Part shown: positions 1-64,000 of the stretch, piece after piece
Position numbering within the stretch: position 1 is the first letter of the stretch
Layout: each line of letters starts with the position of its first letter
From: Parvicella tangerina
GTDB taxonomy: Bacteria; Bacteroidota; Bacteroidia; Flavobacteriales_D; Parvicellaceae
Assembly: GCF_907165195.1 (NCBI RefSeq)
Contig: NZ_OU015584.1
Location: 806,001-870,000 of the forward strand
Length of the DNA: 64,000 nt
Direction of reading: 5' to 3'
Notes under the pieces: model-generated
Seen by the model: the letters and a program-made list of their open reading frames with translations, nothing else
Databases searched by the model: none
What the model was told of the DNA's origin: nothing
Made by a program: the position numbers and the translations under genes

Positions 1-357
1 TTTATACGATTGCTTTTTAAAATGCTTCTTCCAAATGGGGAGCAGTATTAATAGTGATGTGACTGATCTGCTAATGAAATAATGTAGGTAAATCTTTACA
101 GAAAACACTTCTTGGCTGAGGTCGAATCCTAAAATACCAACGAGAACGGCTAAATTGCAAAGGATCAAAGTCGTGACTGTTCCAAAAATCTTTTTATACT
201 GTCCCGTTCTGTAGAGGTTAACTCCATACAGGTAGGAAGCATAGTAAGGCGATAAGAAGATAAAAACTAAGGCAATAGATGCCTTAGAATGAAGGTAAAC
301 CTTCTTTTGTGTGTTGTTTTTTTCAAAACCTTCGTCAAGCAATTCTTCCGAATCCAT
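1..357 (-). CDS. Membrane protein of unknown function, 3' end outside the window
   Basis: The reading frame opens at an ATG at 355-357 (MDSEELLDEG...) and stays open through 119 codons to the left edge, so the C-terminus is missing. The visible part has an acidic cytoplasmic start and three hydrophobic stretches at about residues 26-44, 59-78 and 93-109, separated by short basic loops. It therefore looks like a small multi-pass inner-membrane protein. I do not recognise a family. It lies downstream of the terminator that closes the lipoprotein/TonB operon. A near-consensus box (TATCTTTA, 365-372 on the minus strand) just upstream suggests its own promoter. Confidence 0.65.
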   Translation of the reverse strand, partial: MDSEELLDEGFEKNNTQKKVYLHSKASIALVFIFLSPYYASYLYGVNLYRTGQYKKIFGTVTTLILCNLAVLVGILGFDLSQEVFSVKIYLHYFISRSVTSLLILLPIWKKHFKKQSYK

Positions 358-373
358 AATTTGCTAAAGATAA

Positions 374-410
374 AAAAACAAAAAATCCCGCTACTTCCAG
401 CGTAACGGGA
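374..410 (-). terminator. Rho-independent terminator after the TonB/lipoprotein operon
   Basis: In minus-strand RNA a 9-bp stem (386-394 with 402-410, loop 395-401) is followed by a T-rich tract (374-385). One position is C/A on the plus strand but a G-U wobble in the minus-strand RNA, so the hairpin works in one direction. It closes the operon ending at 441. Confidence 0.8.
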
Positions 411-440
411 TTCGTTGTTAAGAGAGAAAAACTGCTCGAA

Positions 441-860
441 TTACTGGGCAGTAAGTGTTAGCATTTCGTGCTTGCTAATACCATCTCTATTGGTTATGGT
501 AAATGTGTACAAGTGCGAGTTTCCTGAAGTAGTGTCTGAGAAGGTAAAGTTGTAATCGTGCTCGTACTCTTTGTCCTCCAGTTCTTCTTCGTAAACGGTG
601 CTTGCCGTCCCTCCGTTTACGGATTCAGTGATCGTAAACTTAATGATCGGGTCTTTTTTCTTTTCTGTTTCAGCTTCGATTCCAATCTTTACTGAAGTGC
701 CATCATTAATCGTAGCATCTGCATAGGTATATCCCGTTTCCTTTTTAAATTCAATGTCTAACTCATCTTCTTCATCTTCTTTTTCACATGAAACAGAGAC
801 AGCGAAAAGAGCTGTTAATACAAATGTTGTTTTGATGAATGAATTAATATATGTTTTCAT
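441..860 (-). CDS. Small acidic lipoprotein partner of the TonB-dependent receptor
   Basis: This 139-residue protein starts with a lipoprotein signal peptide. A hydrophobic stretch at residues 9-23 ends in SVSC with Cys25, followed by an acidic Glu/Asp run, the Bacteroidota signature for surface-exposed lipoproteins. The remainder looks like one beta-sandwich domain with alternating Thr/Ser strands, and its end resembles an Ig/fibronectin-like edge strand. Its ATG overlaps the TGA of the upstream TonB-dependent receptor by four bases (ATGA), so the two are almost certainly translated as a coupled pair. By analogy with other receptor-lipoprotein pairs it may be a ligand-capturing lid or accessory subunit. 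That role is inferred from context; the family is not recognised. Confidence 0.7.
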   Translation of the reverse strand: MKTYINSFIKTTFVLTALFAVSVSCEKEDEEDELDIEFKKETGYTYADATINDGTSVKIGIEAETEKKKDPIIKFTITESVNGGTASTVYEEELEDKEYEHDYNFTFSDTTSGNSHLYTFTITNRDGISKHEMLTLTAQ

Positions 861-3091
861 AACTTATTTTTTATTTGATTTTTAAAATTGATATTAAATT
901 GTAAACTGACATCTCTACCAATGTTCAGCAATCCAAAATTTTTAAACCTTGAAAGGTGATCGTAGTATGCTTCGTTTAGCATGTTCTTAACTACTAATTT
1001 CAAAGCGAAATTTGCATTGTCGGTAGACCAGCTGTACCCTGTTCCAAGATTAATGATTTGATATCCTGGTGAATTGTCTTCATAAGGGTTGACCAGTTGT
1101 TGTGACGACACAATGTTGGCATTACTGAACACGTAGAATGTCCTATTCTTTAGTGTGCGTTCATACCTTACTTCAGGAGTGAGTTTATTCGCGGGCATAT
1201 ATGGTAAATACTCGCCATTTTCTAATTCTCCGATAAGTAAAGCATAACTTCCTGAAAGCTTGATTCCTTTCAGCTTTTTCAACGCATAAGAGACGGTTGC
1301 CTCTGCACCATATATAGCGGCATCGTATTGAACAAATCGAGATACGGGAAATCCGTACCAACTCTCAGTAGTAGGTTGTAAGTAGATGTAGTTTTTAAAG
1401 TAATTGTAAAAACCAGAAATACTAAGACCTACAAGGTTACCAGTCCGATAAACTCCAATATCCGCATTCACATTCCGCTCATTTTTCATGTTGGGATCTC
1501 CTATTTCATAAGTGTAAATCCCTTCATGAAGTCCATTCGCGGATAGCTCTGCCAAATTCGGAGCTCTAACTCCAGTTGATAGGTTGAGCTTGATGTTCCA
1601 GTGTTTGTCAGGAATCCAACTTGTGCCCAGCATGGTATTCATATAAGTACGGTTTTGGTGAAACGGATCCATTTCCTTCTCATCCGAGTTAACCGTAGGT
1701 GTGAGGAATGTTTGAATGTTTTTTATTCCTGCACCTAGTCCATATTCCAGTACTACTTTTTTTCTCATGAACTTTAAATATGCTGAAGCAGATGACTCCA
1801 TCATAACTGCATCTGGAACGATCTTCCTTTTTCCGTAGTTGGTGTTGTTCTCAAAATTGCTGCTATTGGCAACAATAAGTAACCAGTCATTACTCAGCAT
1901 CTTTTCCCATTTCAACGCATATTGCCCCGTTAGTAAAAGCATTTTTAAGCTAAGCTCTCCACCTCCCTCATCCTCTGATCTGTAATTGGATTGTAGTCCA
2001 ACATTTAGTTTCAGTTCAGATTTAGCAAGTTTAATGGTGTTAACGGAAGCAAGCGTATTAAGAAAAACAATGTGATGTGGACCACTCATTTCACGATTCC
2101 ACCTGCTGTCTTCATCCATAAAGTGTGTAATATCACTAAAGATGAAGCCAAACTTGCTGTATGACATGAAGTAGTGGTTCACACTGTTCCAGTTACCTTT
2201 GTTAAAACCAAAGGACGCCTTTAGATTCTGACTGTTAAAGCGACTATTTAATACCCGTTGATTATGTCCATCGGTATAGTCGCAGTGATTGGAAGTTCCA
2301 AGCCTAAGTCGAAACCAATGATTTCCATAATTCACTTTGTGTCCAGCAGAGATTGACCCGCCTAAAGTATTACTATGAAAGTTGGTTTTCAACTCTGTCT
2401 CAGAAAAACCTTTCTCTGGAGCTTTCTCTTCAATGAGATTAACAATTCCTCCAACGGCATCAGTTCCGTAGAGTAGGGATAATGGTCCTTTTATCAGCTC
2501 AACTTTAGCTAATCCAAGGTTGGTTAACCCTAACCCGTGTTCGTCCTGCCATTGTTGGTTGTCAAACCTCAATCCAGACATCAGCACAAGTACCCTGTTT
2601 CCGTATAGACCTCTGATCACTGGTTTGGAAATTCCAATGCCAGTACTCAGTTGAGATACACCGGGAATTGTAGCTAACGCATCAGAAATGGAGTAAGCTC
2701 CGCTTTGTTCAAAATCATTTATTGAAAGTGGTTCTATATGTACACTCGTTTTCTTGATGGCATCAGGTTTATACGTTGATACCATTAACTCTTCCAGCAC
2801 ATGCTCACGCTGCTGAAGACCAACCATATAGCCTTGCTCGGCTAGCTGAGTGGCTGATCTTCTCAACGTATCATAGCCTGCTGCTGAAAAAATAAATGTG
2901 TGGCAAGTGCTTCCATCTAGATCTGCGACCCCTTTTTCATTCGTATAAGACGAATGTTTAGTTTGCACACACCTAATTTCAGCATTTTGAATGCCAACAC
3001 TCGTTGCACGGTTCACCACCGTCACCTGTTGAGCAGAAAGAAAAAAGTGTACTAATAACAACCACAACATGATTAGTATCCTAACTAACAT
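857..3091 (-). CDS. TonB-dependent outer-membrane receptor, possibly for metal or metal chelate
   Basis: The 744-residue protein has the standard layout of a TonB-dependent transporter: signal peptide (about residues 1-20, ending SAQ), a carboxypeptidase-regulatory-like beta-sandwich (about 22-90), a plug domain (about 105-215) containing the ISKPVIRGL and LLYGTDAVGGIVN motifs, and a long beta-barrel ending in an aromatic-rich strand. The plug segment RVLVLMSGLRFDNQQWQDEHG resembles the family of siderophore and metal receptors that carry a QW.DEHG segment, so a metal or small chelate is a reasonable substrate guess, not a demonstrated one. It sits between a small membrane protein (57 bp upstream) and a lipoprotein (4-bp overlap downstream). 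MLWLLLVHFF at codon 8 is an alternative start. Confidence 0.85.
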   Translation of the reverse strand: MLVRILIMLWLLLVHFFLSAQQVTVVNRATSVGIQNAEIRCVQTKHSSYTNEKGVADLDGSTCHTFIFSAAGYDTLRRSATQLAEQGYMVGLQQREHVLEELMVSTYKPDAIKKTSVHIEPLSINDFEQSGAYSISDALATIPGVSQLSTGIGISKPVIRGLYGNRVLVLMSGLRFDNQQWQDEHGLGLTNLGLAKVELIKGPLSLLYGTDAVGGIVNLIEEKAPEKGFSETELKTNFHSNTLGGSISAGHKVNYGNHWFRLRLGTSNHCDYTDGHNQRVLNSRFNSQNLKASFGFNKGNWNSVNHYFMSYSKFGFIFSDITHFMDEDSRWNREMSGPHHIVFLNTLASVNTIKLAKSELKLNVGLQSNYRSEDEGGGELSLKMLLLTGQYALKWEKMLSNDWLLIVANSSNFENNTNYGKRKIVPDAVMMESSASAYLKFMRKKVVLEYGLGAGIKNIQTFLTPTVNSDEKEMDPFHQNRTYMNTMLGTSWIPDKHWNIKLNLSTGVRAPNLAELSANGLHEGIYTYEIGDPNMKNERNVNADIGVYRTGNLVGLSISGFYNYFKNYIYLQPTTESWYGFPVSRFVQYDAAIYGAEATVSYALKKLKGIKLSGSYALLIGELENGEYLPYMPANKLTPEVRYERTLKNRTFYVFSNANIVSSQQLVNPYEDNSPGYQIINLGTGYSWSTDNANFALKLVVKNMLNEAYYDHLSRFKNFGLLNIGRDVSLQFNINFKNQIKNKL

Positions 3092-3148
3092 GATGTTTGT
3101 TTTAGTAATTAGAAATAACTTATTCAGACGAACTAAGAAGCTTCGTCT

Positions 3149-3697
3149 CTATACGATGAACAGTCTTTCTGGAGGGGGAGATGGAGTTCGCTGATCAACT
3201 GATTCGTAGATGGAATCAATGGATTCAATCTGTTCAGAACTTATATTGTTTGGTACCTCAATTAAGTTTGCGCTTTGAGCGATCATGGATTTCAGAAAAA
3301 GATCCAGTTGTACTTCTTTACTTCTTCTTCTGCTATTTCCTGTAAGAGCAATTTGAAGCAATTGATCCAGTTGAGCATTCAGAGCGGTTTCTTCTTTGTC
3401 CAGCCAACACCAATAATGTACATTCGAGTTGGTTATTTCCTGGTAAACAATGTCGTACATTTTCCCATTCAATTCGAACTCGTGACGCTTTTTCCAATCT
3501 AATCCCATGTATTGAAAAAGATTGAAGTTAAATTCAACAAGTTCTTCCTTGGGAGTACTGGTTTTCAGCATTCGTTTCACTTCTCGTTTTACCTCTTTCT
3601 TTTGATACTGAAGCCACGAAATCGTTGATAATGTTGGAACTGCTAAAGACAGCACCAGTAACACACCAAAAATATTTCTTCTTCGTTCAATCGACAT
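3149..3697 (-). CDS. Single-pass membrane protein of unknown function, first gene of the TonB operon
   Basis: I start this 182-residue protein at the ATG at 3695-3697 (MSIERRRN). A longer frame begins at 3760, but that start lies inside the rplI terminator and upstream of a TACCTTTG promoter box, so it cannot be used from that promoter. The protein has a basic N-terminus, one membrane span (about residues 8-30) and a helical, charged region. Two tryptophans flank a Cys (HYWCWLDKEE) in the middle, and the tail is proline-rich (TPSPPPE). No family is recognised. Its position just before the TonB receptor suggests an accessory role in uptake or in energising the receptor; this is inference only. 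Confidence 0.65.
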   Translation of the reverse strand: MSIERRRNIFGVLLVLSLAVPTLSTISWLQYQKKEVKREVKRMLKTSTPKEELVEFNFNLFQYMGLDWKKRHEFELNGKMYDIVYQEITNSNVHYWCWLDKEETALNAQLDQLLQIALTGNSRRRSKEVQLDLFLKSMIAQSANLIEVPNNISSEQIESIDSIYESVDQRTPSPPPERLFIV

Positions 3698-3703
3698 GGT
3701 GTT

Positions 3704-3711
3704 CAAAGGTA
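3704..3711 (-). promoter_or_regulatory. TAnnTTTG -7 box directly before a start codon
   Basis: The minus strand reads TACCTTTG followed by six bases and then the ATG at 3697. This matches the Bacteroidota -7 consensus TAnnTTTG. No good -33 TTG is present at the usual spacing. The transcription start would fall at or next to the start codon, giving a leaderless or nearly leaderless message. Confidence 0.55.
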
Positions 3712-3734
3712 AGTAAAAACAAAAATATAGGAAT

Positions 3735-3765
3735 AAAAAATCCCGTTGCTCATCAAGCAACGGGA
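3735..3765. terminator. Bidirectional-looking terminator after rplI
   Basis: A perfect 10-bp stem (3741-3750 with 3756-3765, 5-base loop) is flanked by six A on the left and TTTT on the right. In minus-strand RNA it is followed by a U-run, so it ends the rpsF-rpsR-rplI transcript. It could also stop plus-strand transcription. Confidence 0.85.
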
Positions 3766-3791
3766 TTTTGATAAGGTTGTTGAAAAATCAA

Positions 3792-4238
3792 TTAAGCTTC
3801 TACCACTTTAAAGTCGATAGTTATTTTGATCTCCTTGTGAATAGTCACTTCTGCCTGGTATGAACCAACAGTTTTGATTGCATCACCGATCAGTTTGATT
3901 TTCTTTCTTTCAATGTCAAAACCTGCAGCAGTTAAAGCTTCTCCAACTTGAACATTGCTTACAGATCCGAATATTTTACCATTCTCTCCAACTTTAGCAC
4001 CTACTTCGATAGTCGCTTTCGCTAACTTATCAGCAGTAGCCTGAGCCTCAGCTTTGATTTTCTCCGCTTTGTGAGCTCTTTGACGTAAAGTTTCCGCATG
4101 CATTTTCTTGATAGACTCAGTCGCTAAGATTGCATATCCTTGTGGAATAAGGTAATTTCTTCCGTATCCTGGCTTAACGGTTACTAACTCGTCTTTTTCA
4201 CCAAGATTATCTACGTTTTTCTTTAGTAATACTTCCAT
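3792..4238 (-). CDS. rplI: 50S ribosomal protein L9
   Basis: The 148-residue protein is full length for bacterial L9, which binds domain V of 23S rRNA at the base of the L1 stalk. The N-terminal domain has the conserved start MEVLLKKNVDNLGEKDELV and the signature GYGRNYLIPQGYA (about residues 24-36). A long connecting helix (about 45-75) leads to the C-terminal domain with FGSVSNVQVGEAL. It is the last gene of the rpsF-rpsR-rplI cluster, 15 bp after rpsR, and is followed by a strong terminator. The order and lack of ssb between rpsF and rpsR are usual for Bacteroidota. Confidence 0.97.
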   Translation of the reverse strand: MEVLLKKNVDNLGEKDELVTVKPGYGRNYLIPQGYAILATESIKKMHAETLRQRAHKAEKIKAEAQATADKLAKATIEVGAKVGENGKIFGSVSNVQVGEALTAAGFDIERKKIKLIGDAIKTVGSYQAEVTIHKEIKITIDFKVVEA

Positions 4239-4253
4239 GATAATGCCCTCCTA

Positions 4254-4523
4254 TTATTTTAATTGATCAGCCAAATAAGGCAAAATTGCTAAATGTCTTG
4301 CACGCTTAACAGCTTGAGCTACTTTTCTTTGGTATTTTGCTGAAGTTCCAGTAATTCTTCTTGGCAAAATCTTTCCTTGTTCGTTTAAGAACTTTAATAG
4401 GAAATCAGCGTTTTTGTAATCCACGTGCTTGATTCCGTGCTTCTTGAACCTACAGTATTTTGTAGTTGAGATATCAATACTAATTGGAGCTAGATATCTT
4501 ACTTCTGATTTATTGTCAGCCAT
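4254..4523 (-). CDS. rpsR: 30S ribosomal protein S18
   Basis: The 89-residue protein carries the S18 core: [61 protein letters not shown] is recognisable as the family signature, with the usual basic helix around KRARHLA. S18 forms a heterodimer with S6 on the 30S platform, and the gene lies immediately after rpsF (28 bp) and before rplI. The N-terminal extension before the core is short and typical of this phylum. Nothing unusual is seen. Confidence 0.97.
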
Positions 4524-4551
4524 TTTTCTAATTCTTTAGTTCGGTTAATAA

Positions 4552-4884
4552 TTAAGCTTTAGCCATTGCTCTTCCTTTCTCGTTGAATTCAACGTGGTGC
4601 TTGTCCATTTTCATGGTCAAAAAACGCATCACACGCTCATCACGTTTGAAAGCAATTTCTAATTCAGCGATTACATTTCCCTCAGCTTCAAATTCGATCA
4701 GATTGTAGAAACCTGTAGATTTTTTCTGAATTGGATAAGCCAATTTTTTCAATCCCCAATCTTCTTTGTGGACGATTTTAGCTTTCGCATCAGTCAAAAC
4801 CTTTGTGAATTTTTCTACTGCTTCCTTTGCCTGTACATCAGACAAAACGGGAGTCAAAATGAAAACAGTCTCGTAACGATTCAT
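4552..4884 (-). CDS. rpsF: 30S ribosomal protein S6
   Basis: The 110-residue protein has the S6 fold signatures: the first strand [16 protein letters not shown], the central [24 protein letters not shown] and the [14 protein letters not shown] strand. It partners S18 on the 30S subunit. It is the first gene of the three-gene ribosomal operon and is preceded at 4941-4970 by a promoter with good matches to both Bacteroidota boxes, giving an untranslated leader of roughly 50 bases. That leader contains a small CTTTC/GAAAG hairpin that could be involved in S6:S18 autoregulation, but I do not see the full known binding motif. Confidence 0.97.
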
Positions 4885-4940
4885 ATTATTTAAGGTTTAA
4901 AATTTACTTTTTATCCTTTCCGTAAAGTCAGAAAGGGCTG

Positions 4941-4970
4941 CAAAGGTAATAAATAATACGATTTCTGCAA
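4941..4970 (-). promoter_or_regulatory. Promoter of rpsF-rpsR-rplI
   Basis: The minus strand carries TTG (complement of 4968-4970), a 19-base spacer and TACCTTTG (complement of 4941-4948). This fits the Bacteroidota sigma-A consensus TTG-N17-23-TAnnTTTG closely. Transcription would start near 4935. Confidence 0.7.
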
Positions 4971-4983
4971 GGTCTCAATTAAA

Positions 4984-5640
4984 TTAACTCTTTGAATTAA
5001 AATTAATTAGAAATTTCGTCATCGTTTCATGGAATTCATCAATACACTTTTCATGGAAGAAAGGATAAAGCCTTCGGTCTCTAAATTTGTTACCGCTCTT
5101 AAAATAGGAGGTGTGTTTGACGCAAGTTCCACCATTTACGGAACTGAATTCCAGAATTTGTTTTCCATGAGATTTATTCTCTAGACCATACGTGAACTCA
5201 ATGATTTTGGTCTGGTCTGAAAGTTTCGTGATCTCGAAGGTGACAGGAACTCTCAAGAATTTTAATACTTTTAGTTTAAGTTCATAGACCATTCCCTCTG
5301 AAGGTCCTGGAATATTCTTTTCTTTTTTGTAGAATCCTGTCTTCGTAGGAATGGAATACGCATTTTTGAATTTGTTTTTCGGACCACTCCACATGTTTTG
5401 AGGGCCTACCTGACAGTATAGTTCCCAAACCTCTTCAATATTGCCAGGGAGGTAGAATGTCTTTTCGTGTTTGTAAAAGGTGGCAAGATTATCACCAGAT
5501 GAAAGACTTGTTTTAAACGATCGTAGTTTTTCTGCAGCCTTTTGTTTCTTCTCTTGCATCTTTGTAGTGATTCTTTCTTCCGAAACACAGCCAGAAAGTA
5601 GTATCGCAGCCAATAATATGATGGAAATTTGCTTAAGCAT
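4984..5640 (-). CDS. Lipoprotein with an SRPBCC/START-like domain
   Basis: This 218-residue protein begins with a clear lipoprotein signal peptide (MLKQISIILLAAILLSGC, Cys18). A basic helix (about residues 25-50) is followed by a domain resembling the SRPBCC/polyketide-cyclase helix-grip fold: FYLPGNIEEVWELYCQVGPQ near its start, several beta-strands, and a long C-terminal helix with FHEKCIDEFHETMTKFL. Such folds bind hydrophobic ligands, so a periplasmic lipid- or ligand-binding role is plausible but not shown. The start overlaps the end of tag by eight bases, making it the last gene of the AsmA-recX-tag operon. The family call is tentative. Confidence 0.65.
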   Translation of the reverse strand: MLKQISIILLAAILLSGCVSEERITTKMQEKKQKAAEKLRSFKTSLSSGDNLATFYKHEKTFYLPGNIEEVWELYCQVGPQNMWSGPKNKFKNAYSIPTKTGFYKKEKNIPGPSEGMVYELKLKVLKFLRVPVTFEITKLSDQTKIIEFTYGLENKSHGKQILEFSSVNGGTCVKHTSYFKSGNKFRDRRLYPFFHEKCIDEFHETMTKFLINFNSKS

Positions 5641-6199
5641 TTTTTAATTTATCATACTGTTCGCAAGTGATAATGTGGTCGTTTACCATCCCTGTGGCTT
5701 GCATGTGTGCATATATTACAGTTGGGCCAACAAATTTAAAGCCTCTTTTTTTGAGGTCTTTGCTAATTTTCTCAGCGAGTGGTGTTTTGGCTGGTAATTC
5801 TTTCATGGATTGAAAGGAATTCTGAATAGGTGTGTGATCAACGAAAGACCAAATGTATTTACAAAAGGTGCCGAACTCTTCTTGGACCTGCATAAAGGCC
5901 TGGGCATTTGTAATAGCAGCTTTGATTTTAAGTCGGTTTCTAATGATGCCTGAATTGTTTATTAGCTCTTCAAATTTTTGATCATCGTATTTCGCTATTT
6001 TTTGATAGTGAAAATGATCAAAAGCTTCTCGGAAGTTTTCGCGTTTTCTCAGAATCGTTATCCAGCTAAGTCCAGCCTGAAAGGTCTCTAAAATTAGAAA
6101 CTCGAACATTTTTTGGTCATCCTTAACGGGAACACCCCATTCGTCATCGTGATATTTTACATAGAGCGGATCGTCTCCGCACCATTCACACCTTGCCAT
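5633..6199 (-). CDS. tag: DNA-3-methyladenine glycosylase I
   Basis: The 188-residue protein matches TagA along its full length. It removes 3-methyladenine from alkylated DNA in base excision repair. The zinc ligands of the family are all present at the positions known from E. coli: Cys4, His17, His175 and Cys179. The active-site Glu38 lies in FLILETFQAGLSW with Trp46, and the helix GIIRNRLKIKAAITNA is also typical. The gene sits 60 bp after an outer-membrane protein gene and overlaps the following lipoprotein gene by eight bases. Grouping with recX suggests a loose association of repair genes, though the operon also holds envelope genes. Confidence 0.95.
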   Translation of the reverse strand: MARCEWCGDDPLYVKYHDDEWGVPVKDDQKMFEFLILETFQAGLSWITILRKRENFREAFDHFHYQKIAKYDDQKFEELINNSGIIRNRLKIKAAITNAQAFMQVQEEFGTFCKYIWSFVDHTPIQNSFQSMKELPAKTPLAEKISKDLKKRGFKFVGPTVIYAHMQATGMVNDHIITCEQYDKLKNA

Positions 6200-6259
6200 G
6201 ATTCAAAGATAGGTGATTTTCCAAATGCTGATCTCAACTTCCTGCTTCTAATTTCCAAA

Positions 6260-7027
6260 TCACTCCATTTGAAGCATGTCGTCAAAATTCTGCCCATTTT
6301 TTCCGTTGGCTGGGTCATAAACTGGTGGACAATCTCCTTTTCCTGGTTTTCTGGTCCACGCAAACCTTACGGAAAAGATTAACGGACGATATCGTGAACT
6401 GAGGATGCCATAGTCAGAACGTCCTTTTTCCCATTCCCTACCATTAAGAATAGGTGTCTCAAGCGTAGGAATGATAAAAAGGTTTTTGGTGACTTTGATG
6501 CCATATCCAATTTTGTAATGAAGAGAAAAAAGAAGTCGCTTGGTATTGTCAAGTGTAGAGGTCTCCGTAGCAGGCTCATACTTTTCACTGAACTTATAGT
6601 CCAAATTAACGCCTAAACTGTTTTGAATGAAGGTGTAGTCCGTAAGCTGGATGATATTATTGATGTTAAAATTACCAAGTACGTAGTTTTGTTTGAATTG
6701 ACCTTTTATATCCCCAATCTCTTCTCTTCCACTCAGCCTTTTATAAGCCAGACTATAATCGTAGTAGTTGAAAACATTTCCTCCTCCTGGAAACAAATGC
6801 CACCTTCCCAGTTCAAAATAAACAGCGAGTTTACCAGCCGGATCTACTTCGGGAGCTTCATCCCCCTTGGGTTTGAAAGGTATCATATACGTAAGACCAG
6901 GTGCCAGCATCCATCCGCTATGCTTAATCGCACTGAGGTTTAATAGGTCTTTTTTTTGTCTATTGGTGTGTTGAGCAAAGCTATTGAGTATTCCTAAGCA
7001 CAACAGTATGGTCAGTAAATTCTTCAT
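6260..7027 (-). CDS. Predicted outer-membrane beta-barrel protein of unknown function
   Basis: The 255-residue protein has a cleavable signal peptide (MKNLLTILLCLGILNSFAQ) and then alternating hydrophobic/polar strands with many Tyr, Phe and Trp (for example KLAVYFELGRWHLFPGG and LLFSLHYKIGYGIKVTKNLF). The strand ending SVRFAWTRKPGKGDC and the hydrophilic tail with two acidic stretches end the protein. This suggests a small outer-membrane barrel. No specific family is recognised. Its start overlaps the recX stop by four bases, so it is co-transcribed with recX and AsmA. Confidence 0.65.
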   Translation of the reverse strand: MKNLLTILLCLGILNSFAQHTNRQKKDLLNLSAIKHSGWMLAPGLTYMIPFKPKGDEAPEVDPAGKLAVYFELGRWHLFPGGGNVFNYYDYSLAYKRLSGREEIGDIKGQFKQNYVLGNFNINNIIQLTDYTFIQNSLGVNLDYKFSEKYEPATETSTLDNTKRLLFSLHYKIGYGIKVTKNLFIIPTLETPILNGREWEKGRSDYGILSSRYRPLIFSVRFAWTRKPGKGDCPPVYDPANGKNGQNFDDMLQME

Positions 7028-7497
7028 GATGCTATAATTTCTTTGAGGACGTCCTGGATCAAGTCTGATTCGTAGCCCTTTCCGTAAAGGTAAGACATTA
7101 CTTTTTGCTTTTTCTTATAGGAGTTGGTTTCTTTTGTTGTTTTCCATTTATAACTCGCAAGATCTTTTAACGTTTCATAATATTCATCTTCGCTGATTTC
7201 TTTAAACCCTAGTTCGATGCATTTATCCGTTAGCCCTTTTTGTTTTAGGTGGTGTTTGATCTTTCTTCGTCCCCATTTTTTTATTCTTATTTTTCCACTT
7301 ACATACGCTTGCGCAAAGCGTTCTTCGTTAAGGTAATCTCCTTGAATAAGTTGAAGAAGAACATAGTTTAGTTCATCCTCATTGAGTTTAAACGATCTAA
7401 GCTTTTTGATTACCTCTTGCTGACATCGCTCTTGATACGCACAATAACTTCTGGCCTTTTCCAGCGCTTCAATATGGGTGATGATCTTATTGCTCAA
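7024..7497 (-). CDS. recX: Regulatory protein RecX
   Basis: This 157-residue protein is made of RecX-type three-helix repeats. The recognisable blocks are ALEKARSYCAYQERCQQEVIKKL, LIQGDYLNEERFAQAYVSGKIRIKKWGRRKIKHHLKQKGL, and a third repeat with KKQKVMSYLYGKGYESDLIQDVL. RecX binds RecA filaments and limits recombination and the SOS response. The ORF overlaps the AsmA-like gene upstream by 11 bases and the outer-membrane protein gene downstream by four, so it has no promoter of its own. recA is not in the window. Confidence 0.92.
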   Translation of the reverse strand: MSNKIITHIEALEKARSYCAYQERCQQEVIKKLRSFKLNEDELNYVLLQLIQGDYLNEERFAQAYVSGKIRIKKWGRRKIKHHLKQKGLTDKCIELGFKEISEDEYYETLKDLASYKWKTTKETNSYKKKQKVMSYLYGKGYESDLIQDVLKEIIAS

Positions 7498-10204
7498 TTT
7501 CGTATTCTACTTTTGGCTCTTTTTCTTCTGGTTGAATACCGAGTTTTTGAAAAAGTTTGTTCATCCCTTTGTCCTTTTCTTTCTTCTTTTTCTTTTTAGT
7601 GTTTTCAGATTCTGTTTTTTCTTCATTCGAATCGTCATCTTCTTGATCAAACTCTTCCCATTCGATGTCAAAGGTAGGAGAAGGCTTTTCAGGTTCGTTA
7701 TAGGCTTTTACAGAGGTGTCTTGCTTAAAGATCCCAACTTCAGACTTGAGTATTGATTTAATGTTCTTCTTTTCTTCCTGAATGTTCTTCTTGATCTCTT
7801 CGTGTTTCTCTTCAGAATCTAATTCGTAAATCGGGTCGTCTAAATGGCCATACATGTGCAAGAACAATTTAGCACCAAGTTCATCGTCTACCAAAGGTCC
7901 GAATTCTTCTTGTTTTTTGTTGGAATACAAGATTTTTCTTAGTCTAAAATTGAAATGATAGTCAATAGAATCGTTAAAACCATGAATACCACTTAAGTTA
8001 AGATCGAGTACATTAGTTTCCAGGGTCATTTTTGGAATGTATATTTTACTGTCTTTGATCGTGATGGTGTTGTGTAGGTCAGAGAACTTAACGCTTTTCA
8101 ATTTTTTCTGAAGTTTTTCAGTGTCCACAACTACCTTAACCAACTTATTTTCATTAAAATAGTCACCGATTTCTAGCAGTGAGGGCTGATTGATCAACTG
8201 ACCTTTTTTGACATGCAGTTCGCATTCTGCCACGAGTGTTTTTTCATCGATGCTAAAGTCATTATTGACCATAACAGCCATATCAAGTTGAACATTTCCT
8301 TTTCCTTTGATGTGCTCGTTAGTCAAATATTGCTGCCCAAAGTTGTCCATCTCCAGAAAGAAGTTTTCGATATCAATGTCGGTGGCAACGAGATTAGTCG
8401 TCCAGACAAATGATAAGTTGGGGTTTTGGGCAAAGGCAACATCGCACTTATAGACGCCATCGTTTGCCAGAAACGATACATTCTTGGTGCTCAGCTTTTG
8501 ATCATAGAGCGTTACAATTCCATTTACTTTGGTAGCATCAAACTTTCCGTAATACAGGTTGTTGATTTGAGACTTCAAGTTAAGGTGTATGTTATCTGGG
8601 AATACAAATGGTTCAGGCTCCTGTTGAGTAAAAATTTGATCGCCTGAGGCTTCTGTTGCTTTTAGAATATTATCCAGTGTTAATTTTTCTGTTCGTAGGT
8701 CAGCTTCTATGGTTAAGATTTCCTGATCGCTTAGGATGTACGGAATCAGATTTTTGATTGCGCCATCTAAACGGAAGTCACTATCTTCAATGAACCCATG
8801 AAAATCGGAGATTACGGCATCATTTTGATTAAGAACAAGGTCCCCAAAAATCTGCGAGTACGATAGGGCAGAGCTGGGTAATTTCAGACTGGCATTTTTA
8901 AACGTAAACTCTCCTTTTGATTTTAAGATTTGAAAGTCATCGGGTTTACTTTGTCCAATGAAGTGTAGATCAAAATCTGCTTGACCATTCATCTGCTCAA
9001 TATGCTCGCTCTGTAGAAAATCCTTTAACTGTTTCAGGTTAACCGATCCAAAGGAACTTACAATGACTTTCGGGTTATCTAGATTCTCTATTTTTACCTG
9101 TCCGTTGATCTGCCCCACATCAATTTTACCTTTAATATCATCCAGGTAGATCATAGAAGTCCCCAAGGTGTCAGAATCAAAGAACCCATCAAAAGAGAGG
9201 TCGGAGATACTCGTTTTGGTGTTGAGCTCGGTTAGACTGCCTCCCTGTAAGTAAAAATTTGCGGATGTTCTGGGAGTCTCTTGTTCGTTAATCATGCCTT
9301 TTACCTTAGCTTCAAATACAACTAATCCTTTTGCTTTGTATTTGTCCAGCGTAGCCATGTACTCTTTGGGCAAAATGGTAATCGCTGAGGCAAGATCAAT
9401 GTTTTTTCCTTTTACATCCAAATTCACGCTGCTGCTATCAGCCTTATCGATATAGCTACCGGTAACGTCAAAAAGAAGCTCCTCGATATTTACATTTCCT
9501 TTTTGGATGAGGTATTTATTTTTTTTGCGATCAATAAGCATAGCCAGATCCAATGTGGCATCTTTATCTTTGATGAAGGTTACTCCGCCAGATCGGATTT
9601 TCTTTGCTTTTAGTTTTGCTTTTACTTTTAAGTCATAAACCGTTTCTTTAAAATCACCAGAGAAAGTTAGGTCAGGGGCATACCCGATATAGCTTTGGTT
9701 CGTCAGTGAATCTATATATGCAATTTGGATGTCTTTGCCTCTTACTTCTTTCAGTGCGAACGAAAACTTAGTATCTTGAGTAGCGGTGGTATCTTCTTTA
9801 AAGATATCAAAGTTACTTTCACCTTCTTTATTGACCTTTAAGTTGAAGATTGCCCCTTCCAGGGATACGGTTTGCACCTTGTAGTTTCCGGCCATCATAT
9901 CCCAAAAATCAAAGGATAAGTAGATGTGTTTGGCGTACATCATCGTGTCTTGCTCATTCTCACTGAGGTAGTCAGGAATCAAGACATCATTAAACCGTAA
10001 AGAGGCTTTTGGGAACTGATCCCAGATGGTCAACTCGATATCAGGAGCTTTTACTTTTACTTTGAGGTTCTTGTTGAGTTCGTCAATTGCATATTGTTTG
10101 ACCTCGTCTTCGTAGATATACACCACAGTAAAGAAGAAGGCAACGATGAGGACAATCAAAATCCCCAGTCCAGCTAATATTCTTTTGGTCCATTTAAGCC
10201 ACAT
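7487..10204 (-). CDS. AsmA-like envelope protein
   Basis: The 905-residue protein has one N-terminal membrane anchor (about residues 8-30) and the AsmA N-terminal signature in the following 100 residues: conversion of NKNLKVKVKAPDIELTIWDQFPKASLRFNDVLI. It then runs through a long series of beta-strands of the AsmA/DUF748 type, consistent with the bridge-like lipid-transport fold proposed for this family. The C-terminal 90 residues are low-complexity and very rich in Lys, Glu and Asp, including a KKKKKKEKDKG stretch; this tail is unlike the rest. It is the first gene of the operon through recX, the outer-membrane protein, tag and the SRPBCC lipoprotein. Confidence 0.85.
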   Translation of the reverse strand: MWLKWTKRILAGLGILIVLIVAFFFTVVYIYEDEVKQYAIDELNKNLKVKVKAPDIELTIWDQFPKASLRFNDVLIPDYLSENEQDTMMYAKHIYLSFDFWDMMAGNYKVQTVSLEGAIFNLKVNKEGESNFDIFKEDTTATQDTKFSFALKEVRGKDIQIAYIDSLTNQSYIGYAPDLTFSGDFKETVYDLKVKAKLKAKKIRSGGVTFIKDKDATLDLAMLIDRKKNKYLIQKGNVNIEELLFDVTGSYIDKADSSSVNLDVKGKNIDLASAITILPKEYMATLDKYKAKGLVVFEAKVKGMINEQETPRTSANFYLQGGSLTELNTKTSISDLSFDGFFDSDTLGTSMIYLDDIKGKIDVGQINGQVKIENLDNPKVIVSSFGSVNLKQLKDFLQSEHIEQMNGQADFDLHFIGQSKPDDFQILKSKGEFTFKNASLKLPSSALSYSQIFGDLVLNQNDAVISDFHGFIEDSDFRLDGAIKNLIPYILSDQEILTIEADLRTEKLTLDNILKATEASGDQIFTQQEPEPFVFPDNIHLNLKSQINNLYYGKFDATKVNGIVTLYDQKLSTKNVSFLANDGVYKCDVAFAQNPNLSFVWTTNLVATDIDIENFFLEMDNFGQQYLTNEHIKGKGNVQLDMAVMVNNDFSIDEKTLVAECELHVKKGQLINQPSLLEIGDYFNENKLVKVVVDTEKLQKKLKSVKFSDLHNTITIKDSKIYIPKMTLETNVLDLNLSGIHGFNDSIDYHFNFRLRKILYSNKKQEEFGPLVDDELGAKLFLHMYGHLDDPIYELDSEEKHEEIKKNIQEEKKNIKSILKSEVGIFKQDTSVKAYNEPEKPSPTFDIEWEEFDQEDDDSNEEKTESENTKKKKKKEKDKGMNKLFQKLGIQPEEKEPKVEYEIEQ

Positions 10205-10434
10205 ACGTTTATTCTACGAGTTTGAAAGACAGTATAATGCAGCGTAAAATTAGTGGTTATAGGCAATGACTTTTTAAGGGATTACTTTACTTATTAACCG
10301 TTCAATCTTTATTTAGTTACAAAAAAAAAGTGCTTACCGCTAATTTTTTGTCATAAACTTTTATCCCTAAGTTTGTAAATATGTGAAGCGGAAATTACGA
10401 GTAATCAGTCTTTCGTTAAAAGCAACTAATTATC
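10205..10434. other. Intergenic region between the divergent AsmA operon and the duplicated T9SS genes
   Basis: The left part (10205-10345) is AT-rich and holds nothing I can name. The right part carries the promoter and leader shared with the second copy of the downstream gene. An in-frame stop at 10417-10419 precludes any upstream ATG for the gene starting at 10435. Confidence 0.5.
10348..10375 (+). promoter_or_regulatory. Promoter of the first duplicated T9SS gene
   Basis: TTG at 10348-10350, 17 bases, then TAAGTTTG at 10368-10375. The -7 box and about 60 bases of leader are copied in front of the second gene, but the -33 TTG is not, because the duplication starts near 10353. Confidence 0.55.
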
Positions 10435-12311
10435 TTGCGAAACCTTTTAGTCATATTGTTTCTTTTGTTTGTCGTGCAGTTGAATTTTGCTCAGCTCATC
10501 TTTGAGCAAGACGTTGTAAAAAATGGAGGGATTACTGGTGCCGGTTTTTCAGGAGGGTTAGGGTATGGTTCTGGCGAATTTGATATCTTCATTGAACCAG
10601 GAGCTACTATTAAGAAAGCCTATTTATTTTGCTATCGTGTTGGTTATCCTTATGAGAATGAATATGTACTGAACAATGATACGATTGTTTTTGATACCAC
10701 TAACCTGATTTCTTCTTTTGGACATTTAAATGAATACTTTGAGCCTATTAACTTGTATTATTGCGATTATACCAGTGATCTGGACCCGGGAATAACTCAT
10801 TATGATATAGAGCTGCCGGTTAAGACAGGTGATCCCATTAATTGGGGGTATTGTACCATTTATATGGTAGTCGTTTATGAATCTCCTTCCTTGTCAGGAG
10901 CTCTGAGTTATGAAATGGTTTTTAATGATCAGGACTGTTATGGTTTTGAAGCCTATTCATCGGTTCAATTGAATAAAGTAGATTATAATTATCCGGTCGG
11001 CTTTGCTTTGTATACAGATCGCTATGGAGGAGCGTTAACTTATTATTCTTATCTATTAACCATAAACGGAAATCAATTGGGCTACGCAGGAGGCGATGAT
11101 CAGGTAAATTCAGCTTATGGAGCAGCTGGTGTCAAAGGAAATTTTTATTACCAAAACCAAACGTTGTATGGACTGGATGACGATACCCCGGATGCCTTTG
11201 TAGACAGTACAGATGGTTTGGCAGATATTTCAAGCTATATTGATCAGGTTACCAATAGTTTTGATTTTTCGCTGAGGCATGAAGACTACCCGAACAACAT
11301 TCACATTAGTACAGGAGTAAGCTTGGGGTATTTTGTGTCTTACACCACTACTTGTGATACATTCACCGTAGATGTGCCCGCTGAGTATTTGGCTTGTAAA
11401 GGGGATAGCATCCAACTGACTGTTGCAGGAGGTTCACAATATGAATGGTTACCTCAAAAAGATCTGTCCTGTTATACGTGCCCTCAACCTTACTTTAGTG
11501 GAGATACCAGCCAGGTTTACAGGGTCAGGGTTTGGAATAACGATAGTTGTAGTAAAGTGCTTCCGGTGAGTATTCGGGTGGTGGATAAGCCTGAACCTCC
11601 TGTTTTGTCAGTCAGTCCAACACGGTGTAGTGACAGCAGTGGGATCATTGAAGTTGATGTTGTAGAAAACACGCATCAATACCTGGTCAATAACGGTACT
11701 GTCCAAAGTTCTAATGTATTTGATAGTTTGTCATTTGGTTCTTATTTGGTCACTACGGTCGATACCAACAATTGTACTGCCAGCACAGCAGTTTTTGTGG
11801 ATCAAACCTTTCCAGTAGCCGCGTTTCAGGCAACGCCCCAGGAAGGAGATGTTCCACTGGATGTGCAGTTTTATAACCAAAGTTTATACGGCTACGACTA
11901 TTTGTGGTATATCGATGATGATACATTAACCACTACCAGTCCTCAGGTAACATTTGATGAAGAAGGAACCTATGAAGTTACCTTAATTACCTATGATCAA
12001 TATCCTCAATGCGCTGATACTGCCTCTCTATATGTGCATGCTGAATATCCCTTGGTCGTCTTTGCGCCTTCGTTACATACAGATCGACAAGCACCTTATC
12101 AAATTTACACCACAGGAGTAGATGCAATGACGTATGAGCTTTATAATGAAATCGGACAGTTGGTGATTTATGAAGAGCTTACTCCATCAACAGGACATAC
12201 TGAACTATGGCAACCGTATGAACTGGCTAAGGGTGTTTATTTTTATCGGATAGTGGTCACCTACGACCAATCAAAAGAGAAAGTGTTTGCAGGGAAGGTG
12301 GTGAGACAGTG
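10353..12311 (+). repeat. Tandem duplication, unit 1 (about 1.96 kb)
   Basis: Direct-repeat unit that includes the -7 box, leader and whole coding region of a surface protein. Unit 2 follows immediately. The leaders differ by a 7-base length change, and long blocks of the coding region are identical or nearly so, including third codon positions. Confidence 0.9.
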
Positions 12312-12312
12312 A
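10435..12312 (+). CDS. T9SS-secreted surface protein with PKD domain, copy 1
   Basis: The 625-residue protein starts at TTG 10435; no ATG is available because an in-frame TAA lies at 10417. A signal peptide (residues 1-19, ending FAQ) is followed by a 300-residue beta-rich region without a name, in which DVVKNGGITGAGFSGGLGYG opens the mature protein. A Cys-containing region (LACKGDSIQL, LSCYTCPQP) comes next. A PKD-like domain lies near residues 460-535 (GDVPLDVQFYNQSL ... FDEEGTYEVTLITYD). The type A T9SS sorting domain is at the end (YELYNEIGQLVIYEELT, LAKGVYFYRIV, KVVRQ). It would be exported by the Sec system and then carried across the outer membrane by T9SS. A 625-residue paralogue follows directly. 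Confidence 0.88.
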   Translation: MRNLLVILFLLFVVQLNFAQLIFEQDVVKNGGITGAGFSGGLGYGSGEFDIFIEPGATIKKAYLFCYRVGYPYENEYVLNNDTIVFDTTNLISSFGHLNEYFEPINLYYCDYTSDLDPGITHYDIELPVKTGDPINWGYCTIYMVVVYESPSLSGALSYEMVFNDQDCYGFEAYSSVQLNKVDYNYPVGFALYTDRYGGALTYYSYLLTINGNQLGYAGGDDQVNSAYGAAGVKGNFYYQNQTLYGLDDDTPDAFVDSTDGLADISSYIDQVTNSFDFSLRHEDYPNNIHISTGVSLGYFVSYTTTCDTFTVDVPAEYLACKGDSIQLTVAGGSQYEWLPQKDLSCYTCPQPYFSGDTSQVYRVRVWNNDSCSKVLPVSIRVVDKPEPPVLSVSPTRCSDSSGIIEVDVVENTHQYLVNNGTVQSSNVFDSLSFGSYLVTTVDTNNCTASTAVFVDQTFPVAAFQATPQEGDVPLDVQFYNQSLYGYDYLWYIDDDTLTTTSPQVTFDEEGTYEVTLITYDQYPQCADTASLYVHAEYPLVVFAPSLHTDRQAPYQIYTTGVDAMTYELYNEIGQLVIYEELTPSTGHTELWQPYELAKGVYFYRIVVTYDQSKEKVFAGKVVRQ

Positions 12313-12325
12313 TAAATTTTATCCC

Positions 12326-12333
12326 TAAGTTTG
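12326..12333 (+). promoter_or_regulatory. Copied -7 box of the second duplicated T9SS gene
   Basis: TAAGTTTG, identical to the box before copy 1. The position of the -33 element is occupied here by the end of copy 1, and no TTG is present, so this promoter may be weaker or the gene may be read through from copy 1. Confidence 0.4.
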
Positions 12334-12399
12334 TAAATATGTGAAGCGGAAATTACGAGTAATCAGTTTTCCTTTTCCGTTAAATGCAACTAAATTATC

Positions 12400-14277
12400 T
12401 TGCGAAACCTTTTAGTCATATCGTTTCTTTTGTTTGTTGTGCAGTTGAGTTTTGCTCAGGTCATCTTTGAGCAAGATGTTGTGAAAAACGGTGGGATTAC
12501 TGGTGCTGGTTTTTCAGGCGGATTAGGGTATGGTTCTGGCGCATTTGATATCTTTATTGAGCCTGGAGCTATAGTCAAGAAAGCCTACTTGTTTTGCTAT
12601 CGTGTTGGGTATCCTTATGAGAATGAATATGTACTGAACAATGATACGATTGTTTTTGATACCACTAACCTGATTTCTTCTTTTGGACATTTAAATGAAT
12701 ACTTTGAGCCTATTAACTTGTATTATTGCGATTATACCAGTGATCTGGACCCGGGAATAACTCATTATGATATAGAGCTGCCGGTTAAGACAGGTGATCC
12801 CATTAATTGGGGGTATTGTACCATTTATATGGTAGTCGTTTATGAATCTCCTTCCTTGTCAGGAGCTCTGAGTTATGAAATGGTTTTTAATGATCAGGAC
12901 TGTTATGGTTTTGAAGCCTATTCATCGGTTCAATTGAATAAAGTAGATTATAATTATCCGGTCGGCTTTGCTTTGTATACAGATCGATATTCTGGTTCTT
13001 TGACCGATTTTGTCTATGATTTGACCATTGCTTCGAACTATATAGGATCAGTTGGAGGCAATGATCAGGTAAATTCAGCTTATGGAGCAGCTGGTGTAAA
13101 AGGGCATTTTTATTATCAAAATCAAACGTTGTATGGACTGGATGATGATACCCCAGATGCTTTTGTAGACAGTACGGATGGTTTGGCAGATATTTCAGGC
13201 TATATTGATCAGGTTACCAATAGTTTTGATTTTTCGCTGAGGCATGAAGACTACCCGAACAACATTCACATTAGTACAGGAGTAAGCTTGGGGTATTTTG
13301 TGTCTTACACCACTACTTGTGATACATTTACCGTAGATGTGCCTGCTGAGTATTTGGCTTGTAAAGGGGATAGCATTCAACTGACTGCTGCAGGAGGTTC
13401 ACAATATGAATGGTTACCTCAAAAAGATCTGTCCTGTTATACGTGTCCTCAACCTTACTTTAGTGGAGATACCAGCCAGGTTTACAGGGTCAGGGTTTGG
13501 AATAACGATAGTTGTAGTAAAGTGCTTCCTGTGAGTATTCGGGTAGTGGATAAGCCTGAACCTCCTGTTGTATCAGTCAGTCCAACCCGGTGTAGTGACA
13601 GCAGTGGGATCATTGAAGTTGATGTTGTAGAAAACACCCATCAGTACCTGATCAATAATGGATCAGCTCAGAGTTCTAATGTATTTGATAGTTTGTCATT
13701 TGGTTCTTATTTGGTCACTACGGTCGATACCAACAACTGTACTGCCAGCACAGATGTTTTTGTGGATCAAACCTTTCCAGTAGCCGCGTTTCAGGCAACG
13801 CCCCAGGAAGGAGATGTTCCACTGGATGTGCAGTTTTATAACCAAAGTTTATACGGCTACGACTATTTGTGGTATATCGATGATGATACATTAACCACTA
13901 CCAGTCCTCAGGTAACATTTGATGAAGAAGGAACCTATGAAGTTACCTTAATTACCTATGATCAATATCCTCAATGCGCTGATACTGCCTCTCTATATGT
14001 GCATGCTGAATATCCCTTGGTCGTCTTTGCGCCTTCGTTACATACAGATCGACAAGCACCTTATCAAATTTACACCACAGGAGTAGATGCAATGACGTAT
14101 GAGCTTTATAATGAAATCGGACAGTTGGTGATTTATGAAGAGCTTACTCCATCAACAGGACATACTGAACTATGGCAACCGTATGAACTGGCTAAGGGTG
14201 TTTATTTTTATCGGATAGTGGTCACCTACGACCAATCAAAAGAGAAAGTGTTTGCAGGTAAGGTGGTGAGACAGTGA
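12400..14277 (+). CDS. T9SS-secreted surface protein with PKD domain, copy 2
   Basis: Paralogue of the preceding gene with the same length (625 residues), the same TTG start, signal peptide, PKD domain and type A sorting domain. The two proteins differ mainly in three places: the signal peptide and first mature residues, a block around residues 197-218 (copy 1 has YGGALTYYSYLLTINGNQLG, copy 2 has YSGSLTDFVYDLTIASNYIG), and a short stretch near residues 417-425. Residues about 70-196 and 440-625 are essentially identical. It ends one base before the stop codon of the convergent purQ. Confidence 0.88.
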   Translation: MRNLLVISFLLFVVQLSFAQVIFEQDVVKNGGITGAGFSGGLGYGSGAFDIFIEPGAIVKKAYLFCYRVGYPYENEYVLNNDTIVFDTTNLISSFGHLNEYFEPINLYYCDYTSDLDPGITHYDIELPVKTGDPINWGYCTIYMVVVYESPSLSGALSYEMVFNDQDCYGFEAYSSVQLNKVDYNYPVGFALYTDRYSGSLTDFVYDLTIASNYIGSVGGNDQVNSAYGAAGVKGHFYYQNQTLYGLDDDTPDAFVDSTDGLADISGYIDQVTNSFDFSLRHEDYPNNIHISTGVSLGYFVSYTTTCDTFTVDVPAEYLACKGDSIQLTAAGGSQYEWLPQKDLSCYTCPQPYFSGDTSQVYRVRVWNNDSCSKVLPVSIRVVDKPEPPVVSVSPTRCSDSSGIIEVDVVENTHQYLINNGSAQSSNVFDSLSFGSYLVTTVDTNNCTASTDVFVDQTFPVAAFQATPQEGDVPLDVQFYNQSLYGYDYLWYIDDDTLTTTSPQVTFDEEGTYEVTLITYDQYPQCADTASLYVHAEYPLVVFAPSLHTDRQAPYQIYTTGVDAMTYELYNEIGQLVIYEELTPSTGHTELWQPYELAKGVYFYRIVVTYDQSKEKVFAGKVVRQ

Positions 14278-14278
14278 G

Positions 14279-14965
14279 TTAGACCAACTCTAGCCAACTT
14301 TCGAACAACGCTCTTCCATCTTCATTTCCAAGTACGTTGTCTGAAGCTCTTTCTGGGTGCGGCATCATTCCGAAAACATTTTTACCCGTGTTGGTTACAC
14401 CAGCAATATTCTCCAAAGAACCATTCGGGTTAGCTTCAGGAGTTACATTTCCGTTTTCATCACAGTACCTGAATAAAACTTGATCATTGTCATTCAGTGA
14501 TTTGATGGTGTCTGCATCAGCATAAAATCTTCCCTCACCGTGGGCAATTGGAATTTTGTAAGCTTTATTCGGGTCAAGGTGTTTAGAAATGGCCGCTGAA
14601 GAACTTTCCGGTTTGAGGTAAATATTTTTACAAATAAACTTCTGATTATCGTTGTGTAATAGTGCACCAGGAAGTAACCCTGATTCACACAAGACCTGAA
14701 ATCCGTTACAAACACCAAAGACATACCGACCTTTATTGGCATGCTCAATGACTTCCTTCATCACCGGAGAGAAATTAGCAATCGCTCCAGATCTCAGGTA
14801 GTCGCCATAGGAGAAGCCTCCTGGTAAAACCACTGCGTCAACACCTTTCAGGTCATGATCTTTGTGCCATAGATTCTCTACTTCATTTCCTAAGATGTCT
14901 TGTAATACATAGATCATGTCCATGTCACAATTAGAACCGGGGAAAGTAATTACGCCAAATTTCAT
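14279..14965 (-). CDS. purQ: Phosphoribosylformylglycinamidine synthase, glutaminase subunit
   Basis: I start at 14965 ([14 protein letters not shown]), giving 228 residues. A longer frame to 14989 would begin inside the promoter box. The protein is a class I glutamine amidotransferase with the triad Cys86 ([11 protein letters not shown]), His203 and Glu205 ([10 protein letters not shown]). It supplies ammonia to PurL for the conversion of FGAR to FGAM in purine synthesis. The purL and purS genes are not in the window, so the subunits are encoded apart. The gene is convergent with the duplicated T9SS copy 2, with a single base between their stop codons. Confidence 0.93.
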
Positions 14966-14986
14966 ATCGAGTATCTTTTGAAAGCA

Positions 14987-14994
14987 CAAAGTTA
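14987..14994 (-). promoter_or_regulatory. -7 box of purQ
   Basis: Minus-strand TAACTTTG, a full match to TAnnTTTG, about 20 bases before the chosen purQ start. No TTG is visible at the -33 position. It argues that the start is at 14965, not 14989. Confidence 0.5.
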
Positions 14995-15053
14995 AACATC
15001 TTCATTTCTAATGAACTTGATTGCTTTTAAAAAAACGGGGAAGTTTTAAACAC

Positions 15054-16013
15054 TCAATAAAAATAGATGTTCAATAGGATAAGCCCCAATGTGACGTAGA
15101 ACAAACTGTGGATGATCCATTTTTTCTCAGCATAATAGAGTAGGTAAGTAAAAAGTATTGTCATTGGAATCGTACTGTAATAGATAAAAGCGTCATTGTT
15201 GGCCAATACTTTGTCACTAAGCATGGTTAACATGGTCAACAGTAAGAACGCAATAAGGTTAGAAGTGATTTTCCGAAATCTAATACTACTCTTATTACTT
15301 CTGGAGATCAGTTTAAAACCAGCACTATACAAGAAGGTAATTAAAGCCATGTAGAGGGCGTAATTTACCCAGTTCTCCTTGATTTCAAAGTCCTTGAAAG
15401 CCGTGTGTTTTACGTCAACACTAAACGCTTCAAAAAAAGCATGATAAAAAGTCAGGTATAGTACGCCTAGCAAAAGAGCAAAAAAGGGCATGAGGTATTC
15501 CTTGATGTCGAATGGACGCACAATAGCGAGTGTAATCCATGGGAACAGAAAAAGGATAAAACCATACGGAAAACTGAACAGACCTCCAATAAAAAAGAAG
15601 ATGGAAGCATCAAAGATTTCACTTTTGCATTGCACTTGGTTATACACGTTCATCAACCGCCTAAAACCAAATACCCAGAAGAGGTTGGTCCAGATGATGG
15701 GGTGAAGTTGGTGCAGTTCTTTAGCGCTACTCATAAAGACAACGTAAAGCATTGCTGGTAAATAAGTGTTTTTATCAAAGAACTCATTGTTGTTGATAAT
15801 GGCATTTAACTGCACGCCTGTGAGGGTGATGATGATTAATGCCAGTATCCGGTTCACCATCGGATCCTCTATCCAAAACCAGTGGAAAATAAAACTGCTG
15901 TTTTCAAAAGGTGTCAATTCTCCACCTGAAAAAGAGCTTAACCAAAACCCCGCAGCAATCAGCGGAAGTAGAATCAGTACCAGCGGAGTATTTGAATTGA
16001 AAAGTTTGATCAT
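15054..16013 (-). CDS. Multi-pass membrane protein, DUF6427-like
   Basis: The 319-residue protein has about nine hydrophobic spans. The opening MIKLFNSNTPLVLILLPLIAAGFWL, the middle NNEFFDKNTYLPAMLYVVFMS, and the WITLAIVRPFDIKEYLMPF loop match the DUF6427 family of Bacteroidota as I remember it. The function of that family is unknown. A downstream gene on the plus strand encodes a small membrane protein that in related genomes is often a neighbour. The assignment rests on sequence recall only. Confidence 0.7.
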   Translation of the reverse strand: MIKLFNSNTPLVLILLPLIAAGFWLSSFSGGELTPFENSSFIFHWFWIEDPMVNRILALIIITLTGVQLNAIINNNEFFDKNTYLPAMLYVVFMSSAKELHQLHPIIWTNLFWVFGFRRLMNVYNQVQCKSEIFDASIFFFIGGLFSFPYGFILFLFPWITLAIVRPFDIKEYLMPFFALLLGVLYLTFYHAFFEAFSVDVKHTAFKDFEIKENWVNYALYMALITFLYSAGFKLISRSNKSSIRFRKITSNLIAFLLLTMLTMLSDKVLANNDAFIYYSTIPMTILFTYLLYYAEKKWIIHSLFYVTLGLILLNIYFY

Positions 16014-16111
16014 AAAGAGTTACAAATGTAAATTTTTACAAAAAACAATCCCCTTATGATTTTCATTTGTGGATATTTTTTAATTTTACGGCGTAATTAA
16101 GATAATATACG

Positions 16112-16369
16112 ATGGATGCATTAGTGTTTTTATTGAGAGATTTTTTCGTGTTCTTGTTTGAGAATACCTTAGAACCGTTAGGAAATTTGCCAAACGCAGC
16201 TTTTTTGTTACTGACTTTTGTTGGTCTTTTCATTTGGCTGAGATGGCAAGGTAAATACAATAAGGAAGCTAATGGTGGTGCTTTGATCAGTCAAACAGAG
16301 TATTACAACACCCTTCAAAATGATCCTGCGGCTGCAGAAGCGATGACAAATCCATCTCAGATTAAATAA
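16112..16369 (+). CDS. Small membrane protein, DUF6341-like
   Basis: The 85-residue protein has an amphipathic start (MDALVFLLRDFFVFLFENTLEPLGNLPNAA), one clear membrane span (about residues 28-45, ending IWLRWQGKYNKE) and a polar tail. It resembles the small proteins annotated DUF6341 that lie beside DUF6427 proteins in flavobacteria. It is transcribed divergently from the DUF6427-like gene and followed by a strong terminator. Its function is unknown. Confidence 0.65.
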   Translation: MDALVFLLRDFFVFLFENTLEPLGNLPNAAFLLLTFVGLFIWLRWQGKYNKEANGGALISQTEYYNTLQNDPAAAEAMTNPSQIK

Positions 16370-16390
16370 TCTGAACTGAACATATTTAAA

Positions 16391-16436
16391 ATCCTGACCT
16401 CAGTGCTGGTTTCCAGTTGAGTGTCAGGATTTTTTT
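16391..16436 (+). terminator. Rho-independent terminator after the small membrane protein gene
   Basis: An 8-bp outer stem (16391-16398 with 16423-16430), an inner CTCA/TGAG pair (16399-16402 with 16418-16421) and a CTGG/CCAG tip are followed by a run of T at 16430-16436. Confidence 0.9.
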
Positions 16437-16472
16437 ATACAAAAACTTAACATTAGCCAATTGTCATTATTT

Positions 16473-16480
16473 TAAATTTG
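16473..16480 (+). promoter_or_regulatory. -7 box of ppk1
   Basis: TAAATTTG matches TAnnTTTG and lies 22 bases before the ppk1 start codon. The -33 element is not clear. Confidence 0.4.
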
Positions 16481-16502
16481 TAAGGACAGAAAATGAATTG
16501 CT

Positions 16503-18590
16503 ATGGGGGACAAGAAAAGTGAGAAACAAGATTTTCCGATCATTAACAGAGAGATCAGCTGGTTGTCTTTTAATTCCAGAGTGTTGCAAGAAGCAGAGGA
16601 TAAAACAAATCCGCTGGTTGAGCGACTAAGGTTTTTGGGGATTTTCTCTAATAATCTTGATGAGTTTTACCGTGTGAGGGTTGCTTCCGTTAGAAGAATG
16701 GAAAGTCTGGATAAGAAAACGTTGAAAGAGTACCACGTTGATCCTACGTCATTGCTCAAGGAAATCTCAACGACCGTTGCAGAACAACAAAAAAAGTTTG
16801 AGTCGATTTATAATGGGCTCAAAGAGGAGTTTAAAGAAGAGGGGATCATCTTCCTGAATGAGCAAGAGTTAGATGACAAGCAGCGAGAAGAGGTGTCCGA
16901 TTATTTTGCGGAAGAGGTGAGGGCGAATATTATTCCGCTGATGTTAGATAAGAAAAGGGAACTCCCCAACTTAAAGGATAAAGAGATTTATCTGGCGATT
17001 AAGTTGAGCAATAAGAAGGATAGTAAAGTCCTTTACAGCCTGATTAAAGTTCCGACAAGTGCCGTTTCCAGGTTTTATGTTTTCGAGCAAACTGGACCGA
17101 ATGGAGAGACTTATGTGATTCTCCTAGATGATATAATTCGAGCTAATCTTAGTGATATCTATTCCATTTTTTCTTTTGATAATCTTGAAGCATACACTAT
17201 TAAATTTACCAGAGATGCTGAATTGGATATAGATGATGATATTGCCTCAAGTTTGCTAGAACAAATTTCCAGAAGTTTAGAGAATAGAAAAGTAGCTGAA
17301 CCCGTTCGGTTTGTCCACGATAAAGAAATCCCGGATGATCTATTGTACTTTTTGACAAAGAAGTTGGGAATCGTTACGAGTTACAATATTAAACCGGGCG
17401 GTAGGTATCACAATTTTAAAGACTTCATGGGCTTCCCCGCATTGGGAGGAAGTAAAATGACCTACACACCTTTGCCTCCATTGAAGCACCCGTTTGTTGA
17501 TACATCGAAGCGATTGGTTCCTCAGATCAGGGAGCGAGACATTATGCTGAATTATCCTTATCAGTCATTTGATGTAATCATAGATCTTTTGAGGGAAGCA
17601 GCCATCGACCCTAAGGTCACTAAGATTTGTATTAACCTTTACCGAGTTGCAAGTACGAGTAAGATCATTAACGCATTGGTTAGTGCTGTAAGGAATGGGA
17701 AGAAAGTGCAGGTGATTGTAGAATTAAGAGCTCGATTTGATGAGCAAAACAACATCTATTGGTCGAATGTCTTACAAGAGGCGGGGGCTGAGATTATTTT
17801 CGGAGTTAAAGGCTTGAAGGTACATTCTAAGTTGATCTTGATCGAGCGGAAACGAAAATCTGATTATGAATACATTGCTCACGTTGGTACAGGCAATTTT
17901 CATGAAGGCACTGCTCGGATTTATGGTGATACTGCCTTGTTAACCACGGATACCAGAATTGCTTTAGAAGTTAAAAAGGTCTTCGAGTTTTTTGAAAATA
18001 ACTATAAAGTAAAGCGCTATTCGCACTTGATCATTTCTCCCAATGGTTCCCGAAGAAAGTTTAACCAACTCATCAATAATGAGATCAGGAACGCCAAGCG
18101 AGGAGAACGAGCAGAAATTATCCTCAAGCTGAATAATCTGGTTGACGAGGAGTTAATCAAAAAGCTTTACGAAGCCAGTCAGGCAGGGGTCAAGATTGTT
18201 TTGATCATTCGAGGAATTTGCTCGCTGGTGCCTGGAGTTAAGGGATGGAGTGAAAATATTGAAGCGATCAGTATTGTAGATCGTTTTCTTGAACATTCGA
18301 GAATACTGTATTTTTATGCAGGTGGGGATGAGAAAATTTTTATTTCTTCAGCAGATTGGATGGTTAGAAATCTGGATTTAAGGGTTGAGGTTACCGCACC
18401 GATTTATGATGAGGATCTCAAGAAAAAACTAAAAAAAATGTTGGCCATCCAAATCAAATCTAACGTTAAAACGAGATTGTTGGATAGGGAATTGTCTAAT
18501 ACTTACAGGGAGGTGAAAGGAGAGCCAATTAGAGCACAACTTGAGACCTACGAGTACTTCCGTACCAAATATGCCAAAAAGAATAAATGA
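16503..18590 (+). CDS. ppk1: Polyphosphate kinase 1
   Basis: The 695-residue protein is full length for PPK1, which makes inorganic polyphosphate from ATP. Domains in order are the N domain (INREISWLSFNSRVLQEAED, FLGIFSNNLDEFYRVRVASV), the head domain, and two phospholipase-D-like catalytic domains. The autophosphorylated His441 lies in GLKVHSKLILIER and the second conserved His460 in AHVGTGNFHEGTARIYGD. Arg and Lys of the nucleotide pocket are present in NLYRVASTSKI. It is preceded by its own promoter and terminator-bounded region. A histidine kinase gene starts about 40 bp downstream. Confidence 0.96.
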   Translation: MGDKKSEKQDFPIINREISWLSFNSRVLQEAEDKTNPLVERLRFLGIFSNNLDEFYRVRVASVRRMESLDKKTLKEYHVDPTSLLKEISTTVAEQQKKFESIYNGLKEEFKEEGIIFLNEQELDDKQREEVSDYFAEEVRANIIPLMLDKKRELPNLKDKEIYLAIKLSNKKDSKVLYSLIKVPTSAVSRFYVFEQTGPNGETYVILLDDIIRANLSDIYSIFSFDNLEAYTIKFTRDAELDIDDDIASSLLEQISRSLENRKVAEPVRFVHDKEIPDDLLYFLTKKLGIVTSYNIKPGGRYHNFKDFMGFPALGGSKMTYTPLPPLKHPFVDTSKRLVPQIRERDIMLNYPYQSFDVIIDLLREAAIDPKVTKICINLYRVASTSKIINALVSAVRNGKKVQVIVELRARFDEQNNIYWSNVLQEAGAEIIFGVKGLKVHSKLILIERKRKSDYEYIAHVGTGNFHEGTARIYGDTALLTTDTRIALEVKKVFEFFENNYKVKRYSHLIISPNGSRRKFNQLINNEIRNAKRGERAEIILKLNNLVDEELIKKLYEASQAGVKIVLIIRGICSLVPGVKGWSENIEAISIVDRFLEHSRILYFYAGGDEKIFISSADWMVRNLDLRVEVTAPIYDEDLKKKLKKMLAIQIKSNVKTRLLDRELSNTYREVKGEPIRAQLETYEYFRTKYAKKNK

Positions 18591-18631
18591 TTGCTTTTTA
18601 CGTTAACTTAGCGACACGTAATTTGTAGCCA

Positions 18632-20125
18632 TTGAATTTATACTCGAATAAACAGCGCTGGAAACTGGTCCTCTTTGTGGTCGCCTTAGTGATCATTGCC
18701 ATTGCCATTTGGTATGCAAGTTATATCACCAAAAAGGTAAGAGATGCAGAAATTCAGCGAGTTAATAACTGGGGTGAGACGATTAGAAAGAAAGCAGAAT
18801 TGGTACGAATTACCAATGAGAGTTTTATTCAAATTGCTGAGAGTGAGCAACAATATGTAGAGATGTGGGTAGGTGCAATGCAGGAAATGCAAAAGGATCT
18901 GACAGACTACAGTTTCCCGCTTAAAGTGATACAAAGTAACGATACGATACCATTAATACTTACCGAAAATGGGAATTTCGTGTCTTCGAGTAATTTGTCA
19001 GAGGAACAAAAGCACCCTGATAGTATAACGAAGTATCTGAAGGAATGGCCAAAGAAAAATGATCCGATTGAGATTCAGTATGCGGACAATAAAAGTCAAA
19101 TTATCTACTATAAAAACAGTGCTGAGTTTGACCAGTTAAAGATTAAAAGGGAGGAGTTGATAGCTTCTTTTAATCGGGATTTAGTAGAGAATATAGATCT
19201 CGTTCCAGTATTGTTTGTAGATGAGAAATTGAACGAAGTTATTGCAACAAATTTGGACTCAAGCCTGATTGATTCCCCCGAAAAGTTAGCAAAAGTTAAG
19301 CAGGAGATGAGTTTAGAAAATGACCCAATTGAATTGGAGTTGGGAGAGGGGCATGTGGGTGTTTTGTATTATCAGGAGAGCGAAACACTTGGGCAGTTGC
19401 GGTATTATCCTTTTGTAATCTTGAGTTTGATAGCAGTATTCACGCTTGTTTCCTATTTGCTGTTCAGCACTTTTCGAAGAGCCGAACAGAATCAAGTATG
19501 GGTGGGAATGGCTAAAGAGACAGCGCATCAATTGGGTACACCACTTTCATCACTAGTAGCATGGATTGAACTTTTGAGATCCGAGGGTGTGAATGAAGAT
19601 TATTTGTCTGAAATGGAAAAGGATCTAAATCGCCTGAACACGGTGACAGATCGTTTTTCAAAGATTGGTTCCGAGTCCAAGCTAGAAAAGTTGGATCTGG
19701 TTAATTTGACTGTCGATAATATAAATTACTTAAAGCAGAGAATTTCTGGACAAGTAGAGATTACAGTTCAAGGAGATGACCAGCAACTCACGAGTAACTT
19801 GAGTCCATCTCTATTCAGTTGGGTAATAGAAAATATTGTTAAGAATGGTGTTGATGCGATGGAAGGGAGTGGAAGAATCCAAGTGCTATTCGGCTCTGAA
19901 AAGAGTGTTAACTACATTGAGATTACAGATACAGGAAAAGGAATTCCAAATAATGCCTTGAAAACCGTTTTTCAACCGGGATATACGACTAAAAAACGTG
20001 GTTGGGGGTTAGGACTATCGTTAGCAAGACGAATCATTGAAGAGCATCATCATGGTAAGATCTTCGTGAAGTCTTCTGAAGTTGGAAAAGGGACTACGTT
20101 TAGAATTGAGGTGCCTAAAATTTAG
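18632..20125 (+). CDS. Orphan membrane sensor histidine kinase
   Basis: The 497-residue protein starts at TTG 18632; no ATG is available near the N-terminal membrane span. It has a span at about residues 12-30, a sensor region of about 230 residues, a second span near 261-284 and, with no HAMP, a HisKA-like helix with His299 in AKETAHQLGTPLSSL. The ATPase domain has the N box (ENIVKNGVDAM), G1 (DTGKGIP) and G2 (GWGLGLSLARRII). No response regulator is nearby, so the partner is unknown. The gene ends by overlapping the stop codon of the convergent GMC gene (TTAG, 3 bases). Confidence 0.88.
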   Translation: MNLYSNKQRWKLVLFVVALVIIAIAIWYASYITKKVRDAEIQRVNNWGETIRKKAELVRITNESFIQIAESEQQYVEMWVGAMQEMQKDLTDYSFPLKVIQSNDTIPLILTENGNFVSSSNLSEEQKHPDSITKYLKEWPKKNDPIEIQYADNKSQIIYYKNSAEFDQLKIKREELIASFNRDLVENIDLVPVLFVDEKLNEVIATNLDSSLIDSPEKLAKVKQEMSLENDPIELELGEGHVGVLYYQESETLGQLRYYPFVILSLIAVFTLVSYLLFSTFRRAEQNQVWVGMAKETAHQLGTPLSSLVAWIELLRSEGVNEDYLSEMEKDLNRLNTVTDRFSKIGSESKLEKLDLVNLTVDNINYLKQRISGQVEITVQGDDQQLTSNLSPSLFSWVIENIVKNGVDAMEGSGRIQVLFGSEKSVNYIEITDTGKGIPNNALKTVFQPGYTTKKRGWGLGLSLARRIIEEHHHGKIFVKSSEVGKGTTFRIEVPKI

Positions 20126-21792
20126 ATAGTCTTTAGTCTCTCCAAAATCTTATCTGCAACCCTAAACGCATTTGCATAAATGGTGAACGTGAATGTCGTG
20201 CTCCCACCAGTTGGCATGAAAGAGCCATCTGTCACGTAGAGGTTTTCAACCTCATGTGCTTTGCAATTAGCGTCAAGCACAGATGTCTCTGGGTCAATTC
20301 CAAATCGACAACCACCTGCTTGCAAGTTCACGCTGGGATAGTTTGATATCGTATAAGAAATGTTCTTTCCTCCCATTTTCTCTAGAATAGGAATCGTGTT
20401 TTTAGCTAAAATTTCGCCAACCGTTTTATCATAACTGATCGCCCCTGTCCAAATCTTACCAACGGGATCTCCCCATTTGTCAAATTTATCGTCAGAAAGT
20501 TCTACAAAACAATCATCGTTGGGCGACCAATCGGTGAATATCTCAAACTTTAGTCTTCTTTGTTTAGTGAAATAGCCGTGAATTTTTTCCTTTAATGCTG
20601 TGCCGTAAAGTAGATCATTACCATCCCATTTTGCTCTGATAGTTCTACTCACTGGGTTGGCATGATCCCAGAGAAAGTCAATCGTCCCTCCTTTTATTTT
20701 TTTTCCTTCTTTTTCAATCTCGTACCACTCCTGACAAGCTCTGTTTACAAATAGCCCAGGCGCCTTTAGTTTTTGAGCCGTATCTGGGTCAAAATCATCG
20801 TAATTGAGATTACAAGAGCCTACACCACCTGAGGAGAAAACAAGGTTTTTACCCACCTGATCATTGTTATTGGCCAATCCATTTGGAAAGTCCTTGTTCT
20901 TACTCATTAGCAGTAAGCGCGAAGTTTCAGTAGCTTGAGCAGCAATGACAAATAAGTTTGCTTCAATGAATTGTTTTTGGTCTTCAGCGTCATAATAGTT
21001 GGCCCTGATGACCTTACCCTTTCCATCAGTTTCCAAATGAAAGACTTTTGCGAAAGGAATGATTTCTAAATTTCCTGTTTCAAGAGCGGGCTCTAAAAGT
21101 GCAGAACGTGCACTCCCTTTTGCGGATGAACTACACCCGTAACTGCCACAATAGTTGGAGTAATAGCAAGCATTTCTTTTGTCTTTTCCTTTAGAGATGA
21201 TTGCCCTTGGTGTTCCAAAAGTGCTGATCTTTAGTTCTCCAGCAGCCTTGTCGATGAGGTCAGAGACAATATTGGTGGCCAGAGGCGCATAAGGAAAGTC
21301 AGGAGTTGATCTGGGTTCGAGGTATTTGTGCTGGTTGACTTTGCCCGAGACGCCTATCACTTCCTCTACCTTGGCGTAGTAAGGCTCAAGGTCATCATAG
21401 CTAATTGGCCAGTCTGTAATATTTGCACCTTCGATTTCTCCATAAGTAGACTTCAGCTTAAAGTCCTGCGGCTTCATTCTGTGGAAATAGCCGCTCATGA
21501 AGTTAGAAGAACCGCCAACTACATTTCCGTTCCAAAAGTCACTTCCCGTATCGGCAGTGTTCTTTACAGACCAGTTTCCATCTGAGTTTTTTCGTACGAT
21601 TTGGTGACTTTCATCTTCTAAATTAGGAATGTATAAGTCCTTTCGTGTGGCAACAAGTTCATCTTTAGTAAAATCTTCTGTTTTTAGCCATGGACCTTTT
21701 TCCAACACCACTACCTTATATCCAGCTTTGCTCAGTTCGTAAGCCACAGGTGACGCTCCCGCTCCACTTCCTATGATACAGATATCCTTCAT
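20122..21792 (-). CDS. GMC-family FAD oxidoreductase, catalytic subunit
   Basis: The 556-residue protein begins with the FAD-binding motif GSGAGA (residues 8-13). It has a mid-region CYYSNYCGSYGCSSSAKGSARSALLEPA and a C-terminal NLYVTDGSFMPTGGSTTFTFTIYANAFRVADKI, as in the large subunit of gluconate-2-dehydrogenase-type GMC enzymes. It oxidises an alcohol or sugar-type substrate that cannot be read from the sequence. It has no signal peptide of its own. Its start overlaps the end of a Tat-signal small-subunit gene by four bases, so it would be exported as a complex. A His usually found just before the GG.R.G segment is not obvious here (SVNLQAGGCRFG). Confidence 0.85.
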   Translation of the reverse strand: MKDICIIGSGAGASPVAYELSKAGYKVVVLEKGPWLKTEDFTKDELVATRKDLYIPNLEDESHQIVRKNSDGNWSVKNTADTGSDFWNGNVVGGSSNFMSGYFHRMKPQDFKLKSTYGEIEGANITDWPISYDDLEPYYAKVEEVIGVSGKVNQHKYLEPRSTPDFPYAPLATNIVSDLIDKAAGELKISTFGTPRAIISKGKDKRNACYYSNYCGSYGCSSSAKGSARSALLEPALETGNLEIIPFAKVFHLETDGKGKVIRANYYDAEDQKQFIEANLFVIAAQATETSRLLLMSKNKDFPNGLANNNDQVGKNLVFSSGGVGSCNLNYDDFDPDTAQKLKAPGLFVNRACQEWYEIEKEGKKIKGGTIDFLWDHANPVSRTIRAKWDGNDLLYGTALKEKIHGYFTKQRRLKFEIFTDWSPNDDCFVELSDDKFDKWGDPVGKIWTGAISYDKTVGEILAKNTIPILEKMGGKNISYTISNYPSVNLQAGGCRFGIDPETSVLDANCKAHEVENLYVTDGSFMPTGGSTTFTFTIYANAFRVADKILERLKTI

Positions 21793-22427
21793 GAGATATT
21801 TGGCTTTATTTTGGAAAGGATTTCAGGGTATTTAGTATTATTATCAGGTCTCGGACTTCCAGGAGTGTGCTCGAGCCATTTCCATCCATTTTCATTGGTG
21901 TTTCCACCATAAATGGGGTCTAGTAACGTAGCTTCAAAGATCACTGTGATCATTCTGGAAATAAAACTCTCAAACCACCCTTCAGACATGTTCTTGAGAA
22001 GAAAGTTCTCTTTTTCTATATCTTCTAATGAATAAAAGTTTTTGTCCATTTGCTCTTTGCATAAGTCAAATACCTGAATGCTCTTCCCAACAAAATAATC
22101 TTTTTCAGATGCTGGTAAATGCGGATCATTGAGTGACCATAAGAAGTATTGATGAGCATTCATTGCAGCAGCTGATGGTCCGTTTCCCTCTTCAGGCAGT
22201 AAGAAGTTTTGAAGGGTATAAATATTCTTCATTTCTTCATGAGTGAAAATACCACCTCCGTCTAAATTAGGAGCATCCTCATTGGTGTTTGTTTCACAAG
22301 AAGTGACCCAAGGCAAGCTCATCGCAGCGCTTCCCAAAAGGGCAAGTTGTAACCATTTTCGTCTGTTCAGGTGCCACTGGTGTTCCTTGCCTAGCTCGTC
22401 TTCCTCTATTTCGTATAGTCTCTTCAA
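21789..22427 (-). CDS. Gluconate-2-dehydrogenase-type small subunit with Tat signal
   Basis: The 212-residue protein starts at TTG (22425-22427); no ATG occurs before the signal. A polar 20-residue leader is followed by a twin-arginine motif (NRRKWLQLALLG) and a hydrophobic stretch ending SLPWVTSC, so it is probably exported folded by Tat and perhaps lipid-anchored at the Cys. The remainder is the helical small-subunit domain with EEMKNIYTLQNFLLPEEGN and WKWLEHTPGSPRPD. It carries the GMC catalytic subunit to the periplasm. The usual cytochrome c subunit is not present in the neighbourhood. Confidence 0.82.
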   Translation of the reverse strand: MKRLYEIEEDELGKEHQWHLNRRKWLQLALLGSAAMSLPWVTSCETNTNEDAPNLDGGGIFTHEEMKNIYTLQNFLLPEEGNGPSAAAMNAHQYFLWSLNDPHLPASEKDYFVGKSIQVFDLCKEQMDKNFYSLEDIEKENFLLKNMSEGWFESFISRMITVIFEATLLDPIYGGNTNENGWKWLEHTPGSPRPDNNTKYPEILSKIKPNIS

Positions 22428-22434
22428 CGGTTGT

Positions 22435-22442
22435 CAAAGTTA
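22435..22442 (-). promoter_or_regulatory. -7 box of the dehydrogenase pair
   Basis: Minus-strand TAACTTTG, full match to TAnnTTTG, with seven bases before the TTG start at 22427. The message would be leaderless or nearly so. Confidence 0.5.
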
Positions 22443-22454
22443 ATTATTGGGAAC

Positions 22455-22480
22455 AAAAAAGGTGTCCTAAGCAGAACACC
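22455..22480 (-). terminator. Terminator after the His/Cys-rich lipoprotein gene
   Basis: In minus-strand RNA an 8-bp stem (one G-U pair) with a GCUU loop occupies 22461-22480 and runs into a T-run at 22455-22460. It closes the gene ending at 22508. Confidence 0.8.
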
Positions 22481-22507
22481 TTTTTCATAATTCAATGTTG
22501 AATAGGA

Positions 22508-22843
22508 TTAGTGAGCAGCTTCTTCAGCATCTCCACCTCCGCACTGAGATCCGTCACACTTAGGTGCTGGAGCATCAGTAGCATCTCCTGTTCCACAGTT
22601 TTCAGTAGCAGTTGTATCCGTAGCGTCTCCACCACCACAAGTTTCAGTTTCCACATCTACCTCAACTTCAGTTTCAGCTGGAACATCACCTTCAGTTCCG
22701 TGATCGTGATCAGCGTGAGCATCACCACCTTCAGCTTCTGTTGTGGTTTCTTCTTCTGTTGTTTCAGCACATGAAGTCATTGCGAATGAAGTCATTGCTA
22801 CCATAGAAAGGATAAATCCTACTTTTCTAAAGTTCTTTTTCAT
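22508..22843 (-). CDS. Small acidic, His/Cys-rich lipoprotein
   Basis: I start at 22843 (MKKNFRKVGF), giving 111 residues; an upstream ATG at 22879 lies inside the promoter box. A lipoprotein signal (SFAMTSC) is followed by an extremely Glu/Asp/Thr-rich, low-complexity protein. It contains HADHDHG and three Cys-Gly units (CGGGDATD, CGTGDATD, CDGSQCGGGDA) and ends in His. The arrangement suggests a disordered surface or periplasmic chelator of divalent metal, but this is inference from composition. No homologous family is recognised. It is a single-gene unit with its own promoter and terminator. Confidence 0.7.
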   Translation of the reverse strand: MKKNFRKVGFILSMVAMTSFAMTSCAETTEEETTTEAEGGDAHADHDHGTEGDVPAETEVEVDVETETCGGGDATDTTATENCGTGDATDAPAPKCDGSQCGGGDAEEAAH

Positions 22844-22876
22844 CTTTTGGTTTTTTAGGTTTTTACTAGTAAGCCG

Positions 22877-22908
22877 CAAAGGTATACAAAAAGAGTTGTT
22901 ATTGTCAA
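22877..22908 (-). promoter_or_regulatory. Promoter of the His/Cys-rich lipoprotein gene
   Basis: Minus strand: TTG (complement of 22906-22908), 21 bases, TACCTTTG (complement of 22877-22884). It matches the Bacteroidota consensus. Confidence 0.6.
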
Positions 22909-22962
22909 CTCAGGAAATAAATTAGTGTCTAATTCAAATCATTTGAAATTAAGCAAGTTAGC

Positions 22963-23844
22963 TTAGTATCCACTACCTGCAGCAGAGATATTCTCTACTG
23001 GATGCCAGGTTGTTTTAACTTCTGAATGATCCAAAATCAAGTATGGTGTCTCCCATGCTTTCTCATGATCAACATCTTCAGAAAGCACTTTTATCCGCTT
23101 TAAGTTATCTACAGCATCTAATTGCAATGCTTTGATTTCAGTTTTGTCCTCTCGGCAATAAGTCACCGCATTAATATCCATGTGAGAACCAAAGTGGGGT
23201 AATAATTCATTGGATTTGCCAGTAAGAATATTTACTACTCCTCCTGAGACGTCACTGGTAGCAAGTACCTCTGCAAACGTAATTGCACACAAAGGTTTTG
23301 ATTCAGACGCCAAAACAACACAAGTATTTCCTCCTGCAATTACTGGAGCTACAACTGAAACTAACCCCAATAAGGAAGACTTTTCCGGAGTAATAATTCC
23401 AACAACTCCTGTTGGTTCGTAGGAAGAGAAATTGAAATGAGATGTAGCGACTGGGTTAATCGCACCAAACACTTGCGTATATTTATCACACCATCCTGCG
23501 AAATAGATTAACCTGTCAATTGACGCATCGACCTCTTTACTTGCTTCAGCTTTACTTGATCCTTGTTGCTCCAGTTCACTTACAAACTGCGCTCTTCTCC
23601 CTTCCAGCATTTCAGCAATTCGGTATAAGATTTGACTTTTGTTGTAAGCTGTTCTGTTACTCCAACCGGCCAAAGCGCCTCTTGCCGCTACCACTGCATT
23701 TCTCAAATCTTTTCTGGAAGATAGGCAGATGTTACCTAGAGCGTTTTTGTCATTCATGGGTTGGTAATACCTTCCAGATTCTGTTCTAGGAAATTTACCA
23801 CCGATATATATCTTGTACGTTTTCAAAACTTCTATACGACTCAT
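22963..23844 (-). CDS. Truncated ALDH-fold protein, pseudo-enzyme subunit of ALDH16 type
   Basis: The 293-residue protein aligns with the NAD-binding half of aldehyde dehydrogenases (opening YKIYIGGKFPRTESGRYY, then GVVGIITPEKSSLLGLVSVVAPVIAGGNTCVVLASE and GGVVNILTGKSNELLPHFG) but ends before the catalytic Cys domain. The fold is not truncated by a visible frameshift; no ALDH C-terminal motif follows. A normal ALDH would carry NFP where it has EKSS. It follows the 492-residue ALDH gene by 11 bp. Together they total 785 residues, about the size of ALDH16, which is one active ALDH domain followed by an inactive truncated one. Confidence 0.82.
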   Translation of the reverse strand: MSRIEVLKTYKIYIGGKFPRTESGRYYQPMNDKNALGNICLSSRKDLRNAVVAARGALAGWSNRTAYNKSQILYRIAEMLEGRRAQFVSELEQQGSSKAEASKEVDASIDRLIYFAGWCDKYTQVFGAINPVATSHFNFSSYEPTGVVGIITPEKSSLLGLVSVVAPVIAGGNTCVVLASESKPLCAITFAEVLATSDVSGGVVNILTGKSNELLPHFGSHMDINAVTYCREDKTEIKALQLDAVDNLKRIKVLSEDVDHEKAWETPYLILDHSEVKTTWHPVENISAAGSGY

Positions 23845-23855
23845 AATACTTTAAA

Positions 23856-25334
23856 TTAACTAAGTTTTAGGTATGGTTCTAGGCCATGAAGCCCGCCTTC
23901 TCTTCCATGCCCACTTTCCTTGTATCCTCCAAAAGGCGAGGTAGGGTCGAACTTGTTGTATGTATTGGCCCAAACCACTCCAGCTCTCATTTGACTGGTC
24001 ATGTTGAAGATCTTTGATCCTTTATCTGTCCATACCCCAGCAGATAAGCCATAAGGTGTGTTGTTTGCTTTTGAGATTACTTCATCTACTGTTCTAAAAG
24101 TCTGAACCGCCAATACTGGTCCGAAGATCTCTTCTTTCGCAATGATATTCGATTGAGCTACATTGGTAAAAAGGGTAGGTGGGCACCAGTATCCTTTCTT
24201 TGGTACTTTACATTTTGGTTGATACATATCCGCGCCTTCCTCTATACCAATTTTAATATATTTTTTGATGGTTTCCAACTGTTTCTTGGAGTTGATTGCA
24301 CCTACATCTGTATTTTTATCCAAAGGATCTCCAAGTCTAAGTGCTTCGATTCGATCTCTCAGTTTACGCATCACCACATCGTAAACAGATTCTTGAACAA
24401 ATAGTCTACTACCCGCACAACAAACATGACCTTGATTGAAGAAAATACCGTTTACTACTCCCTCAATGGCTTGATCTAATGGAGCGTCTTCAAAGATGAT
24501 ATTGGCAGCTTTCCCACCTAATTCCATGGTAGATTTCTTACCAGTTCCAGCGATAGCCTTCATAATGATCTTTCCAACACCTGTGGATCCTGTAAAAGCT
24601 ATCTTATCTACATCTGGATGATTCACAATATGTGATCCAGTTGTTCCGTAGCCAGTTACGATGTTAACCACACCAGCTGGAAGCCCAGCATCTTTGATGA
24701 CTTCTGCTAACTTCAGAGCAGTTAATGGAGTGGTTTCAGCAGGTTTTAGAACCACGCAGTTCCCCGCAGCTAAGGCTGGAGCAATCTTCCATGCGATCAT
24801 CAGCATTGGAAAGTTCCAAGGAGTAATCTGTCCTGCAACACCTAGTGCTTGAGGATTTCTGTTCGGAAATGCATAATCTAATTTGTCTGCCCACCCAGCA
24901 TAATAAAAGAAATGGGCAGCGGCCAATGGCACATCAATGTCTCTAGCCTCTCTGAGAGGTTTTCCACCGTCTAAAGCCTCGATTACTGCAAACTCTCTTG
25001 CTCTTTCCTGAATTAATCGTGCAATTCTGTAAATATATTTCCCTCTTTCTTTACCAGATATTTTACTCCATTCTCCGTTAAAAGCCTTTCTGGCTGCCTT
25101 AACAGCTAGGTCGATATCTTTTTCATCCGCTTCTGCAACTTCAGCTAATACTTCCTCATTGGCTGGATTTATCGTTTTGAAATATTTTCCTGATTTTGGT
25201 TTTACGAATTTTCCACCAATAAAAAGATCATACTTCTTTTTCAAGTTGATGTGACCAGTACTTTCTGGAGCGGGAGCATAGTCCCAGTCAGAAGACAAGT
25301 CCAGTGATATGTTTTTAGTTGATTTCTTTGCCAT
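23856..25334 (-). CDS. Aldehyde dehydrogenase, catalytic half of an ALDH16-like pair
   Basis: The 492-residue protein is a complete NAD-dependent ALDH. Catalytic residues are visible: Asn174 (TPWNFP), Glu271 (MELGGKAANIIF) and Cys305 (FFNQGHVCCAGSR). Motifs for NAD binding (AFTGSTGVGKII) and the C-terminal FGGYKESGHGREGGLHGLEPYLKLS are intact. An N-terminal extension of about 30 residues precedes the fold. It lies 11 bp after deoC and 11 bp before the truncated ALDH gene. It may oxidise acetaldehyde released by the neighbouring deoxyribose-phosphate aldolase, or another aldehyde; the substrate is inferred from context. Confidence 0.93.
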   Translation of the reverse strand: MAKKSTKNISLDLSSDWDYAPAPESTGHINLKKKYDLFIGGKFVKPKSGKYFKTINPANEEVLAEVAEADEKDIDLAVKAARKAFNGEWSKISGKERGKYIYRIARLIQERAREFAVIEALDGGKPLREARDIDVPLAAAHFFYYAGWADKLDYAFPNRNPQALGVAGQITPWNFPMLMIAWKIAPALAAGNCVVLKPAETTPLTALKLAEVIKDAGLPAGVVNIVTGYGTTGSHIVNHPDVDKIAFTGSTGVGKIIMKAIAGTGKKSTMELGGKAANIIFEDAPLDQAIEGVVNGIFFNQGHVCCAGSRLFVQESVYDVVMRKLRDRIEALRLGDPLDKNTDVGAINSKKQLETIKKYIKIGIEEGADMYQPKCKVPKKGYWCPPTLFTNVAQSNIIAKEEIFGPVLAVQTFRTVDEVISKANNTPYGLSAGVWTDKGSKIFNMTSQMRAGVVWANTYNKFDPTSPFGGYKESGHGREGGLHGLEPYLKLS

Positions 25335-25345
25335 TCTAAATCTTT

Positions 25346-26245
25346 TTAATCAATTGAGATATAATCCTTTGATTGGTAATTACCATGAGTCTGCTTAGCA
25401 ATCTGAAGGATGACATCATTTGCCAATGAGCTAGCTCCAAACCTGAACCATTCATTTGATAGCCATTGACCTCCTAGCGTCTCTTTAACCATTACCAGGT
25501 ACTGCAATGCCAATTTAGCATTTGAGATTCCTCCTGCTGGCTTCATGCCCACCATTTTTCCTGTGGCATAATAGTGATCTTTTATGGCTTCTAGCATCAC
25601 TAAAGTAACTGGAAGTGTTGCCGCAGGTTTAATTTTTCCTGTGGAGGTTTTGATGAAGTCAGCTCCAGCATCAATGGCAATGTCACTTGCTCTCCGGACC
25701 TTGTCAAAAGTTCCGAGTTCCCCTGTTTCCAAGATTACCTTGAGCCTTGCTTTGCCACAAGCTTCTTTGATTGCAGCAATCTCATCAAAAACGAAGTTGT
25801 AATCACCTTGATGAAAGCGACCTCGGCTAATCACCATGTCGACTTCATCAGCACCATTGTCGACTGCAATTTTGGTGTCCATTAGTTTAATCTCTCTAGA
25901 AGAGTGTCCACTTGGGAAAGCGGTTGCAACAGATGCTACTTTTACTCCAGATCCTTTCACCGCATTGACCGCAGTTTTCACAAAGGTTGGATAAACACAA
26001 ACGGCTGCAGTTGTAGGTAAACCTGGAATTTCATCATGCAAGTGTTGTGCTTTGTAACACATTTGCTTCACTTTACCTTCTGTATCGGCTCCTTCAAGTG
26101 TAGTAAGATCAATCATGTTTAAGGCCATTTTCAGCCCTTGCATCTTTGCTTCTTTTTTGATCGATCTCTTTGTGAATCTGTCCACACGATCAAGTATTCC
26201 GACTTGATCTACTCGAGGAGATAATGTATAATCTCGTTGTGACAT
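25346..26245 (-). CDS. deoC: Deoxyribose-phosphate aldolase
   Basis: The 299-residue protein is a class I aldolase that splits 2-deoxyribose-5-phosphate into glyceraldehyde-3-phosphate and acetaldehyde. The Schiff-base Lys199 lies in DFIKTSTGK, the second active-site Lys235 in GMKPAGGI, and the aspartate Asp136 in ADEVDMVISRG. The length and N-terminal region resemble the animal-type DERA, which is longer than the E. coli enzyme. It is the first gene of the operon with the two ALDH genes, which would handle the aldehyde product. Confidence 0.95.
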   Translation of the reverse strand: MSQRDYTLSPRVDQVGILDRVDRFTKRSIKKEAKMQGLKMALNMIDLTTLEGADTEGKVKQMCYKAQHLHDEIPGLPTTAAVCVYPTFVKTAVNAVKGSGVKVASVATAFPSGHSSREIKLMDTKIAVDNGADEVDMVISRGRFHQGDYNFVFDEIAAIKEACGKARLKVILETGELGTFDKVRRASDIAIDAGADFIKTSTGKIKPAATLPVTLVMLEAIKDHYYATGKMVGMKPAGGISNAKLALQYLVMVKETLGGQWLSNEWFRFGASSLANDVILQIAKQTHGNYQSKDYISID

Positions 26246-26263
26246 AAGCTTTTATTAATCACC

Positions 26264-26271
26264 CAAATGTA
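26264..26271 (-). promoter_or_regulatory. -7 box of the deoC-ALDH operon
   Basis: Minus-strand TACATTTG, full match to TAnnTTTG, 18 bases before the deoC ATG. No clear -33 TTG. Confidence 0.4.
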
Positions 26272-26311
26272 GGTATTTTATGTGGTATTTTGAAATGAAT
26301 ATCGTCCACAA

Positions 26312-26341
26312 AAAAAGGAGCTACATTCGCAGCTCCTTTTT
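26312..26341. terminator. Terminator between deoC operon and ALDH7 gene
   Basis: A perfect 11-bp stem (26312-26322 with 26331-26341), 8-base loop, with A-run and T-run on its two sides. It terminates the upstream minus-strand ALDH7 gene and could act in both directions. Confidence 0.85.
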
Positions 26342-26359
26342 CAAAATAGTTAAGTTCAA

Positions 26360-27919
26360 TTAAAGATCAAACTTGATTCCTTGAGCAAGAGGTAATTCGC
26401 TTCCCCAGTTAATCGTATTTGTTTGTCTTCTCATATATACTTTCCAGGCATCAGAACCAGATTCTCTTCCTCCTCCAGTTTCTTTTTCACCACCGAAGGC
26501 TCCTCCGATTTCAGCGCCTGAAGTTCCAATGTTCACGTTAGCAATTCCACAATCAGAACCACAGTGTGCCAAGAACTCTTCTTGTTCTCTCATGTTATTC
26601 GTCATGATCGCTGAAGACAATCCTTGAGGAACGTCATTTTGCATTGCGATAGCATTGCTGACATCTCCAGAATATTTCATCAAATAGACAATCGGAGCAA
26701 AAGTTTCGTGTTGAACGATCGCAAAGTGATTTTCTGCTTCTGCAATTGCAGGAGCTACGTAGCATCCACTTTCATAACCTTCACCTTCTAGAACTCCGCC
26801 TTCAACAATCAGTTTTCCTCCTTCGGCAACTACCTTTTCTCTGGCTTCATTGTACATTCTTACGGCATCTTGATCAATTAATGGACCTACATGATTATTC
26901 TCATCCAATGGGTTCCCTATCTTCAATTGGCCATAAGCATTTACAAGTGCGTCTTTCACCTTATCGTAAATTGATTCATGGATAATCAGCCTTCTTGTTG
27001 AAGTACATCTTTGACCAGCAGTACCCACAGCACCGAACACAGCACCAGGAACTACCATCTTAAGATCTGCAGTTGGTGTTACAATGATGGCGTTGTTACC
27101 TCCTAGTTCAAGCAAAGATTTTCCTAATCTTGCCCCAACTGTTTCAGCAACAGATTTACCCATTCGAGTCGAACCAGTGGCAGAAACTAAAGGAACTCTT
27201 TTATCAGCGGCCATTTTCTTGCCAAGCTCAGCACCTCCAATTACTAGGGCGTTGATTCCGTCAGGAAGTCCATTTGCTTCTAATACTTTGTTAAATATGT
27301 TGTGACAAGCAATTGCACACATCGGTACTTTTTCAGATGGTTTCCAGATACAAACATCACCACAAATCCAAGCCAGAGCAGTATTCCATGCCCAAACAGC
27401 AACTGGGAAGTTAAAAGCTGAAATTATTCCTACAATACCTAATGGGTGATATTGCTCATACATCCTGTGGTTTGGTCGTTCAGAGTGCATGGTGAACCCA
27501 TGAAGTTGTCTTGATAGACCAACAGCGAAATCACAGATGTCAATCATCTCTTGAACCTCTCCTAATCCTTCCTGGTATGATTTCCCCATTTCATAGGAAA
27601 CCAATTTACCAAGAGGCTCTTTATATTTTCTTAATTCTTCTCCGAACTGACGAACAATTTCTCCTCTTTTAGGAGCTGGCATCATTCTCCAGTCTTTGAA
27701 TGCAGTTTGTAACTCTGTAATTGCTGCCTCATATTCTGCTTCAGAAGCCGCTTTAACTGATCCAATGTAAGCACCATCCACAGGGGAGTAAGACTTAATT
27801 TCCTCTCCTGTTGTGTTCATCCATTTAGAACCTACAGCAGCACCGCTGTTCATTTGTTTAATACCTAATGTGTCAAGCACATCTTGAATTGCATTTTCTT
27901 TAACTAATGTTTCAGACAT
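26360..27919 (-). CDS. ALDH7-type (aminoadipate-semialdehyde) dehydrogenase
   Basis: The 519-residue protein matches the ALDH7/antiquitin family (E. coli-type AmaB in other bacteria), which oxidises alpha-aminoadipate semialdehyde in lysine breakdown. It has Asn170 (SAFNFPVAVWAWN), Glu271 (LLELGGNNAIIV) and Cys305 (GTAGQRCTSTRR). The family-specific stretch SGAEIGGAFGGEKETGGGRESGSDAWKVYMRRQTNTINWG near the C-terminus supports the call. It has a terminator after it and stands alone, so it is not obviously part of the deoC operon. A partner lysine aminotransferase is not in the window. Confidence 0.92.
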   Translation of the reverse strand: MSETLVKENAIQDVLDTLGIKQMNSGAAVGSKWMNTTGEEIKSYSPVDGAYIGSVKAASEAEYEAAITELQTAFKDWRMMPAPKRGEIVRQFGEELRKYKEPLGKLVSYEMGKSYQEGLGEVQEMIDICDFAVGLSRQLHGFTMHSERPNHRMYEQYHPLGIVGIISAFNFPVAVWAWNTALAWICGDVCIWKPSEKVPMCAIACHNIFNKVLEANGLPDGINALVIGGAELGKKMAADKRVPLVSATGSTRMGKSVAETVGARLGKSLLELGGNNAIIVTPTADLKMVVPGAVFGAVGTAGQRCTSTRRLIIHESIYDKVKDALVNAYGQLKIGNPLDENNHVGPLIDQDAVRMYNEAREKVVAEGGKLIVEGGVLEGEGYESGCYVAPAIAEAENHFAIVQHETFAPIVYLMKYSGDVSNAIAMQNDVPQGLSSAIMTNNMREQEEFLAHCGSDCGIANVNIGTSGAEIGGAFGGEKETGGGRESGSDAWKVYMRRQTNTINWGSELPLAQGIKFDL

Positions 27920-27996
27920 CGTGTGTTCTTTTTTCGTTTGATTACAAAATTAACAAAGTATATGGAAGAATGGGTAACTAAAGCTACATACCCGTG

Positions 27997-29409
27997 TTAA
28001 TCTTTTTCAACATCTTCAGGTGGTTCGGCTTCATCGTTGTGTTCCTTTTCTATGTAATTTTCTTCCTCTTTATCGGATAGCGACTCTTCGATTTTATCCA
28101 CAAGTGTGTTATCGCCTCCTTTCAAAGTGATCACATCCATGAATACATCTCTAACTTTTTCTCCTCTATTCATTATCAGGGATACGGTCATAATCAAAGA
28201 TGTTATGAGAATGGCGTAAAGAAGTATGCCTTCTGGAAAGTCGGGAATACGATAATCGTAGTTGATATCGTATTGTTCAAGTACCTCACCATGACTGTCG
28301 ATGTGACCGCTTGGAATTGCATAGAAAAGCAATACGGTGATCAATCCTCTGGGAGCAATCCAAAGTTGGGGGATGATATCTTTCCGAATAAAAATTTTGA
28401 GCAGTAAATACCTGACGAGAAACAACACGGCTACCACGCCTACACTTATCAGGGCTACTTTCCAATCTACTAAAGATCCTAAAGTGATCGTTACACCAAA
28501 AATGACAAAAAAGAAGGTTCTCAGAACGAAAGCAGTTTCCAAAGTAATCACATGGAGCTCATGCATCGACTCTTTCATTTTCTCAGGGACAGACATTGAT
28601 TTTAATGGTCCTATAAAAAAGGTTTGCGTATTATTCATCACTAATCCAAAAAAGAGTATGATTAGCAGTGAGGATAAATGAAAAGTCTTTCCAACCGCAT
28701 ACAATAACATTAAGATGGCAAACATGAGGAAGTACTTTGCGCTTGCCTTGAGTTTTTGAAAAAGAAGGGTGAGTAAATAGCTGGCAACAAGAGCTATTAT
28801 GACCGTAATCCCAATGTTTTTAGCAATTCCGCCAGTAATGTTTAAGGCCCCTTCAACATGATGATAGTCCTTCAAAAAATAGAAGAACATGATTCCAAGA
28901 ATATCCGAAAAAGTAGCTTCGTAGATCATGAACTCTTTTTTTTCTGGTATTAGAGAACTTACGCTAGGAATGATAATTGCGCTACTCATAATGGATAGTG
29001 GAACAGCGTACATTAAACTCTTGAAAAGTGTTGCATCAGGGTTTTCAGGGTATCCAGAAATCAGCATGATTATTCCTGCAATTCCCAGAGAGGAGCCAAC
29101 AAGTGCAATTAAAGCAACAAAGAAGCTTTTGGCGATCAAGCCTATTTTTTCGCGCTTTATCTTTAGATCTAATGCAGCTTCCAAGACAATAAAGATCAAA
29201 CCAACGTTGCCAAGAATCTCCAGGACTGATAGGATCCATTCTTCACTCCCTCCGGTTGAGATATCTGGCTTTCTATAGAGTTGAATTCCAACTCCCAAAA
29301 GGATGAGCATCAACACACTGGGAATGTTGGTTTTCTTTGCCAACAAATTGAATAGGAAACTCAGGATGATCACTGAGGCTGCAGCAATGATAACGTGATA
29401 AGTATTCAT
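27997..29409 (-). CDS. Cation:proton antiporter
   Basis: The 470-residue protein has about 11-12 membrane spans in the first 400 residues and a charged cytoplasmic tail of about 70 residues (EESLSDKEEENYIEKEHNDEAEPPEDVEKD). It belongs to the Na+/H+ antiporter superfamily: the segment VLEAALDLKIKREKI near residue 80 and the TFSDILGI motif near 168 (with the Asp expected to bind the ion) are visible. It probably exchanges Na+ or K+ for H+. It has no visible operon partner. Confidence 0.85.
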   Translation of the reverse strand: MNTYHVIIAAASVIILSFLFNLLAKKTNIPSVLMLILLGVGIQLYRKPDISTGGSEEWILSVLEILGNVGLIFIVLEAALDLKIKREKIGLIAKSFFVALIALVGSSLGIAGIIMLISGYPENPDATLFKSLMYAVPLSIMSSAIIIPSVSSLIPEKKEFMIYEATFSDILGIMFFYFLKDYHHVEGALNITGGIAKNIGITVIIALVASYLLTLLFQKLKASAKYFLMFAILMLLYAVGKTFHLSSLLIILFFGLVMNNTQTFFIGPLKSMSVPEKMKESMHELHVITLETAFVLRTFFFVIFGVTITLGSLVDWKVALISVGVVAVLFLVRYLLLKIFIRKDIIPQLWIAPRGLITVLLFYAIPSGHIDSHGEVLEQYDINYDYRIPDFPEGILLYAILITSLIMTVSLIMNRGEKVRDVFMDVITLKGGDNTLVDKIEESLSDKEEENYIEKEHNDEAEPPEDVEKD

Positions 29410-29427
29410 GACCGCAAATATAACTAA

Positions 29428-29457
29428 AAAGCCACCACGACTTAACGTGATGGCTTT
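29428..29457 (-). terminator. Terminator after the T9SS Calx-beta protein gene
   Basis: In minus-strand RNA, a 12-bp stem (29428-29439 with 29446-29457) has a 6-base loop and one G-U pair where the plus strand has a C/A mismatch. A short T-run follows (complement of 29426-29430). Confidence 0.75.
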
Positions 29458-29481
29458 AAGTGAACTTATTTATTGAGTCTC

Positions 29482-32106
29482 TTACTCGATAGTTAATTTT
29501 TCAGTGAATCTTTCACCATTCCTTTCAAACTGAATGAAGTAAGAACCTGCTTCAAGATGAGCAACTGATATAGTTTGATTTGCGTTGACTCTTGAGTTGA
29601 GTACCTGCTCACCGATAACGTTGTAAACAATTACATTAACGGGTTTATTTGAACTAATGGTCAATTCATCATTGGCTGGGTTTGGATAAAATGAAATATC
29701 CGAATCAGAAAACTCATTGATGCCTACTCCTGCAATAGTAACTGATTGACAGGTAGAGTCACTACATCCTTCAGCGTTATCAACACTCAAGCATACCGTG
29801 TAAGTGCCATCTGCAGCATACGAGTGACTTGGATTTGCCTGAGTAGAGGTGTTCCCGTCTCCGAAATCCCAAAGGTAGGAAGTTGGGGTACCAGTACTTG
29901 AATCAGTGAAGTCAACGTCAATTGATCCGGTAAACGTAAAATTAGCAGCTGGTGCTGCAAACACTTCTACGGTGTCTGTGAAGGTATCAGAGCAAACACC
30001 ACTTGTAGTGTATGTAATATAATGATCACCAGTGCTGGTAGAAGAAAAGTCTCCCATTCCATTACCTCCGTCAGTAACACCTGTTCCTGACCAAGTTCCT
30101 GAGTTATCGGGATGAACCAACGTAAGGATTTCGTTATCGCAGATGTCTGGTAGTGCTGCAAACGAGGCATCATCCAGCGGATTAACAGTGATGGTGTGCA
30201 TTGCAGTATCAGAGCATCCGTAAGAGTTAGTAAGCGTTTGGGTGACGTCATACGACCCCGCTGTTCCAGAGGTGAAGTATCCATCGCCTGTTGGACCACT
30301 CGAATTCACTACACCTGAGGTAGGAGTAATCTGATAAGTGTATGTATAAATACCCGGGCCTGGACCTGTACTTGTTATTGTTGAAGTGTCTCCTTCGCAA
30401 ATGGAGTTTGTTGATAGATTGAAACCAGCTGATGGATTTGCACGCACGACTACGTTAAACGTTGTATCATCAGAGACTGAATTGTCATCTGTAATAGATA
30501 GTGTTATAGAAATGGTCGCAGCACTTGTAGCTTCGTAGGAAAGCGTGTCTCCAGAAGAGAAAGGAACTCCGCTTACCGACCAGTTGGCAGTGTATGGCGA
30601 TGTTCCTCCGAATGAGTTGTTGATTAATTGAATGGTGTCTCCAACACAATAAGATCTCGATCCAGATGCATTAGCGACTGGGTTTGCTGGCCCTGGACAT
30701 CCTGACCCAGCGTGACTTCCTATGTAGGAAAACTCATTTAAGCCATAAGTGTCCCATTCCGCTTGAGAGCCTCCAAACCAGGTAAGGTTTCCAGCAGAAA
30801 CGGAAGACATTCTAATCATTGTTAAGTTCTCGGTGGAATCAGTTCCCACTTCCCATGAAGTTCCTGGGTCAATTCCAATTTCTCCAATAATATCAATTGG
30901 TTCGTTAGTCGAGCTATTAAAGAGTTCAATTGCGTCATTACCGTTGAAGTTTGTTATACTTGAGGTAAGGTCAGATTCTGCCAAGATAGCAGGGGCAGCA
31001 CTTGAATTTGAAATAACGAAAACGTCTCCTGGAACCAATAAACCAGTAAGGGATAGGGTTGAAGACGGGGTGGAAGCTCCGTTGTTGTACCTTTTTATTT
31101 GATAGTTGGATAGGTCTACAACTGAAGTAGTTGGGTTGTAAATTTCTAGGGCCTTATCAGAAGAGCTTTCTATGTATTCTGAGAAAAAGATTTCTGAGCA
31201 TGCGGATGGATTAGTAGGTAACTGGTTTACAGTGAGTTGAAAATCTGTGTCTGTTCCAAGAACGAGATCCGTTGATGGATTACTTAGGATAAAGTCGAAT
31301 GTTTCGCTTGCAGAGCTCAGCTGACCTTGAGTTACGTTAATGGTCACTGTTTCTGAAGTTGACCCGCCCGTGAAAGTGATTGTTTGGGTGGTGTAATTCC
31401 CCAGAACTGCAGCATTTCCACTTGATAATACCAAGTCAACGGTTTGATCGAGAACCGCTGGTTGATTTAGCTCAACAGTAACATCAACTGTTCCGATATT
31501 TTCCATAACTGATAAGTCAGCAGTAGTAATAGTCGCTATCGTATCTAGGGTAGCTCCGAATGGGCTCCAAGTGAAGTTGTCAATCATAATTCTTTCCGTA
31601 CTTCCATTTGGAACTAGACGAACATAGATATCGTTATTCGGACTATTTACTGTCCCATTAAATGTTGTCCAGTTCAAGGAATTAGAAAGTGAAGAGTTGT
31701 CAATTGTTGTAATAGAATCCCAAGTACTTCCAAGATCTGTGGAAACTTCTATCTTATAGTCAGGCGAAGGGGAGTTATCCCATGCTCTTGCATCTATACT
31801 GAATGATGAAACACCTCCAGTTGCGATCGTAGCGGTCCAAACCACCGCAGCATCATTACGCAATCTCCATGAATACGTTCCGAGGGCTCCTGGAACACCA
31901 CCTTGATCAGCGCTTCCTTGTCGAAGTCCATCTCCTCCGATAGCGCTAAAATCGCCATCTACATATTCATGATCTGGTTGGTAACTTGTGATACTACCTC
32001 CGGCACCAGCAGTCCATTTGGTATCATCATCAAAATTAATAGTTGTTTGGGCAGTAGTTGCACTTCCGAGGAATAGAACGGAAATACCTAGTAAAATTTT
32101 TTTCAT
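29482..32106 (-). CDS. Large T9SS protein with Calx-beta, lamin-tail and PKD domains
   Basis: The 874-residue protein has a signal peptide (residues 1-19), an N-terminal beta-sandwich region, a Calx-beta-like domain (about 195-290), a lamin-tail domain (about 303-420; SEIFFSEYIESSSDKALEIYN, NAIELFNSSTNEPIDIIGEIG), two Ig/PKD-like domains, and a PKD domain ending SYLWDFGDGNTSTQANPSHSYAADGTYTVCLSV. It ends with the type A T9SS sorting domain (FYPNPANDELTISSNKPVN, QVLNSRVN, SYFIQFERNGERFTEKLTIE). It is a surface or secreted protein, perhaps a cell-surface matrix component. No catalytic domain is visible. It is a single-gene unit. Confidence 0.88.
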   Translation of the reverse strand: MKKILLGISVLFLGSATTAQTTINFDDDTKWTAGAGGSITSYQPDHEYVDGDFSAIGGDGLRQGSADQGGVPGALGTYSWRLRNDAAVVWTATIATGGVSSFSIDARAWDNSPSPDYKIEVSTDLGSTWDSITTIDNSSLSNSLNWTTFNGTVNSPNNDIYVRLVPNGSTERIMIDNFTWSPFGATLDTIATITTADLSVMENIGTVDVTVELNQPAVLDQTVDLVLSSGNAAVLGNYTTQTITFTGGSTSETVTINVTQGQLSSASETFDFILSNPSTDLVLGTDTDFQLTVNQLPTNPSACSEIFFSEYIESSSDKALEIYNPTTSVVDLSNYQIKRYNNGASTPSSTLSLTGLLVPGDVFVISNSSAAPAILAESDLTSSITNFNGNDAIELFNSSTNEPIDIIGEIGIDPGTSWEVGTDSTENLTMIRMSSVSAGNLTWFGGSQAEWDTYGLNEFSYIGSHAGSGCPGPANPVANASGSRSYCVGDTIQLINNSFGGTSPYTANWSVSGVPFSSGDTLSYEATSAATISITLSITDDNSVSDDTTFNVVVRANPSAGFNLSTNSICEGDTSTITSTGPGPGIYTYTYQITPTSGVVNSSGPTGDGYFTSGTAGSYDVTQTLTNSYGCSDTAMHTITVNPLDDASFAALPDICDNEILTLVHPDNSGTWSGTGVTDGGNGMGDFSSTSTGDHYITYTTSGVCSDTFTDTVEVFAAPAANFTFTGSIDVDFTDSSTGTPTSYLWDFGDGNTSTQANPSHSYAADGTYTVCLSVDNAEGCSDSTCQSVTIAGVGINEFSDSDISFYPNPANDELTISSNKPVNVIVYNVIGEQVLNSRVNANQTISVAHLEAGSYFIQFERNGERFTEKLTIE

Positions 32107-32158
32107 AACGTTTTTTCTTACTTGTAGATCGTAAAGTTACAAAAAGAAGTCGGGATGG

Positions 32159-32722
32159 CTACTTATTGTTGTAGCTATTCATCGTTCGGTCAAGGCCAAT
32201 AGTTGCAAAGGAGAGAATCATCTCACAGGCAACACTAACACGCTCGGGTAATTTCATTTGTTCTTCAAGTGTCCAGTCTCCGAGTACATAATCTACTTGT
32301 TGACCTTTAAGAAAGTCACTACCGATACCAAAACGAAGTCTAGGATATTTGCTGGATCCCAACACTTTCTGAATATCTTTGAGTCCGTTGTGTCCACCAT
32401 CACTTCCTTTTGGTTTCATTCTCAACGTTCCAAACGGAAGAGCAATGTCATCCGTGACTATCAATAAATTTTCTACCTTGATCTTCTCTTGATGCATATA
32501 ATAATTGACAGCCTTTCCGCTAAGGTTCATAAAGGTTGTAGGTTTGATGAGGTGAAGTGTCCGTCCTTTATGTTTAACGATACAGGTGTCGGCAAGTTTG
32601 TTAGGTTCAAAAACAACATTGGACGCCCTAGCCAGGACGTCCAATGTTTTAAAACCTATATTATGTCGGGTCATTTCATATTTCTCACCCGGATTACCCA
32701 ACCCTACGATTAGATATTTCAT
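32159..32722 (-). CDS. pth: Peptidyl-tRNA hydrolase
   Basis: The 187-residue protein is full length for bacterial Pth, which recycles tRNA from peptidyl-tRNA. Active-site Asn10 and His20 lie in VGLGNPGEKYEMTRHN. Other family motifs are IKPTTFMNLSGKAVNYY, the acidic IVTDDIALPFG and GGHNGLKDI. It lies 12 bp downstream of the L25 gene. The cluster prs-rplY-pth is the usual order in Bacteroidota and many other bacteria. Confidence 0.97.
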   Translation of the reverse strand: MKYLIVGLGNPGEKYEMTRHNIGFKTLDVLARASNVVFEPNKLADTCIVKHKGRTLHLIKPTTFMNLSGKAVNYYMHQEKIKVENLLIVTDDIALPFGTLRMKPKGSDGGHNGLKDIQKVLGSSKYPRLRFGIGSDFLKGQQVDYVLGDWTLEEQMKLPERVSVACEMILSFATIGLDRTMNSYNNK

Positions 32723-32734
32723 AATAGATCAATT

Positions 32735-33355
32735 TTATTCAGTTGCTTCAGCAGCACCTTCTTCACCTTCAGCAGCGCCTTCTTCACCTTCTTCCTCTTC
32801 TTCTTCAACGGCACCTCTAGCCATTTGAACAGCTACAACTACTGCAGAGGCAGCATCAACAAATTGAACACCATCAACAGAAAGGTCGCTAATTCTTCTT
32901 TTGTGTCCAATTTTAAGAGGACTGATATCAAGTTCTACTTCTTCAGGAAGATCTTTCAAAAGACCTACGGCAGTTACTCTTCTGAAGTGTTGTCTTAGTT
33001 TACCACCATTTCTAACACCGATAGAAAAACCAGTTAGTTTAACAGGTAGCTTAACTTTTACCGGCTTGTCTTCGAAAACTTCTAAAAAGTCAATGTGAAC
33101 CACTGCGTCCGTTACTGGATGAAGTTGCACCTCCTGAATAATCGCTTTCGTTGCTTTTCCGTCAATATCAAGGTCAATTACATACACGTTAGGTGTGTAG
33201 TATAGTTTCTTGGCATCAATTTCAGAAATGTGAAAGTGAGTTTGATCTCCACCGCCATATAGCACAGCAGGAACTCTACCTTCCTTTCTTAGCTTAGCAG
33301 CATCTTTTTTCCCTACGTTCTCTCTAGGAGAACCGCTCAATGATACTTGTTTCAT
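32735..33355 (-). CDS. rplY: 50S ribosomal protein L25 (Ctc-type) with acidic tail
   Basis: The 206-residue protein has the L25 N-terminal domain (GSPRENVGKKDAAKLRKEGRVPAVLYGGGD) and the TL5/Ctc beta domain (DKPVKVKLPVKLTGFSIGVRNGGKL, DLPEEVELDISPLKIGHKRRISDL). It binds 5S rRNA. The last 30 residues are a low-complexity tail of Glu, Gly and Ala in which GEEGAAE occurs twice. That tail is encoded by a short imperfect DNA repeat around 32745-32800. The gene lies 13 bp after prs and 12 bp before pth. Confidence 0.95.
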   Translation of the reverse strand: MKQVSLSGSPRENVGKKDAAKLRKEGRVPAVLYGGGDQTHFHISEIDAKKLYYTPNVYVIDLDIDGKATKAIIQEVQLHPVTDAVVHIDFLEVFEDKPVKVKLPVKLTGFSIGVRNGGKLRQHFRRVTAVGLLKDLPEEVELDISPLKIGHKRRISDLSVDGVQFVDAASAVVVAVQMARGAVEEEEEEGEEGAAEGEEGAAEATE

Positions 33356-33368
33356 TTTATTATATTAT

Positions 33369-34310
33369 TTATTGATTTGCAAATACAAAATGTTTACTGA
33401 TCGATTCAAAACTGATGGCTTTTTTAATGACATCAGCAAAAATACCTGATACCGAAATGACCTTGATTTTCGAGCACGATTGTTTCAAAGGAATCGTATC
33501 AGTAACAATCAATTCTTCAAGAACTGAATTCTCAATTCTTTCAAAAGCAGGTCCTGAAAGAACCGCATGCGTACAAATTGCTCGTACACTTTTAGCCCCA
33601 TGTTTGATAAACAGTTCGGCACTTTTAGTCAGTGTGCCAGCCGTGTCTACCATGTCATCTATAATGACAACGTTTTTATCTTTAACATCACCGATTACCG
33701 TCATTCCAGAGATTTCATTAGCTCTTTTACGTTGTTTGTAACATAGCGCCAGATCCACGTCAAGGAACTTAGCATAAGCGTTAGCTCTTTTAGAACCTCC
33801 TGCATCTGGAGCGGCAACCACTAAATTATCTAACTTTAGCCCTTCCAGATATGGCGCAAATAAGGTAGAACCAAACAAGTGATCAACTGGAACTTCAAAG
33901 AACCCTTGGATTTGGTCAGCGTGAAGATCCATTGTCATGATCCGATCAACTCCCGAGGCTTCCAGCATGTTGGCAACCAATTTAGCCCCGATAGCTACCC
34001 TAGGCTGGTCTTTTCTATCTTGTCGAGCCCAACCAAAATAGGGCATTACGGCCACAATCTTCTTTGCTGATGCTCTTTTGGCGGCATCAATCATAAGCAG
34101 CAATTCGAAAAGGTTATCTGCAGGTGGACATGTGCTTTGAACAATAAATACATCGCACCCTCTAACCGACTCAACAAATGACGTAGTGAACTCCCCGTCA
34201 GAGAACTTTTGAAGTTCAACCTGACCTAATTCTTGACCGTAAGAATTGGCAATTTTTTCAGCCAACTCTTTTGAAGCAGAACATGAGAATATCTTAACTT
34301 TACTCGCCAT
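33369..34310 (-). CDS. prs: Ribose-phosphate pyrophosphokinase
   Basis: The 313-residue protein is full length for PRPP synthetase, which makes phosphoribosyl pyrophosphate for nucleotide, His and Trp synthesis. It has FSDGEFTTSFVESVRGCDVFIVQSTCPPADNLFELL (ATP and ribose-5-phosphate binding), YFGWARQDRKDQPR, and the PRPP loop NVVIIDDMVDTAGTL. It is the first gene of prs-rplY-pth and has a well-matched promoter. Confidence 0.97.
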   Translation of the reverse strand: MASKVKIFSCSASKELAEKIANSYGQELGQVELQKFSDGEFTTSFVESVRGCDVFIVQSTCPPADNLFELLLMIDAAKRASAKKIVAVMPYFGWARQDRKDQPRVAIGAKLVANMLEASGVDRIMTMDLHADQIQGFFEVPVDHLFGSTLFAPYLEGLKLDNLVVAAPDAGGSKRANAYAKFLDVDLALCYKQRKRANEISGMTVIGDVKDKNVVIIDDMVDTAGTLTKSAELFIKHGAKSVRAICTHAVLSGPAFERIENSVLEELIVTDTIPLKQSCSKIKVISVSGIFADVIKKAISFESISKHFVFANQ

Positions 34311-34330
34311 AGTAACTAAAATTGGGGGTG

Positions 34331-34359
34331 CAAAGATAGTTAATCTAACTGGTTATCAA
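34331..34359 (-). promoter_or_regulatory. Promoter of prs-rplY-pth
   Basis: Minus strand: TTG (complement of 34357-34359), 18 bases, TATCTTTG (complement of 34331-34338). It is one of the best two-box matches in the window. Confidence 0.7.
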
Positions 34360-34485
34360 AACAATTAAGACTAAATTTAATCAGACGCTAAAAACCTGAA
34401 TTTGACAAGAGTAAAACGATCCATAAAGTTGCAAATAATTGTTACTTTCAGCCAACTTTTAAAACTTTATGTCATTATTTAATCA

Positions 34486-36069
34486 ATGAGATGGACATGC
34501 GTAATATTAAGTTTAGGGTTGATCATCCTGCTAGGCTGTCGCAAAAAAGAGGCCCCGCTGTCATGGAACAGTGGTTATATGGTGCCACTTGTTCATGGTT
34601 CACTTGGTATTGAAGATTTGATTCCTGACACGCTAGTGTCTGTTGATGTCGATTCATCAATTTTGCTGAGGTATGAAGGGGAATTATTGAACCTTGATCT
34701 TACAGAAATTCTTACGATTCCCGATACGGTTATGCGTGATACGTTTCTTGTTCCTTTTCCATCTCAGGTAAACCTTAGTCCGGGACAAGTTTTTATCAAC
34801 ATTCCAGAAGAACAGGAGTTAGCGCTTCAAGGAGTCTCTTTGTCTCAGGCGAAACTTTTTTCGGGAACGGTAGATTATCAACTGGAAAGCACTGTTCAAG
34901 GAGATGTTACTTATACTTATGAAATTCCTTCGGCTACAGATTGGATGGGAAATATTTTTAGAAAGACGATTACTGTTCCAGCAGCTTCTTCGGGAAGTGT
35001 ATCTCTTCAAACAGGTTCCTTTAGTTTGGATGGTTATTACTTAGATATGCAGGGTCAGAGTGGAGTTGAATACAACAAAGTGTTGACTACGATCAATTGT
35101 AAAATTGCGGAGTCTAATTCCTCTGATGTAAGTGTGTCTTCTTCAGATAAAATCATAGTTGCTAATGAGTTTAAAGACGTGGTGATTGAAGAAGCTGAAG
35201 GATATTTTGGTCAGCATACGATTAGTACAGGGTTGAATTTTGCAACATTCAGTGGTTTTTCAAAATGGGTTTCTGGAAGTATCGATATTGAAGACCTGGA
35301 ATTAAATCTTACCTTAAAAAACGGTTTAGGCATTGATGCTTTTCTACGGATCAACCAATTGCTTTCTCAGGGGGTGAACTCAACGGTCTCTTTATCGCAC
35401 TCCATTATAGGCGAGTTAATCACGCTTTCGCGAGCTTCACGGTATTATGACTCCATCGTTCCATCGGTTTATGAAACACATCTGAATGCTTCGAATAGTA
35501 ACGTAGATAACTTCCTTGAATCGTTGCCACAGGAGGTGGAATACGATATTGAAGTAGAGGTAAATCCATTAGGTAATGTTTCAGGATACAATGACTTTTA
35601 CGATATGGATGCTCCGATAGGTGTTTTCTTGGATGCTTCCATGCCGCTCAGTTTGATAGCTAATAATCTTACGCTGCAAGATACGTTAACGATCGATCTT
35701 TCTGGTGCAGCAAGTGTTAATGAGGTGACCTTGTTACTGGAAATCATGAATGGTTTACCGCTTCAGGCAAATGTTGAGATTGGTGTTCTTGATGCGAATG
35801 ACAAAGTTGTTTCAAGAATCTTTTCTCCAAATGTTGTTCCATCGGCCTTGGTTGGTTCAGATGGTAAAGTATCCAGTAGCAGCTCATCAGAACATGAAGT
35901 ATTGATAGATAGTCAAGATATGAGTAGAATCCGCGAAAACGGACGTTTGTTGTTAACTGTTGTATTTGATTCACCGGGCAATCAGCATGTAAAAATCTAC
36001 AACTCTTATCGATTAGCATATAGTGTTAAGGCAGATGCAAGCATAACAATAACAACTGGAGATGATTAA
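34486..36069 (+). CDS. Large lipoprotein of unknown function
   Basis: The 527-residue protein has a lipoprotein signal (MRWTCVILSLGLIILLGCRKK, Cys18) and a mature region of repeated beta-strands with many Ser, Thr and Asp. Segments such as SVDVDSSILLRYEGELLNL and IDIEDLELNLTLKNGLGIDAFLRINQL suggest stacked beta-sandwich or bridge-type modules. No family is recognised, although proteins of this size preceding DUF5723 barrels occur in Bacteroidota. It is the first of three overlapping or closely spaced genes; its end overlaps the next start by eight bases. Confidence 0.65.
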   Translation: MRWTCVILSLGLIILLGCRKKEAPLSWNSGYMVPLVHGSLGIEDLIPDTLVSVDVDSSILLRYEGELLNLDLTEILTIPDTVMRDTFLVPFPSQVNLSPGQVFINIPEEQELALQGVSLSQAKLFSGTVDYQLESTVQGDVTYTYEIPSATDWMGNIFRKTITVPAASSGSVSLQTGSFSLDGYYLDMQGQSGVEYNKVLTTINCKIAESNSSDVSVSSSDKIIVANEFKDVVIEEAEGYFGQHTISTGLNFATFSGFSKWVSGSIDIEDLELNLTLKNGLGIDAFLRINQLLSQGVNSTVSLSHSIIGELITLSRASRYYDSIVPSVYETHLNASNSNVDNFLESLPQEVEYDIEVEVNPLGNVSGYNDFYDMDAPIGVFLDASMPLSLIANNLTLQDTLTIDLSGAASVNEVTLLLEIMNGLPLQANVEIGVLDANDKVVSRIFSPNVVPSALVGSDGKVSSSSSSEHEVLIDSQDMSRIRENGRLLLTVVFDSPGNQHVKIYNSYRLAYSVKADASITITTGDD

Positions 36070-37297
36070 ACAGGTTGTCATATTTATAGGTCTAGCCGTG
36101 CTGAACTATTGCGCATTGGGTCAATCGATGGGACACAATATTTCTTTTTTTGATGAAGAAGTGAATCAGCGGGTTGAAGTAGAAGGTTTTGGTAGCTATG
36201 GCAGTAATGTGATGGATGTTGAAACTATGAAACTTTTCTATCAGGGTGGATATTTTGATGAAGATTTGAAAGCTGAGAGTATCCATAGGTTAACTACGAA
36301 GAACCTACTGGGAGGCGAATATGGTGCACACGTTACTTATCTGAATCCGAATGTAAAATGGCTGGATAGTGCAGGGGTTTACCTTACTTATGAGATCGGA
36401 GGTGGAGGAGGAGTCGCCTTTACGCAAGACTTGTTTAAACTTGTGTTTGTCGGAAATCACGATTATGTTGGAGACTCGGCCTTTTTATCTGGGACAGAGT
36501 TTACCAGTTACGCATATAAAAAAGTAGGCTTCGGATATAATAGAGGAAACAAGTTTAAACTTGGGTTATCACTACTATCATTTGATAATTACTCGTTTGG
36601 ACAAATTAATCGAGGAATCTATTACTCAGATGCTGGTTCAGATTCCTTGAGTTTGATGCTTAGTGGAGATTGGATGAGAGGTACAAAACAACAACTGAAT
36701 GCCCCCGCGGGTTACGGCTTAGGGTTGGATTTTGAAATGAACCTTCCTTATGAAGATACCGATTCTATGAATCTTCCTCGACTTGTGGTTGGTGTTAAGA
36801 ACTTTGGGGTATTTATGAGTGCGAAACAAATGGATGTGGTCGAGGTGGATACGCTTTACAATTATTCTGGAGTTGAAATGAATAGTCTTGCAGCATTTGG
36901 GGAAGACCTTTTTTCTGCTAGTTCTTTGCAAGACAGCTTGCTTCCAGATCCAGTTCAACAAAGAAAATTCAGGCTATTGCCTTTTGAGTTTTATTTTTAT
37001 TCCACCTCAAACCCAAATGGAAAGAAGATGCAATTGATCTATGGAATGAGGTATCGCTTTGGAGTTTCTATGATTCCGCAGATTTATTTGGGAGGCGATT
37101 GGCGTCCAACCCCAACAACAATTATCACCCCCTATATGCAGTTTGGAGGATACTCTTATTTTAAAACAGGTGTTTCAATCAGGAAAAGGATTGGAAACTT
37201 AGGGGTTGGATTAAACTTTAGTAATGTGCCTGGATTTATCACACGTGAAGCTTATCAGCAGTCAGCGGCAATTTCATTGAGCTATGGGATTAAATAA
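36062..37297 (+). CDS. Outer-membrane barrel protein, DUF5723-like
   Basis: The 411-residue protein has a signal peptide (ending ALGQS) and a body of amphipathic beta-strands ending in the outer-membrane-like AISLSYGIK. The GFGYNRGNKFKLGLSLLSFDNYSFG and FEFYFYSTSNPNGKKMQLIYGMRYRFGVSMIPQIYLGGDWRP segments resemble the DUF5723 barrels common in Bacteroidota. It overlaps the upstream lipoprotein gene by eight bases. The likely job is an outer-membrane channel or anchor for the lipoprotein and the T9SS protein that follows; this is inferred from the operon. Confidence 0.7.
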   Translation: MIKQVVIFIGLAVLNYCALGQSMGHNISFFDEEVNQRVEVEGFGSYGSNVMDVETMKLFYQGGYFDEDLKAESIHRLTTKNLLGGEYGAHVTYLNPNVKWLDSAGVYLTYEIGGGGGVAFTQDLFKLVFVGNHDYVGDSAFLSGTEFTSYAYKKVGFGYNRGNKFKLGLSLLSFDNYSFGQINRGIYYSDAGSDSLSLMLSGDWMRGTKQQLNAPAGYGLGLDFEMNLPYEDTDSMNLPRLVVGVKNFGVFMSAKQMDVVEVDTLYNYSGVEMNSLAAFGEDLFSASSLQDSLLPDPVQQRKFRLLPFEFYFYSTSNPNGKKMQLIYGMRYRFGVSMIPQIYLGGDWRPTPTTIITPYMQFGGYSYFKTGVSIRKRIGNLGVGLNFSNVPGFITREAYQQSAAISLSYGIK

Positions 37298-37301
37298 GTA
37301 C

Positions 37302-38708
37302 ATGAAAATCGTTTTGTTAGTTCTTATTTCTTTAGAAGTAGGTGCGCAGTCTTTCTATAAGGTAATTGGAACCTCTGGTAATGATTATGCGGAACAAGTG
37401 ATCAACGATCGGGATAGCGGTTACGTGGTGGTTGGAGGTACTGAGGGATTGGGACAAGGTGAGATGGATGGTTACATGGTAAAATTAGACACTGCTGGGA
37501 ATCTTCAGTGGACAAGAACTTTTGGAAATGAGAATGTGGATTGGTTAACGAGTGTTGTGTTGCTTGATGATGGTATGTTGGCTTGTGGGTATAGTAATGT
37601 TGCAGGTGATTATCAGATGTACTTGGTACGAACTAATGAAATTGGTCAGGTAGTGTGGGAAAGAACTATCGGTAATGATAACTGGGAGTTTCCTCAGGAG
37701 CTAACCTTAGTAAATGACACTACAGTTGTATTGGTAGGAGAAGTTTATGTGGCCGGTTCAACAACTACAGATGCCCTTGTAGCTTCTGTCTCAATTTCTG
37801 GGGATTCACTTTGGTATAGAACCTTTGGCGGTGCTGATGATGACGTGTTAGAAAGGGTTATTACCAGCGATTCGGGACAGGTTTATGTATGCGGTACATA
37901 TACTGTTCAACAGGATGACACAGACTATTGGGTCGGTCGATTAGATAATTCTGGAGACTTCATTTGGGAACTTTTTCTGGGAGACACGTTAAATGATGAG
38001 GGCCATGGAATTGCGGAGTTAATCACGGGTGAATTTGTGGTGACTGGAGGAGATAATGATACGACATCTACTAATTTGGATAATGTTTTTTATAAAATTG
38101 ATAGTAATGGCAATGTACTTTATCAAAATATCTTAAATAACCCTAATGATGATATAGGGATTGATGTGGTCAGTTATTCAGATACCAACTTGTTTTTTTT
38201 AGTAAGTCAGAGTTCTTCTGTAGGATTTGGAGGGTTTGATACGTGGGTGTTTGATTGCAATTATTACATGTGGGGTATTGGTGACCTGTCTTTTAGTTTT
38301 GGAACACTAGATGATGAATGGGTGACAGATGCAGATACAACTTTTGATAGAGGGATCATAACAGTTGGTAACATGCAAGACGATGTGTTGGGTAATGTGA
38401 TTTTTGTGCATAAGACCAGAGCAGGTGAGGCCTTGTTAAATACATACGATACGGAACAAGATCTCGAAGTTGCAGATCCAATTGGTTCAAAGACGATTTT
38501 TTATCCTAATCCGATTTCTGCTGGCGAAATTCATTGGTCTCAAAAGGATAGGTTTTTAGGAAGTGAATATGTTATTCATGACCTTCAGGGAAAAGTAGTT
38601 CAATCGGGTGTTGTCAATTCTGGAAGTTTAACAATTGATCTAAAGAGTGGTTATTATCTCTTGAAGATTGGAGAAGTAGTTTGGAATTTCTCAGTCATTG
38701 AACGTTAG
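37302..38708 (+). CDS. T9SS-secreted protein with beta-propeller-like repeats
   Basis: I start at ATG 37302 (MKIVLLVLISLEVGAQS), which gives 468 residues and a clean signal peptide, instead of the frame at 37284 that overlaps the previous gene. Four to six repeats of about 50 residues with the pattern GG...G..D.W..KLD..GN..W...FG form a bacterial repeat propeller (first clear copy VVGGTEGLGQGEMDGYMVKLDTAGNLQWTRTFG). The protein ends with a type A sorting domain (KTIFYPNPISAGEIHWSQ, YVIHDLQGKVVQSGVVNSG, GYYLLKIGEVVWNFSVI). It ends in a TTAG that overlaps the stop of the convergent GT-C gene. Confidence 0.85.
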   Translation: MKIVLLVLISLEVGAQSFYKVIGTSGNDYAEQVINDRDSGYVVVGGTEGLGQGEMDGYMVKLDTAGNLQWTRTFGNENVDWLTSVVLLDDGMLACGYSNVAGDYQMYLVRTNEIGQVVWERTIGNDNWEFPQELTLVNDTTVVLVGEVYVAGSTTTDALVASVSISGDSLWYRTFGGADDDVLERVITSDSGQVYVCGTYTVQQDDTDYWVGRLDNSGDFIWELFLGDTLNDEGHGIAELITGEFVVTGGDNDTTSTNLDNVFYKIDSNGNVLYQNILNNPNDDIGIDVVSYSDTNLFFLVSQSSSVGFGGFDTWVFDCNYYMWGIGDLSFSFGTLDDEWVTDADTTFDRGIITVGNMQDDVLGNVIFVHKTRAGEALLNTYDTEQDLEVADPIGSKTIFYPNPISAGEIHWSQKDRFLGSEYVIHDLQGKVVQSGVVNSGSLTIDLKSGYYLLKIGEVVWNFSVIER

Positions 38709-40072
38709 TATTCATCAAATCCTTGTTTTGCTTTTTCAATATCAGGATGATGAAGTTTCTCTTGATAACCAGGTTGAGGATACCGATGCAAGAAATTATG
38801 CCAATAGGCTTCTTTAGTCATCGATTCCCAGTGAATAGCGTCTGATTTTTTTTGAAGTGTTTGAAATAAGTTAAAGCAGATCAGGAGCCCGAAAATGCTC
38901 AAGGTTGAGAATTTGCTCCACTTTGTTTCAAGTGCTTTGGAAAGTAAACTTCCCAACCCAATTGCAAGAATCGGGTAGAAATCAATGATCGGACGACAGC
39001 CAAAGCTTCCTCCGTACCACCAATTCCACCAGCTGAACATGATATAAACTGTCGGAACCAGAACAATGAGTGAACTAATTCTGTTTTTGATACTGAGCCC
39101 CAGTCCAATTAACCCAAAAATCATGATTGGCGTGTAAAGAAGCCAACCTTTTCTATAGCTAAACAATCCATCGATAATATGTGGATTCGTAAAGAAAAAT
39201 TGCTCACCAGAATAGGAGTTATAAATAAATTGTCCAGTGAGACTCTTCCAATAGATAAGTTGTGGTAAAAGCATTAGCATTGCAGCAAGGCTAATTACCA
39301 GAAGTAAGGGTAGCTTTTCATAAAATAGTTTCAACCTATTTTTGAATTTGGTAATGCCCTCAAGTTGATACGTTAGAAAGAATAAAAGTACAACTCCATT
39401 TACTGGACGTATGAGGGTGATTAACCCGAGAGTTAGTCCGATAACCAGCGAATTTCGGAACGTTGAACAGTTGTGCCATCGATCCGTAAAATAGAGGAAT
39501 AATGAGATGAGGAAAAAATTGTAGGCATGCGGCATCAAGGGTTCTACAGTGATGTAATAGAACAGGTTTGTTCCGAAATAGATACTAATGAGTGTTAACG
39601 AAACAACATGGTCTGTAAAGTGTTTGAGTAAGAAGGAGCGAAGAAATATAGCTCCTAAAATGGTAAAGAAAAGCGATGAGATGACTAACCAAAATTCAAA
39701 GGTTTCTGAGAACCCCCTTGCTTTACTTGAGTCATCATCAATAGCATCTGCTACAAAGAAAAAAGGACTGTACAGGAAACTTAAACCCATTGTGGTTTTG
39801 ATCACTTTACTTCCGTTGGGTGCCGTTTCTGGCCAGTACATTTGGTGTTCGTGATAAAAAGTGCTGTCCTTTTCAACAAAAGTCAAACGGATATCTTTTT
39901 CGATAAATGTAGCAGGCAAGTAGGCATAATAAGAGGTGACATCCCATGCAATTAATTTTCCAGATTTTCCAGCATTTTGCCAGGGACTAAACTTGATCAC
40001 TGTACCTATTAAAAGTAGTACAACGACAACCATTACGTGAATGGATCTGATTTTTTTTATCAAATCAAGCAC
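38705..40072 (-). CDS. Multi-pass GT-C-type membrane protein
   Basis: The 455-residue protein starts at GTG (40070-40072) in a TAGTG overlap with the stop of the OmpA-family gene upstream. It has about ten membrane spans. The first loop carries an aspartate in IAWDVTSYYAYLPA, followed by the EPLMPHAYNFFLISLFLYF and GLITLIRPVNGVVLLFFL spans, as in the GT-C fold of polyprenyl-phosphate-sugar glycosyltransferases. A membrane glycosyltransferase role is plausible. The family cannot be fixed without a search. Confidence 0.7.
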   Translation of the reverse strand: MLDLIKKIRSIHVMVVVVLLLIGTVIKFSPWQNAGKSGKLIAWDVTSYYAYLPATFIEKDIRLTFVEKDSTFYHEHQMYWPETAPNGSKVIKTTMGLSFLYSPFFFVADAIDDDSSKARGFSETFEFWLVISSLFFTILGAIFLRSFLLKHFTDHVVSLTLISIYFGTNLFYYITVEPLMPHAYNFFLISLFLYFTDRWHNCSTFRNSLVIGLTLGLITLIRPVNGVVLLFFLTYQLEGITKFKNRLKLFYEKLPLLLVISLAAMLMLLPQLIYWKSLTGQFIYNSYSGEQFFFTNPHIIDGLFSYRKGWLLYTPIMIFGLIGLGLSIKNRISSLIVLVPTVYIMFSWWNWWYGGSFGCRPIIDFYPILAIGLGSLLSKALETKWSKFSTLSIFGLLICFNLFQTLQKKSDAIHWESMTKEAYWHNFLHRYPQPGYQEKLHHPDIEKAKQGFDEY

Positions 40073-42069
40073 TATAAGATTTTTGCAACCGTACGTCTAT
40101 TTAGCGCTTTGTTTTCAGGAGTGTCATTCGGCCTGATCGGTTCAGTTTCACCATAACCTTTGTGGGTAAGCCTTGATTCATCTATACCATGTTTGATTAA
40201 CCAGTCTTTAACCGCTTTTGCACGATTCTTAGATAGCGTCATGTTGTGAGCATCATCTCCATCACTATCGGTATGACCTCCAAGCTCAATTTTGATCGAG
40301 GAATTTTTCGTGAGAAAATCTTTTAGTTTTTCCAATTCAGGAATAGATTCAGGCTTGAGGTCTGATTTGTCTACGTCAAAGAAGATGTTTTTTAACACGA
40401 TTTCGCTTCCTGTTTTTATAGGCTGCATTGGAACGTTGACAATAAAACCTTCTTCGGTTTTTTCTAATTCATCTAGGGAGAAGTTTTGAGAAAAATACAG
40501 GTAATTTTCATGTTCCGCAATTACACCAAAATCCTTGTTCGTTGGGATAGCAACCAAGAACTCTCCATTTCCACTATTGGCAATAGCTCTTTTGTATAGC
40601 TGTCCTGTTTTCAAATCAAAGAGCTGGAAGTCTGCTGCTAGAGGTTCTTTGGAGATGCTGTCGTAAACAAACCCTTTCATATAGGTTGTCTTGATGGGTT
40701 GATATTCTTTGGGTAGCTTAAATCGGTACAAATCGAGACTACCATAGCCCCCTTCTCGGTCAGAAGCGAAGTATGCAATATCTCCTTTTGAAGATACTAA
40801 TAGACTATTTTCATCCATGTGTGTGTTGATAGGGTAGCCTAAATTAACCGGCTTTCCCCAGGTGCCATCAGCTTGCATTCTACACATGTAAATATCGGTG
40901 CCTCCCATTCCAATGTGTCCATCAGAAGTGAAATATAGCGTTTGACCATCAGGATGAATCTGAACGCTTTCTTCTTTGCCTGGTGTATTGATGTAATCAG
41001 GAAGTCGCTCTGGTTTTGACCATCCACTAGCCGTAATCTCACTCACATATATGTCTTGATGTTTACCCCCCGTTTGTTTACTCATAGCTCCTCGTATGAA
41101 GTAAAGCGTTTTTCCATCACTAGAGAAACTAGGCTGTGTTTCCCAATGAGCTGAATTGATAGGTGCACCCATGTTGGAGGGTTTTGTCCATTCTTTTCCA
41201 ATTTTTTCGCTCACAAATAGGTCACAACTCCCGTAGCCTTGACGGTCTGCACCATAGTCTTTATCACCATAACCGACTTCGCATCCTACCATAATAATAT
41301 ATTTACCATCTGCAGAGAAGGTCGGAGCTCCTTCATTATAAACGGTGTTTATATTCGGACTTACACTTTTTCCAAGTGTCCATTCATGTGGAGATTCAGA
41401 CTCAGCAACCAAGATCTCTTCTTGATGGCCATAATTGATTTCTCTGGGGTCAATTACATCTCTGGTGTACAAGAGTTGTTTGTCATCTGCTGTGATTGAT
41501 GGAAAGTATTCAGGACGCTCTGAGTTAATATTTGGTCCCATATTGATTGGCTCAAATGCAACAGGGTGCTTCTTCGCTTCAATGGCGAAATTACAATTGT
41601 CAATGTACCGATATGCTTTGTTTACCATTTCCTGATTTGCGTTTCGATCCTTAATATAAATGTTAGCGTACTTCAAACACTTCTCATAATCACCTATTGC
41701 CATGTTCATGCTGGCCATATAGAAGTATTCAGCATGACTCACTGGTTTACCAAGCGCAAACATGGTCTCTTTTTGCGCAATTGCTTTAGCAAAATCTTTT
41801 CGTTCAATGTACACATTACTGAGCATCATGTGAGCTTCAACAAATTCCGGGTCTTTTTCCAGTGCTTTTAATAACGCTTCTTCTGCACAGTCAAGGTTTC
41901 GTTTGCCTGTTTGCGGACTAATATCATTAAAGCAACTCCTACCTTCTTCATAGAGCTTGATCGCTTTTTTATGAGAACTGGTGTAGTGACCAGGTTGAGC
42001 TACACTGCAGTTCACCAGTAAGATCATGGTTAGGCATGTGTAAAATATTTTTGATGTTAAGTTCTTCAT
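40072..42069 (-). CDS. PorE-like OmpA-family protein with TPR and PD40 domains
   Basis: The 665-residue protein has a signal sequence (cleavage near SVAQ, or a lipid attachment at Cys in LVNCSVAQ), TPR repeats (about residues 30-150), a PD40/WD40-like beta-propeller (about 190-440; PDGQTLYFTSDGHIGMGGTDIYM), a carboxypeptidase-regulatory-like domain (about 455-530) and a C-terminal OmpA domain (about 555-665; FFDVDKSDLKPESIPELEKL, GHTDSDG, NRRTVAKI). This order is that of PorE, a peptidoglycan-binding component of T9SS, so I call it PorE-like. Its start overlaps the end of queE by four bases. Confidence 0.82.
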   Translation of the reverse strand: MKNLTSKIFYTCLTMILLVNCSVAQPGHYTSSHKKAIKLYEEGRSCFNDISPQTGKRNLDCAEEALLKALEKDPEFVEAHMMLSNVYIERKDFAKAIAQKETMFALGKPVSHAEYFYMASMNMAIGDYEKCLKYANIYIKDRNANQEMVNKAYRYIDNCNFAIEAKKHPVAFEPINMGPNINSERPEYFPSITADDKQLLYTRDVIDPREINYGHQEEILVAESESPHEWTLGKSVSPNINTVYNEGAPTFSADGKYIIMVGCEVGYGDKDYGADRQGYGSCDLFVSEKIGKEWTKPSNMGAPINSAHWETQPSFSSDGKTLYFIRGAMSKQTGGKHQDIYVSEITASGWSKPERLPDYINTPGKEESVQIHPDGQTLYFTSDGHIGMGGTDIYMCRMQADGTWGKPVNLGYPINTHMDENSLLVSSKGDIAYFASDREGGYGSLDLYRFKLPKEYQPIKTTYMKGFVYDSISKEPLAADFQLFDLKTGQLYKRAIANSGNGEFLVAIPTNKDFGVIAEHENYLYFSQNFSLDELEKTEEGFIVNVPMQPIKTGSEIVLKNIFFDVDKSDLKPESIPELEKLKDFLTKNSSIKIELGGHTDSDGDDAHNMTLSKNRAKAVKDWLIKHGIDESRLTHKGYGETEPIRPNDTPENKALNRRTVAKIL

Positions 42070-42692
42070 TCTACGCCAATATATTTATGGGTTTGTAACG
42101 AAATATTCCAGTTATGATTTGCTTTGATATAATCAATAATTAAATCAGTGTTTTCTTCTTTTTTACTCCATTCAGGTTGAAGGTAGAGTTTGCAGTTTTC
42201 AGCGACCTTTTGTCGATGACCTTCAGCCCAACTCAAGTCAGATCGGTTAAAGACGATCACCTTCAGTTCATTCGCGATGTGATAAACTTCATCTGTTGGA
42301 GCTTTGAACTTTTTTGGAGAGAAGCATATCCAATCGAATTGACCTTTTATGGAATATACACCTGACGTTTCCAGCGCTATAAAAATATTTTCTTTATGCA
42401 GCTCGTTGGTCAGTTCAGTCAAGTCATACATGGCAGGTTCACCTCCTGTAATTACCACAAAGTTAGCGCCTTGTTCCTTGACAAAGTGAACGATCTCATC
42501 AATGCTTTTTTGGGGGTGATCTTGCGCTTCCCAACTCTCCTTTACATCGCACCAATGACAGCCAACATCACATCCGCCTAAACGAATAAAGACAGCAGGT
42601 CTTCCTGAATAATATCCTTCCCCTTGGATGGAGTAAAACATTTCCATTATCGGAAGGCTTGAGCCCTTGTTATCATTTTTTTTATCAGTCAT
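42066..42692 (-). CDS. queE: 7-carboxy-7-deazaguanine synthase
   Basis: The 208-residue protein is a short radical SAM enzyme. The Cx3Cx2C motif at Cys41, Cys45 and Cys48 (GGCDVGCHWCDVKESW) coordinates the iron-sulfur cluster. GEGYYSGRPAVFIRL precedes it and VVITGGEPAMYDL provides the SAM-binding GGEP motif. It makes the 7-deazaguanine core of queuosine and related compounds. The other que genes are not present in the window, so the pathway is split. Its start lies directly after the stop of the YwqK-like gene (TAG followed by ATG). Confidence 0.9.
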   Translation of the reverse strand: MTDKKNDNKGSSLPIMEMFYSIQGEGYYSGRPAVFIRLGGCDVGCHWCDVKESWEAQDHPQKSIDEIVHFVKEQGANFVVITGGEPAMYDLTELTNELHKENIFIALETSGVYSIKGQFDWICFSPKKFKAPTDEVYHIANELKVIVFNRSDLSWAEGHRQKVAENCKLYLQPEWSKKEENTDLIIDYIKANHNWNISLQTHKYIGVE

Positions 42693-43796
42693 CTATTCCT
42701 CTTCGTTAGTCTCGTTTTCCTCCTCTTTATTCTTCTTATTTTTACCAAATAGACCTCCCAGACCACCTTTTTTTCTTTCTGAAGCATCGTCAGATTTCTT
42801 TTTGTTCAAAAGGTCGTTCAACTCGACCAGATCGAGGTCATTTTTCGGTTTTCCAAATCGGTCGTATTCAACCGCTTTGAGTAAAACTCCGTCATCATAG
42901 AGTGCGGTAGTAGCGTTTTTACCACTTTCCTGAAACATGTCCCAAATACCATCTTGTAAGTCGTTCTTGAAGTTGCCAGTTTGTTTGATCTGACCGTTTT
43001 CATAGTAGATGGTCCATTTCCCTTCCTTATCACCGTTTTTATATTCTGTTTCTGACTTTAGCGCACCACTTTCGTAATAGCTCTGAGCTTTTCCATCAGG
43101 TTCATCATTGCTATAGGTTTTCTCCGTTTTTATGGTGTGTTCTTCGTTGTTGTAATAAGTGATGTAAGGACCATCCATTTTATTCTTTTTGTAGGAAACA
43201 GATTTTTCGATAGCTCCATTCTCATAAAAGTAACGGCATTCACCATCTAGCATATCGTTTTCATATTTGAGAATCTTGGTGGTATCTCCGTTCTCCTTGA
43301 AAAAATACCAGGTGCCAATCTTTTGGCCCATGTTGTAGGTGTTCCCCCAGGCAACTTGTTGTTCACTATGGTCTTCTGGACCGTTGTCGTACCAATATCC
43401 CCAGGTGCCATGTTCTACACCATTAACATGGATAATAAAAGCTTTGATATCCCCGCTTTCATAATAAACATAGGCCGTGTCATTATCTTTTCCGTTGACA
43501 AAGCTTGCTTTTCTTTCCAGCTTTCCGTTGGGGAAGTACGAAACGCATAGGCCAGTAAATGGTTTGTTCGTTTTCGAGTGATAAACCAGCTGATTACCAG
43601 GGTCAAACTCTAAGTCTTGATTACAGTTTACTGGTTTTTCTCCTTTGGTAGGATACAGTTTGCTGGGATCATCACCTGTATAAGTATTGTTTTGTTCGTT
43701 CGTGTTGTTGTTTTCTTCGGTACCAGAGCCTCCTCGTTTGATCTGCCCAAGAGAAAGTATTGGAATAAATATAATTAGGAATAATATTTGCCTCAT
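42693..43796 (-). CDS. MORN-repeat protein, YwqK-like
   Basis: The 367-residue protein has a signal peptide (ending ILSLGQ), a polar linker, and a long array of MORN-type repeats (for example YENGQIKQTGNFKNDLQDGIWDMF, YYESGALKSETEYKNGDKEGKWTIYYENG). The last part is charged and Gly/Lys-rich (KKGGLGGLFGKNKKNKEEENETNEEE). Such proteins are often annotated as YwqK family antitoxins, but with a signal peptide and no toxin gene nearby I would not read it as an antitoxin. It is the first gene of the run YwqK-like, queE, PorE-like, GT-C. Confidence 0.82.
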   Translation of the reverse strand: MRQILFLIIFIPILSLGQIKRGGSGTEENNNTNEQNNTYTGDDPSKLYPTKGEKPVNCNQDLEFDPGNQLVYHSKTNKPFTGLCVSYFPNGKLERKASFVNGKDNDTAYVYYESGDIKAFIIHVNGVEHGTWGYWYDNGPEDHSEQQVAWGNTYNMGQKIGTWYFFKENGDTTKILKYENDMLDGECRYFYENGAIEKSVSYKKNKMDGPYITYYNNEEHTIKTEKTYSNDEPDGKAQSYYESGALKSETEYKNGDKEGKWTIYYENGQIKQTGNFKNDLQDGIWDMFQESGKNATTALYDDGVLLKAVEYDRFGKPKNDLDLVELNDLLNKKKSDDASERKKGGLGGLFGKNKKNKEEENETNEEE

Positions 43797-43923
43797 AATC
43801 TACAATAATTGTAATTTCTGCTAATTTACAAAACATATATTGTGCCTAAATACGTTTACATGAAAATTAGCACATGATGAAAGTATAACCAGCTAATTGA
43901 ATATTGTTACCTTCGTTTACAAG

Positions 43924-45375
43924 ATGATTTTCAAACCTACTTTAAGAACTCGGATATACATGTCAATGTTAGCATTGATTATCATATCATTGATCGTTAT
44001 TGGGGTGACCACGTTCATGTATTTTCAAAACCAGAACGAAAAGTATCATAAGGAGCGTTTGAGAAGGAAAGAAAAAACGGTTTTAATGTCTTTGAGTTAT
44101 TTCTTTAGAGATACTGAAGACGAAGACCAACTGAATGGGGTGAGCAGAGAGTTTGAACATGAGATCTCAAAATTGGCGGATATAAATGGTGTTGAGATTA
44201 ATATTTTTAGAATGTCTGGTGAGATCTTAACGAGTAGTGACTATGATTATGCCGATCCAGAATTTTACAAAACCAAAGTGCCAGATCCAATTCTGGAGGA
44301 ACTTTGGTCTACACATGTTCATCAAGTGAAGAAGGTGGACGAAGAGAACGTTACTGCTTATTCTTTGCTTTATGGGAAGGATTCTTTGACGCCCATTGCT
44401 ATTGTAAATATACCTTATCAGAAAACAGAGGTAACAGGTAGTTCTAGCGTGGGTCCCTTTTTAACTACTCTGATTGAGATTTATGTGTTCTTATTGATCG
44501 GAGCTAGTTTGATCGCATTTTTCTTATCTAATTACATTACCAAGAGTTTAAGGACAATCGCTGACAAATTGAAAGATGTTGAGATTAACAAGAAAAATGA
44601 ACCACTCAAATGGAAAGGGGAGGATGAAATAGGTATGCTGGTTAAGGAGTATAACAGGATGATCGAACAGTTAGAGGCCAGTGCAGACCTATTGGCTAAA
44701 ACTGAGAGGGAGAGCGCCTGGAGGGAGATGGCTAAGCAGGTTGCGCATGAAATAAAGAATCCACTTACACCGATGAAACTTTCCGTGCAGCATCTTCAGC
44801 GAGCGTTAAAACCTGATGATCCTGATTATGAGGAAAAGTTAAACTTGTTCAGTCAGAAGTTGATCACACAGATAGACGCATTGACCAACATAGCTAATGA
44901 GTTTTCTAATTTTGCTAAAATGCCAAAGAGCAAGCTAGAAAAGCTGAATGTAGTTCAAGTGCTAAAAAGTAGTATGGATCTTTTCGATGAGCATGAAGAT
45001 GTTTCTGTTCATTTTGAAAATGAGACTAATGGAGAGGTGATGATCAATGGAGATCGTGAGCAGTTGGTTAGAGTATTTAATAATATTATTAAGAATGCCA
45101 TTCAGGCTATTCCCTCTAATACAGACGGTAATGTGGAAATCACCGTTTCAACGGATGACTACTACTGTAAGATTACAGTCAAAGATAATGGAGAAGGTAT
45201 TCCAGCTGAAGTAAGAGACAAGATTTTTGTGCCAAATTTTACCACTAAGTCGAGTGGCTCAGGGTTGGGGCTGGCGATGGTTAAACAAATCATCGATGCG
45301 CATCATGGTGACATTAGTTTCAAGACTTCGGAAGGAGAAGGGACGGCATTCATTGTTAAGTTGCCGATCTTTTAG
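43924..45375 (+). CDS. Membrane sensor histidine kinase, NtrY-like
   Basis: I use ATG 43924 ([15 protein letters not shown]), giving 483 residues. A TTG at 43897 gives nine more residues but lies before the TACCTTCG promoter-like box. It has two membrane spans, a sensor domain of about 130 residues, a HAMP domain ([19 protein letters not shown]), and His275 in [19 protein letters not shown], the NtrY-type H box. ATPase motifs are [19 protein letters not shown] and [13 protein letters not shown]. No response regulator lies beside it. It overlaps the stop of the convergent murF-alr gene. Confidence 0.9.
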
Positions 45376-47750
45376 TCGGTTAAGTAGACCCTTTGAACTC
45401 TTTTAGAAATAGAGGTAAGCACTTCATAAGGGATCGTTTCCATTTCTTCAGAAAGCTCATAAATTGACCTGTTTTTTCCAAATATTTCAATTTCGTCTCC
45501 CTCTTTGGCTGGGATATCTGTGAGGTCTATCATAGTCATATCCATACAGACGTTACCCACCACTTTGGCCAGACAGCCATTAACCCAAACATGGCCTTTT
45601 CCGCAACTGAGGTTCCTTGAGAAGCCATCAGCATACCCGATTGGAATCACTCCAATTGTCATATCTTTAAGCGCAAATTGAGCTCTGCCATATCCAATAG
45701 ACTCTCCTTTTTTTACATTTTTAACCTGTGAGATATTCGTGGTTAAAACCCCTACATTCTCAATAGCAGGAAGTCCTTTGGTAACACCATACATTCCAAG
45801 TCCTAATCGAACCATGTCCATTTGCGCATGCGGGAAACGTTCGATACCAGAGGTGTTTAAGATGTGCTTGATGCAATCATAACCCACGCCAGACTCAATT
45901 TTGTGACAGACATATTGAAACTGCTGGATTTGTTTGTTGGTGAACAGGTCTTCTTTAGGATCGTCACTAGCCGCCAAATGAGAGAAAATACTCTTAACAC
46001 GTACTTCAGGCTGTGATGAAAGCGTTGAGATGAGTTCTTCTACATCTTCAGTCATGAAACCAAGACGTCTCATTCCTGTGTCGATCTTAATGTGAATTGG
46101 GTAGGATTTGATATCCAAATCGATTAAGGCTCTAATAAAATCATTGAGTTGTCTAAAGCTATAAATAGAAGGCTCCAGTTCATAATCAATGATAGTATCA
46201 AAACTGCTTTTTTTGGCGTTCATGACGATTGTTGGAGTGTCAATTTTATCCATTCTCAGTCGTTTGCCTTCATCTGCATAGGCAACACCTAAATAATCTA
46301 CGTTACATTCTTCAAGTGTTAACCCAATCTCCTTACTGCCACTCCCATAACCAAAAGCTTTAACCATACACAATAACTTTACATCCTTACTAAGAAGTTG
46401 CTGGTAGGCTTTAACATTATTCCTTAGCGCTCCAAGATCAATAGTGAGCTTGCTTTCGTGAGATTGAAGTTCAAAGTATTTTCCAATGGCTTCAAATCTA
46501 AACTTACGAGCTCCCTTGATCAGTATGGTAGCTTGCTCAATAGGGTGAGACTTCAGGTAAGTGAAGAGTTCATCCACAGTTTGAAAAAATACTCCTGAGT
46601 CGAAAAGCTCTTGATTTTTGAATAGGTTCGGTCCAATTCCGATAAACTGATCGATTGCCTTATCCTTGATCATCTTAGCTACCTTCGTATATAGATCATT
46701 GCTTTCGTGAAAATCCTGTTCAATATCACTAAGAATAACAACCTTATGATCCTTTTCATTTCTATTGACCAGGTGATTTAGAGCAATACTCAAAGAATTT
46801 ATATCATTGCTATAAGAATCATTGATTAAAATATTTTGATTTATCCCTTTTTTCGTTTCTAGCCTCAGGGCAACGCTCGGCAAGTGGACAATCTCTTTGC
46901 AAATTGATGGTATGGATGCATCTAAAGCGAGAGCCGCAACAACAGCCGTTACGCTATTGGTTATAGACGCCTCATCCGAAAAAGGAATTTCGTAGTCAAA
47001 CTCATCACCATTAATGTTGACAAAAACGGTCGCTTTTTTCTTTTTAGAGACCGTCTCTATCAAGTAATTCTTATTTTCCTCGAAACTATGTAGCCACTGG
47101 CAACCTTTGAAAAGCTTAAGTTTTTCTGTTTTTATGTGTTCTTCTGATTCAAAATTAACGGAGTGCGCACTTCCAATATGGGTTAAAATACCATGAGTAG
47201 GCTTTAGCATTGCCTCTAGTTTTTCCATTTCTCCCTCCTGAGAAATTCCTGCTTCAAATATAGCGAGGTTATGCTGGGGAGTCATTTGCAGAATCGATAA
47301 CGGAACACCTACCTGAGAGTTATAGCTTTTTGGACTTCTGATGATATTGTATTTTCTTTTTAGGAGATGATAAAGCCATTCCTTCACAATCGTTTTACCA
47401 TTACTACCAGAAATAGCAACTACTGGATATGAGAAATGAGACCTATGAAATGCAGCCAGATCTTGAAGAGCTTTAAGGGTATTTGCCACAACCACTGCAT
47501 TCGCTTCCTTAGGAATATGATGCTCATTACCTTCTTCAATCATGAATACGCTGCAACCTTCCTCATAGAGCGGAGAAATGTAGTCATGCCCGTCATTATT
47601 TTTTCCTTTTATAGCGATGAATAGCGTGTTCAACTCACTAAAAAAGTTTCGACTGTCTATGATGACTTGTTTGATTTTGAAACCATTGTCTCCAATGACT
47701 TTACCGTTGACGGCTTGGGCAATATCGTTTAAGGAGTAATTTAAATTCAT
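45372..47750 (-). CDS. Bifunctional MurF / alanine racemase fusion
   Basis: The 792-residue protein fuses UDP-MurNAc-tripeptide:D-Ala-D-Ala ligase (MurF-like, about residues 1-425; ATP loop GSNGKT at 115-120, DDSY-like segment [12 protein letters not shown]) to alanine racemase (about 430-792). The racemase has the PLP lysine in [11 protein letters not shown] near residue 465 and the GLGMYGV region. The fusion is common in Bacteroidota and would link D-Ala production with its use in peptidoglycan synthesis. A four-base overlap with tdk upstream suggests co-transcription. It overlaps the convergent histidine kinase stop by three bases. Confidence 0.92.
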
Positions 47751-48325
47751 TTTTTTGTTGCTTCGTTATAGCATTTTCTGCAGAGAGGCTCATATTCCAT
47801 GGTTTCCCCAAGCAAAACAACTTCCTGATCAGCCGTTTTTCTGTAAGAAAACTGGGCAAGATCTCCGCAGCGCAAACAGATGGCGTGAACCTTGGTGATA
47901 TACTCGGCTTTTGCCATTAATGCAGGGATAGGACCAAAAGGTTTCCCTTTAAAATCCATATCTAAACCAGCGATGATTACTCTTACCCCTTGATTGGCTA
48001 GTTTTTCGCATACAGAAGGGAGTTCATCATCAAAGAATTGCGCCTCGTCAATGCCAACAACTTCAACGTCATTGGCCAATAATAAAATATTGGAGGAAGC
48101 AGGTACAGGTGTAGACCTTATCGCTTTGCCTTCGTGGCTCACAACGTCTTCCTCGTCATATCGCACGTCTACTTCAGGTTTGAAAATTTCTACCTTTTGT
48201 TGAGCAAATTCAGCACGTTTCATTCTTCGAATTAACTCTTCTGTTTTTCCTGAAAACATGGACCCACAGATTACTTCGATCCAACCCTTCCTGATTTGTC
48301 TATTTCCTTTTCGCTCTAAAAACAC
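47747..48325 (-). CDS. tdk: Thymidine kinase
   Basis: I start at GTG 48325 ([10 protein letters not shown]), giving 192 residues. An upstream TTG at 48358 lies inside a TAACTTTG box and cannot be the start. The Walker A is [18 protein letters not shown], the Walker B-like DEAQFFDD, and the zinc-binding Cys pairs lie in ICLRCGD and EPLCRKCYN. It salvages thymidine to dTMP. The start is supported by homologues that begin MFLE.. followed by [13 protein letters not shown], recalled and not searched. Confidence 0.93.
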
Positions 48326-48355
48326 GTCTGAATATTTTGCGCATTTGGTTTCGCC

Positions 48356-48363
48356 CAAAGTTA
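48356..48363 (-). promoter_or_regulatory. -7 box of tdk-murF-alr
   Basis: Minus-strand TAACTTTG, a full match to TAnnTTTG, about 30 bases before the chosen tdk start. No clear -33 TTG. It decides against the TTG start at 48358. Confidence 0.5.
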
Positions 48364-48467
48364 ACCTTTTGATTTTTTAGGTAGAAACCGTGTTGATAAA
48401 TTAGTTATTTTATTGTACGGGTTAAATTATTTGGTTTTTTTTGTATTGTAATCAAAACGATCAGGTT

Positions 48468-49196
48468 GTGGAATATAAGAGTATCACAGATATAGTAAAG
48501 AGACTTTCAGACGAAATAGAGAAGCTAGAAAATGGCGAGATGAATGTGGAGGAACTGGAAGGTGTTTTAAACGATGTGAGAGCGCTTCATGAAAGGATCG
48601 CTATTTTGCAATATTTGGCTATTCAACCTATTGCAAACAATAAGAAGGCCGCGAAACCGAGTTCGTTCAGTTTTGGTGTGGATCAAAGTATGTTAGACTC
48701 TTTAAGAGAACCTTCAAATCAAACCAACCTTCTAGATGCCATCGAACAGCAAGGGTTTCCAAAGTCTGAGATCTTGAAAGAAGAAATCCAAGAGACAAAA
48801 TCTGAGGTAACGGCTCAAGAGGATGTGGTGAAGGAGGAAACAGAAGACAAGACTGAAGTTCCTAGTTCAGAAGTTTCAGGTCAAGCTGAGTCGAAAAGCT
48901 TAAATGATAAGTTTTCTGATCAACAGGAGAAGGAGTCTCTGGCTCAGAAATTGGGAAAAAAGCCGATTTCGGATTTAGGGGAAGCAATTGGGCTGAATCA
49001 GAAGTTTCTTTTCATGAATGATTTATTTGAAGGCGAGAACAACCTATATAAAGAAGCAATCAATACCTTAAACAATTTTAATAGCTATTTTGAAGCGGAT
49101 GAATATATCAATATGCTGAGTTCTAAGCATGGCTGGGACAGTACTTCAAAATCAGTTAAGGATCTTATTGAACTTGTGGAAAGAAGGTATAGTTGA
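48468..49196 (+). CDS. Protein of unknown function with an XseB-like N-terminus
   Basis: I use GTG 48468 (VEYKSITDI), giving 242 residues; TTG 48441 adds nine residues. The N-terminal 50 residues (TDIVKRLSDEIEKLENGEMNVEELEGVLNDVRALHERIAIL) resemble the small coiled-coil subunit of exonuclease VII. A long Glu/Ser/Lys-rich disordered linker (about residues 55-150) follows. The C-terminal 90 residues (PISDLGEAIGLNQKFLFMNDLFEGENNLYKEAINTLNNF, ending LVERRYS) are a separate helical domain conserved in Bacteroidota proteins. The combined function is unknown. It is cytoplasmic and divergent from tdk. Confidence 0.65.
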   Translation: MEYKSITDIVKRLSDEIEKLENGEMNVEELEGVLNDVRALHERIAILQYLAIQPIANNKKAAKPSSFSFGVDQSMLDSLREPSNQTNLLDAIEQQGFPKSEILKEEIQETKSEVTAQEDVVKEETEDKTEVPSSEVSGQAESKSLNDKFSDQQEKESLAQKLGKKPISDLGEAIGLNQKFLFMNDLFEGENNLYKEAINTLNNFNSYFEADEYINMLSSKHGWDSTSKSVKDLIELVERRYS

Positions 49197-49231
49197 ACCC
49201 TATAACAGTAATAACCTGTAATTTAGAAAAA

Positions 49232-49885
49232 ATGAAACGCATTAACTTCCTTATAACTCTTCTCGCATTACTGATGGTATTGCCGTCAATGGCTCAAGAT
49301 AAGATTCAGCTTATGAATGGTAAGGTTTTAAGAGGTAAGCTTGGAGCAGAAACAGAGGATTACTTTAAATTTGATTACTACAAAAAAGGTGGGAAAGTAA
49401 AGTCCATGGAGTTAGTTAAGTATCGAATCTTTTCTCACACGAATTCTGCAGGTGAAGAGACCATACTTTACAAGAGAGACACACTGATGGGAAATTTCTA
49501 TTCTAAGAATGAAATGAAAATGTTTGTATTTGGAGAACGAGATGCCTACAATAATTATAAGTCAAATGGTTGGTTGGTTACAGGGATAGGTCTTGGATTT
49601 ACTTCAGTTTTAATGGATACGTATGATTTTGAACCTAACGGAGGATTCTTTAAAAGGACTCCTTCTATATTCCCGATTGCCGTGCCACTTGTGGTTACTA
49701 TAGGTGCTGGAGTGATCAAACCGAAGGTGAGAAAAGAGTTTGCTGCAGATGTGAGTTTTTTGAGTAGTGAGTACTACATTGAAGGGTTTCAAAAAATAGC
49801 GAAGGTTAAGAAGTTAAAAAGTGCATTGTTGGGGTCTGTTATAGGGGTGGGGTCTGGTTTCTTGGTTTACGCTTTGGCTAAATAA
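49232..49885 (+). CDS. Exported protein of unknown function
   Basis: I start at ATG 49232 (MKRINFLITLLALLMVLPSMAQ), giving 217 residues and a standard signal peptide; the upstream start at 49193 overlaps the previous gene. Its mature part opens DKIQLMNGKVLRGKLG, continues with KMFVFGERDAYNNYKSNGWLVTG and has two further hydrophobic stretches (about residues 110-128 and 195-214). It may be an outer-membrane or inner-membrane protein. No family is recognised. Confidence 0.6.
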   Translation: MKRINFLITLLALLMVLPSMAQDKIQLMNGKVLRGKLGAETEDYFKFDYYKKGGKVKSMELVKYRIFSHTNSAGEETILYKRDTLMGNFYSKNEMKMFVFGERDAYNNYKSNGWLVTGIGLGFTSVLMDTYDFEPNGGFFKRTPSIFPIAVPLVVTIGAGVIKPKVRKEFAADVSFLSSEYYIEGFQKIAKVKKLKSALLGSVIGVGSGFLVYALAK

Positions 49886-49891
49886 TACTCG

Positions 49892-50716
49892 TTGAGTCTG
49901 TTAAGTGGAATAAAATGGGTCGTTTATTCCAACATTTGGGTAGCCATCAATGTTGTGGCATTTTATTACTTCGTTATCCTGCAAGTTGATCTGAGTTTTG
50001 ATTGGCAATATGCTGGGTTGCTTTTTTTATCAACACTTTTTGCGTACAATTATCAACGACTAATTAAGAATGAGAGCGTTGGAAGTAATTCGATACATTC
50101 GGAAAGGCATAGTTGGATTAGCACTCATCAGCGATTGATATCCTTTTTAACTATTTTTGGAGGGTTGGGTACAGCAGTTATTTCGCTATGGATTCTGCCT
50201 TTGAAGTTGATTGTATTCGCTATTCCAGCATTGGCCATCGTGATGTTTTATGCCAGAAGAGGTGATAACTCATCTGCACTACGAAACATTCCTTTTCTGA
50301 AAATTTTTTTGATCAGTAGTGTATGGGTTTTTACAGTGCTCGTATTGCCCTTTATGATCAAGGAGAGAAACTTTCATTCATCGATATTACCCTTAGCTTC
50401 TTTAATGTTTCTTTTCGTGTTTGTGATGTGCATCCCCTTCGATATTAGAGACCGAAAGGGTGACTTGGGGAAATTGAAAACGTTACCCGTTGTGCTGGGA
50501 GAAAAAAAAAGCAAGTGGTTCGCAATTTTTATCATGCTGCTGGTGTCAATTGGAGCTGTTGAGTTTGAGTATTATGCTTTTTGTTTGGCTAGTCTTGTTG
50601 TTGTTCCTTCGTTGCTGGTCACCACTGAGGAGCGTCCGGAGTTGTTTTTTACGGGGTGGATAGAAGGGCAGTTTCTAATTTTGATGTTACTTCAAGTCGG
50701 CTTAGAAGTTATATGA
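49892..50716 (+). CDS. UbiA-like membrane protein lacking the first aspartate motif
   Basis: The 274-residue protein starts at TTG 49892; the stop codon of the previous gene lies in frame nine bases upstream, so no ATG is available. It has about eight spans. The loop DIRDRKGDLGKLKTLPVVLGEKKS matches the second aspartate motif of UbiA prenyltransferases, but the first motif (NDxxDxxxD) is replaced by NYQRLIKNESVG. It may be a divergent or inactive member. Six bases separate it from the preceding gene. Confidence 0.65.
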   Translation: MSLLSGIKWVVYSNIWVAINVVAFYYFVILQVDLSFDWQYAGLLFLSTLFAYNYQRLIKNESVGSNSIHSERHSWISTHQRLISFLTIFGGLGTAVISLWILPLKLIVFAIPALAIVMFYARRGDNSSALRNIPFLKIFLISSVWVFTVLVLPFMIKERNFHSSILPLASLMFLFVFVMCIPFDIRDRKGDLGKLKTLPVVLGEKKSKWFAIFIMLLVSIGAVEFEYYAFCLASLVVVPSLLVTTEERPELFFTGWIEGQFLILMLLQVGLEVI

Positions 50717-50740
50717 TTTAATCTTTATTACCTTAGCGGC

Positions 50741-51760
50741 ATGCAGCGAAAAATCTTGTTGATATACACTGGAGGAACTATTGGAATGATTAACGACCCA
50801 AAGAGTGGGGTGCTGAAACCGTTTGATTTTGCACACCTCATGGATGAAATTCCGGAGTTAAAACGATTAGATTGCATCATCGAAACCGAGTCTTTTCAAG
50901 AGCCTATCGATAGCTCAAACATGACACCAGACACTTGGGTGAAATTGGTGAAGATGATTGAAAGGAATTACGAAAAATATGATGGCTTTGTGATTCTTCA
51001 TGGCACAGACACCATGGCTTTTACAGCTAGCGCGGTGAGCTATATGATCGAAAATCTTAAGAAGCCAATTGTTTTTACTGGTTCTCAGCTGCCGATAGGT
51101 ATTATTCGTACTGATGGAAAGGAGAACCTGATTACAGCAATCGAAATTGCTAGTGCCTATGCTGGAGAGTTTCCGCTTATACCTGAAGTTAGTGTTTATT
51201 TTGAGTATAAATTATACCGGGGAAATCGAACCACTAAGTTAAGCGCAAATCATTTTAATGCATTTGAAAGTTTTAACTTTCCGATTTTAGCTGAAGCTGG
51301 TATTGAAATAGCTTATAACCTTGATGACGTCCTTCCGTTCCCTGAGGGAGAAACGGTTTTTAGATATGGCATCGAAAATGACATTTTTATCTTGAAACTG
51401 TATCCTGGGATTTCTAAGAAGTTGGTTCACCATTTCTTTAATGCGCCTGAAATAAAGGGAGTTGTGCTGGAAACGTTTGGAGCAGGCAATGCAACTTCAT
51501 ACGAATGGTTTCTTGGAGAGCTAAGAGAGGCGATAGCTAAAGGAGTGATCATTGTCAATGTGACACAGTGTAAAATGGGAAGTGTTAATCAATCTAAATA
51601 CGAGACAGGAAAAGGCCTGGAGGAAATCGGATTGATTAGTGCTGGAGATATGACTTCAGAAGCAGCCATTACTAAGTTGATGTATCTACTCGGTAATTAC
51701 GAAAGGAACGAATCCATTAAAACCCTTTTTCAACAAAATTTAGTTGGGGAGATTTCTTGA
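50741..51760 (+). CDS. ansA: Type I L-asparaginase
   Basis: The 339-residue protein has the two catalytic threonine motifs: TGGTIG at residues 10-15, and VILHGTDTMAFTAS around 90-100. Lys lies in RTDGKENLITAIEIA. It hydrolyses asparagine to aspartate and ammonia and lacks a signal peptide, so it is cytoplasmic. The start codon lies four bases after TACCTTAG, a near match to the -7 consensus, so it may be leaderless. Confidence 0.94.
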   Translation: MQRKILLIYTGGTIGMINDPKSGVLKPFDFAHLMDEIPELKRLDCIIETESFQEPIDSSNMTPDTWVKLVKMIERNYEKYDGFVILHGTDTMAFTASAVSYMIENLKKPIVFTGSQLPIGIIRTDGKENLITAIEIASAYAGEFPLIPEVSVYFEYKLYRGNRTTKLSANHFNAFESFNFPILAEAGIEIAYNLDDVLPFPEGETVFRYGIENDIFILKLYPGISKKLVHHFFNAPEIKGVVLETFGAGNATSYEWFLGELREAIAKGVIIVNVTQCKMGSVNQSKYETGKGLEEIGLISAGDMTSEAAITKLMYLLGNYERNESIKTLFQQNLVGEIS

Positions 51761-52444
51761 TTAATTGTGTTCCGTTTTTTGTTCATAAGCAGGATCTTCT
51801 TGCCAGTCAATAGGAGCGACATCACCCATAATCATCATTTCCTCGAACTCGAGTTTCCCAATCGTAAGTGAATGTTTTTCTGGGTCAAAAATGATTCTGT
51901 CAAAATTGTTAATAGTTTCACTTACTGCTTTAAAGTTTACCGAGGCAAAAATGTTTCCGTAACTTATGTTTACATGAACAGTTCTAGTAGTGGCCGTGTC
52001 AGAGAATTTTAGCACTAATTCACCATTTTTATCCGTTGAGCCTTCTTGATACTCAGAGAAGGTGTCAAAATTAATGTAAACTCCTTTTAATGCTGTTCCA
52101 TCTGTGTTAATCGCTCTAAACTTGATGGTGTATTCATGTTCTTGATGAACTTGAATTTCACTTTCCGTAAGAACCTGAGCATACGAAGTCGTGAAAAGCC
52201 CCGTTCCAAAAACAAGGAAAAGAGCAATAGCAAACCGTTTCATTGGATGTAAATACCGAAATTCAGCCAACTGAGCTTTAGAAACTCTTCCGCAAACTTT
52301 ACCTTTCTCTTCTTTCAGCGATTCAATTTCTTCCAGGTTTTTATCTCCTAAAGGTATAACAGTTAAGTTACAGATATCGCAGTGACGCCCCTCTTGATTT
52401 GGGGTCATCTTGCTCCAATCTTCATTGCAGGCATTGATCTTCAT
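51761..52444 (-). CDS. Membrane protein with Cys-containing N-terminal module and periplasmic carboxypeptidase-regulatory-like domain
   Basis: I start at ATG 52444 (MKINACNEDWSKM), giving 227 residues. The N-terminal 65 residues contain Cys6, a CDIC pair and a further Cys (ACNEDWSKM, RHCDICNLTVIPL, KGKVCGRVS), a Bacteroidota module that looks metal-binding. A membrane span follows (about residues 70-90) and a periplasmic beta-sandwich (YTIKFRAINTDGTALKGVYINFDTF). I recall the N-terminal module from TonB-like energy transducers of the phylum, but no TonB domain is present here. The function is unknown; its minus-strand position between two plus-strand genes is shared with no partner. Confidence 0.65.
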   Translation of the reverse strand: MKINACNEDWSKMTPNQEGRHCDICNLTVIPLGDKNLEEIESLKEEKGKVCGRVSKAQLAEFRYLHPMKRFAIALFLVFGTGLFTTSYAQVLTESEIQVHQEHEYTIKFRAINTDGTALKGVYINFDTFSEYQEGSTDKNGELVLKFSDTATTRTVHVNISYGNIFASVNFKAVSETINNFDRIIFDPEKHSLTIGKLEFEEMMIMGDVAPIDWQEDPAYEQKTEHN

Positions 52445-52525
52445 GACTTTTGTTTTGAGCACTGTACAAGGTACATATAATTTCGTTCAATCTTACCTTT
52501 CAAAAAAAACGGCTATTTTTTTTAT

Positions 52526-52533
52526 TAACTTTA
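52526..52533 (+). promoter_or_regulatory. Near-consensus -7 box of the PHP-domain gene
   Basis: TAACTTTA differs from TAnnTTTG at the last base and lies 17 bases before the ATG at 52551. Confidence 0.35.
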
Positions 52534-52550
52534 CTTCATAAAAAATTAAC

Positions 52551-55205
52551 ATGGTTAAATGCGGTATTCTATTGGTGTTGACATTGGTTGCTCAAAGTTT
52601 TTTTGCACATAGAGGAGATTACCTTGCAATTGAAGATGTTGAGATCACTGAGAGTCACGATGATTATGTTTATTCTTTTGTAATTGAAAATATCAAGTTA
52701 AAGCCTTATACAGGTGTCAGAATTGAGTTTTGGATTAATGGGGAAACGGAGGGAATAAAGATTTATGACTATATAGATGCGTCACAACAATTCATTCTTG
52801 AGCGGTTTGTAGTGCCTAAACATAAATTGGATCTGGAAAATGATCATGTGAATATTGAAATCACAGAGATTTTTGGAAAGAAAAACGACTGGGGAGGTTG
52901 GGATAGCCCGAATCAAAAAGAAAAGCAAGTAAATACACTGTATTCAGAGTTTTATGTTGATGCCCCTTGGAGGATGCCCAAGTATGATGACCTGGGAGAG
53001 TTAAATGATGTGCCTCTTCATTTTTATTTACATGATGCAGACTTAGTTGTAGGAACTACTGTTCAGATAGATATGATTGATGTCAAAATTAAGAATGCTT
53101 CAGACAACTCCTTCGGAAATGTCTTAACATTTGATTCGCTATCAGCCAGTGAGTTTGAGACGTTGTTTTCGTGTTCATCTCAAAACGATAATTCTTTTAG
53201 TATTCAAGGGTTTGACCTAACTAGTTTTGTTTCAAGTAGCTCAACAACAATTGATTTTAATCAATCATCTGATTTTTGGAATGATTACGTTGAAGTTGAT
53301 GCAACTTATTGGTTTTTTACATTCAATCTTCCAGCAGAAGTTCTGGTAGGTTTTCAAGATGTTATTGATGTGCAGATTACTATTCATTATGGCAACCTAA
53401 CCTTTTCTGACGATGTTATTGGGTTGAGGATATTTAGATCTTCAGAAAATATCCCGTCACTGCCAGACTTTTATAGAGGAGATACTCATTTACACTCCAT
53501 CTATACACAAAATGATGCTGAAACAGGCTTACCCTTATGTGGTACAAAGGAAGCGGCTAGGCTCATTGGGTTGGACTGGATAACAACTACAGATCATACC
53601 AGTGATTTTGATAATTATGGGACAACGGTTGCCGCAAACTGGGATCGAATCAAACAGGAGGCCCAGCAACTTAACCAGTCAGATCAGAGTTTAATTTACA
53701 TACCAGGACAAGAGGTGGCACTGAATAATCATGATGATAAATTAGTTCACATGCTCGCCTATCCTGATCATGCAAATGTTTACAGTTTACCCTTCCTTGG
53801 TGATGGAGACGGAGATGTGACACCAACGGGCGTCTCTATTAATTCTGCTTTAAACAATCTATACTTGTCTGGGGGATTTGCTTATGCTGCTCACCCTTTT
53901 GCTACAGAAGATAGATTGCCGACTATTCCTGTTGATGGTTATCTCTGGAACCTGGGAGATGATGGGTTTCCGGATAATTCAGGCGTTTTTCCCAGTACAG
54001 GAGGAAGCATTATTTGTAATGATATTGGAGCACCGTCTGATGTGTACAGTAGTGATGCTGGAAAGTTGATAAAAGATGGGCTGGCTGGTGCACAAATTTG
54101 GAACGTTAGAAACAACTTGGAAAGCACTGGAGATGAGTTGGATCCCTGGGATGTTGATAATGGTGGCGGAGGTTTCTCTGTCGTAGATACTGCCTCTTTT
54201 GGGTATCATATCAAGCGGTTCAGACAGGGACAGGAAGTTGTTAACTATATTAATCAATTGGGACTTCGGTTAAAAACAGAAAATGATAGTTTAGAGAACT
54301 GGAAAATGTTTTTCTCTGCTGGCGCTGATGCGCATGGGTCTTTTAACTTTAGTAATACAGATGATTTTGCAGGATTCGGGACGATTAATGACAACGCTGT
54401 AGGTAAGGTGAATACGGTAGTGTATTGTCCAGAGGGTATGAAAGTGGATGGGAGTGGAGTTCTGGAGGCTTTAAGAAATGGTAGAGCCTCGTTGTCTGAT
54501 GGCCCCATAATAAGTATAGGTATCAGTGATGATGGTAATAACAATTCTAGTGAATTGCTAATGGGAAGTGATAGCGAAGTCGATATTGCCTTTTTAGGTG
54601 ATTATTTCCTTAATGCTGATTTCGTTACGTCACAAGAGTTTGGAGAAGTGGATACGATAGTGCTTATTGTGGGAACTCAATCGGGTGAATTTACACTTGG
54701 TGTTGATACCTCGTGGTATCAATCGGGTGTTGTTAATAAGCAAATCTCTTTGGAGGATGCGATAACTAGTGCCATGGGGTTAGCTGAGGTTCCTCAGGAT
54801 GAGTATATATACATCCGGGCGGAATTAAGAACGTTCAAAGATCTGTCATCTGTGGCAGGAGTTCACAAAACAAGCTATCAATACCACCATTCATTCACGA
54901 ATCCGATTTGGTTAAAATTCAAGGAGGTAACGGCAGAGGTCGACTTTCTTACGCTACAAGGTTTGCCAAACCCTTTTGATGAACAGTTAAGTTTGACGAT
55001 AAAGACGAATGAACCGGAAGATGTTGTCATTCAGTTTTTTGATGAGCTGGGAAGGATAGTTTATTCCAGAGAGGTTTATGTTTATTACAAGGAAACGATC
55101 GTGCTAACAGAAAATGAATTGCCGATTGCTCCTAGTGGTTATTTTGTTCGTGCAAAAACATCAGACGAAACAGTCGTTGAGAGGCTGATCAAGGTCAACT
55201 ATTGA
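52551..55205 (+). CDS. T9SS-secreted PHP-domain metallohydrolase (CehA/McbA-like)
   Basis: The 884-residue protein has a signal peptide (about residues 1-19), an N-terminal beta-sandwich region and a PHP phosphoesterase-like domain (about 310-620). The metal motifs are visible: His313 and His315 in GDTHLHS, Asp348-His349 in TTDHT, GQEV near 386, HMLAYP, YAAHPFA and Asp593/His595 in SAGADAHG. A type A T9SS sorting domain ends the protein (GLPNPFDEQLSLTIKTNE, IQFFDELGRIVY, SGYFVRAKT). It should act outside the cell or at its surface. The substrate is unknown. Its end overlaps the convergent SCO gene by seven bases. Confidence 0.88.
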   Translation: MVKCGILLVLTLVAQSFFAHRGDYLAIEDVEITESHDDYVYSFVIENIKLKPYTGVRIEFWINGETEGIKIYDYIDASQQFILERFVVPKHKLDLENDHVNIEITEIFGKKNDWGGWDSPNQKEKQVNTLYSEFYVDAPWRMPKYDDLGELNDVPLHFYLHDADLVVGTTVQIDMIDVKIKNASDNSFGNVLTFDSLSASEFETLFSCSSQNDNSFSIQGFDLTSFVSSSSTTIDFNQSSDFWNDYVEVDATYWFFTFNLPAEVLVGFQDVIDVQITIHYGNLTFSDDVIGLRIFRSSENIPSLPDFYRGDTHLHSIYTQNDAETGLPLCGTKEAARLIGLDWITTTDHTSDFDNYGTTVAANWDRIKQEAQQLNQSDQSLIYIPGQEVALNNHDDKLVHMLAYPDHANVYSLPFLGDGDGDVTPTGVSINSALNNLYLSGGFAYAAHPFATEDRLPTIPVDGYLWNLGDDGFPDNSGVFPSTGGSIICNDIGAPSDVYSSDAGKLIKDGLAGAQIWNVRNNLESTGDELDPWDVDNGGGGFSVVDTASFGYHIKRFRQGQEVVNYINQLGLRLKTENDSLENWKMFFSAGADAHGSFNFSNTDDFAGFGTINDNAVGKVNTVVYCPEGMKVDGSGVLEALRNGRASLSDGPIISIGISDDGNNNSSELLMGSDSEVDIAFLGDYFLNADFVTSQEFGEVDTIVLIVGTQSGEFTLGVDTSWYQSGVVNKQISLEDAITSAMGLAEVPQDEYIYIRAELRTFKDLSSVAGVHKTSYQYHHSFTNPIWLKFKEVTAEVDFLTLQGLPNPFDEQLSLTIKTNEPEDVVIQFFDELGRIVYSREVYVYYKETIVLTENELPIAPSGYFVRAKTSDETVVERLIKVNY

Positions 55206-55858
55206 TCAAGAAGTAAGTTGATGTCTTCGGCTAATTGCTTCATGTCTTTATCACTGGTCCCATCGTACATCCCTCTTATTTGCCCTTTCGTATCGATCAG
55301 TACAACATTTTCCGTGTGAATGAAGTCGTTTTCACTTCCGTGCGAATAGTTGGGGTCATCTTTGTCTGGGGCAACTAGGTAACTTTTGCGTGCAAGTTCA
55401 TAAAGGTGGCTTTTATCCCCAGTAAGAAACATCCAGCTCTTCGAGTCGGCCCCATAGCTTTCAGCATATTCTTTCAAGGCCTCGGCCGTATCCGTTTCTG
55501 GCATAACCGTATGAGATAAGAATAATACATCGCCAGAATTTTTGAACTGACCATAGACTTTAGCAAGCTTTCCATTCATGAGTGGACAGATTCCCGGGCA
55601 AGTAGCAAAAAAGTAATTCACAACTGCAATCTTATCATTGAGAATGCTCTTATCAACCCATATACCGTCCTGATTTTGAAGATAAAAGTCTGAGATAGTG
55701 TGATAGTTTCCTTTGTTCTGAAGGGATGGGTCCACCAGATCGGGGTTAACATCCACGGGGTTTATTATTGGTAGTTCCCGCTTCTCTTCGGATAGGATCC
55801 ACATCCCTGAAATTACAGCAATAATAAAGATAACAATAAACGCGATCAAGCTTTTCAT
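55199..55858 (-). CDS. SCO1/SenC-family protein
   Basis: The 219-residue protein has a membrane anchor (about residues 4-22) and a thioredoxin-like domain with the copper ligands Cys87 and Cys91 (ATCPGICPLM) and His181 (DFIHTENVVLID). It probably delivers copper or thiol equivalents to cytochrome oxidase. No cytochrome oxidase genes are in the window. Its start codon lies four bases after a TACCTTTG box. Confidence 0.93.
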   Translation of the reverse strand: MKSLIAFIVIFIIAVISGMWILSEEKRELPIINPVDVNPDLVDPSLQNKGNYHTISDFYLQNQDGIWVDKSILNDKIAVVNYFFATCPGICPLMNGKLAKVYGQFKNSGDVLFLSHTVMPETDTAEALKEYAESYGADSKSWMFLTGDKSHLYELARKSYLVAPDKDDPNYSHGSENDFIHTENVVLIDTKGQIRGMYDGTSDKDMKQLAEDINLLLDQ

Positions 55859-55862
55859 GCTA

Positions 55863-55898
55863 CAAAGGTACTGCTCCCCTGCGAATTGAGTACCTTTG
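55863..55898. promoter_or_regulatory. Divergent, mirror-image pair of -7 boxes
   Basis: CAAAGGTAC at 55863-55871 and GTACCTTTG at 55890-55898 form a 9-bp inverted repeat 18 bases apart. Read outward, each gives a TACCTTTG box: minus for the SCO gene (4 bases before its ATG), plus for the gene at 55919. Neither has a clear -33 TTG. Confidence 0.55.
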
Positions 55899-55918
55899 AA
55901 TCAAAATTATTGTGATCC

Positions 55919-56623
55919 ATGGCTTACGAAAATTTAGAGCAACTCAAAGAATTAGAGTCAGTACTAGAACGGTTGGATGAGCTTATCGAAGACGAAGACT
56001 TCTTTCGCTCAGATGTTGAAGGTTACGTTATTCGTTACAATGAATGCATCAATCAAGCGAGCAATATTCTCGATGAGGTTCTTGAAAATGATCCTGAAAT
56101 ACCGATTGCTCATGAGACCTTTTTTGAAAAAGCACCAACTTTCACGGAAGAACAAATTTTAGTATATGAGGAGTTAGAAGGATTTGGATTAAATCAACTA
56201 AATGAATTTAGGTTAGAGTTAGCAGAATTATTGGAGGATGCTCAGGAAAAACCTAGAAAGGATCTTTTCAATCAGCTAACGATTCCTGTATTGAGCTTAG
56301 TCAATCATCAGGAACATCCCACCAGGCCAGGTTATTTAGTTTATCACTTTAAGATTCCAGAGCATGCCTCTTATTTTGAAGAGCTGATGAATGAGCGAGG
56401 ATTGTTTTACGAGCGGTTTGACGAACAAAGAAATGGTGAAGACGTTTACTGGTTTGGAGTAAGAGATGGAGATCATGATGCAGTCGAAATTATTAATTAT
56501 ACCGTAAAAGGAAAGTTCAGAAAGCCACTAATTCGAGATAAGGGAGCGCGTTATTTTGTAATCGGCTTTGGTATTTTGATAATTTTGCTTGCCATTGTAG
56601 GTGCGATTATGAGTAACCTGTAA
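55919..56623 (+). CDS. Tail-anchored protein of unknown function
   Basis: The 234-residue protein has an acidic coiled-coil-like N-terminal region (residues 1-60; LEQLKELESVLERLDELIEDED), a mid-region with FKIPEHASYFEELMNERGLFYERFD and a single C-terminal membrane span (about 208-232; FVIGFGILIILLAIVGAIM) with only a few residues after it, so it is probably tail-anchored with its bulk in the cytoplasm. No family is recognised. It starts 20 bases after a TACCTTTG box. Confidence 0.65.
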   Translation: MAYENLEQLKELESVLERLDELIEDEDFFRSDVEGYVIRYNECINQASNILDEVLENDPEIPIAHETFFEKAPTFTEEQILVYEELEGFGLNQLNEFRLELAELLEDAQEKPRKDLFNQLTIPVLSLVNHQEHPTRPGYLVYHFKIPEHASYFEELMNERGLFYERFDEQRNGEDVYWFGVRDGDHDAVEIINYTVKGKFRKPLIRDKGARYFVIGFGILIILLAIVGAIMSNL

Positions 56624-56667
56624 CCTTTTGGGGTAATTGTCGTTTTATGGTAACCTTTATTTGACAA

Positions 56668-57843
56668 GTGAGATATTTGATTGTTTTAATAGCAGGGGTG
56701 TGCTGTTTTGGTTTGTTGTCACACATGAGTAGCAATAATGGCTTTTGTGAGGATTGTCCTACGCCAGGAGATGAGAAGAAAAAAGCTAAGGACACGGCTA
56801 AAGCAGTAGTTGCTTATGGTAGCGATTACCTCTTCGAAACTAATGTCAATTTCAAGGATCTTAACATTGAAGAACGTATCGATTCACTGATTCGACTTGA
56901 TTCACTCACAGAAAGTGTAAAAAAAGAAATTGCGTTTTATAAAACGGTTGCGGATAAGTCACAAGAACAGATCTATGAAATGGTAGATTCGTTGTTCGAG
57001 CTTGACTCTGTCCCTTTCGCACTCATTAATCAAATTAACCTATATGTTGCAATGATGCCTGGCCATATTGAACTCCCAGATGAGTTTGAGGTGGTGAAGG
57101 AGGATGGTTCGCCTTATCCAGCAAATGCGTACTATCATTTTTGGAGTAATAAACAGTCATGGTATTACCCAGATTCCATTCATGCAAAGGATAGTACGTT
57201 GGTATTGGTGTTAGCCGATGAAAGAAAAGGAATGAAGTATAATCATCCGCTTTGTCAAAAGACCTTAAGGAGGTATTATGGAACGGTAACTTCTCCTTAC
57301 GGCTGGCGAGATGGAAAGGCTCATAATGGCGTTGATCTAGAATTGCATCATTACGATTCCATCCTGAATATGTTTGATGGTAAAGTGCGTGTAGCCAGAA
57401 CAATGGGTGGTTTTGGTAGGGTTGTCATTGTTAGACATTATAATGGACTAGAGTCTTTATATGCTCACATGAGTAAGATTAGAGTGCATGAAGGTGACAC
57501 AGTTAAGGCGGGGCAACTTCTTGGTCATGGTGGTCAAACAGGAAATGCTACAGGAACCCATTTGCACATGGAGATTAGGTTTAAAGGATTACCCGTTAAC
57601 CCTGCCCATATTATTTCTTTTCAGGATAAAGAGCTGTATTCAGATACATTGATTCTAAAAAAATACAAGCACAGGTATATTGCCTATCCCTATGGAAAGG
57701 AGTTCCACATCGTTACCAAAAGAGACTCTCCTTATCGTATAGCCAAGCGATACGGAATGGATTTGACAGCTCTCTGCGAGTTGAATGGAATCACAAAAAA
57801 ATCGAAGCTGCTTGTAGGCCAGAAAATAAAGATCCAACAGTAG
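56668..57843 (+). CDS. M23-family peptidoglycan endopeptidase with LysM
   Basis: The 391-residue protein starts at GTG 56668. A signal-like hydrophobic stretch (residues 4-16) is followed by a charged region, an M23 peptidase domain (about 200-315) with metal ligands in HNGVDLELH and HGGQTGNATGTHLHMEIR, and a C-terminal LysM (about 343-391; FHIVTKRDSPYRIAKRYGMDLTALCELNG). It cuts peptidoglycan cross-links in the envelope. All zinc-binding His and Asp seen in active members are present. Confidence 0.92.
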   Translation: MRYLIVLIAGVCCFGLLSHMSSNNGFCEDCPTPGDEKKKAKDTAKAVVAYGSDYLFETNVNFKDLNIEERIDSLIRLDSLTESVKKEIAFYKTVADKSQEQIYEMVDSLFELDSVPFALINQINLYVAMMPGHIELPDEFEVVKEDGSPYPANAYYHFWSNKQSWYYPDSIHAKDSTLVLVLADERKGMKYNHPLCQKTLRRYYGTVTSPYGWRDGKAHNGVDLELHHYDSILNMFDGKVRVARTMGGFGRVVIVRHYNGLESLYAHMSKIRVHEGDTVKAGQLLGHGGQTGNATGTHLHMEIRFKGLPVNPAHIISFQDKELYSDTLILKKYKHRYIAYPYGKEFHIVTKRDSPYRIAKRYGMDLTALCELNGITKKSKLLVGQKIKIQQ

Positions 57844-57877
57844 CTCGATTCGGGTTTTATATTGCCCGAAGAATCCA

Positions 57878-57885
57878 TATCTTTG
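57878..57885 (+). promoter_or_regulatory. -7 box of rocD
   Basis: TATCTTTG, full match to TAnnTTTG, 12 bases before the ATG at 57898. It decides against the earlier start at 57862. Confidence 0.5.
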
Positions 57886-57897
57886 TTTGCAGTAGAA

Positions 57898-59162
57898 ATG
57901 AATAAACAAGAAAAGATGGAAACAACGGCAATGTCAACAATAAGCTCGAAAGAAGCAATAAACATGGAAGATAAGTATGGAGCACATAATTATCATCCGT
58001 TACCTGTAGTACTGGCTAAAGGAGAGGGAGTCTATGTGTGGGACTGTGAGGGAAAAAATATTATGATTTTCTTTCGGCCTATTCAGCGGTTAATCAAGGG
58101 CATTGTCATCCAAAAATTGTAGGAGCACTCACCGAGCAGGCAAAGACCTTAACGTTAACATCAAGGGCGTTTTACAATGATGCGCTGGGACCATACGAGA
58201 AATATATTACAGATTACTTTGGGTTTGACAAAGTACTTCCCATGAATACGGGAGCTGAGGCAGTTGAAACGGCAATTAAGATTTGTAGAAAATGGGCGTA
58301 CGAGAAAAAAGGAATTCCTGAAAATAAAGCGAAGATCATTGTTTGTGAAAATAACTTTCACGGACGAACAACTACGATTATCTCTTTTTCGAATGATCCT
58401 GTAGCAAATACTCATTTTGGTCCTTTTACACCTGGCTTTGAAAGAATTCCTTATGATGATTTAGGTGCACTGGAGGAAGCTCTTAAAGATGAGAATGTGG
58501 CGGGATTTTTAGTAGAGCCTATTCAAGGAGAAGCAGGGGTTTTTGTTCCTTCGGATGGCTACTTGAAAGGAGCTGCTAGAATGTGTAATGAAAGAAACGT
58601 ACTATTTATAGCAGATGAGGTACAAACAGGAATCGCCAGAACGGGTGATCTTCTGGCTGTAAATCATGAAGACGTTAACCCAGATATCTTAATTTTAGGT
58701 AAGGCAGTTTCTGGAGGTGTTTATCCAGTTTCTGCTGTGTTAGCAGATGATGAGGTGATGAATGTAATCGGTCCTGGACAACATGGTAGTACGTTTGGCG
58801 GAAACCCATTGGCAGCAAAAGTTGCTGTTGCTGCATTGGAAGTCGTTAAAGAAGAGAATTTAGCGGAAAATGCAAGCTACTTAGGTAAGCTGTTTAGAGC
58901 TGAAATGGATAAAATCATAGAGAAGACGGACCTTGTAAGCAAGGTAAGAGGAAGAGGTCTGTTAAATGCTATCCTGATCAATGATACTGAAGATTCTAGC
59001 ACAGCATGGGATATTTGCATGGCCATGAAAGAAAATGGACTATTGGCAAAACCAACTCATGGAAATATTATTCGTTTTGCCCCTCCTTTAGTAATGACAG
59101 AGGAGCAATTGCTAGATTGTGTAGCCATTATTGAAAAGACGTTGATGGAGTTTAAAAAATAA
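57898..59162 (+). pseudogene. rocD: Ornithine aminotransferase with a one-base frameshift
   Basis: The first frame (from ATG 57898) gives a normal start (SSKEAINMEDKYGAHNYHPLPVVL) and [12 protein letters not shown], then leaves the correct frame at the run of six A (58053-58058). From there the other frame gives [23 protein letters not shown] without interruption to [13 protein letters not shown] and on to 59162. The PLP lysine lies in [12 protein letters not shown]. All the rest looks intact. A seventh A, or a -1 slip at AAAAAAT, restores [11 protein letters not shown]. It converts ornithine and 2-oxoglutarate to glutamate semialdehyde. It may be a sequencing or assembly error in a homopolymer, a real mutation or, less likely, programmed slippage. 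Confidence 0.85.
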
Positions 59163-59186
59163 GCACTACTAGATAGTTTTTTTCTA

Positions 59187-59221
59187 ATCACTGTCATCTT
59201 CTTGATGGCAGTGATTTTTTT
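59187..59221 (+). terminator. Terminator after rocD
   Basis: A 13-bp stem (59187-59199 with 59205-59217, 5-base loop, one G-U pair) runs into a T-run that overlaps the stop codon (59220-59222) of the convergent gene. On the other strand no T-run follows, so it acts for rocD only. Confidence 0.9.
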
Positions 59222-60473
59222 ATAAAGATAAGGCCGATAGTACTTGGTCAACCTCTTTGTTGTAATCTTCCAATGATTTGATGTCTTTGAGGTCTCTTTT
59301 TCTTATGACGAAGCGATTAAAAAATGTTTTCAGTTTAATCTCTCCCAAAGGTTTGACGATAAAGCAATCTTTGTTCTTTTTGTAAACGTGTGCAATGAGG
59401 ATATCATTGGGGTCAGTGAGACAAGGTTCAAAATATGACTTACGAGGCTTGAATAGGTCTCCTTTAAGCACAATGAGTTCATCGTTGCTAACCAGATAAC
59501 ATTCTCGAAATTTTCTTCCTCTTGACTTAATCGTAGTGTTGTCATCTGTAAACGGTTTAGTGATCAAGTCAATCAATCCACCGATTCCACTGGCAATTGT
59601 ACTCGCTACTGGAACATCTACATTAATGCTGGGCATGCTAGACGTTTTGAACTCATAATACTTTTCTTCTTCATTGAACGTCATTTCTATGTCTGACTCT
59701 ACCCAGACTGTATCTCCATCAACAACTTCAATATCCCAAAGCTGCATGCTAGTGTCGATAGCACTTGCAGGAATACGAACTAAGATCGAGTCGTTGGGCT
59801 TAACGGGGACTCCATCAACTTGAGCTTCAGTGAATATCATTCCGCCAGACTTTAAACATCTTCCGTCTGCGGTCATTGTGCTTAAACCATTCTGATAAAT
59901 GCTGTAGGGGGACAATACTTCTCGTGTAGAAAAGGAGATGTCTTTGATTTTATTCGGAAAAAAAGTTTCTGCTTTGATATGGAATTCTACGCCTTCTGGA
60001 AATGTTATGATGGTATCATTTTCAAAGTTTTTAGGTTCTGCGGTCTTTTCCTCTTCAGATGTGATGCATTTAGGACTCTTGTTATAGTTAATAATGATAT
60101 CCACCCTTCGGTTAGACCTACGACCTTTTGCCGTTTCATTGGAGTATTTTGGTTGGGACTTGCCAAGTGAAGAGATGGTACTGGTAACAGGGAGAAAGTC
60201 CGCTAACAACTCTTTAACAGCTGAAGCTCTTTTCAGTCCTAGTTTTTGGTTATATTGATTTGAACTATAAGCATCCGTATTACCAATGATCTGAATTGAA
60301 ACTACCTCTACAGAATCCAAGAAAGGAAGCGTCTCTCCGAAGATTCTTGTTTTTTCCGCTGCGGATACTTCATGTTTGTCGGACTCAAAATAAACGGAAA
60401 ATACCTGCTGATCCTGACCAAACAAAAATGAGAACGATAGAATAAGAAGCAATGAAGTGGTAAAGCGTATCAT
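59220..60473 (-). CDS. OmpA-fold protein with an N-terminal OmpA domain and unknown C-terminal region
   Basis: I start at ATG 60473 (MIRFTTSLLLILSFSFLFGQ), giving 417 residues and a clear signal peptide; an earlier frame begins at 60497. The OmpA-like domain comes first (about residues 22-120; VYFESDKHEVSAAEKTRIFGETL, NTDAYSSNQYNQKLGLKRA, RRSNRRVDIIINY), which is unlike the usual C-terminal placement. The following 290 residues form a separate beta-rich region of unknown family that includes a FPEGVEFHIKAETFFP start. Peptidoglycan binding by the OmpA domain is likely; the rest is unknown. Confidence 0.75.
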   Translation of the reverse strand: MIRFTTSLLLILSFSFLFGQDQQVFSVYFESDKHEVSAAEKTRIFGETLPFLDSVEVVSIQIIGNTDAYSSNQYNQKLGLKRASAVKELLADFLPVTSTISSLGKSQPKYSNETAKGRRSNRRVDIIINYNKSPKCITSEEEKTAEPKNFENDTIITFPEGVEFHIKAETFFPNKIKDISFSTREVLSPYSIYQNGLSTMTADGRCLKSGGMIFTEAQVDGVPVKPNDSILVRIPASAIDTSMQLWDIEVVDGDTVWVESDIEMTFNEEEKYYEFKTSSMPSINVDVPVASTIASGIGGLIDLITKPFTDDNTTIKSRGRKFRECYLVSNDELIVLKGDLFKPRKSYFEPCLTDPNDILIAHVYKKNKDCFIVKPLGEIKLKTFFNRFVIRKRDLKDIKSLEDYNKEVDQVLSALSL

Positions 60474-60541
60474 AGTGACTTTATACACATAATACATTAA
60501 TTTGGTTTAGTTACAGAAAGCTTTTAAGGAGTGATTAGAAG

Positions 60542-60568
60542 GAGGGAGTTCTCATAGAGTACTCCCTC
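60542..60568. terminator. Hairpin between two convergent-independent minus-strand genes
   Basis: An 8-bp stem, GAGGGAGT (60542-60549) with ACTCCCTC (60561-60568). On the plus strand it is followed by TTTT. On the minus strand, where the adhesin gene ends at 60615, the T-run is poor (CCTTCTAAT). A terminator for the giant adhesin gene is possible. Confidence 0.5.
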
Positions 60569-60614
60569 TTTTAATGTTTGAGTTTAATGTAGTGTGAAAT
60601 TCAATAAACTAACA

Positions 60615-63600
60615 CTATCTAATCAATGTCACATGTCCAACTAGCGTCTCCCGTTCTGCTGAGTTAGGTATTTTATATCTAATTTTCCAGATATAAACGT
60701 CTTCTTTAGCAGGTTGTCCGAAATGGCTTCCGTCCCAGAATTCATCCAAGTTTTCTACCTCATAGATCAGTTGTCCCCATCTATTAAAGATCATGAAAGA
60801 AACCTCTTCAGGATGATCACCGCTGTAAACAGGACCAAACGTCTCATTCGTTCCGTTACCGTTTGGTGTGAAAGTGTTCGGTACATAGATGGCGAATTCA
60901 TCCTCTAAAAAGATAGTGTCACAATAGGTGTCCGAACACCCAAGATAGTTTACAGCTGTCAGGCACAACTCATATCCGTTGGGTTCAAAATCATTGAAGT
61001 TAAGTTGTAGATCTTGTGTGCTAAAATCAGAACCTGCTAATGTCCACTGATAGCCACTGGCATCTGTGCTTAAATTCGTTACGTCTACCAAATAGTTGTT
61101 GGTAGTTGGATTTTCAGGAGAATATTCAAAATAAGCCATTGGATAGGGCTCAACACAGATAAGTGAAGGGTAGATAGCACTATTTGAACATCCATTTGCA
61201 TCCGTTACAGTTACGGAGAGTTCAAAACATCCATCATTGCTGAACGTATAGCTATCAGAAGGGTTAGTGCTTATTTCATCACCATCCAAACTCCATAAAT
61301 ATTGATTGTCTGAAGAAGCATTCATATCACTATAGTTCATTACCAGTGGTGTACATCCTAAAGTATCACTCACTTCAATGTCAAGTATAGGAAGGTCATT
61401 AATGGTGAAAGTTATCGTGTCGGCTCCACCGCATTGTGATTGAATCGTGTAATAAATATCAAAAGTTCCTTCGCCTAGAGTAGCAGTGTTTACTAACCCA
61501 GAAGAGTTGCTTACTCCTGACCAAACTCCTCCAGGTATCGATGCTGATAGTTGAATGATGCCATCATTAATGCAAGCATCGCTAATTCCTGAAATCACTG
61601 GGTCTAATTGAGCGGATACTGTAATTTGATGCACAACGGTATCAGGGCATTGACCGGGCATTATGTAGGTAATATCATGCGTTCCTGCTCCCGAAATTAA
61701 AGGGTCGAAAGTTAGTGCTGATCCATCTACACCAGTTCCTTGCCATATTCCACCATTGTTTAAAGGGGTTAGAGGTGTTACTCCATCGTTTTCGCATATC
61801 GAAGAAGCCATACTGAACGAAGCATCCTCAATATCGTGAATAGTGATCTCAACAGTATCGGCATCACCACAGACACCACTGAATGAGTAGATCACCTGTT
61901 CAGCTCCTACACCCGCAGAAACTGGGCTAAACAGTCCTGTTGTTGTATTGGTTATTCCAGCGCCATTTGAAGTCCATGTTCCACCCTGATCTTGAGCTGA
62001 TAAATTAAATGCGGGTTCATTTAGACAATAATCAAAGTCAGTAGTCAAAATTGTTGCGTCTGGGCGATTGTCACTATGATCTACTAATGTGTCAATTGAT
62101 GAGGTGCAGCCACTATTATCCGTCACATTGATTGTGTAGCTTCCTACACAAAGGTCAGCGGTACCATTAGTCCACCCTGGAAAATCTGAACTAAATGAAT
62201 ATGGGGTATTACCTCCAGTGGCCGAGGCAGTGATGGCACCGTCACAAGCAGCATCGCAACTTGTAGAGTCTACTTCCAAACTTAGCATGAGTTCAGTTGG
62301 TGATTCAATGGTAACAAACCCTGTTTGTTGACAGCCATTAATATCTGTGAAAATATAATCATATACACCAGCCGCAAGCAAAGAAAGATTATCTGTTGCC
62401 GCAGCAGTAAATCCATTAGGCCCAGTCCAATCCACTGAATATGAATTTGGACTAGTAATGGTAAGGTTAATTGAACCATTGGCACTTCCAAAACAAGTTA
62501 CAGCTGTGCTGTCTTCAACGATAGTTACATTTGGGGCGATATCAATTACTTCTGCGGAGTCAAGTAAACTGCACCCATTGTTGTCAGTGATATCAACGTA
62601 GTACATCCCCGCAGGTAAATTGTTAAGTCCACTTGTAGTCCCAACTATTGTTGACCCTGAATCGGTCCATTCATAATCATAGTCTGAAAGAATGGTTCCT
62701 CCTGTTACATTAACAGAAACGCTTCCGTCAGCAGCAGAACAATTGCTATTGGTAGAAGAGGTGGTTGATGATAGTTCTGTGGGTTCTGTTACGGTGATAC
62801 TAGCAGAGATATTACAAGCAGCATTAGTAGCATCAGCAACAATTACGTTATAAGTTGTAGCACAAAGGTTGGCTTGAGTGGTGGCAGTCGCATCTGTGGT
62901 AAGGTTGTCCCAAGAATACGTAAATGATCCCGATCCACCACTGGGAGTAACTGTTGCCACCCCATCGCAAGCTCCGTTACATGAAACTGCAACAGGAGCT
63001 ATGGTTGCGGTAATTGGAGCTGGTTCTGTAATGGTCACAGCATCTGTATTCGTACATCCGTTGCCATCTGTAACGGTCACAGTATAAATATTGTCGGCAA
63101 GGCCAGTATGGGAAGCACCGGATCCAAGTCCGTTATCCCAACTGTAGCTCAATGATCCTGTTCCAGTAGCAGAAGCATCAATGGTGCCATCAGTCAAGCC
63201 ATTGCACGTGATATCAGTTCCAGAAGCCGTGACGATAGGAGGAGTGGTGTAAGAAACCACAACGTCAGCAGATGCGATACATGGAGCTGTTCCGACATTG
63301 TAAGTGTATGTTCCAGCAGATGCTGACGCAAGGTCAATTGTTCCTGAAAATCCTCCAGTTGTTCCAGAAGGACCTGACCAAGACCCGGTATTGTCAGGAG
63401 TTCCTCCTAGATAGTCGAACAAGTTAACGCTTCCAGTTAAAGAAGCACAAGTGTCCAGAGTTCCATTCGTTCCAGGGACACTCGTTCCAGTAGAATTCAG
63501 GGTTACTTGAACGGTGTCTTTACAGTCGATAGATGAGGTTACAATAACATTGTAGGTGCCTGCACACAAACTAGTTGCGTTGGCAGTACTTTGTCCGATA

Positions 63601-64000
63601 GAAGCGAACGTGTCGTCATACCATTCGTAAGTATAACCCGGGATAGAACCCGTTGCCGAAGCAGATGCTGTTCCTGTGCACCCACATCCATCTACGCTTG
63701 TTGCTGATGCTACTAAGGGTGGAATAGGCATACACCCATTATTGAATTGAGAAATGTAAGCAGCATTTGCTGGATTATTAGGTGCTCCCGGTGTTTGTTC
63801 TTGTATTCCACAAGCGGGTTGATCAGCGCATCCTACTGTCCAATTTGAAACATCTGTTGGGTCACCATCATTGAAATAATAAACTGTGTTGGTTGCAGAG
63901 GATCCTGAAGTAGCTCCTCCTGAGAAATAAATCAGGTTGTTTGCATTATTGTCGTCCCAGCAAAGCGAAAAAACTTCGCAACCTCCTAAATCCACTAGCC
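60615..64000 (-). CDS. Giant type-B T9SS adhesin with SprB-like repeats, 5' end outside the window
   Basis: The frame is open from 60615 through the right edge (about 1128 codons visible), so the N-terminus is missing; an internal GTG at 63993-63995 is not the start. The first visible part looks like the end of a lamin-tail domain (FNDGDPTDVSNWTVG ... EQTPGAPNNP). Then come several SprB-like repeats with the pattern CNG.DG...ATG...YSWDNG.G.....L..G.YTV.VTD.NGC, followed by Ig- and PKD-like domains. The end is the gliding-motility-associated type B sorting domain (YVPNTFTPNGNGTNETFGPVYSG, MIFNRWGQLIYE, EDVYIWKIRYKIP). It is a surface adhesin. Confidence 0.88.
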   Translation of the reverse strand, partial: LVDLGGCEVFSLCWDDNNANNLIYFSGGATSGSSATNTVYYFNDGDPTDVSNWTVGCADQPACGIQEQTPGAPNNPANAAYISQFNNGCMPIPPLVASATSVDGCGCTGTASASATGSIPGYTYEWYDDTFASIGQSTANATSLCAGTYNVIVTSSIDCKDTVQVTLNSTGTSVPGTNGTLDTCASLTGSVNLFDYLGGTPDNTGSWSGPSGTTGGFSGTIDLASASAGTYTYNVGTAPCIASADVVVSYTTPPIVTASGTDITCNGLTDGTIDASATGTGSLSYSWDNGLGSGASHTGLADNIYTVTVTDGNGCTNTDAVTITEPAPITATIAPVAVSCNGACDGVATVTPSGGSGSFTYSWDNLTTDATATTQANLCATTYNVIVADATNAACNISASITVTEPTELSSTTSSTNSNCSAADGSVSVNVTGGTILSDYDYEWTDSGSTIVGTTSGLNNLPAGMYYVDITDNNGCSLLDSAEVIDIAPNVTIVEDSTAVTCFGSANGSINLTITSPNSYSVDWTGPNGFTAAATDNLSLLAAGVYDYIFTDINGCQQTGFVTIESPTELMLSLEVDSTSCDAACDGAITASATGGNTPYSFSSDFPGWTNGTADLCVGSYTINVTDNSGCTSSIDTLVDHSDNRPDATILTTDFDYCLNEPAFNLSAQDQGGTWTSNGAGITNTTTGLFSPVSAGVGAEQVIYSFSGVCGDADTVEITIHDIEDASFSMASSICENDGVTPLTPLNNGGIWQGTGVDGSALTFDPLISGAGTHDITYIMPGQCPDTVVHQITVSAQLDPVISGISDACINDGIIQLSASIPGGVWSGVSNSSGLVNTATLGEGTFDIYYTIQSQCGGADTITFTINDLPILDIEVSDTLGCTPLVMNYSDMNASSDNQYLWSLDGDEISTNPSDSYTFSNDGCFELSVTVTDANGCSNSAIYPSLICVEPYPMAYFEYSPENPTTNNYLVDVTNLSTDASGYQWTLAGSDFSTQDLQLNFNDFEPNGYELCLTAVNYLGCSDTYCDTIFLEDEFAIYVPNTFTPNGNGTNETFGPVYSGDHPEEVSFMIFNRWGQLIYEVENLDEFWDGSHFGQPAKEDVYIWKIRYKIPNSAERETLVGHVTLIR

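What the first reader, a model, noticed from the sequence alone, without database searches (positions are those of the whole stretch)
3690..3711. Leaderless-type starts: TAnnTTTG-like box four to eight bases before the start codon
Here TACCTTTG is followed by six bases and ATG. The same arrangement recurs at 55858 (TACCTTTG+TAGC+ATG), 50741 (TACCTTAG+CGGC+ATG), 22427 (TAACTTTG+7+TTG), 56668 (TTTATTTG+ACAA+GTG), 18632 (GTAATTTG+TAGCCA+TTG) and 43924 (TACCTTCG+8+ATG). The -7 box normally sits five or so bases before the transcription start, so these messages would begin at or next to the start codon, and three of the seven use TTG or GTG. A recurring leaderless class would be notable in a phylum with few Shine-Dalgarno sites.
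Basis: partly seen in the sequence, partly recalled or inferred. Interest (0 to 1): 0.5.

Follow-up and report, generated by a model that had tools for sequence, protein, structure and literature searches.

The report
Leaderless gene starts in a Bacteroidota
In this bacterium a minority of genes have the promoter box so close to the AUG that the message should start on or next to the start codon itself, a pattern that recurs in sampled relatives and looks commoner in some of them than published maps of other species suggest.

Summary
All seven strings are present, and the pattern is not chance. In 1,019 box-blind gene calls (32% of the genome) the strict box TAHHTTTG lies exactly 4 nt before the start codon in 25 genes (shuffles 0.66, maximum 4) and in none at 3 nt. 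Spacings 4-9 hold 53 genes (3.8 expected); leadered promoters peak at 15-29. In a mapped relative transcription starts 4-5 nt after the box, so a 4-nt gap puts it on or beside the A of AUG. Pattern counts agree: 80 genome matches at 4 nt against 40 and 45 at phase-matched spacings 1 and 7, and 37 of 37 sampled genomes of the class exceed both controls. Corrections: the peak is ATG, perhaps GTG; TTG shows none, and four of the seven boxes are not strict. Leaderless or short-leader messages at 3.7-13% are already published for three relatives. Estimated share of strict-box promoters: 0.26 here, 0.39 and 0.51 in two relatives chosen for high counts. No transcript end was measured. Real, a known kind, possibly larger in some lineages than reported.

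The parts
3704..3711 (-). strict -7 box TACCTTTG, 6 nt before ATG at 3697 (ORF 3149-3697, 182 aa, no Pfam match)
   Evidence: a second strict box lies 22 nt before the same ATG, so the transcription start is ambiguous
   Evidence: no other start codon between this ATG and the in-frame stop 6 nt upstream; spacing not kept in orthologs
16023..16030 (-). strict box TACATTTG, 9 nt before ATG at 16013 (ORF 15054-16013, no Pfam match)
18618..18625 (+). GTAATTTG, 6 nt before TTG 18632 (histidine kinase ORF); two fixed letters off, doubtful
   Evidence: a one-mismatch box TAACTTAG sits at 18604-18611, 20 nt before the TTG; the box-blind caller preferred a start at 18677
22435..22442 (-). strict box TAACTTTG, 7 nt before TTG 22427 (gluconate 2-dehydrogenase subunit 3 family); TTG starts show no enrichment
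43908..43915 (+). one-mismatch box TACCTTCG, 8 nt before ATG 43924 (histidine kinase); the box-blind caller preferred 43960
50729..50736 (+). one-mismatch box TACCTTAG, 4 nt before ATG 50741 (asparaginase, ORF 50741-51760)
   Evidence: the only candidate start after the in-frame stop 27 nt upstream; spacing of 4 kept in G225 and in four species of a sister genus
55863..55870 (-). strict box TACCTTTG, 4 nt before ATG at 55858 (SCO1/SenC, ORF 55199-55858)
   Evidence: the only candidate start after the in-frame stop 45 nt upstream; spacing of 4 kept in G224; another strict box lies 43 nt before the ATG
56656..56663 (+). one-mismatch box TTTATTTG, 4 nt before GTG 56668 (M23 peptidase with LysM); boxes off at the second letter show no peak at 4 nt
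   Evidence: the caller preferred 56725

Best explanation
These are promoters of the Bacteroidota housekeeping type whose -7 box (TAHHTTTG) sits 4-9 nt before the start codon, most often exactly 4. RNA polymerase starts 4-5 nt after the box, so the first transcribed base is on or beside the A of AUG, or a few bases before it, and the message is leaderless or nearly so. The ribosome must then begin at a 5'-terminal AUG without an upstream leader, presumably with initiator tRNA already bound. Shown here: the single-nucleotide spacing peak, its recurrence, its ATG preference and its promoter context. Inferred from a published map of a relative: the distance from box to transcription start. Inferred from work on other bacteria: the ribosome mechanism (stated as background in PMC10783764, passages). 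It is a minority class here and a larger share in two relatives.
For: Strict box at 4 nt in 25 of 1,019 genes, 0.66 expected, and at 4-9 nt in 53, 3.8 expected; 0 genes at 3 nt. Later check set of 350 genes: 6 at 4 nt and 17 at 4-9, 0.26 and 1.3 expected. Gene-call-free check: 80 genome matches at 4 nt against 40 and 45 at phase-matched spacings, p=4e-5; 37 of 37 sampled genomes of the class have more at 4 nt than at both controls. Gene-level peak repeats in G041 (13 at 4 nt) and G115 (16 at 4 nt). None of the 53 own genes with a box at 4-9 sits less than 15 nt behind a same-strand neighbour, against 271 of the 834 genes with no box at 4-9 or 14-35; in G041 it is 1 of 22 against 106 of 238, in G115 2 of 26 against 74 of 268. 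A pyrimidine precedes the ATG in 43 of 51 s=4 genes of three genomes against 109 of 178 leadered ones, p=0.002. Spacing 4 is kept at asparaginase and SCO1 in some relatives while box letters change. Box-to-start distance of 4-5 nt in F. johnsoniae: PMC6847099, section 14 read.
Against: No transcript end is measured in this organism. Genome-wide, own counts at 3 and 5 nt are 66 and 76, close to the 80 at 4 nt. I put this down to coding-frame effects, because 9 of 11 matches at 3 nt in the first sample lie inside genes in one frame, and because 5 nt belongs to the class; but the whole-genome excess depends on choosing phase-matched controls. The sample holds 35 of the 80 genome matches in 32% of the genome, so its share may run high. 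The edge is less clean in relatives: G115 has 3 genes at 3 nt and 1 at 1 nt, G041 1 at 0 and 1 at 2. The pyrimidine signal comes mainly from own (20 of 24 against 66 of 122); in G115 leadered genes have it as often (14 of 16 against 18 of 21). Spacing is not conserved for methyladenine glycosylase, and for SCO1 it is 2, 13 or 17 in other species. 3697 has a second box 22 nt away.
Confidence: 0.85

Rival explanations
1. The near-start boxes are chance matches in AT-rich upstream DNA.
Against: Strict boxes at 4 nt: 25 against 0.66 (maximum 4) in 200 shuffles; the other 29 letter permutations give at most 2; the later check set and two further genomes repeat it.
Confidence: 0.03
2. The motif just upstream of AUG is a translation signal rather than a promoter, so the messages are leadered from promoters further up.
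For: The motif is tied to the start codon at single-nucleotide precision, as a ribosome signal would be.
Against: It is letter for letter the -7 box of the leadered promoters and avoids G at the same place (no G at -9 among 21 boxes at s=4-5, 2% among 103 at s=14-35). It is rare in genes packed behind a same-strand neighbour (0 of 53, 1 of 22, 2 of 26 in three genomes). The A at -3 common in leadered genes is less common in s=4 genes (own 9 of 24 against 60 of 122; difference not tested).
Confidence: 0.07
3. The class is an artefact of wrong start calls: true starts lie further downstream and the messages have ordinary leaders.
For: My gene caller is simple, and for 18632, 43924 and 56668 it preferred a start 36-57 nt downstream of the one named.
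Against: Start errors would smear the spacing and could not place 25 genes at 4 nt and none at 3. The pattern count across whole genomes needs no gene calls. At 6199 a later start would cut the conserved start of the family.
Confidence: 0.05

Closest known systems
Leaderless or near-leaderless mRNAs in Flavobacterium psychrophilum (PMC9723704), Bacteroides thetaiotaomicron (PMC7366714) and Flavobacterium johnsoniae (PMC6847099)
   Same: Same phylum, same TAnnTTTG -7 box; leaderless 5.5% of the mRNAs of 890 genes, 5' UTR under 10 nt in about 3.7%, and 13% of 241 probable promoters with leaders of 10 nt or less (87% longer).
   Different: Those rest on RNA data; mine are sequence inferences. The share here (0.26 of strict-box promoters within 45 nt) and in G041 and G115 (0.39, 0.51) is higher, but the denominators differ.
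TA-led leaderless genes of Zheng et al. 2011 (PMC3160421, passages seen)
   Same: A promoter box about 10 nt upstream of the start taken as the mark of a leaderless gene.
   Different: Their scan found leaderless genes in 1 of 37 Bacteroidetes/Chlorobi genomes (2.4%). They say that only Pribnow-like boxes were identified and that Bacteroidetes may be undercounted, while thinking a high missed share unlikely. The box here is the Bacteroidota -7 box.
Leaderless bias suggested for Bacteroidetes by Nakagawa et al. 2017 (PMC5397173, passages seen)
   Same: They suggest that AT-rich bias at -20 to -10 might reflect the promoter box of leaderless mRNAs and cite reports of a high leaderless fraction in Bacteroidetes among other phyla.
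   Different: They add that the bias cannot simply be put down to leaderless promoters and leave ribosomal protein S1 sites as an alternative; the passages seen give no Bacteroidota box or spacing.

Membership tests
Leaderless genes driven by the Bacteroidota -7 box | Box TAHHTTTG upstream of the start | tested here: met
   Strict box at six window genes at 4-9 nt; one letter off at 50741, 43924, 56668; two letters off at 18632
Leaderless genes driven by the Bacteroidota -7 box | Spacing that puts the transcription start on or next to the start codon, enriched over background | tested here: met
   25 genes at 4 nt against 0.66; 80 against 40 and 45 genome-wide at phase-matched spacings
Leaderless genes driven by the Bacteroidota -7 box | AUG start codon, as expected for a 5'-terminal codon | tested here: met
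   ATG peak, weak GTG, no TTG peak; so 22427 and 18632 (TTG) do not meet it
Leaderless genes driven by the Bacteroidota -7 box | Mapped transcript 5' end at the start codon | not testable with these tools
   No RNA data held
Leaderless genes driven by the Bacteroidota -7 box | No competing promoter giving a leadered message | tested here: inconclusive
   3697 has a second strict box 22 nt upstream and 55858 one at 43 nt
Leaderless genes driven by the Bacteroidota -7 box | Translation from a message without a leader | not testable with these tools
   needs a reporter or ribosome profiling
Leaderless genes driven by the Bacteroidota -7 box | Arrangement kept in related species at the same gene | tested here: inconclusive
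   Asparaginase: 5 of 29 other loci examined; SCO1: 1 of 24 (three more have a TTAG variant at 4 nt inside the end of the upstream gene, not counted); methyladenine glycosylase: 0 of 19

The most novel reading that the evidence does not exclude
In some lineages of this class leaderless initiation is a main mode rather than a rarity. About half of the promoters with a strict box in G115 and about two fifths in G041 would make messages starting on or within about five bases of AUG, including genes for RuvB, DNA polymerase I, NAD synthase and ribosome-binding factor A. Leaders of roughly 6-10 nt are avoided, which would mark two separate modes of starting translation in bacteria whose ribosomes do not rely on Shine-Dalgarno sequences.
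Probability: 0.5. Interest if true: 0.65.

Novelty: new member of a known kind. Interest (0 to 1): 0.45.

Why it matters
Bacteroidota ribosomes make little use of Shine-Dalgarno pairing, and the published maps that I saw treat leaderless messages there as a small minority. A peak at one exact spacing in all 37 sampled genomes of the class, and apparently a much larger share in some lineages than in the three species mapped so far, gives a cheap sequence test for leaderless genes, a list of candidates, and lineages in which the question of how these ribosomes find the start codon can be put directly. It also helps start-codon annotation: a strict box 4 nt before an in-frame ATG is good evidence for that start.

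Tried and rejected
Neighbouring spacings (3 and 5 nt) as whole-genome controls were rejected as confounded by codon phase and replaced by spacings 1 and 7. The backward-pattern control printed by the search tool was not used for inference. A first start caller that cut signal peptides short was replaced by a four-state codon model. Methyladenine glycosylase was tried as a footprint: of the 110 loci L097-L206 my anchor found a start in 42, and 1 of these had a box within 9 nt, at 9; in 20 order-level loci only the window's own gene had the spacing of 4. None of the 7 orthologs of 56668 examined has a box 4 nt before a GTG at that place. For 3697, 4 of 39 family genomes, own included, have a match, too divergent at the start to help. 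Genes cut by a stretch end, or starting within 120 nt of one, were dropped before every gene-level count (30 of 691 in the first sample; the number was not printed for the larger samples). Pfam was run on 10 of 16 s=4 genes of G115 and 8 of 13 of G041, picked by eye.

Full report
What was claimed and what is there. All seven strings and spacings are in the sequence. Three are strict boxes (3697, 55858, 22427), three miss one of the six fixed letters (50741, 43924, 56668), and 18632 misses two. Two strict boxes in the same range were overlooked, 6199 and 29409 (minus strand, 4 and 5 nt before ATG); 16013 has one at 9 nt. Of 50 usable gene starts in the window 6 have a strict box at 4-9 nt, 0.25 expected. 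The genes are ordinary: methyladenine glycosylase, sodium/hydrogen exchanger, SCO1/SenC, asparaginase, histidine kinases, an M23 peptidase with LysM, a gluconate dehydrogenase subunit; 3697 and 16013 have no Pfam match.

Is it more than chance? The window is one stretch of a 3.98 Mb single-contig genome. I took 60 further stretches of 20 kb and called genes with a caller that does not see the box. Among 1,019 usable genes the strict box (TAHHTTTG) falls at spacing 0, 1, 2, 3 in 0, 1, 2, 0 genes; at 4 in 25; at 5 to 9 in 8, 6, 6, 4, 4; at 10 to 14 in 2, 1, 0, 3, 3; then a broad hump, 117 at 15-29. Dinucleotide shuffles of the same upstream regions give 0.66 at spacing 4 (maximum 4 of 200), 3.8 at 4-9 (maximum 11) and 3.0 at 10-14 (maximum 10). 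None of the other 29 permutations of the box letters exceeds 2 at spacing 4. The last 20 stretches were fetched after the first result, as a check: 6 at spacing 4 and 17 at 4-9 among 350 genes, 0.26 and 1.3 expected; the peak there is broader, with 5 genes at spacing 5.

A check without gene calls. I counted the box followed by ATG at fixed spacings in 148 genomes of the phylum. Spacings 3 and 5 are poor controls: in-frame coding matches dominate spacing 3 (9 of 11 in the first sample) and 5 belongs to the class. For this genome they give 66 and 76 against 80 at spacing 4, which taken alone would look like almost no peak. Spacings 1 and 7 share the codon phase of 4. With them this genome has 40, 80, 45 (p=4e-5). 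All 37 sampled genomes of the class, own included, have more at 4 than at either control; 31 of 37 at p<0.01 and 19 of 37 at 0.01/148. Of the other 111 genomes 52 exceed both controls, 12 at p<0.01 and 3 at 0.01/148; those 3 are all of family f23 (8 genomes: 32, 202, 82). Families f17, f18, f19, f20, f21 and f27 give weaker pooled signals (p 0.0007 to 0.02); three large families, f15, f16 and f22 (61 genomes together), give none at p<0.05. The own excess of about 38 sites is lower than my sample would extrapolate to: the sample holds 35 of the 80 matches in 32% of the genome.

Why leaderless. In F. johnsoniae the box has 4 or 5 nt between its last base and the transcription start (PMC6847099, section 14 read). 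A gap of 4 therefore puts the start on or beside the A of AUG, and the absence of own genes at 3 is the edge expected if the codon cannot lie upstream of the transcript. The edge is less clean in G115 (3 genes at spacing 3, 1 at 1) and G041 (1 at 0, 1 at 2). Three further signs fit. Genes with a box at 4-9 are rarely less than 15 nt behind a same-strand neighbour: own 0 of 53 against 271 of the 834 genes without a box at 4-9 or 14-35, G041 1 of 22 against 106 of 238, G115 2 of 26 against 74 of 268. The base before ATG is a pyrimidine in 43 of 51 s=4 genes of three genomes, against 109 of 178 leadered ones (p=0.002), mostly through own (20 of 24 against 66 of 122); in G115 leadered genes have it as often (14 of 16 against 18 of 21). 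The A at -3 that is common in leadered genes is less so here (9 of 24 against 60 of 122 in own; not tested). None of this replaces a mapped transcript end.

Start codons. Taking all in-frame candidate starts around each called gene, ATG gives 24 at spacing 4 in own and 12 in G041, GTG 4 and 2 (own also 3 at spacing 2), TTG 1 and 0 with no peak. So ATG, and perhaps GTG, belong to the class. The TTG starts at 22427 and 18632 are better read as chance or as ordinary promoters; 18632 has a one-mismatch box 20 nt upstream.

Relatives. In the family, asparaginase keeps spacing 4 in G225 and in four species of a sister genus while the box reads TACCTTAG (own), TACTTTCG and TAGATTTG; the other 24 of the 30 loci examined show no such box by my patterns. 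SCO1, 25 loci examined, keeps spacing 4 in G224, but is 2 in G223, 17 in G225 and 13 in three of four sister-genus species; three loci of another genus have a TTAG variant at 4 nt that lies inside the end of the upstream gene, which I do not count. Methyladenine glycosylase does not keep it in 19 other loci. The arrangement therefore turns over between species.

How common. Background-subtracted share of strict-box promoters within 45 nt that lie at 4-9 nt: own 0.26 (bootstrap 0.20-0.33), check set alone 0.22 (0.13-0.35), G041 of the same order 0.39 (0.25-0.52, 295 genes), G115 of the same class 0.51 (0.35-0.66, 317 genes). G041 and G115 were chosen because their pattern counts were high, so they are not typical. 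Among their s=4 genes are those for RuvB, DNA polymerase I, NAD synthase, orotidine decarboxylase, DAHP synthase (G115) and ribosome-binding factor A, a MutS-domain protein and uridine kinase family (G041). Published figures: B. thetaiotaomicron about 3.7% of 5' UTRs under 10 nt (PMC7366714, passages), F. psychrophilum 5.5% leaderless (890 genes; PMC9723704, passages), F. johnsoniae 13% of 241 with leaders of 10 nt or less. The denominators differ, so this comparison is a lead, not a result. By pattern counts the window's genome (about 38 extra sites) is close to the average of family f7 (about 33 per genome); it is not exceptional in its class.

Known or new. Leaderless messages with this box are in print for the phylum. 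Zheng et al. 2011 found leaderless genes in 1 of 37 Bacteroidetes/Chlorobi genomes but only with Pribnow-like boxes, and said Bacteroidetes may be undercounted (PMC3160421, passages). Nakagawa et al. 2017 named leaderless messages as one possible cause of an AT-rich bias and cite reports of a high fraction in Bacteroidetes (PMC5397173, passages). A 2024 survey of anti-Shine-Dalgarno sequences speaks of leaderless mRNA in some Flavobacteriia (PMC10783764, passages). My searches, judged by titles and abstract openings, listed no paper with a box-spacing survey of the phylum or a lineage with about half leaderless promoters; most subscription papers are not held there.

Noticed in passing
10474-12312 and 12439-14277, plus strand: Two tandem ORFs of 612 aa each, 587 of 613 aligned positions identical including the stop, with only a PKD match below Pfam's cut-off: probably a recent duplication.
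   Followed up: partly
own-genome, G041 and G115 samples: Spacings of 10-14 nt between box and start hold few genes (9, 2 and 5, against 3.0, 0.8 and 0.5 expected) between the leaderless peak and the leadered hump, as if leaders of about 6-10 nt were avoided.
   Followed up: partly
L268 (G223), upstream of SCO1; L182 (G157), upstream of methyladenine glycosylase: Strict box only 2 nt before ATG; L268 also has TACTTTTG+4 nt+GTG about 30 nt further up. A spacing of 2 should cut into the start codon.
   Followed up: no
families f23 and f21, outside the class: f23 (8 genomes) has the highest spacing-4 ratio of any multi-genome family (202 against 32 and 82) although it is outside the window's class; f21 (1 genome) has 80 against 49 and 48.
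   Followed up: no
L049:11241-12254 (G041) and L301:7496-8590 (G115): COX15/CtaA-family genes with a strict box 4 nt before ATG in two genomes of different families.
   Followed up: no
18604-18611 and 50729-50736, plus strand: TAACTTAG and TACCTTAG: a TTAG variant of the box at two window promoters; the spacing at 50741 is kept in some relatives with other box letters.
   Followed up: no
L128, L169, L170, L172: Methyladenine glycosylase genes 59-65% identical to the window's in records titled Chloroflexi, Bathyarchaeota and Spirochaetales MAGs, which may be mis-binned Bacteroidota contigs.
   Followed up: no

Follow-up and report, generated by a model that had tools for sequence, protein, structure and literature searches.

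In Helicobacter pylori, the paralogous surface-protein genes babA/babB and homA/homB have a 3' segment that groups by strain, reflecting concerted evolution by intragenomic gene conversion, and a 5' part that diverges (PMC2795765, PMC3960876). Among Bacteroidota, domain rearrangement and allelic exchange are described for surface virulence factors of Porphyromonas gingivalis, the adhesin domains of Kgp and others (PMC5266723). Type B proteins of the type IX secretion system (T9SS) are proposed to anchor to cognate PorP-like partners (PMC9143113).

The window, a 64,000-nucleotide stretch of the Parvicella tangerina genome, carries two adjacent genes, A1 and A2, that invite comparison with these systems. 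Like bab and hom, they belong to paralogous surface proteins with a concerted 3' part and a divergent 5' part. Bab and Hom are however outer-membrane proteins of the Hop/Hom type, and the comparison there is among strains of a single species, whereas the A family consists of T9SS-type cargo with Ig/PKD-like stalks, its loci being tandem or dispersed and spread over an order, with conversion deduced from sequences. The P. gingivalis factors are also Bacteroidota surface proteins with rearranging or exchanging parts, but their variation lies between strains of one species and concerns different domains. The limited, open-licence literature that was searched yielded, apart from P. gingivalis, no description of gene conversion in T9SS families. 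This kind of evolution is known; that limited search gave no account of the family or of its spread across the order.

We consider it rather probable that A1 and A2 are members of a T9SS-type family in which recombination homogenises stalk and anchor and heads diverge or are exchanged, the A pair representing a further stage of this process. Bacteroidota surface biology would gain a clear, testable multigene family with a uniform anchor half and a varying exposed head, in which the break points between head and stalk are mapped and several genomes stand at different stages. One could then test whether free-living and uncultured Flavobacteriales vary their surface by recombination, like some host-associated bacteria.

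The tandem A pair and its site

The pair and its surroundings comprise the following features (window coordinates).

7487..10204, - strand: left neighbour, AsmA-like (named by reading only)
10348..10434, + strand: leader of copy 1, with TTG at 10348-10350, TAAGTTTG at 10368-10375, then the leader common to copy 2
10435..12312, + strand: A1, 625-aa secreted surface protein with TTG start (from sequence and prediction)
A1 residues 1-19: signal peptide (by reading)
A1 residues 20-306: head
A1 residues ~308-537: Ig/PKD-like stalk
A1 residues ~545-625: C-terminal sorting-like domain
10645..11021, + strand: A1 identical tract, 377 nt (gene nt 211-587, codons 71-195), partner 12610..12986
11022..11095, + strand: A1 divergent block (gene nt 588-661, ~codons 196-221), about half of positions differing from A2, synonymous sites included
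11791..12293, + strand: A1 identical tract, 503 nt (gene nt 1357-1859, codons 453-619), partner 13756..14258
12309..12399, + strand: leader of copy 2, with CAG in place of the -33 TTG, TAAGTTTG at 12326-12333, and a small indel
12400..14277, + strand: A2, second copy, 625 aa, 96% identical to A1
12610..12986, + strand: A2 partner of the 377-nt tract
12987..13060, + strand: A2 counterpart of the divergent block
13756..14258, + strand: A2 partner of the 503-nt tract
14279..14989, - strand: right neighbour, PurQ-like (named by reading only)

A preliminary description had reported two back-to-back 625-codon copies with TTG starts, and both ORFs are present as claimed. No in-frame ATG or GTG lies between the preceding stop and the TTG of either gene, and one relative, M30a, is apparently TTG-started too. 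The common leader with its -7 box was also read correctly, TAAGTTTG being a -7-like box found upstream of both genes, and so was the loss of the -33 TTG in copy 2: at 17 nt upstream of the box, copy 1 has TTG and copy 2 has CAG. Similarity of the first leader to the second begins at about 10350. The repeat unit starts ~85 nt 5' of A1 and 91 nt 5' of A2, right at the A1 stop codon. A genome search detects no further occurrence of this leader. Since no terminator-like site was found between the two copies and their leader is common, the A1 promoter may also serve A2.

The AsmA-like and PurQ-like genes served as synteny markers to recognise the same site in G002, a genome of the same genus. There the AsmA-like gene follows purQ after 181 nt with nothing between them, giving zero copies at the orthologous locus; the A pair was therefore gained here or lost in G002. 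In G003 a different gene precedes the AsmA-like gene. The start of contig C177 of G003 (L066:1-280), before a carbonic-anhydrase-like gene, appears by eye to be an inverted repeat of the contig's own sequence, probably an assembly-end artefact.

Patchwork of differences between A1 and A2

A1 and A2 differ at 92 of 1878 nt. The differences, and the silent changes among codons whose residue is unchanged, are spread unevenly.

Codons 1-70: 22 differences; 14/64 silent changes
Codons 71-195: 0 differences; 0/122 silent changes
Codons 196-221: 36 differences; 8/13 silent changes
Codons 222-452: 33 differences; 21/221 silent changes
Codons 453-625: 1 difference; 1/170 silent changes

Scattering the differences randomly gives identical runs of 503 and 377 nt in 0 of 20,000 draws, and with the divergent block removed such runs occur in 0 of 50,000. 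Chance does not yield such identical runs and patchwork recombination is therefore well supported. The non-uniform divergence put forward in the preliminary description is thus confirmed by the count per segment, from 0 to 36, and by tracts longer than expected by chance. Its two long identical tracts fare differently: the one at about residues 70-196 stands, and the one given as 440-625 was drawn slightly too long, codons 446, 452 and 620 being different. Gene conversion, or an equivalent recombination between the copies, as it had proposed, agrees with identical tracts that are non-random and include silent sites, and with the like mosaicism of a second pair (B, below) and of many related genomes.

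A mis-assembled or collapsed repeat might also create a mosaic, and the perfect identity of the 377-nt and 503-nt tracts is what it would leave. We regard this as highly improbable: the genome is one contig (3.98 Mb, 99.8% complete), the copies carry 92 differences, a distinct junction and distinct flanks, and the pattern recurs in independent genomes. A false duplication of the A pair is unlikely.

The block at codons 196-221 had been interpreted as localised diversification of a surface-exposed loop (residues 197-218), that is, diversifying selection on a binding loop after duplication. The residue is altered in 13 of its 26 codons and, in the predicted model, the block begins with a loop. 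The two elements that complete it are however beta strands, and the silent sites are as diverged as the replacement sites (8/13 silent changes). The family alignment does not identify a hypervariable site in relatives either: about 70% of equally long head windows have higher entropy than 197-218, and codons 71-195, identical within the A pair, vary more across the family than the block does. Family entropy and silent-site change speak against the hypervariable-loop reading, and selection on a loop at this place is accordingly most improbable. Silent sites as diverged as replacement sites indicate that the whole segment differs in ancestry instead of having changed point by point under selection.

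Two histories could give such a block. In the one we favour, conversion tracts of different ages would have covered not only the C-terminal half of the A genes but also the greater part of the head, so that 74 nt of old divergence remain as an island. The A heads are 92% identical, unlike those of other pairs, and the block, at about half identity, is near the usual divergence of heads. The main rival for the block is a recent tandem duplication followed by import of this short segment into one copy from a homologue outside the genome, a diverged relative. The synonymous divergence of the block, at the level seen between genera while the remainder of A1 and A2 is 0-10% diverged, would suit an import, as would the finding that a search of the genome reveals no other donor or source of the A1 or A2 block. 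Import would however leave the 10% diverged 5' segment and the diffuse differences in codons 222-452 to be explained by separate causes, and its donor was not found. Furthermore, both blocks are of equal length and share the motif LT...Y.LTI..N, which the other members in that part of the alignment lack, so that they look like one old A lineage. We hold the import to be unlikely and retain the relic island as explanation. Polarising the A1/A2 differences with M30a, B1, B2, ACEa or ACEc gave inconsistent donors and recipients.

Heads and stalks across the family

A further tandem pair of the family, B1/B2, lies at 3.55 Mb in the genome and shares 45-49% identity with A; beyond these four members, all open over their full length, the genome yields only weak domain matches. 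The family comparison covers 51 members from 24 genomes, a few of them cut by contig ends. The relatives' contigs were found with an alignment query, a single-sequence query giving none. They come from Crocinitomicaceae, Brumimicrobium, Fluviicola, unnamed Flavobacteriales and a few MAGs under other names; no relatives were found in viral contigs and plasmids. Tandem pairs are present in six further genomes (L091, L094, L098, L103, L086, L089).

In most genomes with several copies, some or all pairs combine a head (residues 20-300) of ~40-55% nucleotide identity, and thus often saturated, with a stalk and sorting domain of 85-100%, silent sites included. B1 and B2 have ~48% identity in the head and 86% in the C-terminal half, with the step after residue 344; Fluviicola, Brumimicrobium oceani and several MAGs show this kind of step too. 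Likelihood change points place 21 of 24 clear steps at residues 293-344, a zone where the first Ig-like domain begins and the conserved Cys 307 lies, and the other three at 230-232. Some heads are intermediate (63-71%, e.g. STDa/STDe and G049a/G049d). Within-genome pairs without a step are A vs B, those of ACEb, STDc and STDd, and SRRa/SRRb.

In many within-genome pairs, silent codon change is ~0.5 in heads vs 0.04-0.3 in stalks, the median for stalks between genomes being 0.58. Purifying selection on the protein does not explain such low silent change within genomes. The trees point the same way: with an identical set of 46 rows (22 genomes), 23 changes of genome label are required by the stalk tree (minimum 21) and 31 by the head tree. 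Stalks of Fluviicola, ACE17 and B. oceani group by genome, with the exceptions of B. glaciale among the B. oceani stalks and of the aberrant ACEb. Monophyly of the heads is rejected for these three (p-AU 2e-8 for Fluviicola, 2e-68 for ACE17, 5e-4 for B. oceani), p-values to be taken as guides because the groups were picked after an earlier tree was seen and a simpler model was used. The AU test does not reject monophyly of the B1/B2 heads (p-AU 0.29) and the discordance is not significant for this pair alone. As in bab and hom, 3' segments of one genome thus resemble each other more than those of different genomes, at silent sites too, and the divergent head segment has a discordant tree. Most relatives are MAGs, and misassembly or false homogenisation can affect repeated 3' halves there; the one-contig genome of the window and the B. 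oceani isolate speak against such artefacts as the whole cause of the mosaicism.

We propose that homologous recombination between paralogues of the same genome, presumably RecA-dependent, would repeatedly overwrite the stalk and anchor half, a case of concerted evolution, and that heads would remain divergent or swap as units. Recent duplication of whole genes followed by replacement of the head by recombination gives patterns similar to those of conversion. Tandem pairs are indeed frequent, and Flu2/Flu3 share an upstream region with signal peptide (92% over 361 nt) and a C-terminal half (95%) on both sides of heads of ~50% identity. Identity at dispersed loci however stops at or within ~50 nt of the stop codon, so that 3' flanks were not co-duplicated, and converted and unconverted stretches alternate inside the stalks of ACEa/ACEc, NC319a/NC319b and Broc1/Broc2. 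From these comparisons we infer that conversion is the main process; that stalk likeness stems from duplication with head replacement in place of homogenised old paralogues is a doubtful alternative, and both processes may act.

It is conceivable, although we rate it as a minority view, that heads are swapped as cassettes between conserved flanks (leader and signal peptide on one side, stalk and anchor on the other), forming an order-wide generator of surface diversity in Flavobacteriales partly under an adjacent XRE-type regulator. Active antigenic variation of the pilE/pilS or vlsE kind, with one expressed gene fed by silent cassettes, would account for mosaic copies and for a leader and 3' half held in common while the head varies; as all four members of the genome are open over their full length and no partial cassettes were found, it is very unlikely.

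A small regulator gene of the HTH_3 (XRE-type) class, whose C-terminal tail is conserved, lies directly upstream of about ten family members (e.g. L050:6113-6574, L082:5625-5984), namely B1, M30a, M30b, ACEa, Go205, NC319a, Broc3, Flu2, G010 and G030. In two other loci it comes after the family gene, and it is absent at the A pair.

Fold, sorting and anchoring

Family members are predicted to be built of a signal peptide, a beta-rich head, an Ig/PKD-like stalk and a C-terminal sorting/anchor domain. The full model has a pLDDT of 85, and the head alone, all beta, reaches 91. The head has no convincing structural match (best Foldseek E 1.4e-3, VIA Z 6.9) and no sequence match in the PDB, and DUF3344 matched one head only; with no convincing fold match we claim no ligand class. 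We infer an adhesin or recognition function for the family, whose heads would differ in the ligands they bind or serve to escape recognition.

Modules of the Aureispira grappling hook protein GhpA align with the stalk and sorting half (Foldseek E 6e-14; VIA Z 9.2 over 302 residues, rmsd 9.4), and the C-terminus matches GhpA in sequence profile (E 3e-41). GhpA differs by its 5898 residues, and because Ig-like stalk folds are common, the resemblance in fold says little about kinship. The family also resembles T9SS type B CTD proteins like SprB and PG1035: at E <= 0.01, 25 of 33 scanned members match TIGR04131 (type B) and 26 of 33 match CHU_C. The A pair, unlike type B proteins, gives sub-cut-off matches only, and to type A (TIGR04183, 19.1 and 19.4 bits for A1 and A2 vs a curated cut-off of 23). 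The T9SS label of the preliminary description is therefore supported for the family, with the caveat that the sorting domains of A1 and A2 stay under the curated cut-off. The genome encodes the translocon (SprA, 2406 bits) and 21 PorP-like genes above cut-off; none of the latter adjoins A or B, another difference from type B proteins. Anchoring to a cognate PorP-like protein is a possible reason for the uniform C-terminal half, the stalk presumably being kept uniform to fit one export or anchor partner.

At 60615-63995 (- strand) of the window, a 1126-aa protein has a C-terminus resembling the stalk and tail of the family (31% over 228 residues) and is probably another T9SS cargo.
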